From Bradyrhizobium lupini (GTDB taxonomy: Bacteria > Pseudomonadota > Alphaproteobacteria > Rhizobiales > Xanthobacteraceae), in the NCBI RefSeq assembly GCF_040939785.1, contig NZ_CP162553.1:6467001-6531000 (forward strand): a stretch of 64,000 nt of DNA, read 5' to 3'. Both the position numbers and the translations under genes were made by a program. Shown here one piece after another: positions 1 to 64,000 of this stretch. Below the pieces are notes generated by a model that was given only the letters and a program-made list of their open reading frames with translations, was not told the origin of the DNA and made no database searches. Each line of letters starts with the position of its first letter. Positions within the stretch are counted from its first letter, which is position 1.

Positions 1-510
1 CAGACCTCGCGTGCGAACCTGGTCGGCCAGTACAACAACATCCTTGCGCAGATCGACTCGACCTCGCAGGACTCCTCGTTCAACGGTGTGAACCTGCTGA
101 ACGGCGATCAGCTCAAGCTGGTGTTCGACGAGACCGCCAAGTCGAGCTTGAGCATTACGGGTGTGACCTACAACTCCAAGGGTCTGGGTCTCGCCGCGTT
201 GACACAAGGGACGGACTTCATCGACAACGCTGCGACCAACAAGGTGCTGACAAACTTGAACACTGCGTCGAGCACGCTGCGTTCGGAGGCATCGGCACTT
301 GGTTCGAACCTGACCATCGTGCAGGTTCGTCAGGACTTCAACAAGAACCTGATCAACGTGCTGCAGACCGGCTCGTCCAACCTGACCCTGGCCGACACCA
401 ACACTGAAGCGGCCAACAGCCAGGCGCTGTCGACCCGCCAGTCCATCGCGGTCTCCGCGCTGTCGCTGGCCAACCAGTCGCAGCAGAGCGTGCTGCAGCT
501 GCTCCGCTAA
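1..510 (+). CDS. fliC: Flagellin, C-terminal part (cut by window start)
   Basis: The reading frame is open from base 1 to the TAA at 508-510, giving 169 residues that match the C-terminal D1/D0 region of the two complete flagellins downstream, including the closing SQQSVLQLLR. The filament subunit is exported by the flagellar type III apparatus and polymerises outside the cell. The 5' part lies outside the window. This is the first of at least three tandem copies. Bases 328-455 are identical to 2918-3045 in the next copy, which points to recent duplication or gene conversion. Bradyrhizobium is known to carry four tandem large flagellin genes for its thick flagellum, which fits; the exact paralogue number cannot be told from here. 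Confidence 0.95.
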   Translation, partial: QTSRANLVGQYNNILAQIDSTSQDSSFNGVNLLNGDQLKLVFDETAKSSLSITGVTYNSKGLGLAALTQGTDFIDNAATNKVLTNLNTASSTLRSEASALGSNLTIVQVRQDFNKNLINVLQTGSSNLTLADTNTEAANSQALSTRQSIAVSALSLANQSQQSVLQLLR

Positions 511-540
511 GAAGCGGACGACATCGCAAGCAAGACATGG

Positions 541-571
541 CGGCGGGGCTTCGGCCCCGCCGCTTTTTTTT
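541..571 (+). terminator. Rho-independent terminator of first flagellin gene
   Basis: A perfect 9-bp stem, CGGCGGGGC (541-549) with GCCCCGCCG (554-562), closes on a TTCG tetraloop and is followed by a run of eight T after one C. It sits 31 bases after the flagellin stop codon. The same stem and loop recur after the next flagellin gene. Confidence 0.92.
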
Positions 572-838
572 CGTGCGTCAGCCGACATTTCGCAGCCACG
601 CAGTGCTCTGAAAAAAGTAACCAGTGGTTATGGTTAATGGAGAGTAAGCGCGGATAAATGCCAATGATTTCAGCCTAATTGCCGGCCGCGACTACGCCTT
701 CCGCGCGCTTATGGTGAACCCGCGCTTAATGCGGGCGCGTGTTGTTTCACCCTTTGTTAGCCATGTCGCGGCACGCTGTCCCCGTCACTCGATCCGAAGC
801 GATCGAACGAAGACGCGTAAACCAGAAGGGTAAGAGTT
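572..838 (+). promoter_or_regulatory. Leader/promoter region of second flagellin gene
   Basis: This gene-free stretch is noticeably A+T-richer around 600-680, as expected of a promoter. Overlapping GTAACC and GGTTA elements at 617-636 form an imperfect dyad that could be a degraded CtrA-type site (GTAA-N7-TTAT at 617-631). No convincing sigma-54 element (GG-N10-GC) was found. The gene is preceded by an AAGGGTAAG-type ribosome binding site. The exact promoter is not resolved. Confidence 0.4.
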
Positions 839-3100
839 ATGTCCGGTATCGTTCTATCCACGTCGGTTCGTCAGAACCTGCTGTCTCTCCAGTCCACCGC
901 CGACCTCCTCGCCACCACGCAGAACCGTCTGTCGACCGGCAGGAGCGTCAATTCGGCCCTGGACAATCCCACCAACTTCTTCACCGCGCAGTCACTCGAC
1001 AATCGCGCCAGCGACATCAACAATCTGCTCGACGGCATCGCCAATGGCGTGCAGGTACTGCAGGCCGCCAACACCGGGCTGACCTCGCTGCAGAAGCTGA
1101 TCGACAGCGCAAAGTCGATCGCCAACCAGGCGCTGCAGACCACTGTCGGCTATTCCTCGAAGTCCAGCGTCTCCACCACGATCGCCGGCGCGACTGCTGC
1201 TGACCTTCGCGGCACGACTACCTATGCCAGCTCGACCGCGAGCAGCAACGTGCTGTACTCCGGCGCTGCCGGCGGTGCGACCGCTGCGGCTTCGACCACG
1301 AAGCTCGGCGGTGTCTCGGGTGTCCTCACCGGCGCCGTGACGCAGGACAACGCCGGTACCCCCGCCAACATCTCCGGCACCACGCTGATCTACGGTGCGA
1401 GTGGCGCGCTGACCACGCAGGCCACCACCAAGTTCGCTGACGGCGACACCTTCAGCGTCAACGGTAAGACCGTCACCGTGAAGTCCGCGGCGACCCCAGG
1501 TGCAGCCACTCTGATCGGTGGCACCAGCGGTGTCTTCGGCAACGTCGTCACCGACGGCTCCGGCAACTCGACCGTCTACCTCAATGCCAACACCACGGTT
1601 GGCGACTTCGTCAACGCCTTCGATCTCGCCAGCGGCACGCAAACGGCGACGATCACCTCCACCGCGGGCACGGCGGCCTTCGCTCAGACTGCGGGCCAGA
1701 CCGCATCGAGCATCACGGGCGGTCAGATCTCGCTGCAGAGCACGACCGGCGCCGATCTGGTGCTGACCGGCAAGGCTGACGCCCTGAAGGCGCTGGGCCT
1801 CACCGCATCGGCGGGTTCGGGCACCGCGACGGTGCAGGCGAACCGCACCACCGGCACCGGTACGCTGTCCTCGCTGCTCCAGACCAGCTCGACGCTGAAC
1901 GTCGACGGTCATGTCATCAGCTTCAAGGATGGCAATGCGCCGGTTCCGGCCAACGTTCCGGCCGGCTCCGGCGTTGCCGGCAACCTCGTCACCGATGGAA
2001 GCGGCAACTCGACCGTCTATCTCGGCGGCGCCACCGTTGCCGACCTCCTGAAGGCGATCGACCTTGCCACCGGCGTGCAGTCTGCATCGAATGCCAGCGG
2101 CACCGCGACCGTGACGACGACGACGGGCCAGATCGCCTCGTCGATCAACTTGAGCGGGCAGCTCAAACTCTCGACCGGCGTCAACGCCGACCTCGCGATC
2201 ACCGGCACTGGGAACGCGCTCGCCGCGTTCGGTCTCGCCGGCAACACCGGCAATGCGTCGGCCTTCACGGCGGCCCGCACGTCCGGCACGGGTGGCATCA
2301 ACGGCAAGACCTTGACCTTTTCCGCCTTCAATGGCGGCACCGCCGTCAACGTCACCTTCGGCGACGGCACCAACGGCACGGTCAAGACACTCGATCAGCT
2401 CAACTCGCAGCTCCAGGCCAACAATCTGTCCGCGACGATCGATGCCAATGGTCTGCTCACGATTTCTGCCTCGAACGACTATGCGTCCTCGACTCTTGGG
2501 TCGACGGTCGCAGGTGGTGCGATCGGCGGTACGCTGACCTCGTCGCTGACCTTCACGACCGCCTCCACTCCGGTGCAGGATGTCGTGGCCCAGTCGACCC
2601 GAGCAAACCTGGTCTCGCAGTACAACAACATCCTGAACCAGATCGACACGACCTCGGTCGACTCCTCGTTCAACGGTGTCAACCTGCTGAACGGCGACCA
2701 GCTCAAGCTGGTGTTCGACGAGACCGGCAAGTCGAGCCTGAACATCACGGGTGTGACCTACAACTCCAAGGGTCTCGGCCTCGCCTCGCTGAGCGTCGGT
2801 GTCGACTTCATCGACAACGCCGCAACCAACAGGGTGCTGTCCAACCTTAACTCGGCGTCCAGCACGCTGCGGTCGGAAGCCTCGGCGCTTGGTTCGAACC
2901 TCTCGGTCGTGCAGATCCGTCAGGACTTCAACAAGAACCTGATCAACGTGCTGCAGACCGGCTCGTCCAACCTGACCCTGGCCGACACCAACACTGAAGC
3001 GGCCAACAGCCAGGCGCTGTCGACCCGCCAGTCCATCGCGGTCTCGGCGCTGTCGCTGGCCAACACCTCGCAGCAAAGCGTGCTCCAGCTGCTCCGCTAA
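839..3100 (+). CDS. fliC: Flagellin (large, 753 residues)
   Basis: Filament subunit of the flagellum. Residues 1-110 are the conserved N-terminal D0/D1 coiled-coil region (QNLLSLQSTADLLATTQNRL, then ALDNPTNFF) and residues 575-753 the C-terminal D1/D0 region. Between them is an unusually large surface insert built of repeats: about 201-340 and 350-483 are tandem related units, each with a VTDGSGNSTVYL core and ending in an RT-x-GTG element, and a partial third unit covers about 487-540. Enterobacterial flagellins are about 500 residues; about 750 residues fits the roughly 65-kDa flagellins of the Bradyrhizobium thick subpolar flagellum. ATG 839 follows an AAGGGTAAG ribosome site. The gene has its own terminator, so it is probably monocistronic. 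Confidence 0.97.
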   Translation: MSGIVLSTSVRQNLLSLQSTADLLATTQNRLSTGRSVNSALDNPTNFFTAQSLDNRASDINNLLDGIANGVQVLQAANTGLTSLQKLIDSAKSIANQALQTTVGYSSKSSVSTTIAGATAADLRGTTTYASSTASSNVLYSGAAGGATAAASTTKLGGVSGVLTGAVTQDNAGTPANISGTTLIYGASGALTTQATTKFADGDTFSVNGKTVTVKSAATPGAATLIGGTSGVFGNVVTDGSGNSTVYLNANTTVGDFVNAFDLASGTQTATITSTAGTAAFAQTAGQTASSITGGQISLQSTTGADLVLTGKADALKALGLTASAGSGTATVQANRTTGTGTLSSLLQTSSTLNVDGHVISFKDGNAPVPANVPAGSGVAGNLVTDGSGNSTVYLGGATVADLLKAIDLATGVQSASNASGTATVTTTTGQIASSINLSGQLKLSTGVNADLAITGTGNALAAFGLAGNTGNASAFTAARTSGTGGINGKTLTFSAFNGGTAVNVTFGDGTNGTVKTLDQLNSQLQANNLSATIDANGLLTISASNDYASSTLGSTVAGGAIGGTLTSSLTFTTASTPVQDVVAQSTRANLVSQYNNILNQIDTTSVDSSFNGVNLLNGDQLKLVFDETGKSSLNITGVTYNSKGLGLASLSVGVDFIDNAATNRVLSNLNSASSTLRSEASALGSNLSVVQIRQDFNKNLINVLQTGSSNLTLADTNTEAANSQALSTRQSIAVSALSLANTSQQSVLQLLR

Positions 3101-3130
3101 TAAGTATCTGTAATTACAACAATAACTACG

Positions 3131-3164
3131 AGCGGCGGGGCTTCGGCCCCGCCGCTTTCTTTTT
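3131..3164 (+). terminator. Rho-independent terminator of second flagellin gene
   Basis: An 11-bp stem, AGCGGCGGGGC (3131-3141) with GCCCCGCCGCT (3146-3156), closes on TTCG and is followed by TTCTTTTT. It is nearly identical to the terminator after the first flagellin, so the duplication unit included the terminator. Confidence 0.93.
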
Positions 3165-3234
3165 GGCGCAGGAACCGCGTGAGACCGGGGGAGGGGGCGC
3201 TAACCCCGCATTAACCGTATCCCTTAAACCGGCG

Positions 3235-3249
3235 TTAACCATACTTTAA
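3235..3249 (+). promoter_or_regulatory. Predicted CtrA binding box upstream of third flagellin
   Basis: TTAA-N7-TTAA with exact spacing (halves at 3235-3238 and 3246-3249) lies 84 bases before the flagellin start. A weaker neighbour, CTAA-N7-TTAACC, is at 3200-3216. TTAA-N7-TTAAC is the established consensus of the alphaproteobacterial cell-cycle regulator CtrA. The function here is inferred from the match and from the other boxes in the window. Confidence 0.65.
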
Positions 3250-3332
3250 AGGACAGGCTCTAATACTGGACAAAAGCCCGCTTCCAGACCCGCGTGGCCG
3301 ATTCGTATCCGGTTCAAGAGGAAGACCTGCCA

Positions 3333-5615
3333 ATGTCCAACATCGTTCTCTCGGCGTCCGTTCGCCAGAACCTGTTGTCGCTGCAGTCGACGGCCGACTT
3401 GCTGGCCACGACGCAGGAGCGGCTGTCGACCGGCAAGAAGGTCAACACCGCGCTCGACAATCCCACCAACTTCTTCACGGCGCAGGGACTGGATAACCGG
3501 GCGAGCGACATCAGCAACCTGCTCGATGGCATCAACAACGGTGTCCAGGTGCTCCAGGCCGCTAACACCGGCATCACCTCGCTGCAGAAGCTGATCGACT
3601 CTGCGAAGTCAATCGCCAACCAGGCGCTGCAGACCACGGTCGGCTACTCAACCAAATCGAACGTCTCCACCACGATTCCCGGTGCGACGCCCGCCGATCT
3701 CCGCGGCACGACCTCCTATGCCAGCGCGACCGCCAACAGCAACGTGCTTTATACCGGCGCACCTGGCGGCGTGACGCCGGTAACGTCAGGCGCCTCGCTC
3801 GGTGCGTCGCTCGGATCGACCGCCGGCACACTGACCGGCGCGGTTGCCAAGGCAGCCGACAACGCCACGAACCTCGCCGGCACCAACACGCTGATCGGGG
3901 CGACCGCCGCGACCACGTTCGGATCGTCGCCGGCAGACGGCGACTCGATCACCGTGAACGGTAAGACGGTCACGTTCCGCACCGGTGCTGCACCTTCGGC
4001 GCAGCCGACCGGCTGGGGCCTCGACCCGAGCGGCCATATCGCCACGGACGGCACTGGCAATTCGATCATCTACATGGGAACGACTGGCGCTCCCACAGCT
4101 ACGGTCAATGACCTCCTCAGCGCGGTGGACCTTGCCAGCGGGGTCAAGACAGCGACGATCAGCGCAGGCGCCGCCACGATCGCGACGAGCGGCGCGACAG
4201 TCGGTACGGCCCAGACGCCGTCGTCCATTACCGCGGGCGCGGTTACGCTGAAGAGCTCGACCGGTTCCGATTTGAGCGTGACTGGCAAGGCCGACTTCCT
4301 GAAGGCGCTCGGACTGACCTCGGCGACCGGCGCAGGCAATGCCAGCGTGAGCGCCAACCGCCAGACGACTGCGGGTTCGCTCGGCAGTCTCGTCAAGGAT
4401 GGCTCGACGCTGAACATCGACGGCCACACCATTACCTTCAAGAACGCCGAGACGCCGCAATCGGCCACGAGCGTGACCTCCGGCGGCGTTAGCGGCAACA
4501 TCGTCACCGACGGCAACGGCAACTCGACCATCTATCTCCAGAGCGCGACGCTGACTGACCTGCTCAATTCGATCGACCTTGCTACCGGCGTGAAGACCGC
4601 CAGCATCTTCCTGGGTGCCGCGACGCTCTCGACCACCGCAGGCCAGATCCCGTCCTCGGTGAATACCAGCGGCCAGCTGGCGCTCTCGACCGGCATCAAC
4701 GCCGACCTCTCGATCACCGGCACCGGCAATGCGCTCGCCGCATTCGGCCTCAGCGGCAACACCGGAACGGCGACCGCCTTCAGCGCGGCGCGCACCTCCG
4801 GCGTTGGCGGCGTCAGCGGCAAGACGCTCACCTTCAGCTCGTTCAACGGCGGCACGCCGGTGAACGTCACCTTCGGTGACGGCACCAACGGCACGGTCAA
4901 GACGCTCGACCAGCTCAACGTGCAGCTTCAGGCCAACCATCTGACGGCGACGATCGACGCCAACGGCGTGCTGACCGTCACCACCGTCAACGAATACGCC
5001 TCTTCGACACTCGGTTCGACGGCCGCGGGCGGCGCGGTCGGCGGTACGCTCACCGGTGTGCTCGCCTTCACCACCGCACAGCCCCCGATCCAGGATCCCG
5101 TCGCACAGACGGCGCGCTCCGGTCTGGTCAGCCAGTTCAACAACATCCTGGCGCAGATCGACACGACCTCGCAGGACTCCTCCTTCAACGGCGTCAACCT
5201 GCTCAACGGCGACACGCTGAAGCTGGTCTTCAACGAGACCGGCAGCTCGACGCTCGGCATCAATGGCGTGGTGTTCAACGCAGCGGGGCTCGGCCTCAGC
5301 AATCTCGTCCCCGGCACGGACTTCATCGACAACGGCGCAACCAACAAGGTGCTGACGAGCCTGAACGCGGCCTCGAGCACGCTGCGCTCGGAAGGTTCCG
5401 CGCTCGGCTCCAACCTCTCGATCGTGCAGGTGCGCCAGGACTTCTCGAAGAACCTGATCAACGTGCTGCAGACCGGCTCATCCAACCTGACGCTCGCCGA
5501 CACCAACGAGGAAGCGGCGAACAGCCAGGCGCTGTCGACCCGCCAGTCGATCGCGGTGTCCGCGCTGTCGCTGGCCAACCAGTCGCAACAGAGCGTGCTG
5601 CAGCTGCTCCGCTAA
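3333..5615 (+). CDS. fliC: Flagellin (large, 760 residues)
   Basis: Third tandem flagellin, with the same layout as its neighbour: conserved N-terminal D0/D1 (starts SNIVLSASVRQNLLSLQST), a repeat-built central insert, and a conserved C-terminus ending SQQSVLQLLR. An in-frame upstream start at 3294 exists, but ATG 3333 is chosen because it has a GAGGA ribosome site and aligns with the start of the second flagellin. Its central insert and 3' codons differ more from copies 1 and 2 than those differ from each other, so it is the more diverged paralogue. Preceded by a CtrA-type box; followed by its own terminator. Confidence 0.96.
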   Translation: MSNIVLSASVRQNLLSLQSTADLLATTQERLSTGKKVNTALDNPTNFFTAQGLDNRASDISNLLDGINNGVQVLQAANTGITSLQKLIDSAKSIANQALQTTVGYSTKSNVSTTIPGATPADLRGTTSYASATANSNVLYTGAPGGVTPVTSGASLGASLGSTAGTLTGAVAKAADNATNLAGTNTLIGATAATTFGSSPADGDSITVNGKTVTFRTGAAPSAQPTGWGLDPSGHIATDGTGNSIIYMGTTGAPTATVNDLLSAVDLASGVKTATISAGAATIATSGATVGTAQTPSSITAGAVTLKSSTGSDLSVTGKADFLKALGLTSATGAGNASVSANRQTTAGSLGSLVKDGSTLNIDGHTITFKNAETPQSATSVTSGGVSGNIVTDGNGNSTIYLQSATLTDLLNSIDLATGVKTASIFLGAATLSTTAGQIPSSVNTSGQLALSTGINADLSITGTGNALAAFGLSGNTGTATAFSAARTSGVGGVSGKTLTFSSFNGGTPVNVTFGDGTNGTVKTLDQLNVQLQANHLTATIDANGVLTVTTVNEYASSTLGSTAAGGAVGGTLTGVLAFTTAQPPIQDPVAQTARSGLVSQFNNILAQIDTTSQDSSFNGVNLLNGDTLKLVFNETGSSTLGINGVVFNAAGLGLSNLVPGTDFIDNGATNKVLTSLNAASSTLRSEGSALGSNLSIVQVRQDFSKNLINVLQTGSSNLTLADTNEEAANSQALSTRQSIAVSALSLANQSQQSVLQLLR

Positions 5616-5648
5616 TCTCGGAGCGCAAGATACTGAATCGGAATATCG

Positions 5649-5675
5649 CGGCGGGGCTCATGCTCCGCCGTTTTT
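5649..5675 (+). terminator. Rho-independent terminator of third flagellin gene
   Basis: CGGCGGGGC (5649-5657) pairs with GCTCCGCCG (5662-5670) with one G-T pair around a TCAT loop, followed by five T. The stem resembles those after copies 1 and 2 but has diverged in the loop. Confidence 0.88.
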
Positions 5676-5807
5676 ATTGAGATCGGTAAGGCAGGATCGC
5701 GATTGATGCGCATCATGGAAGCGTGTTTACAGCATGCATCCGCGCATCTAGCTTCACGACGAAGGACTCCGGGCCCGTATTTATCCGGAGCCCCTCCAAG
5801 CACTCAC

Positions 5808-5823
5808 GTAAGCAAATCTTAAG
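5808..5823 (+). promoter_or_regulatory. Predicted CtrA-like box upstream of flaF
   Basis: GTAA-N7-TTAAG (5808-5811 and 5819-5823) differs from TTAA-N7-TTAAC by one base in each half and lies 74 bases before the flaF start. It is weaker than the other boxes and is supported mainly by its position. Confidence 0.4.
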
Positions 5824-5896
5824 CGGTGCTGCCTAGGGTCGGGAAAGAAATCCTTAAGCGCGTTCAACGGGCTGGGTAACCTCCAGGGTGTGATTG

Positions 5897-6265
5897 ATGT
5901 CGAATTCCGCTGCCTCGGCCTACGCGCGTGTTGCAACGACCACCGCATCTCCTCGCGACATCGAAGCGCAGACCCTGCTCAAGGCCGCGAACAAGCTTCA
6001 GGATGCGATCAACAGCGCCGAGCCGTTCAGCGAGCAGACCACGCAGGCTCTGATGTTCAATCGCAAGCTCTGGACGATTTTCCTGAGCGAGGCCATGCGC
6101 GAGAACAATCCGCAGCCGATCGACGTCCGGCAGAAGATCGCCAACATCAGCGTGTTCGTGCTGAGCCAGACCGCCGCACTGCAGATGAGCCCGCAGTTCG
6201 ATCATTTCCGTCCGCTGATCGAGATCAACCGCAATATCGCCGCTGGTCTGTCCGGCCGTCCGTGA
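5897..6265 (+). CDS. flaF: Flagellar biosynthesis regulator FlaF
   Basis: This 122-residue cytoplasmic protein matches the alphaproteobacterial FlaF family in length and key features: N-terminal AYARV, then TEQ-like/LMFNRKLWTIFLSEAM, and the segment KIANISVFVLSQTAAL. In Caulobacter FlaF acts with FlbT on flagellin mRNA translation and flagellin export after hook completion. Placement directly after the flagellin genes fits that role. ATG 5897 is preferred over the adjacent upstream TTG. The partner flbT, usually adjacent, is not seen in the following 500 bases. Confidence 0.9.
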   Translation: MSNSAASAYARVATTTASPRDIEAQTLLKAANKLQDAINSAEPFSEQTTQALMFNRKLWTIFLSEAMRENNPQPIDVRQKIANISVFVLSQTAALQMSPQFDHFRPLIEINRNIAAGLSGRP

Positions 6266-6301
6266 TCGAGCACGGCTCGTTTCTTCGGCGACACCAAATT
6301 C

Positions 6302-6403
6302 ATGCTGACGTATACCGGCAAGACGCAGATCAGGAACGTCGTCACCGGTCCCGCGACCGGTTCGAGCGATCTCGATGTTGCCGTTGCGACGCTCGACGCC
6401 TGA
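6302..6403 (+). other. Unassigned short open frame downstream of flaF
   Basis: A 33-codon frame (MLTYTGKTQ... ending AVATLDA) runs from an ATG at 6302 to TGA at 6401, and stays open upstream to the flaF stop. No ribosome site is evident and no family is recognised. It occupies the place where flbT could be expected but does not resemble FlbT. It may be a gene remnant or chance. Confidence 0.2.
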
Positions 6404-6406
6404 TTG

Positions 6407-6766
6407 TCAGGCGCTGCGGTCCGTGCTGGCCGGACGCGAGGGCTCGGATTTCAAATCCTGCGCATGGAAATAGGCCCGCCGGCGCAGCATTGCTTCGTCG
6501 GGGAACTGGTTGACCACCGCGTCGGTCCTGTCGTTGACGACCTGGAAGACGAACGACGCCGCCGCCTGGTCGAACACGACCTGGCGTGAGACGTTCTCGT
6601 TGCTTCGCAAATCATTGCGTGCAGGCGCGCTCGCCTCGCCAGCGGCCACTGTCTGGCTCACGGGCAGATCGGTTTGTACGGCCTCGTTCGCCGCCGCATT
6701 CGACGTCGCTACGATCTGCACGGCAACCGGTATCCCCACCGGCCTGATGCTGAAATCTGTACTCAT
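6407..6766 (-). CDS. FlaG-like flagellar-locus protein
   Basis: A 119-residue protein with a low-complexity Ala/Ser-rich N-terminal half and a C-terminal segment (about 70-100: SFVFQVVNDRTDAVVNQFPDEAMLRRRAYF in outline) that follows the FlaG pattern of a beta-strand, a D-x-x-T-x-x-V turn, then an I/F-P-x-E/D-x-x-L motif. FlaG proteins influence filament length in other bacteria; the role here is inferred. ATG 6766 has a textbook AGGAGG ribosome site 6 bases upstream. It is divergent from flaF and lies inside the flagellar block. Confidence 0.65.
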   Translation of the reverse strand: MSTDFSIRPVGIPVAVQIVATSNAAANEAVQTDLPVSQTVAAGEASAPARNDLRSNENVSRQVVFDQAAASFVFQVVNDRTDAVVNQFPDEAMLRRRAYFHAQDLKSEPSRPASTDRSA

Positions 6767-6866
6767 GGCAGCCTCCTGGTTGCCTCACGTGAGTCAAATC
6801 CCAACCCCTCTCAATACGCAACCATGGAACACCGGGATTGAACATCCGGTAAGGAAACGTGCCTAA

Positions 6867-6895
6867 CCGCGCGACGATGTTGCCGCGCGGTTTTT
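6867..6895 (+). terminator. Hairpin with T-run between flaG-like gene and flgN
   Basis: CCGCGCG (6867-6873) pairs with CGCGCGG (6884-6890) and is followed by TTTTT on the plus strand. No plus-strand gene ends nearby, so as a plus-strand terminator it is orphaned. On the minus strand it lies 31 bases beyond the flgN stop and could help end that operon, though without a T-run. Confidence 0.4.
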
Positions 6896-6925
6896 CATAA
6901 AATTGTCGCTTGTTGTTGCGCGCGC

Positions 6926-7423
6926 TCAGAGCGAGCGGCTGACCGCGAGCGGCGTGATGTGGCGCGGGCCCGGCGTGGCGCGTCGTCCCGCGGCCGTATA
7001 GGTGTTCGGCACGTTGCGCTTCTGGATCTCGGCGTTGACGCCGCGCACGACGCTCTCCGACACGGCGTGAGCGGTTGCGAGCACGGTGAGGTTGACCTGG
7101 AGCATCGCGCGGAATGCATCGTGGTGCCGATGCAGCGTCGAGAGCAGCTCGGGCGCGGATTTGGCGAGCTGGGCTTGGTTCGCCTTCAACCGGGTGACGG
7201 CGCCGACATAGTTTCGCGACAGCTCCTGCTTCTTGCTCTCGAGGGTCATCGCCTCGCGGACTTGGCCGGCGCGCACGAGCTCGGTCTCGCGCTCGATCAG
7301 ACCGAGCAGGGCGCTCATCGCATCCATCAACTGCTCGGCGATCTTGCGCGACTCGGCGCTGCCGGGTGCGGTGTTCGGGCGCTGCGCTTGCACGGGCTGA
7401 CGCGAGGCGTTGAAATGGTTCAT
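6926..7423 (-). CDS. flgN: FlgN-like flagellar chaperone
   Basis: A 165-residue cytoplasmic protein. Residues about 30-120 form a long heptad-like helix region (EQLMDAMSALLGLIERETEL, LESKKQELSRNYVGAV) characteristic of FlgN, the chaperone for the hook-filament junction proteins FlgK and FlgL. ATG 7423 has an AAGGT ribosome site; longer in-frame starts upstream would run into flgJ. It is last in the flgI-flgJ-flgN operon, 11 bases after flgJ. Sequence similarity within the FlgN family is low, so the name rests on helix pattern and context. Confidence 0.75.
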   Translation of the reverse strand: MNHFNASRQPVQAQRPNTAPGSAESRKIAEQLMDAMSALLGLIERETELVRAGQVREAMTLESKKQELSRNYVGAVTRLKANQAQLAKSAPELLSTLHRHHDAFRAMLQVNLTVLATAHAVSESVVRGVNAEIQKRNVPNTYTAAGRRATPGPRHITPLAVSRSL

Positions 7424-7434
7424 CTCGTTTGACC

Positions 7435-7800
7435 TTATGCCGTGCGGATCGTTTTTGCCTGCTGCATGATCAGGGTGCGATAGACGTCGCTTGCGATGCC
7501 GACGCCGCCGGCGTTGGCGAAGTTCTTGGAATATTGCTCGGTCAGCATCGAGCGCCACACGCCGGTACCAGGCGTGTCGCCGAACGGGCCTTCGCCCTTC
7601 AGGCCCGAGGTCATCTGCGAGAACATGCTGTTGAGGAACATCGCCTCGAAGTCGGTGGCGATCTTCTGCGCCTTGGCCTGCTGCTTCGGCGAGACCTTTT
7701 GCAGTGCCGCGGCGAGATCGAAGTCCGGCCGGCCATTGCGGCTCTCCACCGAGAAGGCGGAGCTGGCGAGCCGTGCGGTGTTGACCATGCCGGTCTGCAT
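7435..7800 (-). CDS. flgJ: Rod-binding protein, FlgJ N-terminal-domain type
   Basis: This 121-residue protein corresponds to the rod-binding domain of FlgJ (AQKIATDFEAMFLNSMFSQM, then WRSMLTEQYSKNFANAGGVGIA). It lacks the C-terminal muramidase domain of the enterobacterial protein, which is usual in alphaproteobacteria, so a separate peptidoglycan hydrolase must act with it. It caps or scaffolds rod assembly in the periplasm. Its ATG overlaps the flgI stop as TGATG, indicating translational coupling. Confidence 0.9.
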   Translation of the reverse strand: MQTGMVNTARLASSAFSVESRNGRPDFDLAAALQKVSPKQQAKAQKIATDFEAMFLNSMFSQMTSGLKGEGPFGDTPGTGVWRSMLTEQYSKNFANAGGVGIASDVYRTLIMQQAKTIRTA

Positions 7801-8924
7801 CACATCACCTCGATGTCGGCTTCGATCGCACCGGCGGCCTTGATCGCCTGCAGGATGCTGATGAGATCGCGCGGGCCGATGCCGAGACCGTTAAGGCCGT
7901 CGACGAGCTGCTGAAGCGAGACGCCGTCCTTGACGACGGCGAACTTCTTGCCGTCCTCGGTGACGCTGACGCTGCTGCGTGGTGCGACCACGGTCCGCCC
8001 CCGCGACAGCGGGTTGGGCTGGCTGACCTGCGGGCTCTCGGAGATCGTGACGGTGAGGTTGCCCTGTGCGACCGCAACGGTGGCGACGCGGACGTCGCGA
8101 CCCATCACGATGATGCCGCTGCGTTCGTCGATGATGATCTTGGCGGCGAGATCCGGATCGACCTGGAGCTGCTCGATCTCGGTGAGAAAGGCGACGACGT
8201 TACCCTTGAACTCCGGCGGGATCGCAAGCTGCACGGTCGATGGGTCGATCGGCTCGGCGGTCTTGACGCCGAGATAGTCGTTGATCGCGGCGGCGATCCG
8301 CTTGGCCGTGGTGAAGTCGGCATTGCGTAGCGCAAGCCGGACGTTCGGCAGGCGATTGAGCGCAAATTCGATCTCGCGCTCGATGATGGCACCGTTGACA
8401 ATGCGTCCGACGGTCGGCACGCCACGCACGATTTTCGCCGCCTCGCCTTCGGCCTGGAAGCCTGAGATCGCGAGCGAGCCCTGTGCGACCGAATAGACGT
8501 TGCCGTCGGCGCCGAGGAGCGGGGTGACGAGCAGGGTGCCGCCCTGGAGATTCTTGGCGTCGCCGAGCGCGGAGACGGTGACGTCCATGCGCGTGCCCTG
8601 GGTGGCGAAGGCCGGCAGATTGCCTGTCACCATCACGGCGGCGACGTTGCCGGTGCGGATGGTGGCGCCGCGGATGTTGACGCCCATGCGCTCGAGCATC
8701 GCTTGCAGCGACTGCTTGGTGAAGGGGATGTTGTTCAGGGTGTCGCCGGTGCCGTTGAGACCGACGACGAGCCCGTAGCCGATGAGCTGGTTCTGCCGCA
8801 CGCCTTCGATGTTGGCGAGATCCTTGATGCGCGATGTCGCGCTTGCAGAATTGACCGAGAGCGCCAGCGCTGACAGCGCGGCGCAGGCCACCCCCACAAG
8901 TCTCACCCAACGAACGCTTGGCAT
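7800..8924 (-). CDS. flgI: Flagellar P-ring protein FlgI
   Basis: 374 residues. An N-terminal signal peptide (hydrophobic stretch VGVACAALSALALS, then ATS) sends it to the periplasm, where it forms the P-ring around the rod in the peptidoglycan layer. Family hallmarks are present: RIKDLANIEGVRQNQLIGYGLVVGLNGTGD near the N-terminus, FTKQSLQAML, and the C-terminal GDLISILQAIKAAGA-type segment. ATG 8924 is preferred (GGGGAG ribosome site) over an in-frame TTG at 8948. First gene of the minus-strand flgI-flgJ-flgN operon, divergent from fliX. Confidence 0.96.
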   Translation of the reverse strand: MPSVRWVRLVGVACAALSALALSVNSASATSRIKDLANIEGVRQNQLIGYGLVVGLNGTGDTLNNIPFTKQSLQAMLERMGVNIRGATIRTGNVAAVMVTGNLPAFATQGTRMDVTVSALGDAKNLQGGTLLVTPLLGADGNVYSVAQGSLAISGFQAEGEAAKIVRGVPTVGRIVNGAIIEREIEFALNRLPNVRLALRNADFTTAKRIAAAINDYLGVKTAEPIDPSTVQLAIPPEFKGNVVAFLTEIEQLQVDPDLAAKIIIDERSGIIVMGRDVRVATVAVAQGNLTVTISESPQVSQPNPLSRGRTVVAPRSSVSVTEDGKKFAVVKDGVSLQQLVDGLNGLGIGPRDLISILQAIKAAGAIEADIEVM

Positions 8925-9113
8925 CCTCTGCTCCCCGAGGCTCCTCAAATCAAAGGACCGTCACGACACTCCCATGACGAGCTGGTCCGACGCTGTCCTT
9001 GCGAGCACTGTGCCAACTCGGGGCAGCGGGGGTAGGTCGCTGAATAGGTTGAATAAATCTGTTTCGAGCGACCTCAGCCTGCGTTGTCCCTGAGGAGCGA
9101 AACTGCCGCCTGT

Positions 9114-9128
9114 CGGCAGATTTTGCCG
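9114..9128. promoter_or_regulatory. Palindrome CGGCA-GATTT-TGCCG in flgI/fliX intergenic region
   Basis: Perfect 5-5-5 inverted repeat (6-5-6 counting the flanking T/A), centred between the divergent flgI and fliX genes. A 14/15 match lies at 27070-27084 and a close variant at 27267-27281, all in flagellar intergenic regions. It resembles the CGGC...AAA...GC pattern I recall for Caulobacter ftr elements bound by FlbD, but that identification is an inference. Confidence 0.55.
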
Positions 9129-9133
9129 AGCTG

Positions 9134-9149
9134 TTTACGGGCCGTTAAC
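9134..9149 (+). promoter_or_regulatory. Predicted CtrA box upstream of fliX
   Basis: TTTA-N7-TTAAC (9134-9137 and 9145-9149) has a single mismatch to TTAA-N7-TTAAC and sits 46 bases before the fliX start, next to the CGGCA palindrome. Read on the other strand it also lies upstream of flgI, so it could serve both genes. Confidence 0.6.
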
Positions 9150-9194
9150 CATAAAACGGCGAATGTGGCGCATCGATCACCCGGATTGCTTCCG

Positions 9195-9608
9195 ATGCGC
9201 ATCTACGGACCGAACGGCACCACGCTTGGAACGCCGGCCAGCCAGGCCAGGCGGACGAGCTCAGGCACCTTCGTGCTACCCGACACCTCGTCGGCGCCGG
9301 AGACGCGAGGCGCCGCCGCACCGAAGGCGGCCGCCAACATCGACGGGCTGCTCGCGCTGCAAGGCATTGAGGAGGATCCCGTCGAGCGTCGCAAGCGCTC
9401 GGTCGTGCGCGGAAAGACCGCGCTCGACGTGCTCGACGATCTCAAGATGGGGCTCCTCTCCGGCAAGCTCGACGCCACGACCGTGATGCGGCTGCGTGAC
9501 GCTGCGGCGAACCTGAAATCGTCCTCCGGCGATTCCGGCCTGGATTCGGTGCTGTCCGAGATCGAGCTGCGCGTCGAGGTCGAGCTCGCCAAGGCCGGGC
9601 AGGCGTAG
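9195..9608 (+). CDS. fliX: Flagellar assembly regulator FliX
   Basis: 137 residues, matching the alphaproteobacterial FliX family: a short basic N-terminus (MRIYGPNGT), a variable Ala/Ser linker, then a helical core from about residue 50 (LLALQGIEEDPVERRKRSVVRGKTALDVLDDLKMGLLSGK in outline). In Caulobacter FliX couples assembly of the early basal body to the sigma-54 activator FlbD. It is transcribed divergently from flgI with a CtrA-type box between, as expected of an early flagellar gene. ATG 9195 is chosen because conservation starts there; the longer in-frame start at 9084 runs through the promoter. Confidence 0.9.
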   Translation: MRIYGPNGTTLGTPASQARRTSSGTFVLPDTSSAPETRGAAAPKAAANIDGLLALQGIEEDPVERRKRSVVRGKTALDVLDDLKMGLLSGKLDATTVMRLRDAAANLKSSSGDSGLDSVLSEIELRVEVELAKAGQA

Positions 9609-9612
9609 CGGC

Positions 9613-9984
9613 TTACGCCGCTTCATCCTTCAACTGCGCGTCATAGCGGCGCTGGGCGGCGAGCACGTCTTTCAGATTCTGTTCGGCCCAATCGCGCAGC
9701 GGATCGACGGCGGCGGCGAGCGTCACGCCGAGCTGCGTGATCGAATATTCCACGGTCACCGGCACGGTTGCGATGGCGTGACGCTTGATCAATCCGTCGC
9801 GCTCGAGCGACTTGAGAACCTGGCTCAGCATCTTCTGCGAAATGCCTTCGATCGTGCGGCGCAATTGATTGAAGCGCATCGGATCCTCGCGCAGCAGCAG
9901 CAGGATCAGCACCGCCCATTTGTCACCGACGCGGTCGAGGATCTGTCGCGTGGGGCAGTTCGCTGCATAGACGTCTGGCTTCAT
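9613..9984 (-). CDS. HxlR-family transcriptional regulator
   Basis: 123 residues with the HxlR/MarR-like winged helix: CPTRQILDRVGDKWAVLILLLL, then RFNQLRRTIEGISQKMLSQVLKSLERDGLI and a wing at residues ~75-90. A cysteine at position 10 sits in the N-terminal CPTR motif where HxlR regulators sense electrophiles or redox change. ATG 9984 is preferred over 10005 because of the GAGGA ribosome site 7 bases upstream. It is divergent from an NAD(P)-binding protein gene, the usual arrangement for regulator and target. Confidence 0.9.
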   Translation of the reverse strand: MKPDVYAANCPTRQILDRVGDKWAVLILLLLREDPMRFNQLRRTIEGISQKMLSQVLKSLERDGLIKRHAIATVPVTVEYSITQLGVTLAAAVDPLRDWAEQNLKDVLAAQRRYDAQLKDEAA

Positions 9985-10031
9985 CGTCGGGTCCTCACGA
10001 TCCATTCCGCTGATTTGCCGGCCGCCGCCGG

Positions 10032-10065
10032 TTACTCCCGTGTAATCAGGTAAGCACAAAGTGCT
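10032..10065. promoter_or_regulatory. Candidate operator repeats between HxlR gene and its divergent target
   Basis: Two inverted repeats lie in the 149-bp divergent region: TTAC-N6-GTAA (10032-10045) and AGCAC-AAA-GTGCT (10053-10065). Small palindromes between an HxlR regulator and its target commonly serve as operator. Which of the two is bound cannot be judged here. Confidence 0.4.
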
Positions 10066-10133
10066 CTCTTAACACCAGCGCTCTTTGCGATATTTAGTCA
10101 CCGTTGGTTACTACAGAAGCAAAGGAGCCTTGC

Positions 10134-10745
10134 ATGAAAATCGCAGTTGCCGGCGCCTCGGGCCGGGCCGGGTCGGAGATCACCAAGGAACTGTCCCGCC
10201 GCGGCCACGCGGTTACGGCCATCGCCCGCAACCCGGAGAAGATCGCGGTCCTGCCGAACGCCACGCCGACCAAGGGGGATGTGCTCGACCAGCCAGCCCT
10301 TGCCAAGCTGTGGGCCGGGCACGACGTCGCCGTGAGTTCCGTGCACTTCCTGGCCAGCGACGCGCTCAAGCTGATCGGCGCGGCCAAGGACTCCAAGGTC
10401 GGCCGTTACCTCGTCGTCGGCGGGGCCGGCAGTCTGGAGGTCGCTCCGGGCGTCAAGCTGGTGACAACTCCCGGTTTTCCGGCTCAGTACAAGGCTGAGG
10501 CGGAGGCGGGTTCAGCCTTTCTCGACCTGCTGCGGCAGGAAAAGGAGCTGAACTGGACCTTCATCTCGCCGTCGGCCCTGTTTATCGAGGGAGAGCGCAC
10601 CGGCAAATTCCGGCTTGGGACGGATCAGCTTCTCGCAGATGCGAACGGAAAGAGCCGGATCACCTTCGCGGATTACGCCATCGCGCTCGCCGACGAGATC
10701 GAGCGGCCGGCCCATGAGAGGCAGCGTTTCACGGTCGGCTACTAG
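10134..10745 (+). CDS. NAD(P)-binding atypical short-chain reductase
   Basis: 203 residues with an N-terminal Rossmann motif (IAVAGASGRAGSEI, a G-x-x-G-x-x-G dinucleotide site) and the layout of atypical SDR / NmrA-like epimerase proteins: GDVLD after the second strand and VVGGAGSLEV in the centre. The classical YxxxK pair is not obvious. Probably a small-molecule reductase or redox sensor controlled by the divergent HxlR regulator; the substrate is unknown. ATG 10134 follows an AAAGGAG ribosome site. Confidence 0.85.
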   Translation: MKIAVAGASGRAGSEITKELSRRGHAVTAIARNPEKIAVLPNATPTKGDVLDQPALAKLWAGHDVAVSSVHFLASDALKLIGAAKDSKVGRYLVVGGAGSLEVAPGVKLVTTPGFPAQYKAEAEAGSAFLDLLRQEKELNWTFISPSALFIEGERTGKFRLGTDQLLADANGKSRITFADYAIALADEIERPAHERQRFTVGY

Positions 10746-10827
10746 GCCGTCGGCCGCTCCCGGGCCCTCCAGGATAAAGCTTCCTGTGCAAGGGCTTGGG
10801 GGCGCCGGTCGGGCGATCAGGGAAACA

Positions 10828-10856
10828 TTGTCTGTCACAGGAGGCCGCTATATAAC
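10828..10856 (+). promoter_or_regulatory. Predicted housekeeping promoter of dksA
   Basis: TTGTCT (10828-10833) and TATAAC (10851-10856) are separated by 17 bases, a good sigma-70 type match about 55-100 bases before the dksA start. Confidence 0.5.
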
Positions 10857-10915
10857 GCCCCGCTCAGCGGACCCCGTTCCGTGTACGAGTCGTTGCTTAG
10901 ACAGATAGGCCGCCC

Positions 10916-11326
10916 TTGGAAAAGTTGAAAAACTACCGACCGACCGAAAAAGAGCCTTTCATGAACGACAGGCAGAAGGAGTACTTCCGCCTGAAGCTCC
11001 TCGCCTGGAAGGATGAGATCCTCAAAGAGTCCAAGCTCACCCTGCAAGCCCTGCAGGAGGAGAATGTGAACCACCCCGATCTCGCCGATCGGGCATCGTC
11101 CGAAACCGACCGCGCCATCGAGCTCCGTGCCCGCGACCGCCAGCGCAAGTTGATCGCCAAGATCGACGCCGCGCTCCAGCGTATCGAGGACAACACCTAC
11201 GGCTATTGCGAGGACACCGGCGAGCCGATCTCGTTAAAGCGGCTCGAGGCCCGTCCCATCGCGACGCTCTCGGTGGAGGCGCAGGAGCGCCACGAGAAAC
11301 GCGAGAAGGTCTATCGCGACGAATAG
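10916..11326 (+). CDS. dksA: RNA polymerase-binding transcription factor DksA (cysteine-poor)
   Basis: 136 residues from TTG 10916, or 121 from ATG 10961; the longer form resembles the acidic leader of other alphaproteobacterial DksA proteins, but the start is not certain. A long coiled coil with the tip pattern DLADRASSETDRAIELR enters the RNA polymerase secondary channel and, with ppGpp, tunes stable-RNA and amino-acid promoters. The C-terminal globular domain (NTYGYCEDTGEPISLKRLEARP) keeps only one of the four zinc-binding cysteines of enterobacterial DksA. It sits within the flagellar block but has its own promoter and terminator. Confidence 0.93.
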   Translation: MEKLKNYRPTEKEPFMNDRQKEYFRLKLLAWKDEILKESKLTLQALQEENVNHPDLADRASSETDRAIELRARDRQRKLIAKIDAALQRIEDNTYGYCEDTGEPISLKRLEARPIATLSVEAQERHEKREKVYRDE

Positions 11327-11331
11327 AGTGC

Positions 11332-11360
11332 GAGCCGCAGCGATGCGGCTCTTTGTTTTT
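11332..11360 (+). terminator. Rho-independent terminator of dksA
   Basis: GAGCCGCA (11332-11339) pairs perfectly with TGCGGCTC (11344-11351) around GCGA, followed by TTGTTTTTT, six bases after the dksA stop. Confidence 0.92.
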
Positions 11361-11845
11361 TGAACGCAAGGTGCGCCTTTTCGCGCCGTGATCAGCATTT
11401 TGCCTGTCGCTTGCAACCGCGCGTTTAGGCGCGCGGGCGCAATCGCGAAAAGTGAATCGCGATCAATGGGCTAGACTCAACTCCTCCGAACTCACGTGAG
11501 TTCGGATGAGAAACAGCCTTCACTTCAGGTGCGAGAGGTTTTGCGAGTCGCATCAAGGACATCGACTCGAATGCTGAGGCGCTGATCCAGCAGCTTCATA
11601 CATTGCTGCAATCAGGCCTGTTGCGACGCTACAAGGCGTGCATCCCCATAAAGCCCGGACCAGCTCAATATTTCCTTAAACGCCGGCGCCGCCCGTGAGG
11701 CTTGCCATGATGTGGACGATCAGCGTCCGCATCTCATCCAGCCTGGGCTGGCATGACCTGCTGCCGCGCGCGCCCTGCGCTTGTCACGCCCCGGCGGGGA
11801 TGCTGAAGTGCCGCCCTCGATTGTGGTGTGTAGGAGCCGGCGCCG
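11361..11845. other. 485-base region without a convincing gene; contains a 22-bp perfect palindrome
   Basis: No supported gene. A perfect 22-bp palindrome (half-site TCCGAACTCAC, 11485-11506) has a CACGTG centre. After it, a frame is open from 11508 to TGA at 11697 (65 codons) with protein-like composition but no ATG, GTG or ribosome site; it may be a gene remnant. The last 60 bases lead into the hydratase gene and include its TAGGAG ribosome site. Confidence 0.5.
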
Positions 11846-12625
11846 ATGGACAGAATTCTCGCAGCCGCAAAGGCGATCGCGCTGGCCCGCCGCAACCATG
11901 CGCCGCTCGCGGCGCTCGAAGTTCCTCCGGCCGATGAAGCCGAGGGCTATCAGGTCCAGCGGGCGCTGCACGATCTGCTGCTGCCGCATGCCGGCCCGCT
12001 GGTCGGTTACAAGATCGGCTGCACCAGCCAGGTGATGCAGGATTACATCGGGATTCCACACCCATGCGGCGGCGGCGTGTTCCAGAAAGGCGTGCACGAC
12101 AGCGGCGTGCAGCTCGCGGCTGCCGACTATGTCCGCGTCGGCGTCGAATGCGAGATCGCGGTGCGGCTGAAGCGCAATCTCGCGGCCGGCGAGGCGCCGT
12201 TCACGGCCGAATGGGTCGGCGAAGCCGTCGAGGCCTATCATCCCGCGATCGAGATCGTCGACGACCGCTATGTGAAGTGGGAAACGATGGGCGCGCCGAC
12301 GTTGATCGCCGACGATTTCTTCGCCGCCGGCTGCGTGTTGGGCGAGATCGTGCCGCGCTCGTCGGTGCCGGACCTGAAGGCCATCAAAGGCCGCGCTATC
12401 GTCAACGGCGAAGAGGTCAGCCACGGCACCGGCGCCGACGTGCTCGGCCATCCCCACAACGCACTCGCCTGGCTCGCCAACCATCTGGCCGCCGAGGGCA
12501 AGGGCCTTCACGCGGGAGAGCTCGTGCTGACGGGGAGCCTGGTCAAGACGCTGTGGCTGAAGGCCGGCGACAAGGTGCGGATGGAGCTGGACGGGCTGGG
12601 AACGGTGGAGGCGGAGTTTACGTAG
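11846..12625 (+). CDS. 2-keto-4-pentenoate hydratase family protein
   Basis: 259 residues of the fumarylacetoacetate hydrolase fold, MhpD/HpcG type: GYKIGCTS near residue 55, a metal-site E-x-E in VGVECEIAVRL, AVEAYHPAIEIVDDRY, and the C-terminal LVLTGSLVKTLWLKAGDKVRMELDGLG. Such enzymes add water to 2-hydroxypenta-2,4-dienoates in aromatic meta-cleavage pathways or act on related 2-keto acids. No aromatic-degradation genes lie beside it, so the substrate is open. ATG 11846 follows TAGGAG. Confidence 0.88.
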   Translation: MDRILAAAKAIALARRNHAPLAALEVPPADEAEGYQVQRALHDLLLPHAGPLVGYKIGCTSQVMQDYIGIPHPCGGGVFQKGVHDSGVQLAAADYVRVGVECEIAVRLKRNLAAGEAPFTAEWVGEAVEAYHPAIEIVDDRYVKWETMGAPTLIADDFFAAGCVLGEIVPRSSVPDLKAIKGRAIVNGEEVSHGTGADVLGHPHNALAWLANHLAAEGKGLHAGELVLTGSLVKTLWLKAGDKVRMELDGLGTVEAEFT

Positions 12626-12643
12626 GCGCCGCGGGCACTGCGT

Positions 12644-12745
12644 CGTCATTCCCCGCGAAGGCGGGGAATCCAGTACGCCGCGGCTTCTCGGTTCATCGCT
12701 GACGTCTCGAAATACTGGATCGCCCGCCTTCGCGGGTGATGACAG
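12644..12745. repeat. Palindromic intergenic repeat, family A, copy 1
   Basis: About 100 bases with inverted ends (GTCATTCCCCGC... and ...GGGTGATGAC) and inner arms ATCCAGTA / TACTGGAT. A diverged second copy lies at 53122-53222. The structure is that of REP/BIME-like repeats common between Bradyrhizobium genes. It sits between the convergent hydratase and flgH genes. Confidence 0.8.
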
Positions 12746-12917
12746 TCGAGGGGGCGGAGAGGGGATAGCGGCGTCGCTACAATCGCGCGTCGCTGAGCGC
12801 TGTATGCAGCCATCGCCAAAATACATGCGGCCCTCGCCAGGGGAGCTAGCGAGGGCCGCGTCGTACATCGTCGTCCGCGCCTAGGTTCGCGAACACGATG
12901 TGGGAGCTCGGGAGAAG

Positions 12918-13685
12918 CTAGAAGGGCAGCAGCACGTCCATGACTTGCTGGCCGTAGCGCGGTTGCTGCACGTCCATGATCTGGCCGCGGCCGCCGTAGG
13001 CGATGCGGGCCTGCGCGATCTTGGTGGAATCGATTGTGTTGTCGCTCTGGATGTCTTCGGGACGGACGATGCCGGCGACGATGAGCTCGCGGATTTCGTA
13101 GTTGACGCGGATCTCCTGCTTGCCTTCGACCACGAGGTTGCCGTTGGGCAGGACCTGGGTGACGACCGCCGCGACGTTGGTCTGCAACGCTTCCTTGCGG
13201 TCCACGCTTCCTTTGCCCTCGCTGGACGCGGTCGAGTCGGCGGTGAGGATACGGCCGGGCAACACCTTCTGCGCTTGGGCCCCCAATGTCTTGGCGCCGA
13301 TGAAGTCGGTGATCCCGGAATCTTCCTTGTTGGTGCGGCTGCGCTGGGTGTCGTTTTCGATATTGGCCTTGTCGGTGATGTTCACGGCCACCGTCAGGAT
13401 GTCGCCGACCTGATGGGCACGCTGGTCCTTGAAGAAGGCCCGGCTGCCGCTGCGCCACAGCGAGTTCGGATTGTAGGAGGCGACCTCGGGCTTCGGCATC
13501 GGCATCTGCACCGGCTTGTAACCGGGCTGCGTCGTCGGATTGTCGATCGCCGACAACTTCGGCTGCTCGCCGATCTGCGACAGACGGTCGATCGAGGAGC
13601 AGCCGCTCGCCAGCGCGCACGTCGCCAGCAGCAGGGCAGAGATCGCGATGCGACGGGGACGAAAAGCCGAACTGAACGTGGACAT
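12918..13685 (-). CDS. flgH: Flagellar L-ring lipoprotein FlgH
   Basis: 255 residues. A lipoprotein signal peptide ends in the lipobox LASGC (Cys29), anchoring the L-ring in the outer membrane. FlgH hallmarks follow: SLWRSGSRAFFKDQRAHQVGDILTV, then ANIENDTQRSRTN and the C-terminal VRPEDIQSDNTIDSTKIAQARIAYGGRG. Last gene of the flgF-flgG-flgA-flgH operon; its ATG lies 3 bases after the flgA stop. Confidence 0.96.
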   Translation of the reverse strand: MSTFSSAFRPRRIAISALLLATCALASGCSSIDRLSQIGEQPKLSAIDNPTTQPGYKPVQMPMPKPEVASYNPNSLWRSGSRAFFKDQRAHQVGDILTVAVNITDKANIENDTQRSRTNKEDSGITDFIGAKTLGAQAQKVLPGRILTADSTASSEGKGSVDRKEALQTNVAAVVTQVLPNGNLVVEGKQEIRVNYEIRELIVAGIVRPEDIQSDNTIDSTKIAQARIAYGGRGQIMDVQQPRYGQQVMDVLLPF

Positions 13686-13688
13686 GAC

Positions 13689-14828
13689 TTACTCTGACTT
13701 GGCTGGAGCTTGCGAGACGCGAACTTGCGGGATCTGGGCTTGTGCGATCTGGGCCGGGGATGCCGGGGTCTGGACCAGGTTCCGGACGAGGGCTGCGGTA
13801 TCGACGGGGGCGGGCGCCTCGTCGCGCTTGAGCGAGGAGGTCTGCTCGACCGCGGCCGGCATCGGCGCGGCCTGGCTGGCGCCCTGGACCGTCACCTGGC
13901 CGCGGCCGGTGACGACGCCGCTGAGCGTGCGCTTGGTCTGCAGGTTGAGCACGCTGATGGTATCGCCCTCGGCGCCGCTCTCGATCGCCTTGCCGCGCGT
14001 GGTGAGATAGATTCCGGGAACTTGGTAGATGACGGTGACGTTTTGGTCGCGCTGCACGAAGTCGGGCTTGACGATGTCGGCGACGCGGATCGGCGTCCCC
14101 GCCCGCATCGGCCGGCGCAACTGCATGCCGAGCGTGCGATCGCGCGAGGCGGCCTCACCGGTGACCTCGGCCTTCGGCCGCCGCTCCATGGCGACATCGG
14201 ACGCCTTCAGGAGATCGACGCGGTCGATGTCGCGCGTCAGCACGGCCACTTCCACCGTTTCGGTCGCGGTGCCGGTGAAACGCAGCTTGGTCGGTGCCGG
14301 ATTATTGTCGTTGTTGATCTCGAAGGCGATGTCGAAACGGCCGCTGCGGGCGTCGTAGCGGGTTGCCACCGGCTGCAGCACGCCGGTGTTGGAGGCATCC
14401 AGCCGCATGTCGGCAATGCCGCGGTCGAACGTGACGGTGATGTTGGCGGCATCGCCAAGTCCAAAGCGGCGCTCGAGCGCCGAGGCGACCGCGGTCTCGA
14501 GGTCCTTGTTCACGAGCGTGCGGGCGAGACGGGTGACCTGGACCTCCTTGATGTCGCCGGTCATCACGCCGATCACCTGCTTTGCGCGCAACACCGCCAG
14601 CACGTGGGCGACCGGCAGCGCCCCGGTGGTGCCGGGATCGGGCGAGCGGTAGACCGGGATCAGCGCGGCCGAGCCGGCATTGTCGATGAGATCGCCGATC
14701 CGCACCACGTCCGAGGTCACGGTGATGCTCGCGCGCAGCGTCGGCGTCGCGATGAAGTCGTCGGCGGCCCGTGCGGGCAGCGCCAGCACGAGGAGAGCGG
14801 AGATCGTGGCGAGGGTGGTGCGGATCAT
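13689..14828 (-). CDS. flgA: Flagellar P-ring assembly chaperone FlgA
   Basis: About 379 residues with a signal peptide (LATISALLVLALPARAA). FlgA is the periplasmic chaperone for P-ring assembly by FlgI. The C-terminal SAF/FlgA region is visible (ERRPKAEVTGEAASRD, LRRPMRAGTPIRVADIVKPDFVQRDQNVTVIY). It is longer than enterobacterial FlgA (~220) through an N-terminal domain usual in alphaproteobacteria and a Pro/Ala-rich tail. ATG 14828 is chosen because the GAGG ribosome site lies 8 bases upstream; ATG 14834 and GTG 14837 are in-frame alternatives. Confidence 0.92.
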   Translation of the reverse strand: MIRTTLATISALLVLALPARAADDFIATPTLRASITVTSDVVRIGDLIDNAGSAALIPVYRSPDPGTTGALPVAHVLAVLRAKQVIGVMTGDIKEVQVTRLARTLVNKDLETAVASALERRFGLGDAANITVTFDRGIADMRLDASNTGVLQPVATRYDARSGRFDIAFEINNDNNPAPTKLRFTGTATETVEVAVLTRDIDRVDLLKASDVAMERRPKAEVTGEAASRDRTLGMQLRRPMRAGTPIRVADIVKPDFVQRDQNVTVIYQVPGIYLTTRGKAIESGAEGDTISVLNLQTKRTLSGVVTGRGQVTVQGASQAAPMPAAVEQTSSLKRDEAPAPVDTAALVRNLVQTPASPAQIAQAQIPQVRVSQAPAKSE

Positions 14829-14838
14829 CGTCATCACC

Positions 14839-15627
14839 TCAGCGGAACAACGCCGTGGTCGACTGCATCATCTGGTCGGCGGCGCTGATCACCTTGGCGT
14901 TCATCTCGTAGGCGCGCTGGGCGGCGATCAGGTCGCTCATCTCCGAGACGACGTCGACATTGGCCTGCTCGAGGCTGCTCTGGGTGATGTTGCCGAAGCC
15001 CTCGGAGCTCGCGGTACCGTCCTGCGGCGGGCCGGAGGAGGGCGTCTCGGTGAACTGATTGTTGCCGACCGGCTGGAGGCCCGCCTTGTTGATGAATCGG
15101 GTCAGGCCGATCTGGCCCTGGACGGCCGAGGTCGACGAACCTGGCAGCGTCACCGAGACCTGGCCCTGCACGTTGATGGTGAGGCCCGAGGCGTTGTTCG
15201 GGATCGTAATCGTCGGTTGCACCGGGTTGCCCTGCGCCGTGACGATGCGCCCCTGATTGTCCATCTGGAAGGTGCCGTCGCGGGTGTACTGGTAGCTGCC
15301 GTCGGGCATCAGGATCTTGAAGAAACCTTCGCCCGTGATGGCCATGTCGAGGTCGTTGCCGGTCTGCGACAGCGTGCCCTGGGTCATGCTGCGCGGCGTG
15401 CCGACGGTCTTGACGCCGCCGCCGATGTCAACGCCGACCGGCAGGATGGTGCCCTGGTCGGACGACTGGGCGCCGACCCGGCGGACGTGTTCGTAGATCA
15501 GGTCCTGGAACGCCGCGGTCTGCTTCTTGAAGCCGGTGGTGCGCAGGTTGGCGATGTTGTTGGAGATCACCTGAACGTTGAGTTCCTGTGCCGCCATTCC
15601 GGTTGCTGCGGTGTGAAGCGCCTGCAT
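14839..15627 (-). CDS. flgG: Flagellar distal rod protein FlgG
   Basis: 262 residues with the rod/hook signature at the N-terminus (MQALHTAATGM, then VISNNIANLRTTGFKKQ), the central DLDMAITGEGFFKI and a C-terminal helix (EQANVDVVSEMSDLIAAQRAYEMNAKVISAADQM). It forms the distal rod, exported by the flagellar secretion system without a cleaved signal. Second gene of the flgFGAH operon. Confidence 0.97.
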   Translation of the reverse strand: MQALHTAATGMAAQELNVQVISNNIANLRTTGFKKQTAAFQDLIYEHVRRVGAQSSDQGTILPVGVDIGGGVKTVGTPRSMTQGTLSQTGNDLDMAITGEGFFKILMPDGSYQYTRDGTFQMDNQGRIVTAQGNPVQPTITIPNNASGLTINVQGQVSVTLPGSSTSAVQGQIGLTRFINKAGLQPVGNNQFTETPSSGPPQDGTASSEGFGNITQSSLEQANVDVVSEMSDLIAAQRAYEMNAKVISAADQMMQSTTALFR

Positions 15628-15643
15628 GTCAGTTCTCCCTCAA

Positions 15644-16405
15644 TCAGGCCGGAACGTCGGCGAGCTTCTCGATCGCCGACTTGTGCATGTCACTCTGCTG
15701 CTGGAGCAGGTTGGCGATGGCGGTGTAGCTGCGCATGACTTCGACCATGCGGCTCATCTCACTGACCGAGTTCACATTCGACTTCTCGACATAGCCCTGC
15801 TGCACGGTCGACTTGGTGTCGGCCTGCGGGACCGCGGAGCCGATGTCATAAAGGTTGGCGCCAAGCTTGGTCAGCTTGGCCGGATCGTCGAAAGAGGCCA
15901 TGCGGATCTTGCCGCGGATCGAATCGTTTTTGGCCGTGCCCTCGAGCACCGTGACGGTGCCGTCCGGCGCGACGTTGATGTCGTGGTCGGTCGGCTGGAA
16001 GGTGATCGGGCCGCTGGTGCCCAGCACGAGGTTGCCGTCGGAGGTGACGAGCTGGCCGGTGCTGTTGAGCGAGAATTTTCCGTCGCGGGTGTAGCGCTCG
16101 GCGCCATTGGCCTGAACCGCGAAATAGGCGTTGCCGCTGATCGCCATGTCGAGCGGATTCTTGGTCGGCTCCATCGGCCCCTGGCCGACGTCGCGGAAGG
16201 TGCCGCGGTCCTGCACATAGGAGACCCGGCGGTCGGAGCCGACGAAATTGTCCTCACGCGCGTTCGAGTTGAGGTACTCCTCGAACAGCGAATGATCGGC
16301 CTTGAAGCCGTTGGTGTTGGCGTTGGCGACGTTGTTGGCGATGACATCCATCTGCCGTTCCAACGTCATCTGTCGTGACAAGCCGATCAGAAGCGCGTTC
16401 TGCAT
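15644..16405 (-). CDS. flgF: Flagellar proximal rod protein FlgF
   Basis: 253 residues of the FlgBCFGE rod/hook family, closest in layout to FlgF: MTLERQMDVIANNVANANTNGFKADHSLF, NPLDMAISGNAYFAV, and the C-terminal SEMSRMVEVMRSYTAIANLLQ. First gene of the minus-strand flgF-flgG-flgA-flgH operon, divergent from fliL. Forms part of the proximal rod in the periplasm. Confidence 0.95.
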   Translation of the reverse strand: MQNALLIGLSRQMTLERQMDVIANNVANANTNGFKADHSLFEEYLNSNAREDNFVGSDRRVSYVQDRGTFRDVGQGPMEPTKNPLDMAISGNAYFAVQANGAERYTRDGKFSLNSTGQLVTSDGNLVLGTSGPITFQPTDHDINVAPDGTVTVLEGTAKNDSIRGKIRMASFDDPAKLTKLGANLYDIGSAVPQADTKSTVQQGYVEKSNVNSVSEMSRMVEVMRSYTAIANLLQQQSDMHKSAIEKLADVPA

Positions 16406-16783
16406 CGGAAATCTCCCCTGAGTGAGATCTGCCAGCTCGCTCTCCCAAGCGCATTGGCCGATCCCGTGAACGAGACCTCGGGTTCTCCCAAACCCTGGGT
16501 CCGGTCCTTTCTCAGCGAAACTCGTGCCAAGCTGGAAAATTGTGTAATTTCAGGATCTTGATTGTTTTTCGAGGGCGCGGAGAGGCGGCAGAAAGGGTCT
16601 GTTAGCCATGTTTACCCGGCAGATTTTTCCTAGCGAAGGCCCAATCGAAAGGTTCCGTTAACCATTATTACCGTAGCGTTTGCGCGTAAGAGGAGCACTG
16701 CGCTGGGGCATTTGTATCGCGTCACTGTCTGCCAGGAGCTTCGCTCTTTCGACCCCTTTGAGAGATGAGCGAGCGCGGCGATC
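16406..16783. promoter_or_regulatory. Divergent flgF/fliL control region
   Basis: This 378-base stretch holds no gene. It contains a GTTAACCAT element (16657-16665), also found next to the CtrA boxes before fliX and flgB, though the second half-site is poor here. A degenerate copy of the flagellar palindrome, CGGCAGATTTTTCCT, is at 16617-16631. Both probably mark the promoters of the two divergent operons. Confidence 0.5.
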
Positions 16784-17284
16784 ATGGCAGAGAATGAAGC
16801 GGAAGGCGGCGCAGCCGCCGACGGCGCGGAAGCCGCTCCGCCCAAGAACAAGTTCAAGCTGATGATCATGGTGGTGGGCCTGCTCGCCGTTCTCGGCGGC
16901 GGCGCCGCGACCTGGTTCTTCTTTTTCCGTCACGGCGACGACGAGCATCACGCCGAGGCGGCGCCTCCGCCGAAGCCGCCGTCTTTCGTCGAGGTTCCCG
17001 ACATCATGGTCAACCTCGCCGGCGCGCCGGGCGAGCGCGTGCAATATCTGAAGCTCAAGATCGTGCTGGAGCTGAAGGAAGAGAAGCAGGTCGAGGCGAT
17101 CAAGCCGACGATGCCGCGCATCACCGACATCTTCCAGACCTATGCGCGCGAGCTCCGCTCGTCCGACCTCAACGGTTCCGCCGGCATCTTCCGCCTCAAG
17201 GAAGAGCTGACCAAGCGCGTCAACGCCGCGGTTGCTCCGGTCCAGGTCAGCGCGGTGCTGTTCAAGGAAGTTGTGATCCAGTGA
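16784..17284 (+). CDS. fliL: Flagellar basal body-associated protein FliL
   Basis: 166 residues: a short cytoplasmic N-terminus, one transmembrane helix (about 26-48, LMIMVVGLLAVLGGGAATWFFFF), an Ala/Pro linker and a periplasmic FliL domain (PDIMVNLAG, then LKLKIVLELKEEKQVEAIKPTMPRITDIF). FliL rings surround the stator and strengthen torque. First gene of the fliL-fliM-DUF6468-motE operon. Confidence 0.95.
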   Translation: MAENEAEGGAAADGAEAAPPKNKFKLMIMVVGLLAVLGGGAATWFFFFRHGDDEHHAEAAPPPKPPSFVEVPDIMVNLAGAPGERVQYLKLKIVLELKEEKQVEAIKPTMPRITDIFQTYARELRSSDLNGSAGIFRLKEELTKRVNAAVAPVQVSAVLFKEVVIQ

Positions 17285-17303
17285 GCATGACGGGCTAGGG
17301 ATC

Positions 17304-18506
17304 ATGGCAGGCACCGACCAACCAGACCAGGATGCAATTGCCGCCCAATGGGAGGCCTCGCTCGATTCCGAGGATCCCGCTGAGGCCGCGAAGGCTGCTG
17401 CGGAAAACGAACTATCCGAGACCATGGCCCTGCAATGGGCGGCCATGGTCGAGGATGGCAGCCGCGATCTCGGCGCCGGCAAGAATTCCGGCGAACGCGT
17501 GCTGTCGCAGGAGGAGATCGATAACCTCCTCGGCTTCGCGGTCGGCGACGTCACGCTCGACGATCATTCCGGCATTCGCGCCATCATCGATTCGGCGATG
17601 GTCTCCTACGAGCGTCTGCCGATGCTCGAAATCGTCTTCGACCGCCTGGTGCGGTTGCTGACGACGTCCTTACGCAATTTCACCTCCGACAACGTCGAAG
17701 TCTCGCTCGACCGCATCACCTCGGTGCGCTTCGGCGACTACATGAACTCGATCCCGCTGCCCGCCGTCCTCACCGTCTTCAAGGCCGAAGAGTGGGACAA
17801 TTTCGGCATGGCCGTGGTCGACTCCAGCCTGATCTACTCGATGATCGACGTGCTGCTCGGCGGCCGTCGCGGCTCGAGCCAGCTGCGCATCGAGGGACGG
17901 CCCTACACCACGATCGAGACAGAGTTGGTCAAGCGATTGGTCGAAGTCGTCATGGCCGATGCCGAACAGGCGTTCCGGCCGCTGTCGCCGGTGACCTTCA
18001 CCATCGACCGCCTCGAGACCAACCCACGTTTCGCCGCGATCAGCCGTCCTGCCAACGCCGCGATCCTGGTGCGCCTGCGCATCGACATGGAAGATCGCGG
18101 CGGCAACATCGAGCTCTTGCTGCCTTACGCGACCATCGAGCCGATCCGGGGCGTCCTGCTCCAGATGTTCATGGGCGAAAAGTTCGGCCGCGACCAGATC
18201 TGGGAAGGCCATTTCGCCACCGAGATCGTCCAGGCCGAGATCTCCGTCGACGCCGTGCTCTACGAAGCCGACATTCCGCTCAAGCAGCTGATGCGGTTAA
18301 AGGTCGGCGACACGCTGCCGCTGGACATGCGCGCGGATGCCAGCGTCACCGTTCGCTGCGGCGACGTCACCATCACCGAAGGACGCATGGGCCGGGTCGG
18401 CGACCGCGTCGCGATACGGGTGACGAAACCCTTGCGCAAGCCAAGTACGACACTTGCGATGTTCGAAAAGGTCGACGAGCAGAACAAGATGATGGAGGCC
18501 CCATGA
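17304..18506 (+). CDS. fliM: Flagellar motor switch protein FliM
   Basis: 400 residues. The CheY-binding motif LSQEEIDNLL, normally at the extreme N-terminus, is at 67-76, behind an acidic Ala/Glu-rich extension containing two related A-x-QW elements (13-18 and 42-48). The CheC-like middle domain (about 95-290) and the C-terminal SpoA domain (about 310-385, IPLKQLMRLKVGDTLPLDM) are complete. FliM forms the C-ring with FliG and FliN and sets rotation state. ATG 17304 has an AGGGA ribosome site; the stop overlaps the next start as ATGA. Confidence 0.96.
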   Translation: MAGTDQPDQDAIAAQWEASLDSEDPAEAAKAAAENELSETMALQWAAMVEDGSRDLGAGKNSGERVLSQEEIDNLLGFAVGDVTLDDHSGIRAIIDSAMVSYERLPMLEIVFDRLVRLLTTSLRNFTSDNVEVSLDRITSVRFGDYMNSIPLPAVLTVFKAEEWDNFGMAVVDSSLIYSMIDVLLGGRRGSSQLRIEGRPYTTIETELVKRLVEVVMADAEQAFRPLSPVTFTIDRLETNPRFAAISRPANAAILVRLRIDMEDRGGNIELLLPYATIEPIRGVLLQMFMGEKFGRDQIWEGHFATEIVQAEISVDAVLYEADIPLKQLMRLKVGDTLPLDMRADASVTVRCGDVTITEGRMGRVGDRVAIRVTKPLRKPSTTLAMFEKVDEQNKMMEAP

Positions 18507-18949
18507 ACCACTCCCTGGGAATGGCGATCGAGACGCTGGTGGCTATCCTGCTGATGCTGACCATCGTCTACTGCGTCACGCTCAACAAGCGACTGACGCG
18601 GCTGAAGGCGGACGAGCATTCGCTGAAGGCGGTCATCGGCGAGCTGATCACCGCAACCGAGATCGCCGAGCGCGCGATCGGCGGGCTGAAGCTCGCCGTG
18701 CGCGACGTCAACGAGAACCTCGGCAGCCAGCTTGCGGCGGCGACCCAGATGTCCGAGCAGCTCTACAAGCAGCTCGGCGAAGCCGACAACGTGGTGCGGC
18801 GCCTGTCCAAGATCGCAATCGCTGCGCGCCCCGTGACGAACCCGGAAACGGTCGCCGCGCCCGCAGCCAAGCCTTCATCGGCGAAGGCGGTGGCGGCTGC
18901 GGCCGAAGCCTTCTCCGAGCGCCGACGATCCAACGGTCTTGCGGCATAA
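18503..18949 (+). CDS. DUF6468 flagellar-operon membrane protein
   Basis: 148 residues: one N-terminal transmembrane helix (about 7-27, IETLVAILLMLTIVYCVTLN), then a basic patch (LNKRLTRLK), an amphipathic helical region (about 40-110) and an Ala-rich tail. It matches the uncharacterised DUF6468 family found next to fliM and motE in this group. ATG 18503 overlaps the fliM stop, so it is translationally coupled. It probably acts at the membrane near the motor, but no function is established. Confidence 0.85.
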   Translation: MNHSLGMAIETLVAILLMLTIVYCVTLNKRLTRLKADEHSLKAVIGELITATEIAERAIGGLKLAVRDVNENLGSQLAAATQMSEQLYKQLGEADNVVRRLSKIAIAARPVTNPETVAAPAAKPSSAKAVAAAAEAFSERRRSNGLAA

Positions 18950-18958
18950 AGTCAGGGT

Positions 18959-19717
18959 ATGAAGTCTTTTCGCAACATCCGCGTCATTCCGATCGTGCTG
19001 GTTGCCGTCGCTGGCCTGGCCACGCTGAAGGTCACGGGTCTTGTGATCAACGGCGGCTATGTCTTCGACTACAAGCCGAGCCAGACCAAGAAGTCGTGGG
19101 CGCAGGAGAATCTGAACTTCCCGGCCAGCCGCGAGGATCCCGATATCACGGGCTCGACCCATGGCGCGCCGAAGGAGGCGCCGAAGCCGGCCGCACCCGA
19201 CACCAAGTCCGAAGGCGCCGCGGTCAAGGAGGAAGCCCAGCCGCAGATCTCCGCCTCGGAACGGGCGATCCTGGAACGCCTGCAGTCGCGTCGCCAGGAG
19301 ATCGAGGCCCGCCAGCGCGAGATCGACATCCGCGAGAGCCTGTTGAAATCCGCCGAGAAGCGCATCGAAAACAAGGTCGAGGAGATGAAGGCGGTAGAAA
19401 CCCGTATCTCCGCGACGCAGGCCGAGCAGAAGGCCGCCGAAGCCCAGCGCATGAAGGGCCTCGTCACCATGTATGAGGGCATGAAGCCCAAGGACGCCGC
19501 GCGGGTCTTTGACCGGCTCGAGATGGGCGTGCTGATCGAGATCGCCTCGCAGATCGCGCCGCGAAAAATGTCGGACATCATGGGATTGATGTCCCCGGAG
19601 GCCGCCGAGCGGCTGACGGTCGAGATGGCCCGCAGGGCCAATGGCGGCGGCGATCAGTCCGCCTCGGCCGGCGAGCTGCCCAAGATCGACGGCAAGCCGA
19701 CGCAAAAGCCGAATTGA
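18959..19717 (+). CDS. motE: Flagellar motility protein MotE
   Basis: 252 residues with an N-terminal signal or anchor helix (about 8-30), a linker rich in Pro/Ala/Lys, a long coiled coil (about 95-165, ERLQSRRQEIEARQREIDIRE) and a C-terminal MgtE-N-like helical domain (KPKDAARVFDRLEMGVLIEIASQI, then MGLMSPEAAERLTVEMA). In rhizobia MotE is a periplasmic chaperone that stabilises MotC at the stator. It lies 9 bases after the DUF6468 gene in the fliL operon. Confidence 0.88.
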   Translation: MKSFRNIRVIPIVLVAVAGLATLKVTGLVINGGYVFDYKPSQTKKSWAQENLNFPASREDPDITGSTHGAPKEAPKPAAPDTKSEGAAVKEEAQPQISASERAILERLQSRRQEIEARQREIDIRESLLKSAEKRIENKVEEMKAVETRISATQAEQKAAEAQRMKGLVTMYEGMKPKDAARVFDRLEMGVLIEIASQIAPRKMSDIMGLMSPEAAERLTVEMARRANGGGDQSASAGELPKIDGKPTQKPN

Positions 19718-19727
19718 GGGCTCATAC

Positions 19728-19742
19728 TTAAGAAGTCCTTAA
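19728..19742 (+). promoter_or_regulatory. Predicted CtrA box upstream of the TPR-protein gene
   Basis: TTAA-N7-TTAA with exact spacing (19728-19731 and 19739-19742), starting 11 bases after the motE stop and 39 bases before the start of the TPR-protein gene. It suggests separate CtrA-dependent transcription of that gene. Confidence 0.62.
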
Positions 19743-19780
19743 TTGCCAAAATCTACAGTCTGGGGCAGGGGCCGGCAGCA

Positions 19781-22700
19781 ATGCCGGCGTGGACCGTCGA
19801 ACCGGAAGTAATGCCGCCAATGGCGCGAGACGCTGCCGCTGGATTTGTGTCGCGAGCCCGCGCCCTGGCGCGGAGGCTGTCGCGTCATGTCCGCGCGGCG
19901 CCGCTGCTGGCAGCCAGCCTGCTGATCGGCTTCACGGCGCCTGTCCGGGCGGCCGACGCGATCAGGGGCGAGGCGACTTTCTCGGCCAGCGGCGGCTTTG
20001 CCCGTCTCGTGATCAAGCTCGGGGAGGACGTCCCCTCCGAGGTTACGACGGCCGGCTCCATTCTCGTCATCCGTTTCGACCGGGCGGTCGACGTTCCCGT
20101 CGATCGCGTCCCGGAAGGCGCGCCCGACTACGTCAACTCCGCCCGCCGCGATCCCGATGGCGGCGCCATCCGCCTGTCGCTGGCGCGGCGCGTCACCGTC
20201 AACACCATGAATGCCGGCGAACGTACCTTCATCGACCTCTTGCCGGAGGGTTGGAAGGGGCCACCGCCGAGCTTGCCGATGGACGTGGTCAAGGAACTCG
20301 CCGAGCGCGCGCGCGTCGCCGAACGCGCGCTGCGCGCCCAGCGCGCCGCGGCGGAGAGTAAGAAACGGCCGCAGATCCGCGTGCGCGCGTCGGTGCAGCC
20401 GACCTTCGTCCGCTTCGTGTTCGAGATGCCGGATGGCGTCGGCGTATCCTCCGTGCTCAATGAACAGAAGCTCACGCTCGCCTTCAACGCCAACCTGAAT
20501 TTCGATCTGGCGGACGCGGTCGTCGCAGCGCCGCCGAACGTCGCCTCGATCAAGCAGAAGGCCGACATCGACCAGACCAGTGTCGAGATCGCGCTGATCG
20601 GCGATTCCGACGTGCATTCGTTCCGCGACGAGAAGAACTACGTCGTCGACATCTCCTTCCAGCCGGACAAGGGCAAGATGGCCACGTCGGCGGAAGCTGC
20701 GATCGCGCAGGCCAAGCCCGCCGCTCATGGACCGGCGCCTGCGCCTGAAAAGCCGGCGGCCGAGAAGCCGAAGGACGCGCATCGTGAGATCGCGCCGCCG
20801 ACGTCCGAGACGATCGCGCGCGAAGCCAGGATCGATGCCAAGCCCGAGGTGAAGCCGGAAGCGCCCGCCGCCATGCCGCCCGCTGAAGCGCCGAAATCGG
20901 TGCCGGCTCCTGCATCCGAAGCCGCGCCCGCTGCGCAAGCGCCCAAGGAAGCGCCCAAGGAAGTTTCGAAGTCTGTCGCGCCAGTTGCAGACGCTGCGGT
21001 CGCGCCCGCCAAGCCGGTCATGGCCGAAGCGCCTCAAGAGGTCGTGAAGGATGCTGCCAAAGAGCCGGTCAAGGAGCCCGTCAAGGCCGCGCCAGCAGAG
21101 GCGCCCGCTGCGCCGCAGCCGATTGGTGCCAGCGTCGATGTCCGCCGCGACAGCGACGGCCTGCGGGTAACTTTCCCGCTTCAGGTCGCAACCCCTGCGG
21201 CGGCGTTCCGCCGCGGCGACACCGTTTGGCTGGTGTTCGATACGGCAAAGCCGATCGACGTCGAGGCGATCCGCACCAAGGGCGGCGCGATGATCGGCGA
21301 GGTCGGCCGCGTCCCGCTCGAGAAGGGACAGGCGGTGCGCATCCGTCTCACCCGGCCGCTGGTCTATTCGCTGTCGAGCGAGGAGGTCGGCAAGCAGACC
21401 AACTGGCTCTTGACCCTCGCCGACAAGATCCAGGCGACGCCGCTGCCGCTGATGATCTCGCGCAACATCACCGACCCGGCGCTCGCCAACATCGCGATCC
21501 CCTTCGCCAATCCGGGGCTCCTGCACAAGCTCACCGATCCCGATGCCGGCGACACGCTCTATGTCATCACCGCGCAGCGGCCGGTGCGCGGCTTCATCAA
21601 GCGGCAGGACCTCGTCGATCTCGCGCTGCTGGAATCCGCGCATGGCATCGCGATCCGGCCGAATTCCGACGAGGTCGGCGTCGAGGTCGGGGCTGACAAG
21701 GTCATCCTCGGCAAAAAGGGCGGGCTGACGCTGTCCCCGGTCGACATCTCGGCCGAGCGCGCGCCGACCGCAGTGCGGCCGGTCTTCAGCCCCGAAGGTT
21801 GGCGCAAGGGCCAGTCGGAAAATTTCATAGCGCGCCAGAACGAGCTGATCACGGCGATCGCCAACCTCGAACCGGCGATGCGTTCCCTGCCGCGGCTCGA
21901 CCTCGCGCAATTCTACATGTCGCGCGCGATGTATCACGAGGCGAAGGCCGTCACCGAATTGATGCTCGCCGATCCTCTCAACAAGGAGGAGAGCGGTGCG
22001 CTGATCATGCATGCGATCGCGAGCATCCTGATCGGTCGGCCGGCGCAGGGCCTGAAGGACCTCGCCAACCCCGTGATCGGCAACAGCCACGATTCCCAGC
22101 TCTGGAAAGCGCTCGCCTATGCGCGCCAAGGCAAATGGGCGGACGCGCGCGAGAAGTTCAAGAACGTCGAATTCGCCATCGCCTCGCTACCGCTCGACAT
22201 CCAGCGCATCGTGACGATGGAGGCGATGCGCGCTTCGCTCGAGGTGAAGGACTATGCGGGCGCCTCCAAGCGCCGCAGCGAGCTCGAGGTGGTCGGCGTC
22301 TCGCCCGAGGCCGCGCCCGGCTTTGCCGTGCTGCGCGGCCGGCTTGCCGAGGCGCTCGGCCACGACAAGGACGCGCTCGACGACTACAAGTTCGCCGGCG
22401 GCTCGTCCGATCGGCCGGCTGCGGCCGAGGCCAAGCAGCTCGAGGTCGCGCTGCGGCAGAAGCGCGACGAGATCGGTAAGGAAGACGCGTTGCGCGAGCT
22501 CGAAACGCTCTCGATGACCTGGCGCGGCGACTCGATTGAGGTCAAGACGCTGCAGATGCTGTCGCAGATGTTTGCAGAGAACGGACGCTACCGGGACGCG
22601 CTCACCGCGGCGCGCACCGCGACAAAGCTGCAGCCGAACGCGGAAGCCTCGCGCCAGGCGCAAGACCTCGCCTCCGACCTGTTTACGCAGCTCTTCCTGG

Positions 22701-23566
22701 GACCCAAGGGCGACGAGCTGCCGCCGATCGAATCGCTCGGGATGTTCTACGAGTTCCGTGAGCTGACGCCGATCGGCCGCCGCGGCGACGAACTGATCCG
22801 ACGCCTCGCCGACCGTCTCGCCTCGATCGATCTGCTCGACCAGGCCGCCGAGCTCCTGCAATACCAGGTCGACCATCGCCTCGAAGGCGCGGCGCGTGCG
22901 CAAGTCGCCGCGCGCCTCTCCATGATCTATCTCGCCAATCGCAGACCCGACATGGCGATCACGGCGTTGCGCGCGAGCCGGATCAGCGACCTCTCAGGCG
23001 AGCTCAGGCAGCAACGCCTGCTGCTGGAGGCGCGTGCACAGAGCGACGTCGGCCGCCACGATCTTGCGCTCGATATCGTCTCCAACGTTACAGGCCGCGA
23101 GGTGCTGCGCCTACGCTCGGATATCTTCTGGGCGGCGCGGCGCTGGCGTGAATCCGCCGAGCAGATCGAGCTCTATTACGGCGAGCGCTTCCGTGACTTC
23201 AAGCCGCTCAACGCGGTGGAGAAAAGCGACATCATCCGCGCCGCCGTCGGTTATGCGCTCGCCGACGACTCGATCGGCATGTCGCGCTTCCGCGAGAAAT
23301 ATGCGCCGCTGATGAGCGAGAGCGCCGATCGGCTCGCCTTCGACATCGCGAGCAAACCGACCGGTGCTTCCAGCGCCGAATTTGCCGATATCGCCAAGCT
23401 GGCTGCCAGCGTCGACACGCTCGACGGCTTCCTGCGCGAGATGAAGCAGCGCTTTCCCGACGCCACCGCCCGCGCGCCGGCCTCTCCACAGGCCAAGGAC
23501 GAGTCCGACCACACCGGCTCGCTGCCCACGATCCCCGTCGTGCGCCAGATCAAGATGCCGCGATAG
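19781..23566 (+). CDS. Large secreted TPR-containing protein of the flagellar locus
   Basis: 1261 residues. After a basic leader and hydrophobic signal (APLLAASLLIGFTAPVRAAD, about 40-59), residues about 60-300 form a beta-rich region that includes an IDLLPEGWKG motif. A low-complexity Ala/Pro/Lys/Glu linker spans about 305-450, a second beta region about 455-620, and a long helical region with TPR-like repeats about 680-1170. The C-terminus is disordered. It is therefore probably a periplasmic scaffold. Position after motE and the CtrA box suggest a motor- or cell-cycle-linked role; no published function is known to me. The start at 19781 is less certain than internal ATGs at 19811 and 19820. 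Confidence 0.75.
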   Translation: MPAWTVEPEVMPPMARDAAAGFVSRARALARRLSRHVRAAPLLAASLLIGFTAPVRAADAIRGEATFSASGGFARLVIKLGEDVPSEVTTAGSILVIRFDRAVDVPVDRVPEGAPDYVNSARRDPDGGAIRLSLARRVTVNTMNAGERTFIDLLPEGWKGPPPSLPMDVVKELAERARVAERALRAQRAAAESKKRPQIRVRASVQPTFVRFVFEMPDGVGVSSVLNEQKLTLAFNANLNFDLADAVVAAPPNVASIKQKADIDQTSVEIALIGDSDVHSFRDEKNYVVDISFQPDKGKMATSAEAAIAQAKPAAHGPAPAPEKPAAEKPKDAHREIAPPTSETIAREARIDAKPEVKPEAPAAMPPAEAPKSVPAPASEAAPAAQAPKEAPKEVSKSVAPVADAAVAPAKPVMAEAPQEVVKDAAKEPVKEPVKAAPAEAPAAPQPIGASVDVRRDSDGLRVTFPLQVATPAAAFRRGDTVWLVFDTAKPIDVEAIRTKGGAMIGEVGRVPLEKGQAVRIRLTRPLVYSLSSEEVGKQTNWLLTLADKIQATPLPLMISRNITDPALANIAIPFANPGLLHKLTDPDAGDTLYVITAQRPVRGFIKRQDLVDLALLESAHGIAIRPNSDEVGVEVGADKVILGKKGGLTLSPVDISAERAPTAVRPVFSPEGWRKGQSENFIARQNELITAIANLEPAMRSLPRLDLAQFYMSRAMYHEAKAVTELMLADPLNKEESGALIMHAIASILIGRPAQGLKDLANPVIGNSHDSQLWKALAYARQGKWADAREKFKNVEFAIASLPLDIQRIVTMEAMRASLEVKDYAGASKRRSELEVVGVSPEAAPGFAVLRGRLAEALGHDKDALDDYKFAGGSSDRPAAAEAKQLEVALRQKRDEIGKEDALRELETLSMTWRGDSIEVKTLQMLSQMFAENGRYRDALTAARTATKLQPNAEASRQAQDLASDLFTQLFLGPKGDELPPIESLGMFYEFRELTPIGRRGDELIRRLADRLASIDLLDQAAELLQYQVDHRLEGAARAQVAARLSMIYLANRRPDMAITALRASRISDLSGELRQQRLLLEARAQSDVGRHDLALDIVSNVTGREVLRLRSDIFWAARRWRESAEQIELYYGERFRDFKPLNAVEKSDIIRAAVGYALADDSIGMSRFREKYAPLMSESADRLAFDIASKPTGASSAEFADIAKLAASVDTLDGFLREMKQRFPDATARAPASPQAKDESDHTGSLPTIPVVRQIKMPR

Positions 23567-23842
23567 GATCGCCGCTCCTTCTTGGCCTCGCGACAGGGAC
23601 CCGTGAGCCAGCTCTCAAGTGACGGGCAGGGCCGAAGACTATCGCCCGCGTACTCATCAACCCGATCAGTCCGCGAGGACGTAGGCCTTGTCCATTCAGT
23701 CTTTGAGACCGGACATGGCCCGTTTGCCTTTGCTAGTCGGCTGAGGGCTCCAGGTCCCTTGTGAGAAACATATGCCCCGTGAACCGATCGTAGGGCGTGG
23801 AAACAGGGAAGCAGCTAAGGCCAGCAAGCGACGTTAACGGGC
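23567..23842. other. Gene-free spacer between TPR gene and MFS gene
   Basis: I see no gene, terminator with a T-run or RNA here. The two flanking genes converge on it. A TTAA-N5-TTAA element near 23834 has the wrong spacing for CtrA. Confidence 0.5.
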
Positions 23843-25048
23843 TTAATTGAGCTTTCCCCGCACCTGATAAATTGCCGAGGCCAAGCTCGAGGCAAGCACT
23901 AGCACAAGACCAAGCCCGATCATGGGGTTGCTTGCGATCACCGCCGCAAGCGATACGCCTAGCGCCGCGGCCAACATCTGCCAGAAACCTAACAGGGCCG
24001 AGGCAGCACCGGCGCGATCGCCGAATGGCGAAAGAGCTTGCGCGCTGCAGAGCGGATTGACCATGCCCATGCCCAGCAGGAATACACATGCGCCGACAAG
24101 AAATGGCAAAAAGCGCCCGTCGAAAAGCGCGAATAGCAACACCATGCCGCCGCCGACACAGGCCAGCGCGAGACCGATGCAAATCGATCGGTCGAGACCA
24201 AGGTGCGGAACAATTCTGGTAGCGATAATGCCAGCACTAAAGACGATCATGACAGTGCCTGCGAAGAACAGGCCGAGTTGCATGGGTGTGAAGTCGAGGC
24301 CTTCTATCAAGACACGCGGCAACGCCGAAAACATTGCAAACAGCGCACCTAAGATGAGGCTAACAGTTGCGACAGGAACCAGGAAACGGCGGTCAGTCGA
24401 TAGCAACCAGTAATTCTTGGAGATCGTCGAGAAATCGAACTCGGCTCGTGGCGCGTGGTGCGTTTCTCCGAAAGCCGCAAGAAATGCTAAAGCGGCGACG
24501 ACGGCGAAGATTCCGACGAACACAAAGGCTGAACGCCAGCCAAAAAAATGATCCAGCGCGCCACCGACCAGGGGCGAGAATCCGGGCGCCGCTGCCATCG
24601 CAACCATAACAAAGGTGAGCACGCGCGCTAGCTTTTCGCCCTGGAAAAGATCTCTTGCGATAGCTCGCGAAAGGACAGACGTGGCACATGCGCCACCGGC
24701 CTGCACAACGCGACCAATCAATAGTGCCGCCAAATCATTGGCTAACGCGCACCATATGCTACCTGCGAAAAATACAGCAAACCCGATCATCACGGGTATG
24801 CGCCGGCCGAAACGATCCGACAACGGACCGACAACGAGTTGTCCGACCGCGAACATGGCGAGGAATATGGTGATAGTTGACGTTACCTGAGCGCTGGTGA
24901 CGCCTACCGCGACGGCGATACTCGGTAGCGAAGGCAACAGAATGTTGGTGGCCAACGTGCCACTCGCAGACAACGCAGCAAGAACGGCGACCTGAAGACC
25001 AAGCGGCACGACCCGAGCGAGCAGATGGTTTTCGACGTTGCTGGTCAT
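23843..25048 (-). CDS. Bcr/CflA-type MFS multidrug efflux transporter
   Basis: 401 residues with about 12 hydrophobic segments, an MFS signature loop between helices 2 and 3 (GPLSDRFGRRIPVMIG) and the Bcr/CflA-like start of helix 1 to 2 (TNILLPSLPSIA). It exports drugs or small metabolites with proton antiport. It is out of place inside a flagellar cluster, is visibly richer in A and T than its neighbours, and separates the TPR gene from fliP. These traits suggest lateral acquisition; base composition was judged by eye, not computed. Confidence 0.9.
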   Translation of the reverse strand: MTSNVENHLLARVVPLGLQVAVLAALSASGTLATNILLPSLPSIAVAVGVTSAQVTSTITIFLAMFAVGQLVVGPLSDRFGRRIPVMIGFAVFFAGSIWCALANDLAALLIGRVVQAGGACATSVLSRAIARDLFQGEKLARVLTFVMVAMAAAPGFSPLVGGALDHFFGWRSAFVFVGIFAVVAALAFLAAFGETHHAPRAEFDFSTISKNYWLLSTDRRFLVPVATVSLILGALFAMFSALPRVLIEGLDFTPMQLGLFFAGTVMIVFSAGIIATRIVPHLGLDRSICIGLALACVGGGMVLLFALFDGRFLPFLVGACVFLLGMGMVNPLCSAQALSPFGDRAGAASALLGFWQMLAAALGVSLAAVIASNPMIGLGLVLVLASSLASAIYQVRGKLN

Positions 25049-25193
25049 AAGCCGCTTCGGATCTAGGGATGATGACCATCATATCAATGACCCAATGAAT
25101 GCGCAACCTGAGCATATTCCGATATGTCACGAGCCGCCGAACGCGCTGACGATGGCAGGCTTCCGCCTTACGCTGGTAAGCTCAAGTGCACGC
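25049..25193. other. Spacer between MFS gene and the 3' end of fliP
   Basis: No gene is supported. It carries the promoter region of the MFS gene and abuts the unusual 3' end of fliP; it may hold the insertion junction. Confidence 0.4.
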
Positions 25194-26005
25194 CTACAAG
25201 CATCGGGCTAGAGAGGATAGGGTCGCTGACCGCTGCCCAGGACCGCTACCCCCGTAACTCTGCACCAGACTGCCTGCCACCAGCGACCAGCCGTCGACCA
25301 GCACGAAGAAGATCAACTTGAACGGCAGCGAGATCGTTGCCGGCGGCAGCATCATCATCCCCATCGACATCAGCACGGACGCGACGACGAGGTCGATGAT
25401 CAGGAAGGGGAGGAACAGCAGAAAGCCGATCTCGAAGGCACGCTTCAGCTCCGAGATCATGAAGGCGGGGACGAGGATGCGTAAGCCGAGCTCGTCGGGG
25501 GTTGCCGGCGGCGGCTCGCCGGAGAGGTCCAGGAACAGCTTGAGGTCCTTCTCGCGCACGTTCTTCTGCATGAAGCCGCGCAGGGGACGGAGGCGCGCTG
25601 AAGCGCGTCCTCGACGCCGAGCTGATTTGCGACGAGCGGACGGATGCCTTCGTCGTAGGATTTTTGCAGGACGGGTCCCATCACGAAGAAGGTGAGGAAC
25701 ATCGCCAGGGCGATGATCACCGAGTTCGGCGGGGCGGTCGCTGTGCCCATCGCGGTGCGCAGCAGCGACAGCACGACCACGATGCGCGTGAACGACGTCA
25801 TCATGATCAGGATCGACGGTGCGATCGACAGCACCGTGAGCAGCGCGATCAGCTGGATCGCGCGCTCGGTGACGCCGCCACCGCCAGCGCCTCCGCCGCC
25901 GAGATTGATGCTGATGTCCTGCGCATGTGCCGGCATCGCGAGCGAAGCCGCGCCGATCAGGACAGAAAGAAGAAAAACTCTACGCGGGAGGGCCGGCAGC
26001 CTCAC
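25194..26005 (-). pseudogene. fliP: Flagellar export gate protein FliP, frameshifted
   Basis: Two overlapping frames together give a whole FliP (about 270 residues when one base is restored). The first runs from GTG 26005 through the signal peptide ([17 protein letters not shown]), [24 protein letters not shown] and up to [11 protein letters not shown]. The second continues [58 protein letters not shown] to the C-terminus. The shift is one missing base in the CCCC run on the coding strand (plus-strand GGGG, 25583-25586). FliP is the core pore of the flagellar type III secretion system. The start overlaps the fliO stop (GTGA). After the usual end (SLVQSYGG), 18 atypical residues follow. Sequence error is as likely as real inactivation. 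Confidence 0.9.
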
Positions 26006-26973
26006 GAAGACGGCTTCGGACGGCCGAGCAACGAGGCCATCTCGTCTTCGAGATTTTCAAAGCTGGTCTTTTCCGGAGCCGGCTTTGCGGCAGGTGCCGG
26101 TGGCGCCGGCGGCTCGCTGCGGGCCACACGCGGAGGAGCGGCCGGGGGCTCCGGGGCGACCGGTGGGGCAAGCGTCTCGCCGGCGGGGCGGCGCAGCGCA
26201 GCTTCGAGCCGCTGCGCCATCTCGGCGAGATTCTGCTCGGCGCTCGATGGCCCCCCAGGAGCGGACGCCGGCGGCGGAACGGGCGGAGCCTGCGGCACAG
26301 GCGGAGGAGGCGCGGCTACGCGCTCGGAGCGCACCGGAGGCGCCTTTACCGGCTCGCTCTGGCGGGGCGGGCGCGGCATCAGAGGGGGTTCGTTGCGCGC
26401 AACGCGCGGCGGAATAGGTTCGGGACGCGGCTCGCGCTCGGGGCGCGGCGCGAGCGGCTCGGAGGTGAAGCCGGCCAGTGGCGGCTCGTTGCGGCGTTCG
26501 GCCAGCCCGGGAGCGGGCCGGCGCACTTCGTCGGCGAAGGAGGGACGCGCGGGCCGCGGTGGCGGCTCGGGCATTTGCGGCTCGGGATGATCGAGCAGCT
26601 CGGGCCGCGGTGCTTCGTCGGCCCAGCTGCTGGTATCATGCATCGGCGCAAGACGCGGCGGCTCGGCGGCATTGGAACGCTGCGGGAGCTGGTCGCGGCC
26701 GGGTGCTGCGCGCACGATGTTGGGTTCGACGACGATGTCGGTGGGGCCACCGATCATCAGAAGATGCTCGACATTGTCACGCCGGACCAGCACCAGACGG
26801 CGGCGGCCGTCGACCGCGGCGGCATCGATCACGGCGAGCCGGGGCATCCGGCCGCGCTGGGTGTTTGCGCCAAGCCGGCTGGTGGCGAATCGGCGAACCA
26901 GCCATGCAGCGACGCCGATCAACGCCAGAACGACGATGAACGCGACGATGAAGGTGATAGGGCTGCCTTGCAT
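26002..26973 (-). CDS. fliO: Flagellar biosynthesis protein FliO
   Basis: 323 residues: one N-terminal transmembrane helix (about 4-27, ITFIVAFIVVLALIGVAAWLV) then the conserved short beta domain of FliO (RGRMPRLAVIDAAAVDGRRRLVLVRRDNVEHLLMIGG in outline), which helps assemble FliP. The remaining ~220 residues are an extremely Pro/Arg/Glu-rich disordered tail with repeated R-NEPPL and PP-R-R motifs, far longer than in enterobacteria. ATG 26973 (GGGGA ribosome site) is preferred over TTG 26988. First gene of the minus-strand fliO-fliP pair. Confidence 0.85.
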   Translation of the reverse strand: MQGSPITFIVAFIVVLALIGVAAWLVRRFATSRLGANTQRGRMPRLAVIDAAAVDGRRRLVLVRRDNVEHLLMIGGPTDIVVEPNIVRAAPGRDQLPQRSNAAEPPRLAPMHDTSSWADEAPRPELLDHPEPQMPEPPPRPARPSFADEVRRPAPGLAERRNEPPLAGFTSEPLAPRPEREPRPEPIPPRVARNEPPLMPRPPRQSEPVKAPPVRSERVAAPPPPVPQAPPVPPPASAPGGPSSAEQNLAEMAQRLEAALRRPAGETLAPPVAPEPPAAPPRVARSEPPAPPAPAAKPAPEKTSFENLEDEMASLLGRPKPSS

Positions 26974-27069
26974 ACTTGTCCCCGACAAATGGCGCTTGTC
27001 TCGGGCCAGTGGTCAGATGCGCCAACCACCGGCTTACGTTGCCCCAAACTGCGATTTCTTAACGTCCCA

Positions 27070-27084
27070 CGGCAAGTTTTGCCG
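27070..27084. promoter_or_regulatory. Palindrome CGGCA-AGTTT-TGCCG between fliO and flgB
   Basis: Inverted repeat of 5-5-5 (6-5-6 with the flanking A/T at 27069 and 27085), differing in one base from the one between flgI and fliX. It lies about 97 bases upstream of fliO on that strand. Confidence 0.55.
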
Positions 27085-27242
27085 TCCCCAACTCTTAATA
27101 ACCCATGAATCGCTCGATCCAAAACGACTTCTTGACCTGTGAATGCGCCGCCAAGCGGTTGGGTTAATGCCGCTTTTGGAGGCGTAGAATCACGGGGCAC
27201 GCGCAGTGGTGTCCCGCCGGGGGACAGCTGCCTGCGACCTCC

Positions 27243-27258
27243 TTAACCGGCTGTTAAC
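27243..27258 (+). promoter_or_regulatory. Predicted CtrA box upstream of flgB
   Basis: TTAA-N7-TTAAC, a perfect match to the CtrA consensus, at 27243-27246 and 27254-27258, 64 bases before the flgB start. It is followed at 27267-27281 by CGGCAAATTCTGCCT, a one-mismatch-arm form of the flagellar palindrome. Confidence 0.72.
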
Positions 27259-27321
27259 CATACAGGCGGCAAATTCTGCCTAGCTTCGGACCTGGTCCGA
27301 GAGGCGGAAGGAGCCGCAACG

Positions 27322-27726
27322 ATGTCCATCAACGATCTTCCGGTGCTATCGGCGCTTCGCACCAAGATGCAATGGCACCAGGAGCGCCAGCGCGTCCTGT
27401 CCGAGAACGTCTCCAATTCCGACACGCCCAAATTCCGTCCGCGCGACCTGGTCGAGCCGAAGCTGGACAGGAGCGGCGCCGTCACGGGTTCGATGGGTCC
27501 CTTGGCGCTCACCCGCACCAGCGGTTCCCATATGGCGCCGTCGGGCGCGGCCTCCGGATTCGACCAGAACAAGAATGCGGGTTTTGAGACACGCCCCGCC
27601 GGCAACGCCGTCAATCTCGAAGAGGAGATGATGAAGGCCGCCAGCAACCAGATGGATTATGCGGCGGCGACCTCGCTCTATTCGAAGAGCCTGCACCTGC
27701 TCAAGACCGCGATCGGCAAGGGCTAG
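27322..27726 (+). CDS. flgB: Flagellar basal-body rod protein FlgB
   Basis: 134 residues, typical for FlgB: N-terminal LSALRTKMQWHQERQRVLSENVSNSDTPKFRPRDL and a C-terminal amphipathic helix (NLEEEMMKAASNQMDYAAATSLYSKSLHLLK). It forms the innermost rod. First gene of flgB-flgC-fliE-fliQ-fliR-flhB. Confidence 0.96.
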   Translation: MSINDLPVLSALRTKMQWHQERQRVLSENVSNSDTPKFRPRDLVEPKLDRSGAVTGSMGPLALTRTSGSHMAPSGAASGFDQNKNAGFETRPAGNAVNLEEEMMKAASNQMDYAAATSLYSKSLHLLKTAIGKG

Positions 27727-27741
27727 GGCTGGAGATAGACC

Positions 27742-28167
27742 ATGGCGAATGACAGCAGCGACTTTGCCCGTTCAATGGCGATCGCGACCTCCGGTCTGCG
27801 GGCGCAGGCCGGGCGCATGCGGGTGATCTCGGAGAATATCGCGAATGCGGATTCGACCTCGCAGACCGCCGGCGGCGATCCTTACCGGCGCAAGGTGCCG
27901 ACCTTCTCCTCCGCGCTCGACCGTACACTCGACGCGCAGGTCGTCACCCTCGGCAGGATCAAGCCCGACCAGTCCAATTTCCGCACCAAATACGAGCCGA
28001 ACAATCCGGCGGCGGATGCGACCGGTAACGTCAAATATCCCAACGTGAACTCGGTGGTCGAGATGACCGACATGCGCGACGCGCAGCGGTCGTACGAGGC
28101 CAACCTCAACATCATCAGCGCGACGCGCCGGATGATCCAGCGCACCCTCGACATCCTCAAGAGCTGA
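27742..28167 (+). CDS. flgC: Flagellar basal-body rod protein FlgC
   Basis: 141 residues with FlgC features: MAIATSGLRAQAGRMRVISENIANADST near the start, PNVNSVVEMTDMRDAQRSYEANLNII near the end. Proximal rod component exported by the flagellar secretion system. It lies 15 bases after flgB. Confidence 0.97.
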   Translation: MANDSSDFARSMAIATSGLRAQAGRMRVISENIANADSTSQTAGGDPYRRKVPTFSSALDRTLDAQVVTLGRIKPDQSNFRTKYEPNNPAADATGNVKYPNVNSVVEMTDMRDAQRSYEANLNIISATRRMIQRTLDILKS

Positions 28168-28183
28168 ACAGGACATTTGAACC

Positions 28184-28492
28184 ATGGCAACACCGACAAT
28201 TGCCGCCAACGCCTATGCAAACCTCGCTCGCGTGCTGGAGAACAGCGGTGCCGGCAAGGGCAGCGAGCCGAGCGGGCAGTCCTTCGCCTCTCTTCTGAAA
28301 GATACTGTCGGCAGCGTCCTGGAGTCCGGCCGTAAATCGGACGCACAGACGGTGGCGATGGCCGCCGGGAAGGCCAACGTGATGGACGTGGTGACGGCGG
28401 TCGCAGATACCGACGTCGCCGTGTCCACGCTGGTCTCTGTCCGCGACCGCGTGATCGCGGCCTATGAAGACATCATGAAGATGCCGATCTGA
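28184..28492 (+). CDS. fliE: Flagellar hook-basal body protein FliE
   Basis: 102 residues, the usual length. The C-terminal half is conserved (ALS-like GKANVMDVVTAVADTDVAVSTLVSVRDRVIAAYEDIMKMPI in outline). FliE links the MS-ring and FliP/FliR gate to the rod. Third gene of the operon. Confidence 0.94.
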   Translation: MATPTIAANAYANLARVLENSGAGKGSEPSGQSFASLLKDTVGSVLESGRKSDAQTVAMAAGKANVMDVVTAVADTDVAVSTLVSVRDRVIAAYEDIMKMPI

Positions 28493-28555
28493 TTTTTCTG
28501 GTTCGTGTGTCCTCATCAAGAGGTGGGGATGAGAGTTGAATAAAGGAACTGCGAA

Positions 28556-28819
28556 ATGACCGGACCGGAAACCCTCGACGTCGCGCGTGATGCGATCTGG
28601 ACGATCGTGATCGTGTCGTCGCCCCTGATGGTGGTCGGCCTCGTGGTCGGCGTCGTCGTGTCGCTGTTCCAAGCGCTGACGCAGATCCAGGAACAGACGC
28701 TGATCTACGTGCCGAAAATCCTGGCCATCTTTGCCACAATGCTGTTGGCCTTGCCATTCATGGCAGACGCACTGCATTCCCACATGCTGCGGATATCGTC
28801 GCGAATCATCGGCGGCTGA
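28556..28819 (+). CDS. fliQ: Flagellar export gate protein FliQ
   Basis: 87 residues with two transmembrane helices (about 15-38 and 50-72) and the FliQ core GVVVSLFQALTQIQEQTLIYVPKI. It is an inner-membrane subunit of the FliPQR export gate. A 63-base gap after fliE carries a GGAACTG-type ribosome site. Confidence 0.96.
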   Translation: MTGPETLDVARDAIWTIVIVSSPLMVVGLVVGVVVSLFQALTQIQEQTLIYVPKILAIFATMLLALPFMADALHSHMLRISSRIIGG

Positions 28820-28836
28820 GGCACTATGCGCCTATC

Positions 28837-29607
28837 ATGCGCATCGACGTCTCGCTGCTGCCGGCGCTTGCCGCCTCCTTCATGCTCGCCTTTGCCCGGG
28901 TCGGCGCGATGGTGATGCTGTTGCCGGGCCTGGGCGAGACCAATATCCCGACACGGATCAAATTGTCGATCGCGCTGCTGCTCACGCTGATCATCCTGCC
29001 GCTGCATCGCAATGCCTATCAGGTCGACATGGGCTCGATCGCGCCGCTGCTGGTCCTGATGCTGCATGAGATCGTGATCGGCATCGTGCTGGGAGCGACC
29101 GCGCGGGTGACGTTGTCGGCGCTGCAGGTTGCCGGTGCCGTGATCGCGCAGCAGATGGGGCTCGGCTTCGTCACTTCGGTCGATCCGACTCAGGGACAGC
29201 AGGGCGTGCTGGTCGGCAACTTCCTGACGATACTGGGGGTGACATTGCTGTTCGCCACCGACAGCCATCATCTGGTGATCGCGGCGCTGAACGACAGCTA
29301 CACGATCTTCGCGCCGGGCGAGACCGTGTCGAGCGGCGATGTCGCCGCACTGGCGACGCGCGCCTTTGCCGCCGCGTTCCGCCTGGGCTTGCAACTTTCC
29401 GGACCGTTCCTGGTGTTCGGCCTCGTCTTCAACATCGGACTCGGCGTGCTGGCGCGGTTGATGCCGCAGATGCAGGTCTATTTCGTCGGCGTGCCGCTGT
29501 CGATCTTCGCCGGCTTCCTGGTGCTTGCCGTCGTGCTCACGGCGATGATGGGCACCTTTCTCGACTACTTCATCGGTGTCATGCACCAGATGATGCCACT
29601 CAAGTGA
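28837..29607 (+). CDS. fliR: Flagellar export gate protein FliR
   Basis: 256 residues with about six hydrophobic helices. Family features include ARVGAMVMLLPGLGETNIPTRIKLSIALLLT, EIVIGIVLGATARVTLSALQVAGAVIAQQMGLG and VFGLVFNIGLGVLARLMPQMQVYFVGVPLSI. It completes the FliPQR gate. Confidence 0.96.
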   Translation: MRIDVSLLPALAASFMLAFARVGAMVMLLPGLGETNIPTRIKLSIALLLTLIILPLHRNAYQVDMGSIAPLLVLMLHEIVIGIVLGATARVTLSALQVAGAVIAQQMGLGFVTSVDPTQGQQGVLVGNFLTILGVTLLFATDSHHLVIAALNDSYTIFAPGETVSSGDVAALATRAFAAAFRLGLQLSGPFLVFGLVFNIGLGVLARLMPQMQVYFVGVPLSIFAGFLVLAVVLTAMMGTFLDYFIGVMHQMMPLK

Positions 29608-29618
29608 CCGGGTGATCG

Positions 29619-30698
29619 ATGGCGGAAGACAACGATCCAGAGAGTCAAACAGAAGACCCGACGCAAAAACGTCTCGAAGAGGCGCTCGAACGCGGTGACG
29701 TCGCCAAGAGCCAGGAGATCAACACCTGGTTCATGATCGCGGGCGCCACGCTCGTCGTCTCGAGCTTCTCGGGATCGGTCGGCAGCGGGCTGTTGGCGCC
29801 GATGCGCAACCTGCTCGCCAATTCCTGGATGATCAAGACCGACGGCAGGGCTCTGCTCGCCCTGATGCAGCAGATCGAAGTCGCGGTGCTGGCGGCGGTG
29901 GGCGTGCCGCTACTGATGCTGGTGCTGGCGGCAATTGCCGGCAACGTGCTGCAGCACCGACTGGTCTGGTCGGCCGAATCCCTCAAGCCCAAGTTCAGCA
30001 AGCTGTCGCCTGCCGAAGGCCTCAAGCGCATCTTCGGCAAGCAAGCGGCGGCGAACTTCCTCAAGGGTCTCGGCAAGCTGATCGTGCTCGGCGCGGTCAT
30101 GACCGTGATCCTGTGGCCGGAGCGGCATCGCATGGAGGCGATGGTCAGGCTCGATCCGGCTGCCCTGCTCGGCGCCTCCACCAGCCTGACCATTCATCTG
30201 CTCGGCGCGGTGGTCGCGGCGCTCGCGATCATCGCCATCGGCGACTATTTCTTCCAGTATCGCAGCTGGTTCCAGCGGCAGAAGATGTCGCTCCAGGAGA
30301 TCAAGGAAGAGTACAAGCAGTCCGAAGGCGACCCGCACATCAAGGGCAAGCTCAGGCAACTGCGCCAGCAGCGCTCCAAGAAGCGCATGATGGCGGCGGT
30401 TCCCAAGGCCTCGGTGATCATCACCAACCCGACCCACTATTCGATCGCGTTGTCCTACGAGCGCGGCATGTCGGCGCCGATCTGCGTCGCCAAGGGCGTC
30501 GACAACCTCGCTTTCAAGATCCGGGAGATCGCGCGCGAGCACGACATCCCGATCGTCGAGAACGTGCCGCTCGCCCGCGCGCTCTACGCCACCGTCGAGA
30601 TCGACGAGGAAATCCCGACCGAGCACTACCATGCGGTCGCCGAAGTCATCGGCTACGTCATGCGTCTAAAGAGCGGATTCGGTGCCACCCGGCAATAA
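29619..30698 (+). CDS. flhB: Flagellar export switch protein FlhB
   Basis: 359 residues: a charged N-terminus (DPTQKRLEEALERGDVAKSQEI), four transmembrane helices (about 35-210) and a cytoplasmic domain with the autocleavage motif NPTH (270-273). Self-cleavage before Pro271 lets the secretion system switch from rod/hook to filament substrates. Last gene of the flgB operon and 155 bases upstream of cckA. Confidence 0.97.
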   Translation: MAEDNDPESQTEDPTQKRLEEALERGDVAKSQEINTWFMIAGATLVVSSFSGSVGSGLLAPMRNLLANSWMIKTDGRALLALMQQIEVAVLAAVGVPLLMLVLAAIAGNVLQHRLVWSAESLKPKFSKLSPAEGLKRIFGKQAAANFLKGLGKLIVLGAVMTVILWPERHRMEAMVRLDPAALLGASTSLTIHLLGAVVAALAIIAIGDYFFQYRSWFQRQKMSLQEIKEEYKQSEGDPHIKGKLRQLRQQRSKKRMMAAVPKASVIITNPTHYSIALSYERGMSAPICVAKGVDNLAFKIREIAREHDIPIVENVPLARALYATVEIDEEIPTEHYHAVAEVIGYVMRLKSGFGATRQ

Positions 30699-30853
30699 AA
30701 CCCCTGAAAAGTACTGGAAATGGCCGTAATCTGGGAATCAGCGTACCTTTCGCCCCTGCTGCCCTTGCGCCTGCGGGTCCGATTCAGGCAGGGAGGACCC
30801 TGCGCGCCCTGTAGCGCGTTGATTCTCTGCCGACAGGCTTGTGCCAGCTTGAG

Positions 30854-33435
30854 ATGACTGCCGAGACCGACCACGACCTCACACGCGAGCCCGTTGCGGC
30901 GCACGAGCCGTCGCCGCGCTCGGGCAGCATTGCGCTGGTGCTGCTGGTGGCCGCCGGCCTCGTCGCCGTTGCCGTCGGGTTGATGACGCTCGGGCGCGCG
31001 CAGGCCCAGCCCTATATCCTCGGTATCCTCGCCGTGCTGGCGATGGTCGGCCTGTTCAACCTGTTCGCCTTCGCCGCCGGCATCATCCGCTTCGCCGATC
31101 GCAATCTCGACGATCCCGTGATGGGGCGCATCGCCGACCACGCCTTCGACGGCCTCGCCGTGACCGACCCGCGCGGCCATGTGGTCTATTCCAATGCGGC
31201 CTACCTGACGCTGACCGGCGCCGCCGGTCCGCAGGACGTGCGCCCCGTGGAGCGCGTCTTCATCGGCAACCCCGACGTCTCCGAGGCGGTGTTCCGCCTC
31301 TTGAAAGCCGCGCGCGAAGGCAAGCGGCAGCAGGAAGAGGTCCGCATCTCCGGCAATGATGGCAGCCAGGGCCGCTGGCTCCGCATGCGGGTGCGGCCCC
31401 TCGGCACCGGCAAGCGCGAGACGAGATACGCGGTGTGGTCGATCGCAGACATCACCCGCGACCGCGAGCGCCAGGAGGACGTGTTCCAGGAACTCCAGCA
31501 CGCGATCGAATATCTCGATCACGCGCCCTGCGGCTTCTTCTCGGTCAATCCGGCCGGGGAGCTCGCTTACGTCAACGCGACGCTGGCGAACTGGCTCGAC
31601 TACGACCTCGCCGAGATCGGCTCGGGCGGGCTGAAGCTCACCGACATCGTCTCCGGCGACGGTGCTTCGCTGCTCACCGCGATCGTGGCGGTGCCGGGCG
31701 AGGTCAAGACGGAAGTCTTCGACATCGACCTGCGCATGCGTACCGGCAAGACCATGCCGGTTCGGCTCTATCACAAGCTCGCCTTCGGCGCCGACGGTGC
31801 GCCGGGCCCGTCGCGCACGCTGGTGATCAGCCGTGCCCGCGACGAGCGCAGCGATCCCGACCGCGCCGCCGAAGTGCGCTTCATGCGCTTTTTCGACCAT
31901 ACCCCGATGGCGATCGCCACCGTCGACCGCGGCGGCAACGTCGTGCGCGCCAATGCGCGCTACGCCAAGCTCGGGCAGGCACTGGGGCTCGACAGCGCCA
32001 GCAAGTCGATCTTCCGCGCCGTCAATTCGCGCGACCGGCACCTTTGATCGCGGCCATCAACCAGGCTGCGGAGGGCCAGGCCGACGTCGCGCCGGTCGAA
32101 GTGGCGCTCGAAGGAACCAGAGAGCGCTGGGGCCAGTTCTTCGTCACGCCGGTGGATGCGGCCGAGAACGACGCCGAAGTCGCCATTGTGCACATGCTCG
32201 AGACCACCGAGCGGCGCGCGCTGGAGAACCAGATCAACCAGTCGCAGAAGATGGAGACCGTCGGCCAGCTCGCGGGCGGCATCGCCCACGACTTCAACAA
32301 CGTGCTCTCCGCCATCATGATGGCGAACGACTTCCTGCTGAACGCGCACAAGCCGACCGACCCGTCGTTCCAGGACATCATGCAGATCAAGCAGAACGCG
32401 ACGCGGGCCGCCACGCTGGTGCGACAGTTGCTGGCGTTCTCGCGCCGGCAGACGCTGCGGCCGCAGGTGCTCGACCTCGGCGATGCGCTCTCCGATCTCG
32501 CCATGCTGCTGCGCCGGCTGATCGGCGAGAAGGTCAAGCACGAGACCATCCACGGCCGAGATCTCTGGCCGGTCAAGGTCGACGTCTCCCAGTTCGAGCA
32601 GGTCATCGTCAACCTCGCGGTCAACGCGCGCGACGCCATGCCCGACGGCGGCAAGCTGATCATCCGCACCGCAAACGTCACCACCGAGGAAGCGGCCAGG
32701 CTGGCCTACAAGGGCATGCCAGCCGCCGACTATGTGCGGATCGAGGTCGCCGACACCGGTACCGGCATTCCCGCCGACATCCGCGGCAAGATCTTCGAGC
32801 CGTTCTTCTCGACCAAGGAGGTCGGCAAGGGCACCGGCCTCGGGCTCTCCACCGTCTATGGCATCGTCAAGCAGACCGGCGGTTTCATTTACGTGGACTC
32901 CGAGCCCGGGCAGGGCACCTCGTTCCACATCTTCCTGCCGCGCCATCATGCCGAGCCGGAGGTGCAGGTCGAGCAGCCGGCGCCGGTCGTTGGCGCCAGC
33001 AATGGTGCCGCGAAGGAGGCCGGGTCCGTGGCGGACGCCAAGCCCCGCACCGATCTCACCGGACAGGGCACCATCCTCCTGGTCGAGGACGAGGAGGGTC
33101 TGCGCGCGCTCAACGCACGCGGGCTGCGCTCGCGCGGCTACACCGTGGTCGAGGCCGAGAACGGCGTCGAGGCGCTGGAGGTGCTGGAAGAGCAGAGCGG
33201 CGGAATCGATCTCGTCGTGTCCGACGTCGTCATGCCGGAGATGGACGGCCCGACATTGCTCAAGGCGATGCGCGAGAAGAACCCCGACATCAAGTTCATC
33301 TTCGTTTCCGGCTACGCCGAGGACGCGTTCGAGAAGAGCCTGCCCGAAGGCCAGCAGTTCGACTTCCTGCCCAAGCCGTTCACACTTAGCCAGCTCGTGG
33401 CGGCCGTGAAGGAGACGATGGCGAAGGCGGGGTGA
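30854..33435 (+). pseudogene. cckA: Hybrid histidine kinase CckA, frameshifted
   Basis: Restoring one base gives about 860 residues in CckA order: two transmembrane helices (about 30-80), PAS domains (about 90-210, 215-330, 335-445), a HisKA domain with the phospho-acceptor His in GGIAHDFNN (about 479), a HATPase domain ([30 protein letters not shown]) and a receiver with Asp about 791 (VVSDVVMPEMDG). The frame breaks at 32041-32042, where CC replaces an expected CCC (RDRH-PLIAAI). CckA with ChpT phosphorylates CtrA. As it is essential or nearly so in relatives, a sequence error is the likelier explanation. Bradyrhizobia keep cckA next to flhB. Confidence 0.9.
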
Positions 33436-33455
33436 GGGCGCGGGCTCCACATTCT

Positions 33456-33542
33456 CCGTCATTGCGAGGAGCGAAGCGACGAAGCAATCCAGTTGCCTCC
33501 GCGGAAACAGCCTGGATTGCTTCGCTTCGCTCGCAATGACGG
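33456..33542. repeat. Palindromic intergenic repeat, family B, copy 1
   Basis: 87 bases whose ends are exact inverted copies (CCGTCATTGCGA... and ...TCGCAATGACGG) with inner arms GAAGCAATCCAG / CTGGATTGCTTC, able to form a long hairpin. Two further copies lie at 40853-40940 and 42940-43019. Confidence 0.88.
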
Positions 33543-33751
33543 AAAAAAGCTGAACTGCTGTCGCCAAACCGACCGGTAGCCGGCGACCGCGGCTCCTTTT
33601 GCACACCCGGCCAAGCCGCCGCCAAATATGGGCTTTTGCCACATCCCCGCGACTGAGGGCCGCAGCCATAAGTTCCGATAGTGGCTTCCTTTTTACGGAA
33701 GGCTGCCCATCTTAGGGGCACATCCCCATGCCGGGGATCTGGGAAACCAAC
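33543..33751. other. Spacer between repeat and Tim44-domain gene
   Basis: No gene is supported. It holds the promoter and ribosome-site region of the following gene; no clear promoter pair was assigned. Confidence 0.4.
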
Positions 33752-34720
33752 ATGAATTTCTCGCAACGCTCCCGCAGTCTCTTCAAGACGATTGCCGTCG
33801 TGCTGGCGCTTGCGCTGCCGACTGCGCTGGCGATCTCGTCCGCCGACGCGCGCGTCGGTGGCGGTATGTCGTCGGGTTCGCGCGGTTCGCGCACCTATTC
33901 GGCCCCGCCATCGACCACGACCGCGCCGGGCTCGACCTCGCAGTTCAATCGGACCTACACCCAGCCGGGCGCAGGCATGAATTCGGCTGCCGCCGCACCC
34001 GCGCGTGGCGGTCTGTTCGGCCGGGCCGGCGGCTTCATGGGCGGCCTTGCGGCCGGGTTCCTCGGCGCGGGCCTGCTCGGCATGCTGTTCGGCGGTGGCC
34101 TGTTCGGCGGCCTCGGTGGCCTGTCGTCGATCATCGGCCTGATCATCCAGATCGTCCTCGTGGTGCTCGTGGTTCGGCTGGCGATGTCCTGGTGGCAGCG
34201 CCGCCACACCCCGCAGGCGGCCTATGCCAATGCTGACGCCGGTGCCGGTCCGGGACCGCAGGCGAACAATCGTAGTGGTCTTGGCGGTGGCTTCGGCTTC
34301 GGCGCCAACAACGCACCGCTCGAGATCAAGCCGGACGACTATGAAGCGTTCGAGCGCCTGCTCAGCGACGTCCAGTCGGCCTGGTCCAACGAGGACGTGG
34401 CCAAGCTGCACACGCTCGCGACGCCGGAAATGGTCTCCTATTTCGAGCAGGACCTCGGCCAGAACCGCGCGCGCAATGTCGTCAACAAGGTCAGCGGTGT
34501 GAAGCTGTTGCAGGGCGACCTCGCGGAATCCTGGCGCGAAGGCGAGACCGATTACGCGACGGTGGCGCTGCGCTTCGCGCTCACCGACAAGACGCTCGAC
34601 CGCAATACCGGCGCGATTGTCGCCGGCAGCGAGCAGCCGGGCGAGGCCACCGAAGTCTGGACCTTTGCCCGACGTCCGGGCGGCACTTGGGAATTGTCGG
34701 CGATCCAGCAGACCAACTGA
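33752..34720 (+). CDS. Tim44-domain membrane protein
   Basis: 322 residues: a signal peptide or anchor (SLFKTIAVVLALALPTALAISSADA), a Ser/Thr/Gly-rich segment, a Gly-rich transmembrane stretch (about 90-160, GLFGRAGGFMGGLAAGFLGAG in outline) and a C-terminal Tim44-like domain (about 200-322: DYEAFERLLSDVQSAW, HTLATPEMVSYFEQDL, ESWREGETDYATVALRF, EVWTFARRPGGTWELSAIQQ). Related to the mitochondrial import motor subunit's membrane-binding domain; the bacterial role is unclear. ATG 33752 (GGGA site) is preferred to 33728. Confidence 0.85.
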   Translation: MNFSQRSRSLFKTIAVVLALALPTALAISSADARVGGGMSSGSRGSRTYSAPPSTTTAPGSTSQFNRTYTQPGAGMNSAAAAPARGGLFGRAGGFMGGLAAGFLGAGLLGMLFGGGLFGGLGGLSSIIGLIIQIVLVVLVVRLAMSWWQRRHTPQAAYANADAGAGPGPQANNRSGLGGGFGFGANNAPLEIKPDDYEAFERLLSDVQSAWSNEDVAKLHTLATPEMVSYFEQDLGQNRARNVVNKVSGVKLLQGDLAESWREGETDYATVALRFALTDKTLDRNTGAIVAGSEQPGEATEVWTFARRPGGTWELSAIQQTN

Positions 34721-34742
34721 TCGCCCGTATAGCGACAAACGA

Positions 34743-34773
34743 GGGCGTCGTGCTTCGGCACGGCGCCCTTTTT
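34743..34773 (+). terminator. Rho-independent terminator of Tim44-domain gene
   Basis: GGGCGTCGTGC (34743-34753) pairs with GCACGGCGCCC (34758-34768) with one G-T pair around TTCG, followed by TTTTT. A diverged copy of this hairpin and the codons before it occurs at 39975-40080. Confidence 0.93.
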
Positions 34774-34887
34774 GTTTGAGCGGCGCGTTTCCGGTCACGC
34801 GGCCATTTGGGGGAAGCACTTAATTGCTTGTTGGCCGCGCAGAGCTGCCGCAATTTCGCGCCTGCCGGTTGGATGAGGAGATATTCC

Positions 34888-36273
34888 GTGAGCCAGTGTG
34901 TCGCGCGCCTCAGGACAAACTACGAAGGCATTGCCAGGAGTTCGTCCCTGCTGCTGGAGGCGATCGGAACGGCGTATGACCGGATCGAGGCCGAGCGCGA
35001 CCGCAATTGCTGGATCTATCTTCGCCCGCGGCAGGAGGCACTCGAAGAATGCCATAAGCTGGTGGCGCGCGCGCGGACGGGCGAAAATCTTCCGCTGCTC
35101 GGCATTCCATTTGGTGTGAAGGACAACATCGACGTCGCGGGAATGCCGACCACTGCCGCATGTCCGGCGTTCAGCTATACGCCCTGGCATTCCGCGCATA
35201 GCGTCGAACGCCTCACCGCAGCCGGCGCAATTTGCCTCGGAAAGACCAATCTCGATCAGTTCGCCACAGGCCTGTCCGGCGTGCGCTCGCCCCATGGCCC
35301 CTGCGCGTCGGTTGCCGATGCGCGCTATGTTGCGGGCGGTTCCAGTTCCGGCTCCGCGGTCGCCGTGGCGGCGGGGCACGTCGCCTTTGCGCTCGGCACC
35401 GATACCGGCGGCTCGGGGCGCATACCTGCCGGGTTCAACAACATCGTCGGAATCAAGCCGACCGTTGGGCTGGTGTCATCACGTGGCCTGGTGCCGAATT
35501 GTCCGACGATCGATTGCGTGTCGGTATTCTGCAATACCGTCAGCGACGGCGAAGCAATCCTCGACATCATCGAAGGGTTTGATTTCGAAGATCCCTACAG
35601 CCGCCTGCCCAGAACCTTTTTCCCCGCCAACGGTGCGGCGGCATCATTCCGGTTCGGCCGCGTTGCGCCAGCAGATCTCGAATGCTTCGGCATGTCGGAA
35701 TGCGGCGAACTCTACGAGAGTGCCTGCGAACGTCTTGCTCATATCGGAGGAACGGCGATCGAGGTGGACTTCGCCCCATTCCGCCAGGCCGGGGAGTTGA
35801 TGTTCAGCGGTCCCTGGGTCGCGGAGCGGCACTCGGCCATCGCTTCGCTCATCGACGTCGAATCCGGCGCCTTGCTTGATGTCACGAGGACCGTGCTGGG
35901 CTCAGCCGCCGGGTATTCGGCGATCGACACGTTTGGCGCCATTCACCGGCTGCACCGGCTTCGCCGCGACGCCGAAGCAATCTTTGCCGGCATCGATGCC
36001 CTGGTGGTTCCGACTGCACCGCGGCCGTTCACACTGGAGGAGATGCATCGTGATCCGATCACCCTCAACAATCGTCTGGGCTACTACTCGTACTTTGCCA
36101 ATCTACTCGATCTCTGCGGCGTCGCCGTTCCGAATACGAAATTGCCGAACGGCATGCCCATGGGCGTGACCCTGCTGGCGCCGGCCTGGCACGATCGCGC
36201 GCTGATCGGACTCGCACGGCGGTTCGAGGCCGGCGCAGACGGATCGGCATTCGAATTGAAGTCTGGCGGCTAA
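34888..36273 (+). CDS. Allophanate hydrolase-type amidase (AtzF amidase domain)
   Basis: 461 residues of the amidase-signature family with the Ser-cisSer-Lys triad: Lys78 in GVKDNID, Ser152 at the start of the SSSGSA motif, Ser176 in DTGGSGRIPA. The sequence follows AtzF closely (LPLLGIPFGVKDNIDVAGMPTT, GKTNLDQFATGLSG, FNNIVGIKPTVGLVSSRGLVP). AtzF splits allophanate or N-carboxyurea in cyanurate/biuret or urea use. Only the amidase domain is present; the C-terminal decarboxylase-like domain of full AtzF (~600 residues) is missing. GTG 34888 is chosen for its AGGAG site 7 bases upstream. Confidence 0.85.
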   Translation: MSQCVARLRTNYEGIARSSSLLLEAIGTAYDRIEAERDRNCWIYLRPRQEALEECHKLVARARTGENLPLLGIPFGVKDNIDVAGMPTTAACPAFSYTPWHSAHSVERLTAAGAICLGKTNLDQFATGLSGVRSPHGPCASVADARYVAGGSSSGSAVAVAAGHVAFALGTDTGGSGRIPAGFNNIVGIKPTVGLVSSRGLVPNCPTIDCVSVFCNTVSDGEAILDIIEGFDFEDPYSRLPRTFFPANGAAASFRFGRVAPADLECFGMSECGELYESACERLAHIGGTAIEVDFAPFRQAGELMFSGPWVAERHSAIASLIDVESGALLDVTRTVLGSAAGYSAIDTFGAIHRLHRLRRDAEAIFAGIDALVVPTAPRPFTLEEMHRDPITLNNRLGYYSYFANLLDLCGVAVPNTKLPNGMPMGVTLLAPAWHDRALIGLARRFEAGADGSAFELKSGG

Positions 36274-36283
36274 CGGGCGGACA

Positions 36284-37009
36284 TTATCCCATCGCCTGCC
36301 CAAGTGTAGAAACATCCAGGATCGCAATCACGGATCTTTCGTATCTGATCACGCCTTCATCCTGGAGCCGCGCGAGTTGCACGGTCACCCATTGGCGGGT
36401 GGATCCGATCAGATTGGCAAGGTCGCCGTGCGTAAACGGCATGCCGACGACGATCTCGCCGTCGCGTTTCACGCCGTAGACATGCGACAGGAAGATCAGC
36501 AGGCTATGCAGCCGCTCGGTGACCGAGCGCGTCCCAAGCATCTGGGCCATTGCCGAATAGCATCGCGCCTTGAATGCGAGGGCATCCAGCAAGGCGACGG
36601 CGATTGCCGGCGATTCGAGCGCAAGCCGCCGCAATGCCAGTCCGGGCATGAACGTCAACCGGCTGCGCTCGGCCGCAACCGATGTCCACATATGCGGGCC
36701 TGTCCCGAAGATGTCGGGCCCGCCGACGAAGTTGCCTGGAAACCAATAGGCGAGCGTGACTTCGCGCCCCGACGGTGCGGCATAGTAGCTGCGTATGCGC
36801 CCCTCGCTGATCAGGTAGATCCCGGCCTGTGCGTCGCCCTGGGACCACACCAGTTGGCCGGCTTCCAGGAACTTTTCGCGTCCGATCGCACGCAAGCGAT
36901 TGCAATCAGCCCGGTTGAGACCATCCAATAAGCCGGGCAGCGGTCTGACGAGATCGTCCGACTCCGCGAGCATCACACCTGCCGCTATCGCGCTGTTCGC
37001 CCTGTGCAT
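36284..37009 (-). CDS. Crp/Fnr-family transcriptional regulator
   Basis: 241 residues: cyclic-nucleotide-type beta-barrel sensor domain (about 25-135, GQLVWSQGDAQAGIYLISEGRIRSYYAAPSGREVTLAYWFPGNFVGG in outline), a dimer helix and a C-terminal winged helix (about 175-235, FTHGDLANLIGSTRQWVTVQLARLQDEGVI). No Fnr-type cysteine cluster is seen at the N-terminus, so it is not an iron-sulfur oxygen sensor. ATG 37009 has a GGAG site. It lies between the convergent amidase gene and the ABC transporter and may control both. Confidence 0.88.
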   Translation of the reverse strand: MHRANSAIAAGVMLAESDDLVRPLPGLLDGLNRADCNRLRAIGREKFLEAGQLVWSQGDAQAGIYLISEGRIRSYYAAPSGREVTLAYWFPGNFVGGPDIFGTGPHMWTSVAAERSRLTFMPGLALRRLALESPAIAVALLDALAFKARCYSAMAQMLGTRSVTERLHSLLIFLSHVYGVKRDGEIVVGMPFTHGDLANLIGSTRQWVTVQLARLQDEGVIRYERSVIAILDVSTLGQAMG

Positions 37010-37096
37010 GGCCGGCTCCGCATGTGAGACCTGGCATCGGCTATTCAAGAACCATGCCAGCTCCCTGCGTTCGCCTCAGACGCGGACTCCGCGTCA

Positions 37097-37956
37097 TCAG
37101 TCCGCGTCCGACTGATTGAATGCCCGCAACCCTTCTGCGCGGATGACGTCGAGACAATCTTTCTTGAGCGAAAGATATGCTGGCTCGACCATGACAGAAC
37201 TCGACCGCGGGCGCGGCAGCTTGACCGCGACTTCGCGCAGGATGCGGCCAGGTCCCGCGCTCATGATGAGAACGCGGTCGGCCAGCACGATGGCTTCATC
37301 GATGTCATGCGTCACGAACACGATCGTCGCCTTGATCCGGTCGCGCAGCGCCAGCAGATTGTCTTGCATCACGGCGCGGGTCTGCGCGTCGAGCGCCCCG
37401 AAGGGCTCGTCCATCAGCAGCACACGGGGCTGATTGGCCAGCGCTCGCGCGATCGCCACGCGCTGTTGCATGCCGCCGGACAGCGTCATCGGATAAGCGT
37501 CGGCGAAACGCTTGAGGCCGACCATCGCGATCAGATCGTCGGCGATGGCATACGCTTCCGTCGTGGACTTTCCGAGCATCCTGGGACCGTGGGCGATGTT
37601 GCTGCGGACGGACTTCCAGGGGAAAGATGCGGCTGCTGGAACACCATGCCGACATCGGGACGCGGACTGTAGACGGGCGCACCCTCGACCAGGATCTCGC
37701 CTTCGAACGGCACTTCCAGCCCGGCGATCGTATTGAGCACCGTCGACTTGCCGCAGCCGGAGGGACCGGCGATGCAAACGAACTCGCCAGGCGCCACGTC
37801 AAACGAAACGCGATCGACCGCGATGATCTGCCCGCGCTTGGTGTCGAAAACGATGCTCAGGTTCGAGACTTGAATGGCCGGTTGTTTTCGCGCCGATTCG
37901 ACGGAGGCAGGCGAACTTGCCAGTGCCAGTTTCATGCCCGATCGAGATCCCGACAT
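37097..37956 (-). pseudogene. ABC transporter ATPase (NrtD/SsuB/TauB type), frameshifted
   Basis: Two frames join into a complete ~286-residue ATPase. The first has Walker A (GPSGCGKST) and the Q-loop (MVFQQPHL). The second starts at FPWKSVRSNI and holds the signature (LSGGMQQRVAIARAL), Walker B (VLLMDEPFGALD) and H-loop (THDIDEA). The break is one base missing in the TTT-CCCC stretch of the coding strand (plus-strand GGGGAAA, about 37619-37626). It would energise uptake with the permease whose stop it overlaps (TGATG). Either a disrupted gene or a sequence error. Confidence 0.88.
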
Positions 37957-38777
37957 CAGCGCCACCAGACGATACGTTCGGCAAGAGCCGCAAACAGCCG
38001 GTCGGCGATGAACGACATCAACCCGAGCGCTGCGAGCCCGCCCATGACCTGGCCCGTTTGCAAATTCTGCTGCGCAATCTCGATCCTGTAGACAATGCCG
38101 GCGAAAGCGCCGGCCAGTTCAGCCGCGACGAGCGTGTAGAAGGAGATGCTGACGGCGGTGCGCAACCCGACGACAATGTAGGGAAGCGCGCCCAGCAGCA
38201 CGATCTCCTGCAGCATCTGCCGTCGGGGCGTGCCGAGCATCAATGCCGCCCGAATCAGGCCGCGGTCGACCTTCTGCACGCCGATGTGAGTCGAAAGCCA
38301 CACCGTGAAGAATACGCCCCATACGACGAGGAACAATTTTCCCGCCTCCGACAGGCCGAACCAGAGGATGACGATCGGCACGAACGCAATCGGCGGAATT
38401 GGCCGCAAGATATGGAATAGCGGGGACAGCAAGCTCGAGATAACGGGGAATTGGCCGGTGAGAACACCGAGCAGGATGCCGAGCGCGCCGCCTATGATGA
38501 ATCCCGTGGTGACGCGAAAGAGGCTGGCCAACAGATCGCTAAAGAACTGTCCGCTTCGTATCCACTCAAGCACGGCCGCAGCAACCACCGTCGGCGGTGG
38601 AAACAGCACCATGTTGACGGTCCCGGAACGGGAGACCAGTTCCCAGAACCCAATGAACAAGGGAAGCGAAAGCGCCCCGACCAGAATATTGAGGCGGCGA
38701 AGCCGAACTGAATTCGGCCGAGCGCGACCGCCAGTGCGGATGGCAATATCGCGTCCTGCTGACGTGGCTTCCTGCAT
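37956..38777 (-). CDS. ABC transporter permease (nitrate/sulfonate/taurine type)
   Basis: 273 residues with about six transmembrane helices and the BPD-transport EAA-like loop (RAALMLGTPRRQMLQEIVLLGALPYIVVGLR in outline). The SsuC/TauC/NrtB pattern includes LFPPPTVVAAA and LRPIPPIAFVPIVILWFGLSEAGK. It forms the membrane pore for the adjacent ATPase and binding protein. ATG 38777 is chosen because upstream codons are low-complexity and overlap the binding-protein gene. Confidence 0.9.
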   Translation of the reverse strand: MQEATSAGRDIAIRTGGRARPNSVRLRRLNILVGALSLPLFIGFWELVSRSGTVNMVLFPPPTVVAAAVLEWIRSGQFFSDLLASLFRVTTGFIIGGALGILLGVLTGQFPVISSLLSPLFHILRPIPPIAFVPIVILWFGLSEAGKLFLVVWGVFFTVWLSTHIGVQKVDRGLIRAALMLGTPRRQMLQEIVLLGALPYIVVGLRTAVSISFYTLVAAELAGAFAGIVYRIEIAQQNLQTGQVMGGLAALGLMSFIADRLFAALAERIVWWR

Positions 38778-38791
38778 GGCCGCGCGGGTGC

Positions 38792-39805
38792 CTATTTCCA
38801 CGACAGGGTGACGCGTGCGGGATCGACCTTTTTCAGTGGCTCGGTGACGACGACCTTGCTGAAGTCGGGCATCGCCGCTCCCGGAGGATGGTTGCCGCTC
38901 TCGAGGCGCCATGCGGAATGGGTCTTCAGAATCTCGATGAGCCGGTCGTCGAGACGCACCCGGTAAACATAGTCGGCCCAGATGGGGGCGAGTTCGTCCC
39001 GCTTCATTCCAACTGCGTCCGCGACTGTCGTGATTGCTTCATCCGGCTGTGCCTTCATCCAGATCTCGGCATCGATCAGTGCGGCGATGAATTTCTCGAC
39101 CAGCACTGGGTTGGCGTCCAGGTACGGCTTCATGACGACGATATTGAACGTCTCGGAATAGGTGCCTTTTGTATCTACCTCAGTGACGGCTTCGCCCATT
39201 GCCTTCTTCGCGTTGGCGACGTGGGGCTCCCAGGTGTCGATCGCGTCGATGCTTCCGGCCGCGAGTGCCGGCAGCATCTCCTGCGGCCGCAGATTGACGA
39301 GGGTGACATCCTTGGGCGTCAATCCCGCCGACTTCAGCAAGGTCGCCGTGTAAACCTCGCTACCGGTGCCGGCAGTGAAGGCGATTCGCTTGCCGCGAAG
39401 ATCTGCCTTGGTCTTGACGCCGGCCTTGGCCGCGACGAGCGTCTTGAGATCGGAATATTCCATCCCGGCGATGAAGGCGATGGGCTGGTTTGCCATCGTC
39501 GATGCGGTGACCGGCGCCTCCGCCGTGGTCGCGATGTCGGCACCGCCCCCGATCACGGTGTCCAGGCACTGCTTGCCGGACGTGAAGTTCGAAACCGTGA
39601 TGTCCAGACCGTGCTTTTCGAAGATTCCCTTCGACTTGGCGACGATCGCAAGGCCGGAGATCGGTGCGAGATTTTCCGCCAGCCGGGCTTTGAGCAGTTC
39701 CGCGGCCAAGGCGCAGTTCGGACCCAGGGCAAGACCGACGACAAGGCAGCAAAGGGTGGCGCGGCCGGCAATTGTCGTGATTGGGCGGATTGTGGTCCGG
39801 TGCAT
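38792..39805 (-). CDS. ABC transporter substrate-binding protein (NrtA/SsuA/TauA type)
   Basis: 337 residues with a signal peptide (ATLCCLVVGLALGPNCALAA) and the NMT1/SsuA-like periplasmic fold: GIFEKHGLDITVSNFTSGKQCLDTVIGGGADIATTAEAP, then LRGKRIAFTAGTGSEVYTATLLKSAGLTPKDV. It captures an anionic or small organic nitrogen/sulfur compound in the periplasm. First gene of the binding protein-permease-ATPase operon; ATG 39805 follows GGGGAGA. Neighbouring AtzF-like amidase and Crp regulator suggest an N-containing substrate, which is an inference. Confidence 0.9.
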   Translation of the reverse strand: MHRTTIRPITTIAGRATLCCLVVGLALGPNCALAAELLKARLAENLAPISGLAIVAKSKGIFEKHGLDITVSNFTSGKQCLDTVIGGGADIATTAEAPVTASTMANQPIAFIAGMEYSDLKTLVAAKAGVKTKADLRGKRIAFTAGTGSEVYTATLLKSAGLTPKDVTLVNLRPQEMLPALAAGSIDAIDTWEPHVANAKKAMGEAVTEVDTKGTYSETFNIVVMKPYLDANPVLVEKFIAALIDAEIWMKAQPDEAITTVADAVGMKRDELAPIWADYVYRVRLDDRLIEILKTHSAWRLESGNHPPGAAMPDFSKVVVTEPLKKVDPARVTLSWK

Positions 39806-39974
39806 GAACGATCTCCCCTTGCGCCGCGCGCTACGCAGCCCCGATGTCATCGCGGATGCCGCCCTGAACGGTCCCGCCACAGTCCCCCGCGTCCTCCCCT
39901 GGACGATCACTTGAGGATCGGCCCATTTGGTATGCTCGCCCGGCACCATTGTCCCGGGAAGCAATTAATCGACA

Positions 39975-40080
39975 TGGCAGTCGGGAAGCGGCTGGGAATC
40001 GTCGGCGATCCCGTCGACCAACTGATCGCAGACGACATGAAAAAAACAGGGCATCGTGCTCCTTGCACGGGGCCTTTTTC
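39975..40080 (+). pseudogene. Relic of the 3' end and terminator of a Tim44-domain gene
   Basis: In the same frame as the C-terminus of the gene at 33752-34720, this stretch reads GSGWESSAIPSTN-stop where that gene reads GGTWELSAIQQTN-stop. The bases GGGAAT-x-GTCGGCGATCC and GACCAACTGATCGC are shared, and a weaker version of the terminator hairpin with a T-run follows. The rest of the gene is absent. It marks the far boundary of the 5-kb amidase/Crp/ABC segment. Confidence 0.75.
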
Positions 40081-40169
40081 TTTGGGCGTCTCGCATCGCG
40101 GCATCGGAATAAGCGGGCTTGCGTCGGGTTGAAATCTGGCGGCCAACGACAACACAAATGGAGGACAGG

Positions 40170-40847
40170 ATGATCCGCATTGAGAGAACCATGACGATTT
40201 CAGGCCTCGCGCTCGCTGCGGCCTTGCTTGCGGCGCCATCGGCGCAGGCGCAGTCGGCCAACATGACGTTCTTCGTGACTTCCAACGGTCCTGGCAAAGG
40301 CGCCGATCTCGGCGGTCTGGAGGGGGCCGATGCGCAGTGCCAGAAGCTGGCCCAGGCCGGCGGCGCCGGCAGTAAGACCTGGCGCGCCTATCTCTCCACG
40401 CAGGCCGCCGACGGCAAGCCGGCCGTCAACGCGCGCGACCGCATCGGCAAGGGACCGTGGCAGAACGCCAAGGGCGTGGAAATCGCCAAGGACGTGGCCG
40501 ATTTGCACAGCGCCAACAAGATCAGCAAGGAGACAGCGCTGACCGAGAAGGGCGAGATTGTAAACGGCTATGGCGACCAGCCTAACCGGCACGACATTCT
40601 CACGGGATCGCAGTCCGACGGCACCGCGTTTGCGGGTCCCGACGACCGCACCTGCAAAAACTGGACGTCGAGTACGCAAGGCGCGGCGATGCTCGGCCAC
40701 TCCGACATCAACGGCCCTGCGACCAACCCGACGGTCAAATCCTGGAACACCGCACACCCCTCGCGCGGACCCGACGGCGGCTGCTCGCAGGCCGATCTGA
40801 AGAGCACCGGCGGCGACGGCCTGCTGTATTGCTTCGCGTCGAATTGA
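40170..40847 (+). CDS. Secreted lectin-like / endostatin-like domain protein
   Basis: 225 residues with a signal peptide (TISGLALAAALLAAPSAQAQ). The mature part has the pattern MTFFVTSNGPGKGADLGGLEGADAQCQKLA, TWRAYLST, then GSQSDGTAF and TCKNWTSS, seen in small secreted proteins with a C-type-lectin/endostatin-like fold. Three paired-looking cysteines remain after cleavage. ATG 40170 follows GGAGG. Exported, probably periplasmic or surface; ligand unknown. Confidence 0.75.
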   Translation: MIRIERTMTISGLALAAALLAAPSAQAQSANMTFFVTSNGPGKGADLGGLEGADAQCQKLAQAGGAGSKTWRAYLSTQAADGKPAVNARDRIGKGPWQNAKGVEIAKDVADLHSANKISKETALTEKGEIVNGYGDQPNRHDILTGSQSDGTAFAGPDDRTCKNWTSSTQGAAMLGHSDINGPATNPTVKSWNTAHPSRGPDGGCSQADLKSTGGDGLLYCFASN

Positions 40848-40852
40848 GGCTT

Positions 40853-40940
40853 CCGTCATTGCGAGGAGCGCAGCGACGAAGCAATCCAGAGTCCCTCCAG
40901 GGTGACAGTCTGGATTGCTTCGCTGCGCTCGCAATGACGG
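40853..40940. repeat. Palindromic intergenic repeat, family B, copy 2
   Basis: 88 bases with the same ends (CCGTCATTGCGA / TCGCAATGACGG) and inner arms as the copy at 33456-33542; the central loop differs. It follows the lectin-like gene by five bases and could form its transcript end. Confidence 0.88.
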
Positions 40941-41032
40941 AGCGTGTGGTGCCGCCCTTCCGCCCCATCCTGACGGAACCTTGTCGCGCGTGATAGATTG
41001 GTCCTGTCGCTTCCACGCTCACGGACCCTTCC

Positions 41033-41740
41033 ATGAAATACGAGCTCTATTATTGGCCCGAGATCCAGGGCCGCGGTGAATATGTGCGGCTCGCGCTCGA
41101 GGAGGCTGGCGCGGCTTACATCGACGTGGCGCGTGGCCCACGCGGTACAGCTGCGATGATGAAGATGATGGACGCACACAAGGGCACGCCGCCCTTTGCG
41201 CCGCCGTTCCTCAAAGCCGGCAAGCTCGTCATCGGCCAGACCGCGAACATCCTGCTCTATCTCGGCGCCCGCCACGCCCTCGCCCTGAAGTCGGAAGCGG
41301 GTCAACTCTGGGTGCATCAGCTCCAGCTGACGATCACCGATTTCATGGTCGAGATTCACGACACCCATCACCCGCTCGGGCCCTCGCTCTACTACGAAGA
41401 TCAGAAACCGCCGGCAAAGAAGCGCACCGCCGACTTCTGGGGCGAGCGCGTGCCGAAATATCTCGGCTATTTCGAGCACCTCCTTCAGGACAATGGCGGC
41501 GCCTATGTCACCGGCCGCAAGCTGACCTATGTCGATCTCTCGCTGTTCCAGCTCGTCGCGGGACTACGCTATGCGTTTCCGAAGCGGATGAAGGCGTTCG
41601 AGACAGATATCCCGGCCCTCGTCGGCATGCACGACCGCGTGTCGGCGCGCCCGAACATCAAGGCTTATCTCGAAAGCGAGCGCCGTATTCCCTTCAACGA
41701 GCAGGGCATCTTCCGCCGCTACCGCGAATTGGATGGCTAG
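41033..41740 (+). CDS. Glutathione S-transferase family protein
   Basis: 235 residues. N-terminal thioredoxin-like domain (YELYYWPEIQGRGEYVRLALEEAGAAYID) with the catalytic Tyr region and a cis-Pro motif near PPFAPPFL, then an all-helical C-terminal domain with YVDLSLFQLVAGLRYAF. Layout resembles the sigma/alpha-like GSTs. Cytosolic conjugation or reduction of electrophiles is likely; the substrate is unknown. Confidence 0.88.
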   Translation: MKYELYYWPEIQGRGEYVRLALEEAGAAYIDVARGPRGTAAMMKMMDAHKGTPPFAPPFLKAGKLVIGQTANILLYLGARHALALKSEAGQLWVHQLQLTITDFMVEIHDTHHPLGPSLYYEDQKPPAKKRTADFWGERVPKYLGYFEHLLQDNGGAYVTGRKLTYVDLSLFQLVAGLRYAFPKRMKAFETDIPALVGMHDRVSARPNIKAYLESERRIPFNEQGIFRRYRELDG

Positions 41741-41819
41741 AGCGCCTGCGAACGCTTCCGCCGACGTCAGTCGATCGGAGGGAACACTTTTTCTGCGATT
41801 TACAGAGTGATGCGCGCGC

Positions 41820-42494
41820 TCACCACACGCCAGGCAGCAGGCGATAGCGCACGTGCGTCACATAGTCGGCATAGCCCGGCAGGCCCTCACGCAGCGTGCG
41901 CTCCTCGATGCGAATGCGGCCCGCAAACAAGACGAGGAATAGCGGCACCATCAGAAGTCCCCACCATGAGCCCAGAAGCAGCGGCACGCCGGCGAAGAAC
42001 AGGATCATGCCGCTGTACATGGGATGGCGCACATGGGCATAAGGCCCCGTCGAGATCACGTGCTGCGCGCGCTCGGCTTGCAGCTTCACCACGGGCGCCG
42101 CGAACGAGTTCTCGCGGAAAACCCAGAGGATGAACAGCGTCGAGAGCAGGAACAGGGCGAGGCCGAGCACCTGCAGCGCCATCGGCATGTCGGAGGACCG
42201 CGTACGCCGGTCGAGCCCCATCGCCGCCAGCCAGACCAGCATCGCGACGACGAAGACGGTCATGAACACCTTGTCGGCAGCGGGCTGGTCCTTTTGCAGG
42301 ACCGGCCGCAGACGTTCGGCGAGCAGTGCGGGGTCGACCCGGTAAAGCCACCAGCCGCAAAGCGGGCCGAGCAGGGCGGAGGTCGCGAGGAACACCCAGG
42401 CCGACGGCCAATGCAGGGTGCCGGCGGACGCGAACAGCAGCGCGCCCATGGCGGCGGTGGTGATCGTGCTCTGCAACAGGAGTCTTGCGATCAT
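41820..42494 (-). CDS. Isoprenylcysteine carboxyl methyltransferase-family membrane protein
   Basis: 224 residues with about five transmembrane helices and the ICMT/PEMT-like C-terminal signature (GPYAHVRHPMYSGMILFFAGVPLLLGSWWGLL, then RIRIEERTLREGLPGYADYVTHVRYRLLPGVW). The His-Pro and Glu-Glu elements form the SAM pocket of this family. Bacterial members methylate small lipids or unknown targets. ATG 42494 chosen at the start of the first helix. Confidence 0.82.
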   Translation of the reverse strand: MIARLLLQSTITTAAMGALLFASAGTLHWPSAWVFLATSALLGPLCGWWLYRVDPALLAERLRPVLQKDQPAADKVFMTVFVVAMLVWLAAMGLDRRTRSSDMPMALQVLGLALFLLSTLFILWVFRENSFAAPVVKLQAERAQHVISTGPYAHVRHPMYSGMILFFAGVPLLLGSWWGLLMVPLFLVLFAGRIRIEERTLREGLPGYADYVTHVRYRLLPGVW

Positions 42495-42608
42495 GCAGGT
42501 CTCAGGGTAGCCGCGCACGATATTGGTCCCGCTATCCGGCGAAGTTGCGGCCGGACACGCGAAAAGCCCGATCGACCGGATCGGGCATTTCATCTTCGAC
42601 ACGGCTGA

Positions 42609-42782
42609 TCAGGCGAGCTGATCGATCCGCGTACCCTGACCCGGCGGCAGCGGCGCAGGCGGCGGCGGCTTATAGGTCGGGTCGTTGTCCTTGGTCTTGG
42701 TCTGATCGTCCTGCTGCTTGGTCGTGTCGTAGCTCGGCACCACGATCGCGATCGGCGGCGGCGTAACGGTAGAAACGCTCAT
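42609..42782 (-). CDS. Small proline-rich hypothetical protein (57 residues)
   Basis: ATG 42782 has a GAGG ribosome site 8 bases upstream and the frame runs to TGA at 42609. The product has a hydrophobic N-terminal third (VSTVTPPPIAIVVPSYD), a charged middle rich in Gln/Asp/Lys, and a PPPPAP-LPPGQGTR stretch. No family recognised; no signal peptide. It is supported by its ribosome site, codon pattern and clean fit in the gap. Confidence 0.6.
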   Translation of the reverse strand: MSVSTVTPPPIAIVVPSYDTTKQQDDQTKTKDNDPTYKPPPPAPLPPGQGTRIDQLA

Positions 42783-42939
42783 CCACAAATCCTCACATAT
42801 GGAACAATTGACCCTGCGCCGCGAGACGCAAAATTTCCTTCAAGCCAATCGTTAAAATGCGAGGGATCCGGTGCGGTGGAGAGGCCGCTTTCGTGCCGCC
42901 ACACGCGCTGTTTCCGCGAGAGGACAGACCTCTCCTCCT

Positions 42940-43019
42940 CGTCATTGCGAGCGAAGCGAAGCAATCCAGTCTGTCTCCGCGGAGGGATTCTGGATTGCTT
43001 CGCTACGCTCGCAATGACG
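42940..43019. repeat. Palindromic intergenic repeat, family B, copy 3
   Basis: 80 bases, slightly shorter than the other copies: ends CGTCATTGCGAG / CTCGCAATGACG and inner arms GAAGCAATCCAG / CTGGATTGCTTC. Confidence 0.87.
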
Positions 43020-43067
43020 GTCTGTAGTGGGCGGTGTGCTGTCAGGCGCACACCGCGCGGGGACCGC

Positions 43068-43541
43068 CTATTCGTCCTTGCCGCGCGTGATCGCGATGGA
43101 CGCATCCGTCTTGGTGCGGGCGCATTCCATGTTGAGACGCCGGTAACGCATGCTGATCTTGTCGCCGCGCAAGAGCCCCATCCGCTTCAGGCAGCGTGTC
43201 GCGCCCGTCGTCGTATCGTCCTTGGTCACGGTGAAGACGATCGCGGCCATCGACCCCACCAGCGCAAAGAACTCCGGCTTGGGCTTGCGATCGCCCTTGG
43301 CATAGAGCTCGATCGAATATTTGTCGCCACGGCAGGCCACGGACAATTCCTTGGCCGCCGGATGAGTCAGGTAGACGACGTTGGCGGCGCGGAAATTCAC
43401 CTTGAGGCGATCGACCTGGTTCGCCAGCTCCTTGGCGCTGTCATCGCAGCGGTCCGCGCGGGCGGGCGAGGCGATGGTCACAAGGCCGGTGATGGCGGCG
43501 GCGACCAGGATCGCGCCGCGGACGTGCAAGTTCAATGTCAT
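43068..43541 (-). CDS. Secreted hypothetical protein
   Basis: 157 residues with a signal peptide ([21 protein letters not shown]). The mature part carries four cysteines (in RCDDS, VACRG, TRCLK, MECAR) that could form disulfides, and reads as a small periplasmic protein. ATG 43541 with AAGGGG upstream is preferred over 43625. No family recognised. Confidence 0.7.
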
Positions 43542-43788
43542 GATGAAAGGCCCCTTAGCGGGCGCATTCAACCGTCGTCGGGCGCGTAGCGCAAGGGGTG
43601 CACCCAGGGTCTTCACCGGCATCATGAGAGCTTGGTGTCCGCCGACAGCCGCCGAAAATAGGTCGCCGTGTCGCCGAATCGGGATGCCCCGACCGCACCA
43701 GAGCGCCTTCCCTTTGCAGCAAAAAAGCTTAGAACAGTTCTATGAAAGGGGCCCATGCGAGGGCTCCAAAACCCCGAGATTCCCGCCC

Positions 43789-45444
43789 ATGAACGCTCCT
43801 ACCGCCTTTCCCGATCCCGCAAAGCCCGTTCCGCCCTACAAGCACACGCCGCTGTTTCCGCTGGGCAAGGACGAGACGCCCTACAAGAAGGTCTCGTCCG
43901 AGGGCGTCAGGGTCGAGAAGGTTTTGGGGAAGGACATGCTGGTGGTGTCCCGCGACGCGCTGCGGGCCCTGTCGGAAGCGGCCTTTGGCGACATCAACCA
44001 CTATCTGCGACCGGGTCATCTGAAGCAGCTCCGCGCGATCCTGGAGGATGGCGAGGCGAGCCCGAACGACAAGTTCGTCGCGCTGGACTTCCTCAAGAAC
44101 GCCAACATCGCTGCAGGCGGCGTGCTGCCGATGTGCCAGGACACCGGCACCGCGATCATCATGGGCAAGAAGGGTTGCAACGTCATCACCGATGGTGGCG
44201 ACGAGGCGGCACTGTCGGAAGGCGCGCGCGATGCTTACCTGCGCCGCAATCTGCGCTACTCGCAGGTCGCGCCGCTGTCGATGTACGAGGAGAAGAACAC
44301 CGCCAACAACATGCCGGCGCAGTGCGAGATCTACGCCGAAGGCGATGACGCCTACAAGTTTATGTTCATGGCGAAGGGCGGTGGCTCCGCCAACAAGAGC
44401 TTCCTGTTCCAGGCGACGCCCTCGGTGCTGACCAAGGACCGGCTGCTCGCCTTCCTGAAGGAGAAGGTGTTGACGCTGGGCACCGCGGCGTGCCCGCCCT
44501 ATCACCTCGCGATCGTCATCGGCGGCACCTCGGCCGAGCTCTGCATGAAGACGGTGAAGCTGGCGTCGGCTCGCTATCTCGACGCGCTGCCGACCCACGG
44601 CTCGCCCGACGGCAACGCGTTTCGCGATCTCGAGATGGAGCAGGAAATTCTGAAGATGACGCAGTCGCTCGGCGTCGGCGCGCAGTTCGGTGGAAAATAT
44701 TTCTGCCACGACGTCCGCGTGATCCGCATGCCGCGTCATGGCGCCTCGCTCCCGATCGGGCTCGGCGTGTCCTGCTCGGCCGATCGCCAGGTGCTCGGCA
44801 AGATCACCAGGGAGGGCGTCTATCTCGAAGAGCTCGAGCACAACCCGGCGCAGTATCTGCCCGAGGTCGAGCAGTCGCTCGGCGGCGAGGTCGTCAAGAT
44901 CGACCTCAACCAGCCGATGAAGGATATCCTTGCCACGTTCTCGAAGTACCCGACCAAGACGCGGGTATCGATGACCGGCACCATGATCGTCGCGCGCGAT
45001 TCCGCGCATGCCAAGCTGCGCGAGCGGCTCGACAAGGGCGAGCCGCTGCCGGACTATTTCAAGAACCATCCGGTCTATTACGCGGGCCCGGCCAAGACGC
45101 CCGAGGGCTATGCCTCCGGTGCGTTCGGCCCGACCACTGCGGGCCGTATGGATTCCTTTGTCGATCAGTTCCAGGCCGCCGGCGGCTCGATGGTGATGGT
45201 CGCCAAGGGCAACCGCGCGCCAGCCGTGCGTGAGGCCTGCAAGAAATATGGCGGCTTCTATCTCGGCTCCATCGGCGGCGCCGCGGCGAATCTTGCCGAG
45301 CACTGCATCAAGAAAGTCGAGGTGCTCGAATATCCCGAGCTCGGCATGGAAGCGATTTGGCGCATCGAGGTCGTCGACTTCCCGGCGTTCATCATCATCG
45401 ACGACAAGGGCAATGACTTCTTCAAAGAGTTGAATCTCGGCTAG
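43789..45444 (+). CDS. fumA: Fumarate hydratase, class I (iron-sulfur)
   Basis: 551 residues of the single-chain class I fumarase. The N-terminal domain holds the first cluster cysteine (Cys116 in MCQDTGTA) and the others lie in SCSADRQ and AEHCIKK. Further motifs: [38 protein letters not shown], and the C-terminal [27 protein letters not shown]. It hydrates fumarate to malate in the TCA cycle and is oxygen-sensitive because of its 4Fe-4S cluster. ATG 43789 chosen; upstream in-frame sequence overlaps a divergent gene. Confidence 0.95.
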
Positions 45445-45503
45445 CCAGGTCCTGCGTCCTTCCGCCGGTTCTTGGACCGGCGGAGGATTTACGCAGCCTG
45501 CGC

Positions 45504-46553
45504 TCAGCGCTTTATGCTGAACGATACAGCGCCGCCATTTTCCACGCTGTCGAACATGACGAGGGCGCGAATGCTGGCTGAGTCTTCCTCGAGGGGAAGT
45601 AGAATCTCCGCTTTGGCGTCCGCTGTGACGGTGCTGAGGTCGAGCGTTGCCAACGGCTTTGCCGTCTTGCTGCTGCCGTCCCACAACCAAATTGTATAGG
45701 AAACCTTTTCATTCCGCGTCGGGCCTGCGAGAATCAAGATGCCGTCGTTCACCGCGGCAAGGTCCCGGATCCCGGTATTTTCCCCGAGTTCTAACGGGAT
45801 CGAGTCCGGCTTGAGGTCGTCGGCCTTTGTGAACAGTGCTCCCGCATCGACGCTGAGCACATAGGCTTGCTTGTCGAGCGACGGTCCTCGCAGCCCGAAG
45901 TACATGCGTCCGTTCCTGACCGCGATCCCTTCGATATTAACGCCGCCCTCCGCAAGAGGCTTGTTGAATTTCGCTTTTACATATTTGTCGTTTTCAATAA
46001 CCTCGCGCATCCGCGGGCTCGCCTCCACGCCATCGACCTTCTTAGCGTTGGGTTCGGTCTTGGGAATACCGGTTTGCGGATCCACGGCGATCCGAAACAC
46101 GACGTAGCTCGACAGGTTCTCCTTGTCTTTCTTGCGGCTGCGGCCGTGCGAGCCGGTCACATAGAAGAAACCCTTTTCGTAGGCGACGCCTTCGGCATCG
46201 GGATCCTTGTCTTCATCGGAAAGCCGGATGAGCTTCCGTGGAACGAGGACGTTTCCTTCGATCGAGAAGAACTGCGCGTATTTCTTCTCATCATTGGCAA
46301 TCAGGCACGACGTGAATTTTGGTGTCGTCGGCACGCACGCCGCGCCGCTCAGATTCATGCGCGGCTGATCCTCGAAGTTGTCGTCCTTGTCTTCCTTCTC
46401 AAAGATCGAGGCAGGCTTCCAGGCAGTCGCCTCCGGCGAAATCTTCGGCGGCAACGGTTCGCCGCGGCCGGCCGACGCCGTAGCTGCCAGCACAATGCAA
46501 ACGAAGGCGGCGGTCAGTGATCGATGAAATGAAAGCGTGTCGTTGTGCGGCAT
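45504..46553 (-). CDS. Secreted DUF3616 protein
   Basis: 349 residues with a signal peptide (LTAAFVCIVLAATASA). The body matches DUF3616, a beta-propeller-like family: ACVPTTPKFTSCLIANDEKKYAQFF, DAEGVAYEKGFFYVTGSHGRSRK, NIEGIAVRNGRMYFGLRGP, NTGIRDLAAVNDGILILAGPT. Function not established. A strong GGGAGGG site precedes ATG 46553. Confidence 0.85.
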   Translation of the reverse strand: MPHNDTLSFHRSLTAAFVCIVLAATASAGRGEPLPPKISPEATAWKPASIFEKEDKDDNFEDQPRMNLSGAACVPTTPKFTSCLIANDEKKYAQFFSIEGNVLVPRKLIRLSDEDKDPDAEGVAYEKGFFYVTGSHGRSRKKDKENLSSYVVFRIAVDPQTGIPKTEPNAKKVDGVEASPRMREVIENDKYVKAKFNKPLAEGGVNIEGIAVRNGRMYFGLRGPSLDKQAYVLSVDAGALFTKADDLKPDSIPLELGENTGIRDLAAVNDGILILAGPTRNEKVSYTIWLWDGSSKTAKPLATLDLSTVTADAKAEILLPLEEDSASIRALVMFDSVENGGAVSFSIKR

Positions 46554-46640
46554 TTTTCCCTCCCGCGTGCAATGCTTAACTACAACCCTGAATTGTTAAG
46601 AAGGCAAGGGCGGCGACTGTCGCGGAGCGGGATTTTCTCG

Positions 46641-47561
46641 TCAGCTACAATTCGTGACCTGGTTGGAGCACAGCCCGCGCCACCAGCCGCGGACGCCGTC
46701 CTGGCTCTCGACCAAGCCCCAGAGGCCGCTGCAGGCAAAGATGTGCTTCGGTCCGCCGTCGGTGTCGATCGCGCCGCCGAGCTCGCGCTGGGCGGGCGTC
46801 CATTTCGCATCGACGAAGGGTGCTTGGAACAGGCCGCCCATGCGTGTCGCGCCATTGGCGTAGGACGCGCCGACCTTGTTGGAGGCGACCCAGCCGCGTC
46901 CGGCATAGGGCTTTGGCGCGCTGCGCGGATATTTCTTGTCGTCCTCGTAGTCCTTGCCCGGCGGCTTGGCGCCTTCGATCAGAAACCAGCCGTTCTTGAA
47001 GCCGATGATGCGGAATTCGGTAAGCCAGCCGCCATCCGGCGTATTCTCGCTGCCGCCGAGCTTGAGCCGGTAAGGCGGCGGAAGCGTGCCGAGCACACGC
47101 GCCTTGATCGATGGTTCGGCACGCACGTTGAGGCCATCAGGATCCTTGTCGACGGACCATGCGCCGAAATCGCAGGGCTCGGTACCGTCGGGAAGCGTTG
47201 AGCGCCTGGCGGCGAGATCGGCATGCAGCTTTGCGAAGTCGGTGTCGTCGTTGTCAGAATCGGGCCCGCTACGCGGCTTCAATTCGGCCGAGATTGCGCG
47301 CGTCGCATCCGGCGTCAGCGCGACCACGAGAGCCTGGCGCGTGGCGAACACGCTTGCAGGTGACTTCGGATCGTTCGACGAGATCGGATAGACGGCGAGG
47401 TAGCCCGTCGGCCCTTCGGTTCGATAGGCCGTGCCGGCGACATAGCCGGCCGGTAGCATGGCGAGCGCGCTTGCCCGCCACGCCGGTTCGGCGTCGTCCG
47501 CGCTAGCCGCTTGTGTCGCGACACACAGGATCGTCGCCGCGATGAGACCGAGCGCGCGCAC
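46641..47561 (-). CDS. Secreted SH3-like domain protein
   Basis: 306 residues from GTG 47561 with a signal peptide (GLIAATILCVATQAASA). A bacterial SH3-like domain lies about 140-200 (DGLNVRAEPSIKARVLGTLPPPY, then IIGFKNGWFLIEGA), typical of wall- or peptide-binding periplasmic proteins. A C-terminal region contains PYAGRGWVASNKVG and a Cys pair (GLCSNQVTNC). It is 14 bases after the upstream 98-residue gene and may be co-transcribed. Confidence 0.82.
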   Translation of the reverse strand: MRALGLIAATILCVATQAASADDAEPAWRASALAMLPAGYVAGTAYRTEGPTGYLAVYPISSNDPKSPASVFATRQALVVALTPDATRAISAELKPRSGPDSDNDDTDFAKLHADLAARRSTLPDGTEPCDFGAWSVDKDPDGLNVRAEPSIKARVLGTLPPPYRLKLGGSENTPDGGWLTEFRIIGFKNGWFLIEGAKPPGKDYEDDKKYPRSAPKPYAGRGWVASNKVGASYANGATRMGGLFQAPFVDAKWTPAQRELGGAIDTDGGPKHIFACSGLWGLVESQDGVRGWWRGLCSNQVTNCS

Positions 47562-47575
47562 CGTTGCCGCGCGGC

Positions 47576-47872
47576 TTAGGCGCGCGTGCCGGTGAACGGG
47601 AAGCTGCCCATCGGGCCGATGCCCATCTCACCGCTCATGCTGTCGCCGGAGACGGTTCCGATGAATTCGAGCGTCAAGGGCATCGGATTGGTGATCGAGA
47701 CCTTCCAGTTGACGGCATCGCCGCTGACGGTGCCATCGAAAATCTCGGCTGTATCGCCTTCCGCGCCCTGCGTCCCCGTGAGCGTGCCGCCGGCAGCCGT
47801 CAGGCTCAGCGTCGCCTTGCGCTCGCCCATGGGGGTCGTCAGGGTCAGAGTCCAGTTGCCGTCGACGGCCAT
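47576..47872 (-). CDS. Conserved hypothetical beta-rich protein (98 residues)
   Basis: ATG 47872 has a GGGAG ribosome site. The product (MAVDGNWTLTLTTPMGERKATLSL, then GTQGAEGDTAEIFDGTVSGD and a C-terminal GPMGSFPFTGTR) consists of alternating strands and Gly turns, without signal or membrane segment. Small proteins of this pattern occur near oxidoreductase genes, but I cannot name the family. Probably part of the TetR-linked membrane-protein operon. Confidence 0.75.
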   Translation of the reverse strand: MAVDGNWTLTLTTPMGERKATLSLTAAGGTLTGTQGAEGDTAEIFDGTVSGDAVNWKVSITNPMPLTLEFIGTVSGDSMSGEMGIGPMGSFPFTGTRA

Positions 47873-47976
47873 TCGCGTCTCCCAAGATCCCGGCGGACCG
47901 CGACGATCCGCGGGCCAGTCCCGGCCGAGCGTATAGCGCAACTCGCCGCTCGCGCCTAACGCTCCGTTGGAGGCAT

Positions 47977-48531
47977 TTAGGCGCGGGCGGCGGCGCGTCG
48001 TCGGCTGGTGACGATGAGGCGAAGCACGACGTATTGCACGGCGAAGGCGAGGATCTTGGCGCCGCCCGCGACCACCGTGATGTAGAACGCCCACAGCTTC
48101 AGATCGCCTGTGGAGGCGACGGCGATCATGCCGGCGCCGATTACGAACATCAGCGCGGCCCAGGCATAACCTGCAGCCGTCACATATTCCGGAACGGTCT
48201 CGACGACGATCGGCGGCATGTAGCGCAGCATCCAGCCCCGCTTGAGCATGATGGCGCCGATCGCGAAATGCGCGATCGAGGGCTTTGCGAGCATGAAGCG
48301 GGGATCGTTGGTCAGCAGCGTGACCGTGCCGAGCACGACGACGAGCGCGACGCTCGCATAGGTCATGTAATTGAGCTGCTGCCCCTTGACGCGCGCGTAG
48401 ATCACCTGCGCGATCGCTCCGGCAATCGCCACCGACGTTGCCAGGACGACGTTGTCGGTGATGATATAGATGACCAGGAAGACGATGGCAGAGAAGAGGT
48501 CGGAGGCGAGGCGGGCGAATACGTCCTTCAT
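47977..48531 (-). CDS. YciB/IspZ-like inner-membrane septation protein
   Basis: 184 residues with five or six transmembrane helices. The layout and the TNDPRFMLAKPSIAHFAIGAIMLKRGWMLRYMPP segment correspond to the YciB/IspZ family, which helps cell-envelope and septum formation. It lies 12 bases after the upstream membrane-protein gene under the same TetR-type operator pair, unusual for a septation gene, so it may be a specialised paralogue. Confidence 0.75.
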   Translation of the reverse strand: MKDVFARLASDLFSAIVFLVIYIITDNVVLATSVAIAGAIAQVIYARVKGQQLNYMTYASVALVVVLGTVTLLTNDPRFMLAKPSIAHFAIGAIMLKRGWMLRYMPPIVVETVPEYVTAAGYAWAALMFVIGAGMIAVASTGDLKLWAFYITVVAGGAKILAFAVQYVVLRLIVTSRRRAAARA

Positions 48532-48543
48532 CGTCGATCCTGT

Positions 48544-49119
48544 TCAGCGGGAGTTGGACATTGGGCTGGCCGGCGCACCGTACTTGATCTGCCGATATTC
48601 GGGATACCATTTTGTGAAATAGATCGCGCTGTTGCGGGCGGCGAAGGCGACCGCAAGGCTCGACCAGAGCGGCAGGCCGGGGACATAGAGCAGCACGAGA
48701 TTGGCGGCCGCCATCAGCAGCGCAGCCGCGGTCCAAGCGCCCGTGATGACGTAATTGGCATAGAGAAAGCCGGGCATTGCCGCGGTCTCGGCCGGCACGG
48801 ATTCGACCGCGTATTGCAGCGTGAAGGGACGCCGGACCAGCATCGAGCCGAGCGAGATGACGAAGATGCCGATGTCGACCGACAGCTTGACACCGAGCGT
48901 GCCAAGCGCCGGGTCGAACAGCGCGAGGTGGAGGCCGATTGCGGCGAATAGCAGCGCCGAGCCCATAGCCAGGATCTTCAGCGAGCGACCGCGCACGACA
49001 TCGATCGCCACGGTGGCCAGACAGGTTGCCGAGGCTACGAATACGCTGATCGTGGCAGACGTCATCAGCATCAGGAAAGTGAAGGCGCCGTAGGGCGCGA
49101 GGATCAGGAAAATCGCCAT
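48544..49119 (-). CDS. Hypothetical multi-pass membrane protein
   Basis: 191 residues with about six hydrophobic helices (for example 2-25, 50-70, 75-95, 120-148). A conserved-looking C-terminal AARNSAIYFTKWYPEYRQIKYG is cytoplasmic or interfacial. No family recognised. First gene after the operator pair at 49141-49211, followed by the YciB-like gene. Confidence 0.75.
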   Translation of the reverse strand: MAIFLILAPYGAFTFLMLMTSATISVFVASATCLATVAIDVVRGRSLKILAMGSALLFAAIGLHLALFDPALGTLGVKLSVDIGIFVISLGSMLVRRPFTLQYAVESVPAETAAMPGFLYANYVITGAWTAAALLMAAANLVLLYVPGLPLWSSLAVAFAARNSAIYFTKWYPEYRQIKYGAPASPMSNSR

Positions 49120-49140
49120 GGTTCGCCTCGGTCAGGCCTT

Positions 49141-49159
49141 ATCTTTACGGTGTAAAGAT
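49141..49159. promoter_or_regulatory. TetR-type operator, perfect (upstream of membrane-protein operon)
   Basis: ATCTTTAC-GGT-GTAAAGAT: an 8-3-8 perfect palindrome, 22 bases before ATG 49119. It is identical in both arms to the site at 50915-50933. Confidence 0.85.
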
Positions 49160-49192
49160 CAATATGTCAGGAGCGAGGCGAGGTCAAGTAGA

Positions 49193-49211
49193 ATCTTTAC
49201 AGTGTCAAAAT
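49193..49211. promoter_or_regulatory. TetR-type operator, imperfect (distal)
   Basis: ATCTTTAC-AGT-GTCAAAAT: left arm perfect, right arm 6/8. Its centre is 52 bases from that of the perfect site, and it overlaps the last codons of the 89-residue membrane-protein gene. Confidence 0.75.
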
Positions 49212-49466
49212 GACGTAAGCGACTTCCAAAAATTGGATTGCTGCAACGGCTTGGTCGGCCATCTCATCAATGAAGCCGGCCCGGGACAGGTGCGGCAGCA
49301 CAGGTAACGCACAGGCGATCGAGAGGACGAAGGCGAGCAAGATACCGCCGTTGAAGATGGTTTGGCCGCTCCGCCGCGGCCGGATCATCGGGAGCGTGAT
49401 CCCGGCGCAGATCGGGAACAGGATCAGGACAGCGAGGCGGTCCGCGGTGATCGAGGGCATATGCAT
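49197..49466 (-). CDS. Small membrane protein downstream of carotenoid oxygenase (89 residues)
   Basis: ATG 49466 has an AAGG ribosome site 6-7 bases upstream. Two or three hydrophobic helices are visible (ADRLAVLILFPICAGITLPM; FNGGILLAFVLSIACALPVL). It lies 40 bases after the carotenoid oxygenase gene and is probably in its operon. Family not recognised; possibly a partner or product transporter, which is inference. Confidence 0.65.
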   Translation of the reverse strand: MHMPSITADRLAVLILFPICAGITLPMIRPRRSGQTIFNGGILLAFVLSIACALPVLPHLSRAGFIDEMADQAVAAIQFLEVAYVILTL

Positions 49467-49506
49467 GAGAGACCTTTTGGTGACATCAGCGATGTCGAGA
49501 GGAGAG

Positions 49507-50898
49507 CTACCGCGCGCCGACCCAATTGCCGTGAAAACCGTCGGGCACGCGATGGCCGAGCTGCACCAGCGCGACGGGGCCGGCCTCGACATCCTTGGCA
49601 TTGAACACGGCGAGGTCGCTGCGGTTTTCCCGCGCGCGCCAGACCACCGCCAGCAGCCAGCCGTCGCCTTCCGCCGCATCTTTCGACCGCTCGACGAAGA
49701 CCGGCTCGGAGATGGTGTCGCCGGCCGGCAGCAGATAATGGCCGAGGCGCGTTCCATTGCCATCGACATGGACGACGCCGGACAGCGCGCCGAACATCGG
49801 CAGCTTCGGATTGGCGCAGGCGTACCAGCCGTGACGGCTCTTCAATCCGGCGCGGCGGTCGTCGATGCGCGGGAATTCGCCGGTAAGATCGTCGAGATAG
49901 GTCTGCTGGAAGCGGTCGGTCTTCCCGGCAAGATCGAAGGTCCAGCGGCAGTGGCGAGCGAAGGATTTCTCGGGATTGGTGGGCGTGCCGTCGGGATGCG
50001 TAAATAGTGGTGCTTCCTCGAACTGCATGACGTCCGCGATGATGCGGTCACCGTCCTCCCAAGCATTCATGACGTGGAAGACGTAGCAGGCTTCAGCACG
50101 AAACCAGACGATGTCCTTCGCGCTGCCCTTGCGCTTGATCACGCCGACATAGGCGCCCTTGTCCGGCTCCCAGGCATAGGGCGGCCGCCCGCTGATCGCG
50201 CGCTCCATGCTGCCGGTGACGGGCAGGATCGGAAACAGCACGTGGTTCTCGGTGACGATGAAGTCGTGCACCATGCTTGCATAGGGCGCCTCGAAACGTT
50301 CGAAGCGCGTCGCCTTGCCGGACGCGTCGATCGAGCCGTAGGAGAGGGCAGGCGTCAGCGGACCCGCGGCGTTGTAGCCGAAGAACACCAGCTCGCCGGT
50401 GACGGGATCGATCTTCGGGTGCGCGGTGAAGCTGCCGGCGACACGGCCCTGATAATTGTGATAGCCGCGGGTTGCGAGCGTGCCCGGATCGATCTCAGTC
50501 GGCAGATGGGCTTCTTCCAGCGCAAGCAGCTTGCCGGCATGGAAGATGATGTTGGTGTTGGCGACGCCGCCGTCGGTGAGGTCTTGCGGCGCATCCGGCA
50601 GCTTGCGGCCGAAGCCCCCGAACAACGCGCGGCCGGCATCGTGCTCGGCCAGCCATTTCGGCGTACGGACCCAGCGATTGCGATGGCTGGCGCGGCCGTT
50701 CTCGAGGTGAAAGGCGTGCAGCATGCCGTCGCCGACGAACCAGTGCGCGCCGGGCGAGTCGAACTGCGGATTGGGGCCGTTGCGATAGAGCGTGCCGTTC
50801 AGTTCGCGCGGCAATTCACCGATGATTTTCAGGAAGGGCGCGTCGGCCTCGAACGGAATCGGACCGAGGTTGTGGCGGCGTTCGGCGTCCTGCTGCAC
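49507..50898 (-). CDS. Carotenoid oxygenase family protein
   Basis: 463 residues of the beta-propeller carotenoid/stilbene cleavage family. Four iron-binding histidines are placed as expected: TAHPKID, SMVHDF, YVFHVMNAW and, at the C-terminus, FHGNWV. N-terminal GELPRELNGTLYRNGPNP and HWFVGDGMLHAF are hallmarks. It cleaves a double bond of a carotenoid, apocarotenoid or lignin-derived stilbene with O2 and Fe2+. GTG 50898 has a GGAAGGG site. The perfect TetR operator lies 17 bases before its start. Confidence 0.93.
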   Translation of the reverse strand: MQQDAERRHNLGPIPFEADAPFLKIIGELPRELNGTLYRNGPNPQFDSPGAHWFVGDGMLHAFHLENGRASHRNRWVRTPKWLAEHDAGRALFGGFGRKLPDAPQDLTDGGVANTNIIFHAGKLLALEEAHLPTEIDPGTLATRGYHNYQGRVAGSFTAHPKIDPVTGELVFFGYNAAGPLTPALSYGSIDASGKATRFERFEAPYASMVHDFIVTENHVLFPILPVTGSMERAISGRPPYAWEPDKGAYVGVIKRKGSAKDIVWFRAEACYVFHVMNAWEDGDRIIADVMQFEEAPLFTHPDGTPTNPEKSFARHCRWTFDLAGKTDRFQQTYLDDLTGEFPRIDDRRAGLKSRHGWYACANPKLPMFGALSGVVHVDGNGTRLGHYLLPAGDTISEPVFVERSKDAAEGDGWLLAVVWRARENRSDLAVFNAKDVEAGPVALVQLGHRVPDGFHGNWVGAR

Positions 50899-50914
50899 GG
50901 CGTATCCCTTCCTT

Positions 50915-50933
50915 ATCTTTACATCGTAAAGAT
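50915..50933. promoter_or_regulatory. TetR-type operator, perfect (carotenoid oxygenase / tetR region)
   Basis: ATCTTTAC-ATC-GTAAAGAT: 8-3-8 perfect palindrome between the divergent carotenoid oxygenase and tetR genes. Confidence 0.85.
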
Positions 50934-50967
50934 CAAATAGCCGTACGAGGGGTTTTGGTCAAGTGAA

Positions 50968-50986
50968 ATCTTTACACTGTCAATAT
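50968..50986. promoter_or_regulatory. TetR-type operator, imperfect (next to tetR start)
   Basis: ATCTTTAC-ACT-GTCAATAT: left arm perfect, right arm 6/8, centre 53 bases from the perfect site and 20 bases before the tetR start, so autorepression is likely. Confidence 0.75.
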
Positions 50987-51005
50987 TGCGTCCTATAGCT
51001 GGCCC

Positions 51006-51731
51006 ATGGGCAAGAGTGAGATCAGGACAGAAACCGCGCGCGGTGGGCGCATTTCGAAGAAGGCGAGCGCGCCGGCGCGTTCCGCGCGACGACCGGCGAG
51101 CGTCAAGTCCGAGGCGCCCTATCACCACGGCGCGCTGCGCGAGGCGCTGCTCCAGGCCGCCGAACGGGTGCTGGAGCGTGACGGGCTCGCCGGCCTGACA
51201 TTGCGCGCGGTGGCGCGCGAGGCGGGCGTCTCGCATGCCGCGCCCACCCATCATTTCGGTGACCTCACCGGGCTTCTCAGCGAGCTCGCGGCGGTCGGCT
51301 TCCGCCAGTTCAATGCGGCGATGGCGTCGTCCTCTGACACCGCCACCACCCCGCTTGAGCACGCGCTGGCGCGGCCGAAAGCCTATGTTGCCTATGCCCA
51401 GGCTCATCCCGGCATGTACGGCATCATGTTCCGCACCGAGCGCCTCGACTATTCCAGGCCGTCGCTGCACGAGGCCGCCGAGGCGTCCTTTGCGGGACTC
51501 GCCAATGCCGTCGGCATGATGCGGCAGGAGCAGATCCGCGGCGACGCGCTGACGCTCAATCAGGGCGCTGCGATCGCGCGCGCCTGGTCGATGGTGCACG
51601 GTTTTACGATGCTGCTGCTCGATGGACGGCTGGAGGATATTCTGGGGCGTCTGCCCGAGGGCACGACTCCCGAACGCCTGCTCGAGGCCATGCTGATGTC
51701 GCCCGTGACGGGGAAGCCGCCGGGCCCCTGA
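51006..51731 (+). CDS. TetR-family transcriptional regulator
   Basis: 241 residues: a basic, disordered N-terminus (1-35), a TetR helix-turn-helix (about 40-90: YHHGALREALLQAAERVLERDGLAGLTLRAVAREAGVSHAAPTHHF) and a WHG-type C-terminal ligand domain with a SMVHGFTMLLLDGRL segment. It probably represses the carotenoid oxygenase and membrane-protein operons and itself through the four palindromes at 49141-49211 and 50915-50986. Ligand unknown; an apocarotenoid or aromatic is plausible. Confidence 0.92.
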   Translation: MGKSEIRTETARGGRISKKASAPARSARRPASVKSEAPYHHGALREALLQAAERVLERDGLAGLTLRAVAREAGVSHAAPTHHFGDLTGLLSELAAVGFRQFNAAMASSSDTATTPLEHALARPKAYVAYAQAHPGMYGIMFRTERLDYSRPSLHEAAEASFAGLANAVGMMRQEQIRGDALTLNQGAAIARAWSMVHGFTMLLLDGRLEDILGRLPEGTTPERLLEAMLMSPVTGKPPGP

Positions 51732-51749
51732 TCGATTGCCGGCGAGCGC

Positions 51750-52370
51750 CTAGCGCATCGTCGCGAGCTCGACCGCGCGGCCGCGTGCGCCTATGATCTT
51801 CACCTCGTCCTTGCCGCAGGTAAAGCTGCGGGCGAACTCGTCCGCGGCCTTGCGCGCGAGCTCATTGGCGTTCGGGTTGGCGATCGCGTCGACATAGGCG
51901 ACGTGGCAGACGGGGCCGGGTGGCAGCCGGGTCACGATGAGCATGGCCTTGGTGTTCGGCCGCCCCTGCTTGTCGGGATCGGTGCCATCGGCGATGTGCC
52001 AGCGCTGGATCATCGCGAACGGCTTGGCCCCAGCGGTGCGCCATTCGACGGTGGTTTCGGACGAGCTGAACGGAGCGAACCAGACTTTAGCCGCCGGTTC
52101 CTCGGCCGCGGCCTCGCGATTGCGGCCGACGGAGACGATTTCGCGAAGATCGTCTTCGGCGATCAGGACCACGAGGCCATCCTTGCCCTTGCAGACCCGC
52201 GTGGTGCTGCCGTCGAGCTCGCTGGGCTTTCCGATCTGGCGGCAATCCTTCGGGGCCGTCGAGGTATATTGGCTGCCCACGGATCGGGCGTCGGCTCGGT
52301 CGAGACCACTGCACATCAGCAACATGGCCAAGAGCAATAAGGCCAAGCCTGCGGTGGTGATGCGGAACAT
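51750..52370 (-). CDS. Secreted hypothetical protein
   Basis: 206 residues with a signal peptide (AGLALLLLAMLLMCSGLDRADA). The mature part contains DCRQIGKPSELDGSTTRVCKGKDGLVVLIAEDD and a C-terminal FTCGKDEVKIIGARGRAVELA. Three cysteines may pair. No family recognised. ATG 52370 has an AAGG site; an upstream in-frame start at 52445 lacks one. Confidence 0.75.
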   Translation of the reverse strand: MFRITTAGLALLLLAMLLMCSGLDRADARSVGSQYTSTAPKDCRQIGKPSELDGSTTRVCKGKDGLVVLIAEDDLREIVSVGRNREAAAEEPAAKVWFAPFSSSETTVEWRTAGAKPFAMIQRWHIADGTDPDKQGRPNTKAMLIVTRLPPGPVCHVAYVDAIANPNANELARKAADEFARSFTCGKDEVKIIGARGRAVELATMR

Positions 52371-52535
52371 GACGACGCCTTTGATCGAGTGGGAACTCCG
52401 TACCATCAGACGTCTTGATTGTGGGCAAGGTTCAAACGGGGTCAACAGACACCTGACAGCGGCGCGGAATCGTTCTAGAAGAGCGGCTTCGCTTGGGCTC
52501 TTTCAGCCTCGTTCGCGTCCTCGTTTTTCGTGATC

Positions 52536-53096
52536 ATGCCAGCCACCTCGTCCAACAAACCTTATCGCGTCGGCCGCTCGAAAACCGGGCTCGGCCTCTT
52601 CGCCACCAAGCCGATCAAGAAGGGCACCCGGATCATCCGTTATTACGGACCGATCCTGGACTCCCGGATTCCCGAGCACGACGACATCGAGAACAAATAC
52701 CTGTTCGAGCTCAACGGTCGCTGGACCATTGACGGCTCCGTGCGCAAGAACCTCGCGCGCTACATCAACCATTCGTGCAGGCCCAACGCCGAATCCGACG
52801 TGCGGCCGCGCGAGCGCAAGGTTTTCATCCGCGCCATCAAGAACATCGAGCCGGGCGACGAGATCAATTACGACTACGGCACCGATTATTTCAAAGCCTA
52901 CCTGAAGCCGATCGGCTGCAAGTGCGAATCTTGCGAGAAGAAGCGCAAGAAGCTGCGCGCCGAGGCGCGGGCCGAACGCGCCAAGGTGAAGGCGCGCGCG
53001 GAGCGCAAAGCCGAGAAGGCGAGCGTGAAGTCCGCCAAAAAGAAGAAGCTTAATGGTCATGCCGTCGGCAAGGCGAAGGGCCGCGCGCGGGCCTAG
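52536..53096 (+). CDS. SET-domain protein lysine methyltransferase with basic tail
   Basis: 186 residues. Residues about 9-125 are a compact SET domain: GLGLFATKPIKKGTRIIRYYG, the SAM/knot motif RYINHSCRPNA (78-81 NHSC), and GDEINYDYG (catalytic Tyr about 114). A post-SET zinc motif C-x-C-x2-C (128, 130, 133) pairs with Cys81. Residues 135-186 form a Lys/Arg/Ala-rich tail (AKVKARAERKAEKASVK, then AKKKKLNGH) like histone H1 or bacterial HU-type tails. It probably methylates lysines of a DNA-bound or ribosomal protein. ATG 52536 preferred over GTG 52530. Confidence 0.88.
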   Translation: MPATSSNKPYRVGRSKTGLGLFATKPIKKGTRIIRYYGPILDSRIPEHDDIENKYLFELNGRWTIDGSVRKNLARYINHSCRPNAESDVRPRERKVFIRAIKNIEPGDEINYDYGTDYFKAYLKPIGCKCESCEKKRKKLRAEARAERAKVKARAERKAEKASVKSAKKKKLNGHAVGKAKGRARA

Positions 53097-53121
53097 CCTG
53101 AGTTCGAGCTTCTGGCATAAC

Positions 53122-53222
53122 TGTCATGCCCCGCGAAAGCGGGGCATTCAGTACGCCGCAGCTCCGTATGCGACGACTACCTCTGGAATACTGGGTCGCC
53201 CGGTCCAGCCGGGCAACGACAG
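53122..53222. repeat. Palindromic intergenic repeat, family A, copy 2
   Basis: About 100 bases related to 12644-12745: GTCATGCCCCGC, GGGGCATTCAGTACGCCGC, AATACTGGGTCGCCCG and a GGGCAACGAC end. Compensating changes in the stems keep the hairpin. It lies between convergent genes. Confidence 0.78.
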
Positions 53223-53236
53223 CGAGTGATGTGGCC

Positions 53237-53635
53237 TCAGGCAGCCAGCACACTCCCGCTCCTGCGCAATCCCACATATTGCAGTTCGGCAAACACGCCG
53301 GTCGCGATCGCCTGCGCCACGACCATGAGCTCGCCGGCAAGGTTCGGCGACACCGCGCCCGAGAGCAGCAGCGCAATGCTGCCGACGGTCCAGGCCGCGT
53401 TGCCGACCACGACCAGCAGCACGAGCGGCTTTGCCACGGAGGCGCGTGAGGCGAGCCAGCCGACCAGCGCCGTGTAGGCGATCAGGAACAGGCCGGTCTC
53501 GCGCAGCAGCGCTTCGGGTAGGTTGAACAGCGAGGCGAACGCGCTGGCGCCGAACGTGAAACCGAGAGCGGCCACGCCGCTGAAGATCGCGTCGGCAAGA
53601 AGCGCGCGGCGAAGGAAGGTGGATGCGTCGATCAT
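53237..53635 (-). CDS. Hypothetical four-helix membrane protein
   Basis: 132 residues with four hydrophobic helices (about 12-38, 45-66, 70-92, 100-122). ATG 53635 has a GGAG site 7 bases upstream. No family is certain; small integral membrane proteins of this layout occur in bradyrhizobia. It is preceded by the 76-residue gene on the same strand and both may be controlled by the divergent XRE regulator. Confidence 0.75.
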   Translation of the reverse strand: MIDASTFLRRALLADAIFSGVAALGFTFGASAFASLFNLPEALLRETGLFLIAYTALVGWLASRASVAKPLVLLVVVGNAAWTVGSIALLLSGAVSPNLAGELMVVAQAIATGVFAELQYVGLRRSGSVLAA

Positions 53636-53673
53636 CGTGGGTCTCCATGGTTGGGGTGGGCTCGAGGTGAAAC

Positions 53674-53904
53674 TCAGTGCAATCCACGCCACCAGGCGCG
53701 GAGCAGGCGGGCGAGGCGGAACGGGCAGAGGCTCCTGCCGACGCTGTGCTCGAAGGCCGTGACCTGCGCGACGACGTAGTCGCCGGTCGAATGCACCAGC
53801 GGCTCCGGCATGTTGAGGCTGCGCGCCAGCATCCGGGTTGCGAGCGCCATGGCCCAGGGAACTAGCTGGTCTGTGACGGTCCGGTAGAGCAGCAATGCGA
53901 TCAT
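53674..53904 (-). CDS. Small hypothetical protein (76 residues)
   Basis: ATG 53904 has a strong AGGAG ribosome site. The product begins MIALLLYRTVTDQLVPWAMA, has a middle SLNMPEPLVHSTGDYVVAQVTAFEHSVG, and ends with a basic RLARLLRAWWRG segment. No signal or known domain. Probably co-transcribed with the four-helix membrane protein. Confidence 0.65.
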   Translation of the reverse strand: MIALLLYRTVTDQLVPWAMALATRMLARSLNMPEPLVHSTGDYVVAQVTAFEHSVGRSLCPFRLARLLRAWWRGLH

Positions 53905-53950
53905 GGTCGTCTCCTGTTGCGACCCAAGATGCGCCGGCCCGAGCACCAAT

Positions 53951-53973
53951 TCGATTACCTCCGACGTAATGGA
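53951..53973. promoter_or_regulatory. Candidate XRE operator between divergent genes
   Basis: ATTAC-N7-GTAAT (53954-53970) is a perfect inverted repeat, extended outward as TTC...GAA with one mismatch. It sits 36 bases before the XRE regulator start and 50 bases before the 76-residue gene, so it may control both. Confidence 0.45.
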
Positions 53974-54005
53974 AGGGCCGAAATCTGCGTGCTAGGTTTT
54001 CGACC

Positions 54006-54827
54006 ATGAACGCACATGCATCCACCGCACAGGCCGAACGCAGCCAGCCGGTCCATATCGGCGACCATTTGCGCGAATGGCGGCAGCGCCGCCGCATGAG
54101 CCAGCTCGATCTCGCCGGTGAGGCCGAAATCTCGGCGCGGCATTTGAGCTTCGTCGAGACCGGCCGCGCCGCGCCCTCGCGCGACATGGTGCTCAGACTC
54201 GCCGAACGTCTCGACGTGCCACTGCGCGAACGCAACGTGCTGCTGGTCGCCGCCGGCTATGCCCCGGCCTTTCCGCAACGCACGCTGGAGGATCCCGCCT
54301 TGAAATCAGCCCGCCAGGCGATCGACCTCGTCCTCAGGGCGCATGAGCCGAATCCGGCGCTGGCCTATGACCGGCACTGGAATCTGGTCTCCGCCAACCG
54401 CATGCTGGCGCCGCTGCTCGCCGGCATCCCGCAGCGGCTGCTCGGTCAGCCCTTCAACGTGCTGAGGCTTGCCTTCCATCCCGAGGCGCTGGCGCCGCGC
54501 ACGGTCAATCTCGCGGAATGGTGCGGACATCTCCTGGAGCGGCTGCACCGGCAATGCGAGGCCACGGCCGATCCCGAGCTGATCAAGCTGTATAACGACT
54601 TGAAGAGTTATCCGATCCCGGCGCGCGCGGCGCCGCTGTCGAGCGACAATGTCGCGATCCCCTTCAAGCTGCGCCACGAGGGGGAGATACTAAGTTTCTT
54701 CTCCACCACCATGGTATTCGGTACGCCCGTCGACATCACGCTGTCGGAGCTGGCTCTGGAAACCTTCTTCCCGGCCGACGAGCGCACTGCCGAGCGGCTG
54801 AAGCAGATGGCGGCTGGCTTGCAGTAG
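54006..54827 (+). CDS. XRE-family regulator with MmyB-like domain (copy 1)
   Basis: 273 residues: XRE helix-turn-helix (about 17-75: LREWRQRRRMSQLDLAGEAEISARHLSFVETGRAAPSRDMVLRLAERL) then the MmyB-like ligand-binding domain (about 110-270, ALAYDRHWNLVSANRMLAPLL and TPVDITLSELALETFFPAD). Such proteins control adjacent oxidoreductase or efflux genes in response to unknown small ligands. It is divergent from the small-protein/membrane-protein pair. Confidence 0.9.
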   Translation: MNAHASTAQAERSQPVHIGDHLREWRQRRRMSQLDLAGEAEISARHLSFVETGRAAPSRDMVLRLAERLDVPLRERNVLLVAAGYAPAFPQRTLEDPALKSARQAIDLVLRAHEPNPALAYDRHWNLVSANRMLAPLLAGIPQRLLGQPFNVLRLAFHPEALAPRTVNLAEWCGHLLERLHRQCEATADPELIKLYNDLKSYPIPARAAPLSSDNVAIPFKLRHEGEILSFFSTTMVFGTPVDITLSELALETFFPADERTAERLKQMAAGLQ

Positions 54828-54867
54828 TGCCGTTTACAGGAGCCGGTGGCGCTCGCATAATCCCCGG

Positions 54868-55689
54868 ATGACACGCTCGTCCCGGCCATTACGGTCGGCC
54901 AATCCGGTCGGCGACCTTTTGCGCGGCTGGCGCATGCGCCGTGCATTGAGCCAGGCGGAGCTGGCGTTCGAGGCCGGCATTTCGATCAAGCATCTGAGCT
55001 ATGTCGAGACCGGCAAGTCGGCGGCAAGCCGGGAGATCCTCCTGCAGCTCGCGACCGCCCTCGGTTTGTCGCTGCGTGATCGCAATGCGCTGCTGGAGGC
55101 CGGGGGTTTCGCGCGACTATACGGCGAGCGCGATCTTTCAGCGCCGGAGCTTGCCGACGCGCGGCGCGCGATCGATCTTCTGCTCCGGCGGCACGAACCG
55201 TTTCCCGCGATCGTGACCGATCGGCGCTGGAACGTGATGGAGGCCAACTGCGCCGCGTCGCGGCTGATGACGATGCTGCTTGGGCAAGAACGCATGCAGC
55301 GGCCGCTCAATCACATGCGCATGTTCCTCGCGCCGGACGAGCTCAAGCCGTTCGTCGAGAATTGGCCCATCGTCGCGACCGCGTTGTTGTCGCGTGCGCG
55401 GCACGAAGCGATGGCTGCACCGCTCGACGAGGCCCTGCAATCGACGTGGCGCGAATTGACGCGGCTGCCGGAGCTTCCCGCACTCAGGATCGAGGACAAC
55501 GTCGCGCCGGGGCCGCTCTGCGAAGTGCGCTTACGAAAGGGCGACGCCCGCATCGGTCTGATCGGTGCGGTGCTGACGCTCGGGACCCCGCAAGACGTGA
55601 CGCTTCAGGAGCTTCGCGTTGAAATGTTCATGCCGGCGGATGCCGTGTCCGAGACCACTCTGATCGCGCTTGCGGCTCAGGAGGCCTGA
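54868..55689 (+). CDS. XRE-family regulator with MmyB-like domain (copy 2)
   Basis: 273 residues, exactly the length of the preceding regulator and of the same architecture: XRE domain (LLRGWRMRRALSQAELAFEAGISIKHLSYVETGKSAASREILLQLA) and MmyB-like domain (AIVTDRRWNVMEANCAASRLM, TPQDVTLQELRVEMFMPAD). The two are tandem paralogues, 40 bases apart, but diverged enough to have different operators or ligands. The 3' end overlaps the convergent thioesterase gene by 13 bases. Confidence 0.9.
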   Translation: MTRSSRPLRSANPVGDLLRGWRMRRALSQAELAFEAGISIKHLSYVETGKSAASREILLQLATALGLSLRDRNALLEAGGFARLYGERDLSAPELADARRAIDLLLRRHEPFPAIVTDRRWNVMEANCAASRLMTMLLGQERMQRPLNHMRMFLAPDELKPFVENWPIVATALLSRARHEAMAAPLDEALQSTWRELTRLPELPALRIEDNVAPGPLCEVRLRKGDARIGLIGAVLTLGTPQDVTLQELRVEMFMPADAVSETTLIALAAQEA

Positions 55690-56477
55690 GCTCGCTCGGC
55701 GTCGCGGCGCTCAAAGCTCATGGCTTGCATCACCTCCGCAAACGGACCTTTGAGATCGCTCAGTGTCGCCACGGTCAGGCCCGCGCCGTTGGTGCCGACG
55801 CGCGTGGCGGCGCGGATCAGGATCCATTCGCTCTCCGGCGGTCGGAAGAAGTAGAGGCTGATCTCGGGATTGATAAAGGTCCAGTTGCGCATGTCGACGA
55901 TCTGCGCAACGCCGCTCGAAAAGTCCGCGGCCTGCACCGCTTGGAGCAGTGGTGTGTTCGGTTCGCCCTCGACCAGGGGTGCATCAAGTCGCATCCAGGC
56001 GGCGGCCGGGCCGGGCTTCTCCAGCGCGCCCTCGATCAGCCGCACCGACACGTTCTGGAAATACCGGCTCCATTTCTGCGCGAAGGCCGCCGGTGCTGCG
56101 CCTGTCTCAGGCGTCTTGTCGATAGTCGCGGGCCTGGCGAAGGGATCGACGGGCGATTCTCCGCTCGGCGCCGTCAAGAGCGCCGTGCAACGGCCGATCT
56201 CGGTCTCTCCGTCCATCAGCCGCACCTGGGCGGTCTTGGCCTTGCGGCCGTCGCGCAACAATTCGGTGGTGGTCTGGAAGACGCGCAGGCCCGCCGGTCG
56301 CCACAGGTCGAAGGTCAGGCGCCGCACCGCGAAGCCGGATTCGGTGGCGAGACGGTCGATGTCGCGGGTCATCAGGGCGGTGGTGGCGCTTCCCTGCAAC
56401 ATGTCAGGCGACCACGGGCCGCCGGCATGCTCCGTAGCCCGGAACTGCTGGCCTTCCGGCTTGAAAATAGCGGTCAT
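55677..56477 (-). CDS. Thioesterase family protein (TesB-like hotdog)
   Basis: 266 residues. Two hotdog halves: an N-terminal part with GPWSPDMLQGSATTALMTRDIDRLA and RRLTFDLWRPAGLRVFQTTTELLRDGRKAKTAQVRLMDGETEIG, and a C-terminal part with VDMRNWTFINPEISLYFFRPPESEWILIRAATRVGTNGAGL. Matches the acyl-CoA thioesterase-like family of double-hotdog proteins. Cytosolic acyl-CoA hydrolysis likely. ATG 56477 follows AGGGG. Confidence 0.83.
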   Translation of the reverse strand: MTAIFKPEGQQFRATEHAGGPWSPDMLQGSATTALMTRDIDRLATESGFAVRRLTFDLWRPAGLRVFQTTTELLRDGRKAKTAQVRLMDGETEIGRCTALLTAPSGESPVDPFARPATIDKTPETGAAPAAFAQKWSRYFQNVSVRLIEGALEKPGPAAAWMRLDAPLVEGEPNTPLLQAVQAADFSSGVAQIVDMRNWTFINPEISLYFFRPPESEWILIRAATRVGTNGAGLTVATLSDLKGPFAEVMQAMSFERRDAERAQAS

Positions 56478-56645
56478 CGCGGTTTCCCCTCGTGCTTGAT
56501 CGTGGCCGCGAGTATCGGGTCGGGTGAGGCCTGTCACAATAACCGCAGAGGTGAAGTCGTGAGCCATGCAGGACCGGTGCCTTGCGCCGCCTCCGGTTCG
56601 GTTTATCTTCCGACGAACCCGTACCGTCCGAAGGAGACGTCCGAC

Positions 56646-57311
56646 ATGAGCACGTTGAAACCGCTTCAGATCGACGTCGTTTCCGACGTGGTGTGCCCCT
56701 GGTGCTATATCGGCAAGCACCGCATCGAGAGTGCGCTGGCGCTGGTGCCCGATGTTCCGGTCAAGCTCAATTTCCGTCCCTTCTTCCTCAATCCCTGGGT
56801 GCCGTCCGAGGGCATCAGCCGGGAGGAGTATCTCACCAAGAAGTTCGGCTCGGTCGAGGCCTACAAGGGCATTGCGGGACGCGTCGTTGCGGCCGCGGGC
56901 GAAGAGGGGCTCGTCTATCGGCCCGAGCTTGTCGCGCGTCAGCCCAACACCACCGACTGCCACCGCCTGATCCTCTGGGCCGAGGCGATCGGCAAGGCGC
57001 CCGAGATGAAGCAGCGCCTGATGGAGCTCTACTTCCGCGACGGCGGCGACCTCACCGATTTGAACGTGCTTGTGCAGGCGGCTGCCGATGTCGGCCTCGA
57101 TGCCGACGACGTGCGCCGGCGCCTCGCCACCGACGAGGACGTCGCGCGCGTATCGGCGGACGCGCAGGAAGCCGCCGAGAAAGGCATCTCCGGCGTGCCG
57201 ACCTACGTGTTCGCGCAAAAATACGCCGTCTCCGGCGCGCAGGATCCCAACATGCTCGCGCGCGCCATCCGCGAGGTCTCGGCGGAGATCAACGCCCAGG
57301 CGGCGGAGTAG
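56646..57311 (+). CDS. DsbA-family oxidoreductase (FrnE/HCCA isomerase type)
   Basis: 221 residues, cytosolic (no signal). Thioredoxin-fold with CPWC at 18-21 (VVSDVVCPWCYIGKHRIESAL) and a helical insert, then the cis-Pro loop GISGVPTYVFAQKYAVSGAQ. The pattern is that of FrnE-like DsbA proteins, involved in redox protection in other bacteria. ATG 56646 has an AAGGAG ribosome site. Confidence 0.9.
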   Translation: MSTLKPLQIDVVSDVVCPWCYIGKHRIESALALVPDVPVKLNFRPFFLNPWVPSEGISREEYLTKKFGSVEAYKGIAGRVVAAAGEEGLVYRPELVARQPNTTDCHRLILWAEAIGKAPEMKQRLMELYFRDGGDLTDLNVLVQAAADVGLDADDVRRRLATDEDVARVSADAQEAAEKGISGVPTYVFAQKYAVSGAQDPNMLARAIREVSAEINAQAAE

Positions 57312-57318
57312 GAGCCAT

Positions 57319-58482
57319 CTATTTACGAAGCAGGCGAACTGCGCGACGCGCCGCCGCGTAGGCGATGCCGTGCGCCGCGAGCGCTCCGTGAACCAGCGCC
57401 ACGATGAGGTCGTTCCGCCGCAACGGTATCAGCACGTCGCCGACGGCGAAGCGCCCGCGCCAGATCGGATTGATCATGGGGTGATCGGCGCTCGCCGTGG
57501 AATCCGCGCTGGCGATGGCTGGATCGGCGCAGAGGCGGCGGGTGAGCTCGAGCGTGAGCTGCACGCCCGGCGAATATCTTGCAAAGCGCTCGTCGATGCC
57601 GAGCTTGAAGAAGAAAGCGCGATCCTGGTGGCGCAGCACGATGCCGGCGGCCACCGGCGTCGCGCCGGCGCGAAGGGTGACGATCTCGCATTGCCCGGTT
57701 TCTGCCAGCGCGGAAACGGCGCGGCGGATGAAGGTTGCATCGCCGGCATGCTGGACCAGCGCGGTTCCGCGCTTCCCCTTCCAGCCGCTGGCTTCGAGCT
57801 GCAAAAATGTCTCGAGCGCCGGCCCGATCTCGTCGGGGCTGCGCGCGACGTCGAACACGATTGCGCCGTGTTCTTCGAGGCGATGCCGTTGGCGGCGTAG
57901 CTCCTTGAGCTTTTTGGTGCCGAGCGCGTCGCGTAGCAGCGTCTCACCGTCCTGGGTCGCGTCGAGGCTGGCGCGGATGTAGGAGTTGAGGAGGCGCGGC
58001 TTCAGGCCGTCGCGATTCAGAATCTGGCTGAGGGCGGTCATTGCCGCCCCATCGAGCGCGACATCGTTCAGCACGAGCGCATGCGCCCCGGTTGCGCGGG
58101 CCTGCTGCAACAGGCGCGCCGCTGCCTCGATCGGGGCATCGCGGTCGATCAGCGGGCTGCACAGCGTACCATAGGGATGCGCGCTCACCAGCGCGGGCAG
58201 GGGGATCTTCCATGCCCGCCAGAGCGAGATCACCGGCATCAGCCCGATCAGCCGCGATCCATCGTATGCGGAAAGCGCCGAGGCATCGGTGCGGCCGCGC
58301 GCGGTTGCACTGACAGCGAGCTCCCAGCCCGGCAGGTAATATCCGTTCGGCTCGATCGCGCGCTGCGCGAGTGTGCGCCACTGGCCGGGTTCAATCGCCG
58401 TGAGCGGGACGCGCGCGCGCGCCGTTGCGGCATGCTTTGCCGATGCCGGATTGATCGCAGCCTGGTGCGCGATATCGACCAC
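57319..58482 (-). CDS. GNAT-family acetyltransferase (BioF2/CelD-like)
   Basis: 387 residues with two GNAT-like halves; the C-terminal half (about 190-330) has the BioF2-like pattern KKLKELRRQRHRLEE, FLQLEASGWKGKRGTAL, and HQDRAFFFKLGIDERFARYSPGVQLTLEL. Such proteins act in exopolysaccharide or cellulose-linked acylation or peptidoglycan-like FemX reactions. The substrate is unknown. The GTG 58482 start is supported by the open frame and the MVDIAHQAA N-terminus, with a distant GGAG site. Confidence 0.82.
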   Translation of the reverse strand: MVDIAHQAAINPASAKHAATARARVPLTAIEPGQWRTLAQRAIEPNGYYLPGWELAVSATARGRTDASALSAYDGSRLIGLMPVISLWRAWKIPLPALVSAHPYGTLCSPLIDRDAPIEAAARLLQQARATGAHALVLNDVALDGAAMTALSQILNRDGLKPRLLNSYIRASLDATQDGETLLRDALGTKKLKELRRQRHRLEEHGAIVFDVARSPDEIGPALETFLQLEASGWKGKRGTALVQHAGDATFIRRAVSALAETGQCEIVTLRAGATPVAAGIVLRHQDRAFFFKLGIDERFARYSPGVQLTLELTRRLCADPAIASADSTASADHPMINPIWRGRFAVGDVLIPLRRNDLIVALVHGALAAHGIAYAAARRAVRLLRK

Positions 58483-58583
58483 GTCCCGTCGTCTCCGTTC
58501 AGGAGGCCATGCTTAGCGCAAAGATTGGAAAATACAGTTGGGACACCGTCTCAATTCGAGTGGTAATATTAACGTTTCGTTGA

Positions 58584-58610
58584 GCATCCGGCCGCGAGCC
58601 GGCCGGATGC
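58584..58610 (+). promoter_or_regulatory. 10-bp stem hairpin in leader of YeeE-type genes
   Basis: GCATCCGGCC (58584-58593) pairs perfectly with GGCCGGATGC (58601-58610) around a 7-base loop. No T-run follows and the transporter gene starts 44 bases later, so a leader structure or operator is more likely than a terminator. Confidence 0.45.
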
Positions 58611-58653
58611 GCCGATGGATACGCCAGAATTGCTCTCGACCCGGAGGATCATC

Positions 58654-59082
58654 ATGGTCGCCACATCTTTTACGCCGATTGCGTCGCTCCTTGGCGGCGC
58701 GTTGATCGGCCTGTCCGCCGTGCTGCTGATGTGGACGACGGGACGGATCGCCGGGGTCAGCGGTATCGCGGCGCGGCTGTTTCCGCCTTATGAGGATCGG
58801 CAATTCGCCGGCCGGCTCGCCTTCGTCGCGGGCCTTATCGTCGCGCCCGTTCTGGTGCGCCTTGTCACGGGAGGCCTGCCGGCGCAAACGATCGGCGCCG
58901 GAACGCCGCTTCTGATCGTCGCGGGATTGCTCACCGGCTTCGGCGCGGTGTGGGGCAGCGGCTGCACCTCGGGCCACGGCGTCTGTGGCTTGTCGCGGTT
59001 GTCGGCGCGATCGCTGGTCGCGACCATGACCTTCATGGCGGCCGGCATGGCGACCGTATTCGTGATGCGGCACTGGAGCTGA
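58654..59082 (+). CDS. YeeE/YedE-family transporter subunit (PmpA-like)
   Basis: 142 residues with about four transmembrane helices and the conserved Cys motif GSGCTSGHGVCGLSRLS. Members with this motif carry thiosulfate or other sulfur groups across the membrane by way of cysteine contact. It pairs with the next gene, five bases downstream; together they equal one full-length YeeE. ATG 58654 follows GGAGG. Confidence 0.88.
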   Translation: MVATSFTPIASLLGGALIGLSAVLLMWTTGRIAGVSGIAARLFPPYEDRQFAGRLAFVAGLIVAPVLVRLVTGGLPAQTIGAGTPLLIVAGLLTGFGAVWGSGCTSGHGVCGLSRLSARSLVATMTFMAAGMATVFVMRHWS

Positions 59083-59087
59083 CCGCG

Positions 59088-59555
59088 ATGACAATCCTCA
59101 TTCAATTCGGGATCGGTGTGGTCTTTGGGCTTGGCCTCATCGTCTCAGGTATGTCGAACCCGGCAAAGGTCCTGAATTTCCTGGACGTTGGCGGCATCCC
59201 GGCAGGAACGTGGGACGCAAGCCTCGCATTCGTGATGGCTGGCGCGGTCGCGGTGACCTTCATCGGCTTCAGCCGCGTCCTGAAATTGGCGCGGCCTGTC
59301 TTCGCCGATCGCTTCTATGTCCCAACGCGAAAAGACATCGATCCGAGGATTATCGCCGGTCCCGCCATCTTCGGTATCGGCTGGGGCCTTGTAGGCTTTT
59401 GCCCAGGCCCGGCGTTGACCGCGCTCGGATTTGGCTCGGCCTCCGCCTTCATCTTCGTCGCCGCGATGTGTGCCGGCATGGTGCTCGCCCGCTTCATCGC
59501 GCAGCTCTCGTCGGCAACGCGTATTGTCACGCCGGGAAAACCGCTCGAGATCTGA
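59088..59555 (+). CDS. DUF6691 / YeeE-family transporter subunit (PmpB-like)
   Basis: 155 residues with about four transmembrane helices: GVVFGLGLIVSGMSNPAKVLNFLDV at the N-terminus and GIGWGLVGFCPGPALTALG with the conserved Cys-Pro-Gly-Pro. The second half of a split YeeE-type sulfur transporter; the arrangement matches the pmpAB pairs of other proteobacteria. No sox or persulfide dioxygenase genes are nearby. Confidence 0.88.
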   Translation: MTILIQFGIGVVFGLGLIVSGMSNPAKVLNFLDVGGIPAGTWDASLAFVMAGAVAVTFIGFSRVLKLARPVFADRFYVPTRKDIDPRIIAGPAIFGIGWGLVGFCPGPALTALGFGSASAFIFVAAMCAGMVLARFIAQLSSATRIVTPGKPLEI

Positions 59556-59612
59556 CATGGACAGGACCGGGCGAGTTATCTCGTCCGGTCCTGCATTTCA
59601 TGGCTTCATCGA

Positions 59613-59942
59613 CTACCAGCGATCGCCGACACCAACGCCAACACTGACGCCGGGTGCGCGGATGCCGACGCCGCCGCGCGGACCATCGTCCCAGTCGCGA
59701 TAGGTGCGGCGCTCATAGTAGCGGTCACGCGGCATCGTCGCGTAGGAGTCGCGCACGATCACACGCGAGCCGCCGCGGGTGCGATAGCAATTGCCGGAAT
59801 CGTCGCAGACCAGCCGCACTTGCTGGACGAGATCGGGGCTGGTGTATTCGCTGGTCGTATAGACGTCGGCGGCCTTCGCGCCGCTCACCGCTGCCAAGGC
59901 TCCGACGCCAGCCAGCAACGCAATCGTGAATGTCCTCATCAT
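59613..59942 (-). CDS. Secreted hypothetical protein, Gly/Tyr/Arg-rich C-terminus
   Basis: 109 residues with a signal peptide (TFTIALLAGVGALAAVSGAKAA). Two cysteines (LVCDDSGNCYRT) can form a disulfide. The tail is rich in Arg/Tyr/Asp, then Gly/Val (GVGIRAPGVSVGVGVGDRW). Small secreted proteins with such tails are frequent in bradyrhizobia; function unknown. Strong GAGGAGG site. Confidence 0.75.
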   Translation of the reverse strand: MMRTFTIALLAGVGALAAVSGAKAADVYTTSEYTSPDLVQQVRLVCDDSGNCYRTRGGSRVIVRDSYATMPRDRYYERRTYRDWDDGPRGGVGIRAPGVSVGVGVGDRW

Positions 59943-60052
59943 GTCCTCCTCGAAACTGCCCTCGGCGGTAACAAGAAGGGGAGGCCATGATCGTTCCGGC
60001 AAAATTACAGGTTTTTCCCGGAACCGGATCGGACGTCGGCTTGATCCGTTTC

Positions 60053-60457
60053 CTAGATCGGCTCGTAGCTTTCCGATCCGCAGATGTCGTCCGCTTCGGC
60101 GCGGCGGCGATCGACCACCTTTCCGCCTGATATGGTCACGATGTAGGTCTGTGGCCCGAGCGGCGATCCGGTCGCCGAGGTGAGCTGCGCGCGGACGCAA
60201 GCTGTCCAGCCCGGTCCTCGTACCTCACGATGGGGTGTGGCGACATGCACCTCACGCGGATAGGACGTGCTGAGGAAGACGACTTCGATCTGCTCGCGCA
60301 CGACGCGTTTGACGTCGGGGGGCGATTCGGGCGGCGGCTGCTCGGCCTCCTTCATGCGCATGAACTCGGGCACCGGTGCGCGGCTGTCGGCAAACCCGCA
60401 GGCCCCGAGCGCGAGCGCGCTGCCCAGCAGCGCGGCATGAGCAATAATCCGTAACAT
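60053..60457 (-). CDS. Putative lipoprotein
   Basis: 134 residues with a lipoprotein signal (RIIAHAALLGSALALGACGF; Cys at about 20 in the lipobox LGAC). The mature protein has a Pro/Glu-rich linker and a beta-rich part (YPREVHVATPHREVRGPGWTACVRAQL) with Cys pairs. Family not recognised; anchored in the inner or outer membrane. Confidence 0.78.
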   Translation of the reverse strand: MLRIIAHAALLGSALALGACGFADSRAPVPEFMRMKEAEQPPPESPPDVKRVVREQIEVVFLSTSYPREVHVATPHREVRGPGWTACVRAQLTSATGSPLGPQTYIVTISGGKVVDRRRAEADDICGSESYEPI

Positions 60458-60531
60458 CCGTGAAGGTCCCCTGCGGGCCAAAACATAGGCACGAATGCGA
60501 TCCGACGAAGACCCGGCCGATCAAAATTTGC

Positions 60532-60617
60532 TGAAGCCAGAATTCCTTGGAGCCAGGATTCTTGGAGCCAAGATTTCCTGAAGCCAAGATTTACTGAAGC
60601 CAAGATTTCCTGAAGCC
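60532..60617. repeat. 16-bp tandem repeat array
   Basis: Five units of about 16 bases plus a partial one, core TGAAGCCAAGATTTCC, with small changes (one unit is 15 bases). A more decayed unit may precede it at 60516-60531. It lies in the 231-base gap between the divergent lipoprotein gene and the 77-residue gene, about 70 bases before the latter. Confidence 0.9.
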
Positions 60618-60688
60618 CTGGAGCCCGCGGCATTGGCTATTCCATAATTGCCGGCTAGTTTGTACCCCAGACGAGGGGGATTGCGCCC

Positions 60689-60922
60689 ATGAGGATTTTG
60701 GTCATAGCGGCCGCCGTGCTTGCGCTGGCGGTTGCCTCCGCGCAGGCGCAGATGGGCGGTGGCAGGCGTCAGCCTAACGAGGGCGGCCAGAAGGCGGACA
60801 ACAAGCCCAAGGTCGACGAGAAGGCCTACAAGGCCGCACTCGAGCGCATTCCCGAGTCCAAGGAGAAGTACGATCCGTGGAGCGGGGCGCGTCCGCCTGA
60901 ACCTGGCAAGAAGCCGAAATAG
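60689..60922 (+). CDS. Small secreted protein (77 residues) before PQQ dehydrogenase
   Basis: ATG 60689 follows a GAGGGGG site. A signal peptide (VIAAAVLALAVASAQAQ) is followed by a Gly/Arg/Lys-rich mature peptide ending DPWSGARPPEPGKKPK. No domain recognised, but it abuts the dehydrogenase start, so the two are probably co-translated. A periplasmic accessory role is possible. Confidence 0.75.
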   Translation: MRILVIAAAVLALAVASAQAQMGGGRRQPNEGGQKADNKPKVDEKAYKAALERIPESKEKYDPWSGARPPEPGKKPK

Positions 60923-62971
60923 GTGAGGCGGGCCTTGGCGACCCGCTCCTGCTATTTGGCCGCTCTCATCACGCTCCTCTTGTTTTCGTCGCGGCCAGGC
61001 ATCGCCTGGGAGAGCTGGGGTGGCGATCCCGGTGGCTCGCGCTTCTCGCCATTGCGAGAGATCACGCCCGACAATGTCGGCAACCTGGTTCGGGCCTTCG
61101 AATTCCACACGGGCGATCTCGCGGCGCGGCCGCCCGGGGTGATGCGGCGAACCAAATTCCAGGCGACGCCGCTGTTCGTCGAGGACAGCCTGGTCTTCTG
61201 CTCGCCTTTCAACGAGGTGATCGCGCTCGATCCCGGTACGGGCGCGCAGAAATGGCGCTACGATCCCAGGATCGCGATGAATCAGCGTCCCGCCAACCGC
61301 TACGTCTGCCGCGGCGTCACTTACTGGATCGACGATGAGGCGCCTGTAGATGCCGCATGTCGATCGCGCATCTTCATGGGCACCAACGATGTTCGCCTGA
61401 TCGCGCTCGATGCGAAGACGGGAATCCCCTGTGCCGGCTTCGGCGAGGGCGGTGAGGTCAGGCCCGACATTGGCATGAAGCTGGAATGGCCCGGCGAATT
61501 CCAGATCACCTCGCCGCCGGCGGTCGGCCGCGGGGTCGTCGTGGTCGGCTCTGCGATTGGCGACAACCGCCGCGTCGACGCGCCGAGCGGTGTGGTGCGT
61601 GCGTTCGATGCGCGTAGCGGTCAGCCGCGCTGGACGTTCGAGCCGCTCAAGCGCGACGGCATCGAAGCCGGTCACGCCAATGTCTGGGCGCCGATGTCGG
61701 TCGACGCGGCGCGCGGACTGGTATTCCTGCCGACGTCCTCGCCGTCGCCGGATTTCTGGGGCGGCAAGCGGCCGGGCAACAACGAACATGCCAATTCGGT
61801 GGTCGCGCTGCGCATCGAGACGGGCGAGCTCGTATGGGCATTCCAAACCGTGCATCACGACGTCTGGGATTACGATCTGCCGGCGCAACCGACGCTCACG
61901 CGCATCGACACCGGCGATGGTCAGCGCGATGTCGTGATCCAGCCGACCAAGCAGGGCTTTGTCTTCGTGCTCGATCGCGACACCGGCAAGCCGGTATGGC
62001 CGGTCGAGGAGCGCAGCGTCCCGCAGGGGGCCGCGGAAGGTGAACGGCTGTCGCCCACGCAGCCATTCCCGACGCATGTGCCACAGCTGATGTCGCAAAA
62101 AATCTCGGCTCAGGATGCGCTCTCGCTCGTTCCGGGCCTGCGCCGCTCAGCATGCGAGAAGCAGTTTGCGGAGGCACGCAACGAGGGCCTGTACACGCCC
62201 CCTCAACCCAAGGCACGCTGGAGTTTCCGTTCACCGGCGGCGGCGTCAACTGGGGGAAGTGCGGCCTTCGACCCCGTCAACCAGGTCCTTTATGCCAACA
62301 CCAGCCGGGCCGTTCATCTCATCAAGCTGATTCCGCGGGCGGAGGCGGCCGGGTTCGATCCTCCGCCCGGTCATGATTTCGGCCAGCAGACGGGTGCGCC
62401 GTTTGCGATGTCGCGTGCGGTGGCAATGTCGCCGCTCGGGCTTCTTTGCAACAAGCCGCCCTGGGGCGAGATGGTCGCGGTCGATCTGAAGGCCGGCAAG
62501 ATCCTCTGGCGTTCGACGGTCGGCACCACCGAGGATCTCGCCCCGCTCGGCGTGCCGCTGCCGTGGGGTGCGCCGCTCGTCAACGGGCTCGCGGTCACGG
62601 CAGGCGGGCTCGTCTTCACCGGAGCGATGGACGCCTATTTGCGCGCCTTCGATGCGCGCAGCGGCAGGGAGCTGTGGCAGGGTCGGCTGCCCGTGCCCGG
62701 CGTCGCCAATCCCATGACCTATCTCTGGAAGGGCGAGCAGTATGTCGCGATCGGCGCCGGCGGCCACTCCGAGGCAGGCACCTCAATCGGCGACAGCTTC
62801 GTTGTGTTTCGCCTGGCACGGCCGGGCGAGGGGCCGTCGCTGTGGTCGCGTACGATCGATCGCCCCGGTGGACGATTTTTTGCGGCATCATCGGCGATCG
62901 CGCTCGCGATGGTCGCGCTCGTGGTTGCAAGCCTGCGCTGGCGTCGCCGACGTCGTGTCGTGCGAACATGA
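60923..62971 (+). CDS. PQQ-dependent (quinoprotein) dehydrogenase, membrane-anchored
   Basis: 682 residues from a GTG that directly follows the preceding stop. N-terminal signal (LAALITLLLFSSRPGIA), then a large beta-propeller of the glucose/quinate dehydrogenase type: WGGDPGGSRFSPLREITPDNV, TSPPAVGRGVVVVGSAIGDNR, FQTVHHDVWDYDLPAQPTL, GMVFTGAMDAYLRAFD-like repeats. A C-terminal transmembrane helix (about 655-673) anchors it, an unusual place for this family. Oxidises a sugar or alcohol in the periplasm with PQQ. Substrate unknown. Confidence 0.92.
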   Translation: MRRALATRSCYLAALITLLLFSSRPGIAWESWGGDPGGSRFSPLREITPDNVGNLVRAFEFHTGDLAARPPGVMRRTKFQATPLFVEDSLVFCSPFNEVIALDPGTGAQKWRYDPRIAMNQRPANRYVCRGVTYWIDDEAPVDAACRSRIFMGTNDVRLIALDAKTGIPCAGFGEGGEVRPDIGMKLEWPGEFQITSPPAVGRGVVVVGSAIGDNRRVDAPSGVVRAFDARSGQPRWTFEPLKRDGIEAGHANVWAPMSVDAARGLVFLPTSSPSPDFWGGKRPGNNEHANSVVALRIETGELVWAFQTVHHDVWDYDLPAQPTLTRIDTGDGQRDVVIQPTKQGFVFVLDRDTGKPVWPVEERSVPQGAAEGERLSPTQPFPTHVPQLMSQKISAQDALSLVPGLRRSACEKQFAEARNEGLYTPPQPKARWSFRSPAAASTGGSAAFDPVNQVLYANTSRAVHLIKLIPRAEAAGFDPPPGHDFGQQTGAPFAMSRAVAMSPLGLLCNKPPWGEMVAVDLKAGKILWRSTVGTTEDLAPLGVPLPWGAPLVNGLAVTAGGLVFTGAMDAYLRAFDARSGRELWQGRLPVPGVANPMTYLWKGEQYVAIGAGGHSEAGTSIGDSFVVFRLARPGEGPSLWSRTIDRPGGRFFAASSAIALAMVALVVASLRWRRRRRVVRT

Positions 62972-63017
62972 CGCAGCATCGCGCGCGCGATGCGAATGAT
63001 CGTTCACACTGTATGCA

Positions 63018-63260
63018 CTACTGTACGAAGGCGAGGCCGATGCGCCTGTCGCTACGCCAGACGGGGCGGCATTTGCGCACGAAATTGTCGCGCGCGATCG
63101 CGAGTGTGAATGATTGCGGCAATGTGACGAGGGCATCGAGGTCGATTGCGGCGCCGTCAGCCGACATGTTTCGCACCGTGCATGTGATGCCGCTGTTTTC
63201 AAAGGTGATCTTTCCACCCTTGAAAACACGGTAACGCTGCGCTGCACGCTTCTCGATCAT
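63018..63260 (-). CDS. PilZ-domain protein
   Basis: 80 residues, essentially one PilZ domain: RAAQRYRVFKGGKITFENSG (RxxxR c-di-GMP motif) and VRNMSADGAAIDL (N-x-SxxG). C-terminal WRSDRRIGLAFVQ is typical. It probably binds cyclic di-GMP and could affect motility, but it lies far from the flagellar genes. ATG 63260 chosen; longer starts add a non-conserved leader. Confidence 0.83.
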   Translation of the reverse strand: MIEKRAAQRYRVFKGGKITFENSGITCTVRNMSADGAAIDLDALVTLPQSFTLAIARDNFVRKCRPVWRSDRRIGLAFVQ

Positions 63261-63437
63261 CCGCGTTAATCCATAATGATCTTTGTGAAGTAGTGCATAG
63301 AAATTACGTTGAACTAAACTCAATACTGGCGCTACTTGCACAGCGCTTCAGATTTCGTTTACGACGTCGAAGCGGAGTCACCCGCGGATTTCCCCCAAGC
63401 CGTTCCTTTGTGGCGCTACGCGCCGATGGAGATATTG

Positions 63438-63732
63438 ATGAAGACCACGTTTTCGCTTCTGTTCGCCGCAGCGCTCTCGCTCTCGTCCATGCCCGCCCAC
63501 GCCACCAAGCTCGATCTCGCGACCATGAGCTGCAAGCAGTTCCTGGAGAGCGGCGACGACACCATCAAGATGGTGCTGACCTGGATGGACGGCTGGTACA
63601 AGGGCGATGAAGAGAACGCGATCATCGACACCGACGTATTCGTCGAGAACGCCAAGCAGTTCGGCAGCTATTGCGGAAAAAAATCCCAACGTCAGCATTG
63701 TCACCGCGGCTGACGAAGTGCTCGGCAAGTAA
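63438..63732 (+). pseudogene. HdeA-like periplasmic acid-stress protein, frameshifted near the 3' end
   Basis: A signal peptide (LLFAAALSLSSMPAHA) and an HdeA-type core (LATMSCKQFLESGDDTIKMVLTWMDGWYKG, then FGSYCGK) with the two conserved cysteines are intact. A run of seven A (63677-63683) then shifts the frame, giving a stop at 63711. With six A the protein would end NPNVSIVTAADEVLGK at 63732, as expected of the family (97 residues). HdeA homologues prevent periplasmic protein clumping at low pH. The extra A may be a sequence error. ATG 63438 has a GGAG site. Confidence 0.82.
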
Positions 63733-63849
63733 CTTCTGCCGCGTGAGGGCACGGCGCGCGATCACAACCGCGCTTCCCGTCTCGACATGACGCCATTGAG
63801 AGCCGCGGTGCGCTTTGCGCTCACGCGGCTTTCTTCTTTCGGATGATGC

Positions 63850-64000
63850 TCACCCCGGTAGCATCGCGAACGCGCTCGACACCATCGCCACCGGCTTGTT
63901 GTCGGTGGCCGAGAGCAGCGTGACCCGGCCAAAGCTCATGGTGCGTCCGAGTCGCACCACGCGGGCGTCGGCCAGCACGTCCGACGAGGAGACGGCGCGC
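63850..64000 (-). CDS. PaaI-family hotdog thioesterase, C-terminal part (cut by window end)
   Basis: The minus-strand frame is open from the window end to TGA at 63850, giving 49 residues: ADARVVRLGRTMSFGRVTLLSATDNKPVAMVSSAFAMLPG in outline. The R-x-G-R-x-x-x-F/S...V and final strand match the end of PaaI-type acyl-CoA thioesterases. The active site lies outside the window. Confidence 0.6.
   Translation of the reverse strand, partial: RAVSSSDVLADARVVRLGRTMSFGRVTLLSATDNKPVAMVSSAFAMLPG

Follow-up and report, generated by a model that had tools for sequence, protein, structure and literature searches.

The locus described here raises the question of whether one TetR-family regulator controls its own gene and two neighbouring operons through a common operator, and what the pairing of its operators means. 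The window, i.e. the whole stretch of 64,000 nucleotides from Bradyrhizobium lupini that was analysed, had been read before from its letters. This original prediction saw two matching operator pairs, each with a strong and a weak site, and proposed a compact regulon made up of tetR, a carotenoid oxygenase gene with a small membrane partner and a membrane/YciB-like operon, with looping or cooperative binding between the sites.

A scan of the window at up to three mismatches gave four operator matches and no others; 100 shuffles of the window gave a mean of 0.05 matches and at the most 2, so that four was never reached. Two of the sites are perfect palindromes, and each has a partner with two mismatches, 52 and 53 bp away, respectively (Table 1). 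The right arms of the partners, GTCAAAAT and GTCAATAT, are altered in the same two arm positions, so the four sites were predicted correctly down to these changes. The distances to the downstream starts, 17 and 22, had been called the same; they are right when counted from start to start (50915-50898 and 49141-49119) but are similar rather than identical. A search of the whole genome (7.83 Mb) for more copies of the operator, as the prediction had proposed, found none at up to two mismatches beyond the four. At exactly three mismatches there are 2 extra sites, which we regard as background because the reversed-pattern control gave 6 per strand. Since the palindrome is identical on both strands, only its location with respect to the promoters is informative; those of the oxygenase and isp operons are on the minus strand, and therefore the perfect site of each pair is the promoter-proximal (downstream) one and the imperfect site is the upstream operator.

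Table 1. Genes, operators and putative promoter elements of the locus (window positions; ispA, ispB and lip are labels given here)
Feature	Position	Strand	Description	Basis
lip	47576..47872	-	98-aa conserved ORF, 3' of ispB in relatives; without family match	
ispB	47977..48531	-	184-aa IspZ/YciB-like protein	
ispA	48544..49119	-	191 aa, all-helical model	
Pair 1, perfect operator	49141..49159	.	0 mismatches; promoter-proximal, downstream of the -10, ispA-ispB-lip operon	site scan, conservation
ispA operon, -10-like TATTGA	49159..49164	-	17-bp spacer; 1-bp overlap with perfect operator	
ispA operon, -35 CTTGAC	49183..49188	-	4 bp from upstream operator	
Pair 1, imperfect operator	49193..49211	.	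2 mismatches; upstream of the -35; contains stop codon of the small membrane-type ORF (overlap 49197-49211)	
Small membrane-type ORF	49197..49466	-	89 aa from the chosen start codon; open frame runs further upstream; without family match	
RPE65/carotenoid-oxygenase family dioxygenase	49507..50898	-	463 aa	
Pair 2, perfect operator	50915..50933	.	0 mismatches; promoter-proximal, carotenoid oxygenase operon	site scan, conservation
Oxygenase promoter, -10-like TATTTG	50934..50939	-	abuts perfect operator	
Oxygenase promoter, -35 CTTGAC	50958..50963	-		
Pair 2, imperfect operator	50968..50986	.	2 mismatches; upstream operator of the oxygenase promoter, overlaps tetR -35	
tetR -35 TTTACA	50971..50976	+	within imperfect operator, supplied by its left arm	
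tetR -10 TATAGC	50994..50999	+	17 bp after the -35; ends 6 bp before tetR ATG	
tetR	51006..51731	+	241 aa, TetR_N + TetR_C_33 regulator	

The regulator passes the cutoffs of TetR_N (PF00440, 36.9 bits vs 24) and TetR_C_33 (PF13305, 49.2 bits vs 26.8); its structure model was poor, with a mean pLDDT of 57.3, and was left out of the evidence. The oxygenase belongs to the RPE65 superfamily (PF03055, E 1.2e-135, residues 13-460) and lies below the cutoff of the curated LSD equivalog (NF053778, 423.4 bits vs 800). The ispA product gave no match in Pfam and a weak similarity to VC0807 below the cutoff (20.3 bits vs 65; Pfam and NCBIfam); it is probably a membrane protein. The ispB product passes PF04279 (51.8 bits vs 28.7) and stays below the curated IspZ equivalog cutoffs (TIGR00997, 50.3 vs 165.2; NF001325, 57.7 vs 180). 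Downstream of tetR the window holds a small SET-domain protein with a lysine-rich tail (PF00856; 52530-53096, plus strand), which with few exceptions is also found near tetR in relatives, and two tandem XRE-type regulators of the same orientation with MmyB-like ligand-binding domains (PF17765; 54006-55689, plus strand).

Each pair frames a promoter. Read on the minus strand the order is imperfect operator, 4 bp, CTTGAC, about 17 bp, -10, perfect operator and start codon, and the -10 elements of the oxygenase and isp promoters, TATTTG and TATTGA, are poor. Operators overlap or touch core elements on both strands, and therefore all three promoters carry an operator over or against a core element. 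The tetR messenger is probably leaderless or nearly so, judging from the place of its -10; leaderless transcripts are documented in Bradyrhizobium, where a published study counts 320 start sites 0-10 nt from a start codon (PMC4842269).

The geometry was followed through 204 pairs in 119 loci, which are the window, 80 genus loci and 38 further loci of the family. Between the upstream operator and CTTGAC there are 4 bp in 201 of the 204 pairs, a count which, like the invariance of the arms, rests on sites found under a mismatch limit that favours invariance. CTTGAC itself is exact in 197 of the 204, and in 202 pairs 23-26 bp separate it from the downstream operator. The position of the upstream operator is therefore bound to the -35, with an offset that stays at 4 bp while the other side varies, and since this offset is a fixed quantity the promoter geometry explains much of the constant spacing in the five-turn pairs. 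A pair is found directly upstream of tetR in 117 of the 119 loci. In these tetR-side pairs the tetR -35 TTTACA is exact in 104 of 117, the spacer to the -10, placed by best fit, is 17 bp in 112, and the first ATG or GTG comes 6-7 bp past that -10 in 107. In one tetR-side pair (L174) the sites are 42 bp apart, roughly a helical turn closer than usual, and the -10 region of the oxygenase promoter is lost. Among the 87 pairs away from tetR, 73 have within the upstream operator a TAA that closes an open frame of at least 60 codons. The remaining ones comprise 8 with a short frame, 5 in which the best frame ends there with TGA (3 long, 2 short) and 1 without a stop there; in L145-L148 the frame at the upstream operator is short and the site is nevertheless kept.

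Throughout the genus the sites go with the regulator. Of 265 Bradyrhizobium genomes, 261 hold operator sites with at most two mismatches; the commonest number is four per strand, while the reversed-pattern control gave 0-2. None of the four site-less genomes (G039, G163, G167 and G227, the last only 67% complete) has an intact tetR ortholog; all have a paralog of 37-38% identity, and G163 additionally has a decayed 41% copy with 2 stops. The ortholog is present in all 8 other genomes of this comparison, and a TetR paralog of 36-39% identity in all 12. A further 20 genomes with sites also have the ortholog, each giving exactly one match at E 1e-45 or better; a family-wide search at 1e-20 also catches the paralog and was not taken as an ortholog count. 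The HTH region is near-invariant in the 119 orthologs and differs in the paralog that persists in the site-less genomes.

For the alignment of the pairs we used 80 named genus loci and the window (81 in all); pair 2 could be aligned in 80 and pair 1 in 72, with the single pair of L083 counted as pair 1 and that of L080 as pair 2. The spacing is 52 bp in 70 of 72 cases for pair 1 and 53 bp in 78 of 80 for pair 2. The gene order fum, SH3, lip, ispB, ispA, pair, small ORF, oxygenase, pair, tetR, inv, SET is found in 44 of the 80 loci (L005-L084), and in the others one or more elements are missing or doubled. Two 100-base placeholders (L173, L179) were excluded from all counts.

The sites also come and go with the target genes. 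A complete pair 1 is absent in 9 of the 80 genus loci, one of which (L080) is without oxygenase and has a single pair. The other 8 have the oxygenase and lack pair 1 wholly or in part, and in all 8 ispA is absent or a fragment: no match at E 1e-3 in L029, L057 and L069, a partial match in L035, L051, L058, L067 and L079. Relatives from other genera without oxygenase at this place have a single pair between ispA and tetR (e.g. L150, L152, L154, L156, L160, L163), and two loci with oxygenase and ispB and no ispA (L162, L171) have one pair. When oxygenase and ispA are both present there are usually two pairs; L164 retains one pair-1 site at this stringency. Two loci without ispA and ispB (L153, L155) gave no site at three mismatches, and a degenerate pair about 54 bp apart was read there by eye. 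In one genus a second divergent couple of TetR and carotenoid oxygenase genes lies upstream of the same locus (L165, L166, L167, L169, L172), with 29-41% (TetR) and 39-42% (oxygenase) identity to the window genes; the coupling of TetR and oxygenase thus recurs.

The conservation supports the view that the sites form an old, real regulon. The central claim of the original prediction gains from the co-occurrence of sites and ortholog, from the position of the sites on promoters and from their gain and loss with the target genes: one TetR very probably controls tetR, the carotenoid-oxygenase operon and the IspZ/YciB-like membrane operon.

That this regulon is compact holds for the present genome but not for the genus, since some members have extra pairs of the same layout at unlinked genes. 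The commonest such target seen is a gene in which an ispA-like domain is fused to a carotenoid-isomerase/CrtI-like FAD oxidoreductase. Its best NCBIfam match is TIGR02730 (E 6e-42, 144 bits, below the cutoff of 587), and it resembles ispA only weakly, with matches of E 4e-7 to 5e-6 in 5 of 11 loci at a limit of 1e-5. At E 1e-100 the fusion gene is found in 16 of 265 genomes, with no match in the window genome, and in 14 of the 16 a pair 52-56 bp apart lies upstream of it; the two site-less copies are the most distant ones (52% identity; next 70%). In G085, a single contig, the fusion gene is 2.6 Mb from tetR. Frequency was measured for the fusion gene only (265 genomes), and the survey for third targets covered 54 genomes, mostly with at least 5 sites and hence a biased sample. 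Beyond the fusion gene the observations are few: in three genomes (L237, L253, L254) a pair precedes the second copy of a tandem M20 amidohydrolase gene couple, and in a single genome, G116 (L233), a pair with a spacing of 54 bp precedes a GPH-like symporter gene; the additional pairs of G116 and of G152 (L234) were found at a looser limit and are outside the stricter pattern.

Outside the family, homologs of the regulator are scattered. They were found in 25 of 297 genomes of an order sample at E 1e-32, 10 of these from this family, and in 28 of 385 genomes of a class sample at E 1e-29 or better, two of these being Bradyrhizobium. We compared 39 distant loci (36-54% identity), which are 12 of 16 order-sample candidates and all 27 new class-sample loci; the 16 candidates are 15 genomes outside the family and a second copy in G252 (Bradyrhizobium), and G740, G694, G769 and G749 were left out. 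A relaxed palindrome with at most two mismatches lies upstream in 33 of the 39, with at least two sites in 29, and the upstream regions of 6 gave no site at this limit. The 39 upstream windows hold 68 sites and the remaining 209,360 bp of locus sequence none at the same limit. Of the 35 spacings, 10 are 20-22 bp, 17 are 31-35, 1 is 42 and 3 are 52-54, with outliers at 24, 26, 27 and 39. A Rayleigh test with a period of 10.5 bp gives p ~2e-7 with no correction for relatedness; when each distinct value is counted once and the genus values are included, it gives a weak p ~0.045. Divergently from tetR, 21 of the 39 loci have an ABA4-like gene and 4 an RPE65-type oxygenase gene; neither was found in 14 within the available sequence, which is short for 27 loci. 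All 4 ABA4-like proteins that were scanned were confirmed by Pfam.

The asymmetry of the pairs, the strong/weak pairing of the original prediction, is real and conserved in the 204 pairs. In all 117 tetR-side pairs three of the half-sites have C at position 3, whereas the distal half of the upstream operator has A in 75, T in 33, G in 6 and C in 3; the distal half-site is thus kept weak in 114 of 117. It should be noted that the sites compared were found at a limit of 3 mismatches, which favours invariance elsewhere. Distal position 3 has changed at least 9 times on the TetR tree, positions 1, 2, 4, 7 and 8 never vary, and in the other 87 pairs the distal position is never C. Several substitutions, and almost none of them to C, suggest that selection keeps this half-site weak.

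From this geometry we infer double-operator repression with autoregulation by the local TetR repressor, a reading which as a whole we hold with good confidence. The TetR encoded at 51006 would bind ATCTT[T/G]AC-N3-GT[A/C]AAGAT as a dimer, and each target promoter would take two dimers, the first covering the -10/start region and the second immediately upstream of the -35, nearly on the same face of the helix and about 5 turns apart. The bound pair would block RNA polymerase at the oxygenase and ispA-ispB-lip promoters. Because the upstream operator of pair 2 contains the tetR -35, the same dimer would repress tetR, and because the divergent -35 elements are only 7 bp apart, the oxygenase and tetR promoters would compete as well. 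The upstream operator with its imperfect distal half would probably be the last to fill and the first to empty, and this would make tetR the most readily induced gene. TetR is expected to be released by a small hydrophobic molecule, plausibly one that the regulated polyene/isoprenoid-type chemistry makes or consumes.

How the two dimers would influence each other is less certain. Local same-face cooperativity within a pair is plausible and fits the spacings, and to this extent the cooperative binding originally suggested can be kept. The dimers might, however, fill their sites independently, with a spacing set only by the 29-bp core promoter and no demand for cooperativity or phasing. The core promoter fits the gap of 33-34 bp, and the locking of the upstream operator to the -35, with nearly all length variation on its other side, agrees with such a model; it is a serious candidate, although we lean against it, since the distant relatives mostly have spacings (20-22, 31-35 and once 42 bp) that leave no room for the same core promoter and likewise group around full helical turns, the four outliers excepted. 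The looping that was offered together with cooperativity is unneeded. Two similar pairs in cis, 1.77 kb apart, could invite it, but single-pair arrangements recur and keep the pair, and some pairs are megabases from the others, so we consider a part for long-range looping in the mechanism very improbable.

The fixed 4-bp offset could equally well reflect a contact of the activator type. TetR would then be a dual regulator which represses from the downstream operator and, at the upstream operator, aids RNA polymerase through sigma region 4 or alpha-CTD, with ligand or occupancy switching the promoter between repression and activation. The exactness of the offset, in contrast to the 23-26 bp on the other side of the -35, agrees with this, as does the upstream site of pair 1, which is kept without a tetR promoter and even where no long frame ends in it. 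On the other hand a site centred near -50, as inferred from the promoter elements, is no usual class I or class II activator position, occlusion of the -35 explains the offset too, and TetR proteins are mostly repressors; we find dual regulation unlikely. The adjacent TetR is very probably the binding protein. Another regulator, with the adjacent TetR as a bystander, might be sought in the paralog present in all 12 genomes compared, but this paralog persists in the site-less genomes and the intact ortholog does not, and in the loci compared for homologous regulators similar sites are confined to the region immediately upstream of tetR, which makes this the least credible of the alternatives.

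The targets and associated genes, i.e. an oxygenase of the carotenoid-cleaving superfamily, the CrtI/CRTISO-like fusion and the ABA4-like neighbours of homologous regulators, suggest by association a carotenoid- or isoprenoid-like chemistry. More tentatively, we see a chance, though one well short of even, that a clade of TetR regulators in the Alphaproteobacteria shares a single operator code, arranged in helically phased sets of about 2, 3, 4 or 5 turns, and responds to a lipid of the carotenoid, apocarotenoid or another polyprenoid-like type. Its targets would be polyene-type enzymes and their membrane partners and would vary with the lineage (RPE65-type oxygenase, IspZ-like/CRTISO-CrtI-like fusion, ABA4-like, IspZ-like), and the upstream operator, in view of its constant 4 bp to the -35, might do more than block. 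No description of the regulon, its operator code or its spread was found in the open-licence literature among the matches listed. The analysis now specifies an operator code, a promoter layout and a set of targets for this TetR regulon, which is near-universal in Bradyrhizobium, with homologous regulators and similar sites scattered through the Alphaproteobacteria. Little-known families (IspZ-like, VC0807-like, ABA4-like) become tied to carotenoid-type enzymes by shared regulation or by kinship of the regulator, and their function and ligand can therefore be tested with reporter strains.

Comparison with known systems begins with the oxygenase. The lignostilbene dioxygenases LSD4 (6xm6, E 1.6e-98) and NOV1 (5j53, E 3.1e-95) are among its best PDB matches, and the four histidine ligands listed for LSD4 are kept in the aligned stretches (PMC8191317). 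According to the same text Tyr-101 and Lys-134 of LSD4 bind the 4-hydroxyl (PMC8191317); the corresponding residues here are F96 and E128, and by that criterion a 4-hydroxystilbene is an unlikely substrate. FrrA, the flavonoid-responsive regulator of Bradyrhizobium, is likewise a TetR-family protein of this genus encoded beside its presumed targets, the efflux pump genes freCAB (PMC4070704), whereas none of the operator-framed genes here is an efflux pump. Among structures, the TetR-type proteins 3on2 (E 2.2e-24, residues 35-210) and 3cjd are the best PDB sequence matches of the regulator, and their molecule names reveal no ligand or target.

Autorepressors of the TetR family with paired operators are known. 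Tn10 TetR with tetO1-tetO2 and other divergent TetR loci share with the present locus the divergent arrangement of regulator and target, palindromic operators over both promoters, and autoregulation, which here is predicted. Unlike in those systems, the operators here stand on either edge of a single core promoter, the tetR -35 lies within one operator of which one half-site is kept imperfect, and the whole cassette is repeated at further promoters.
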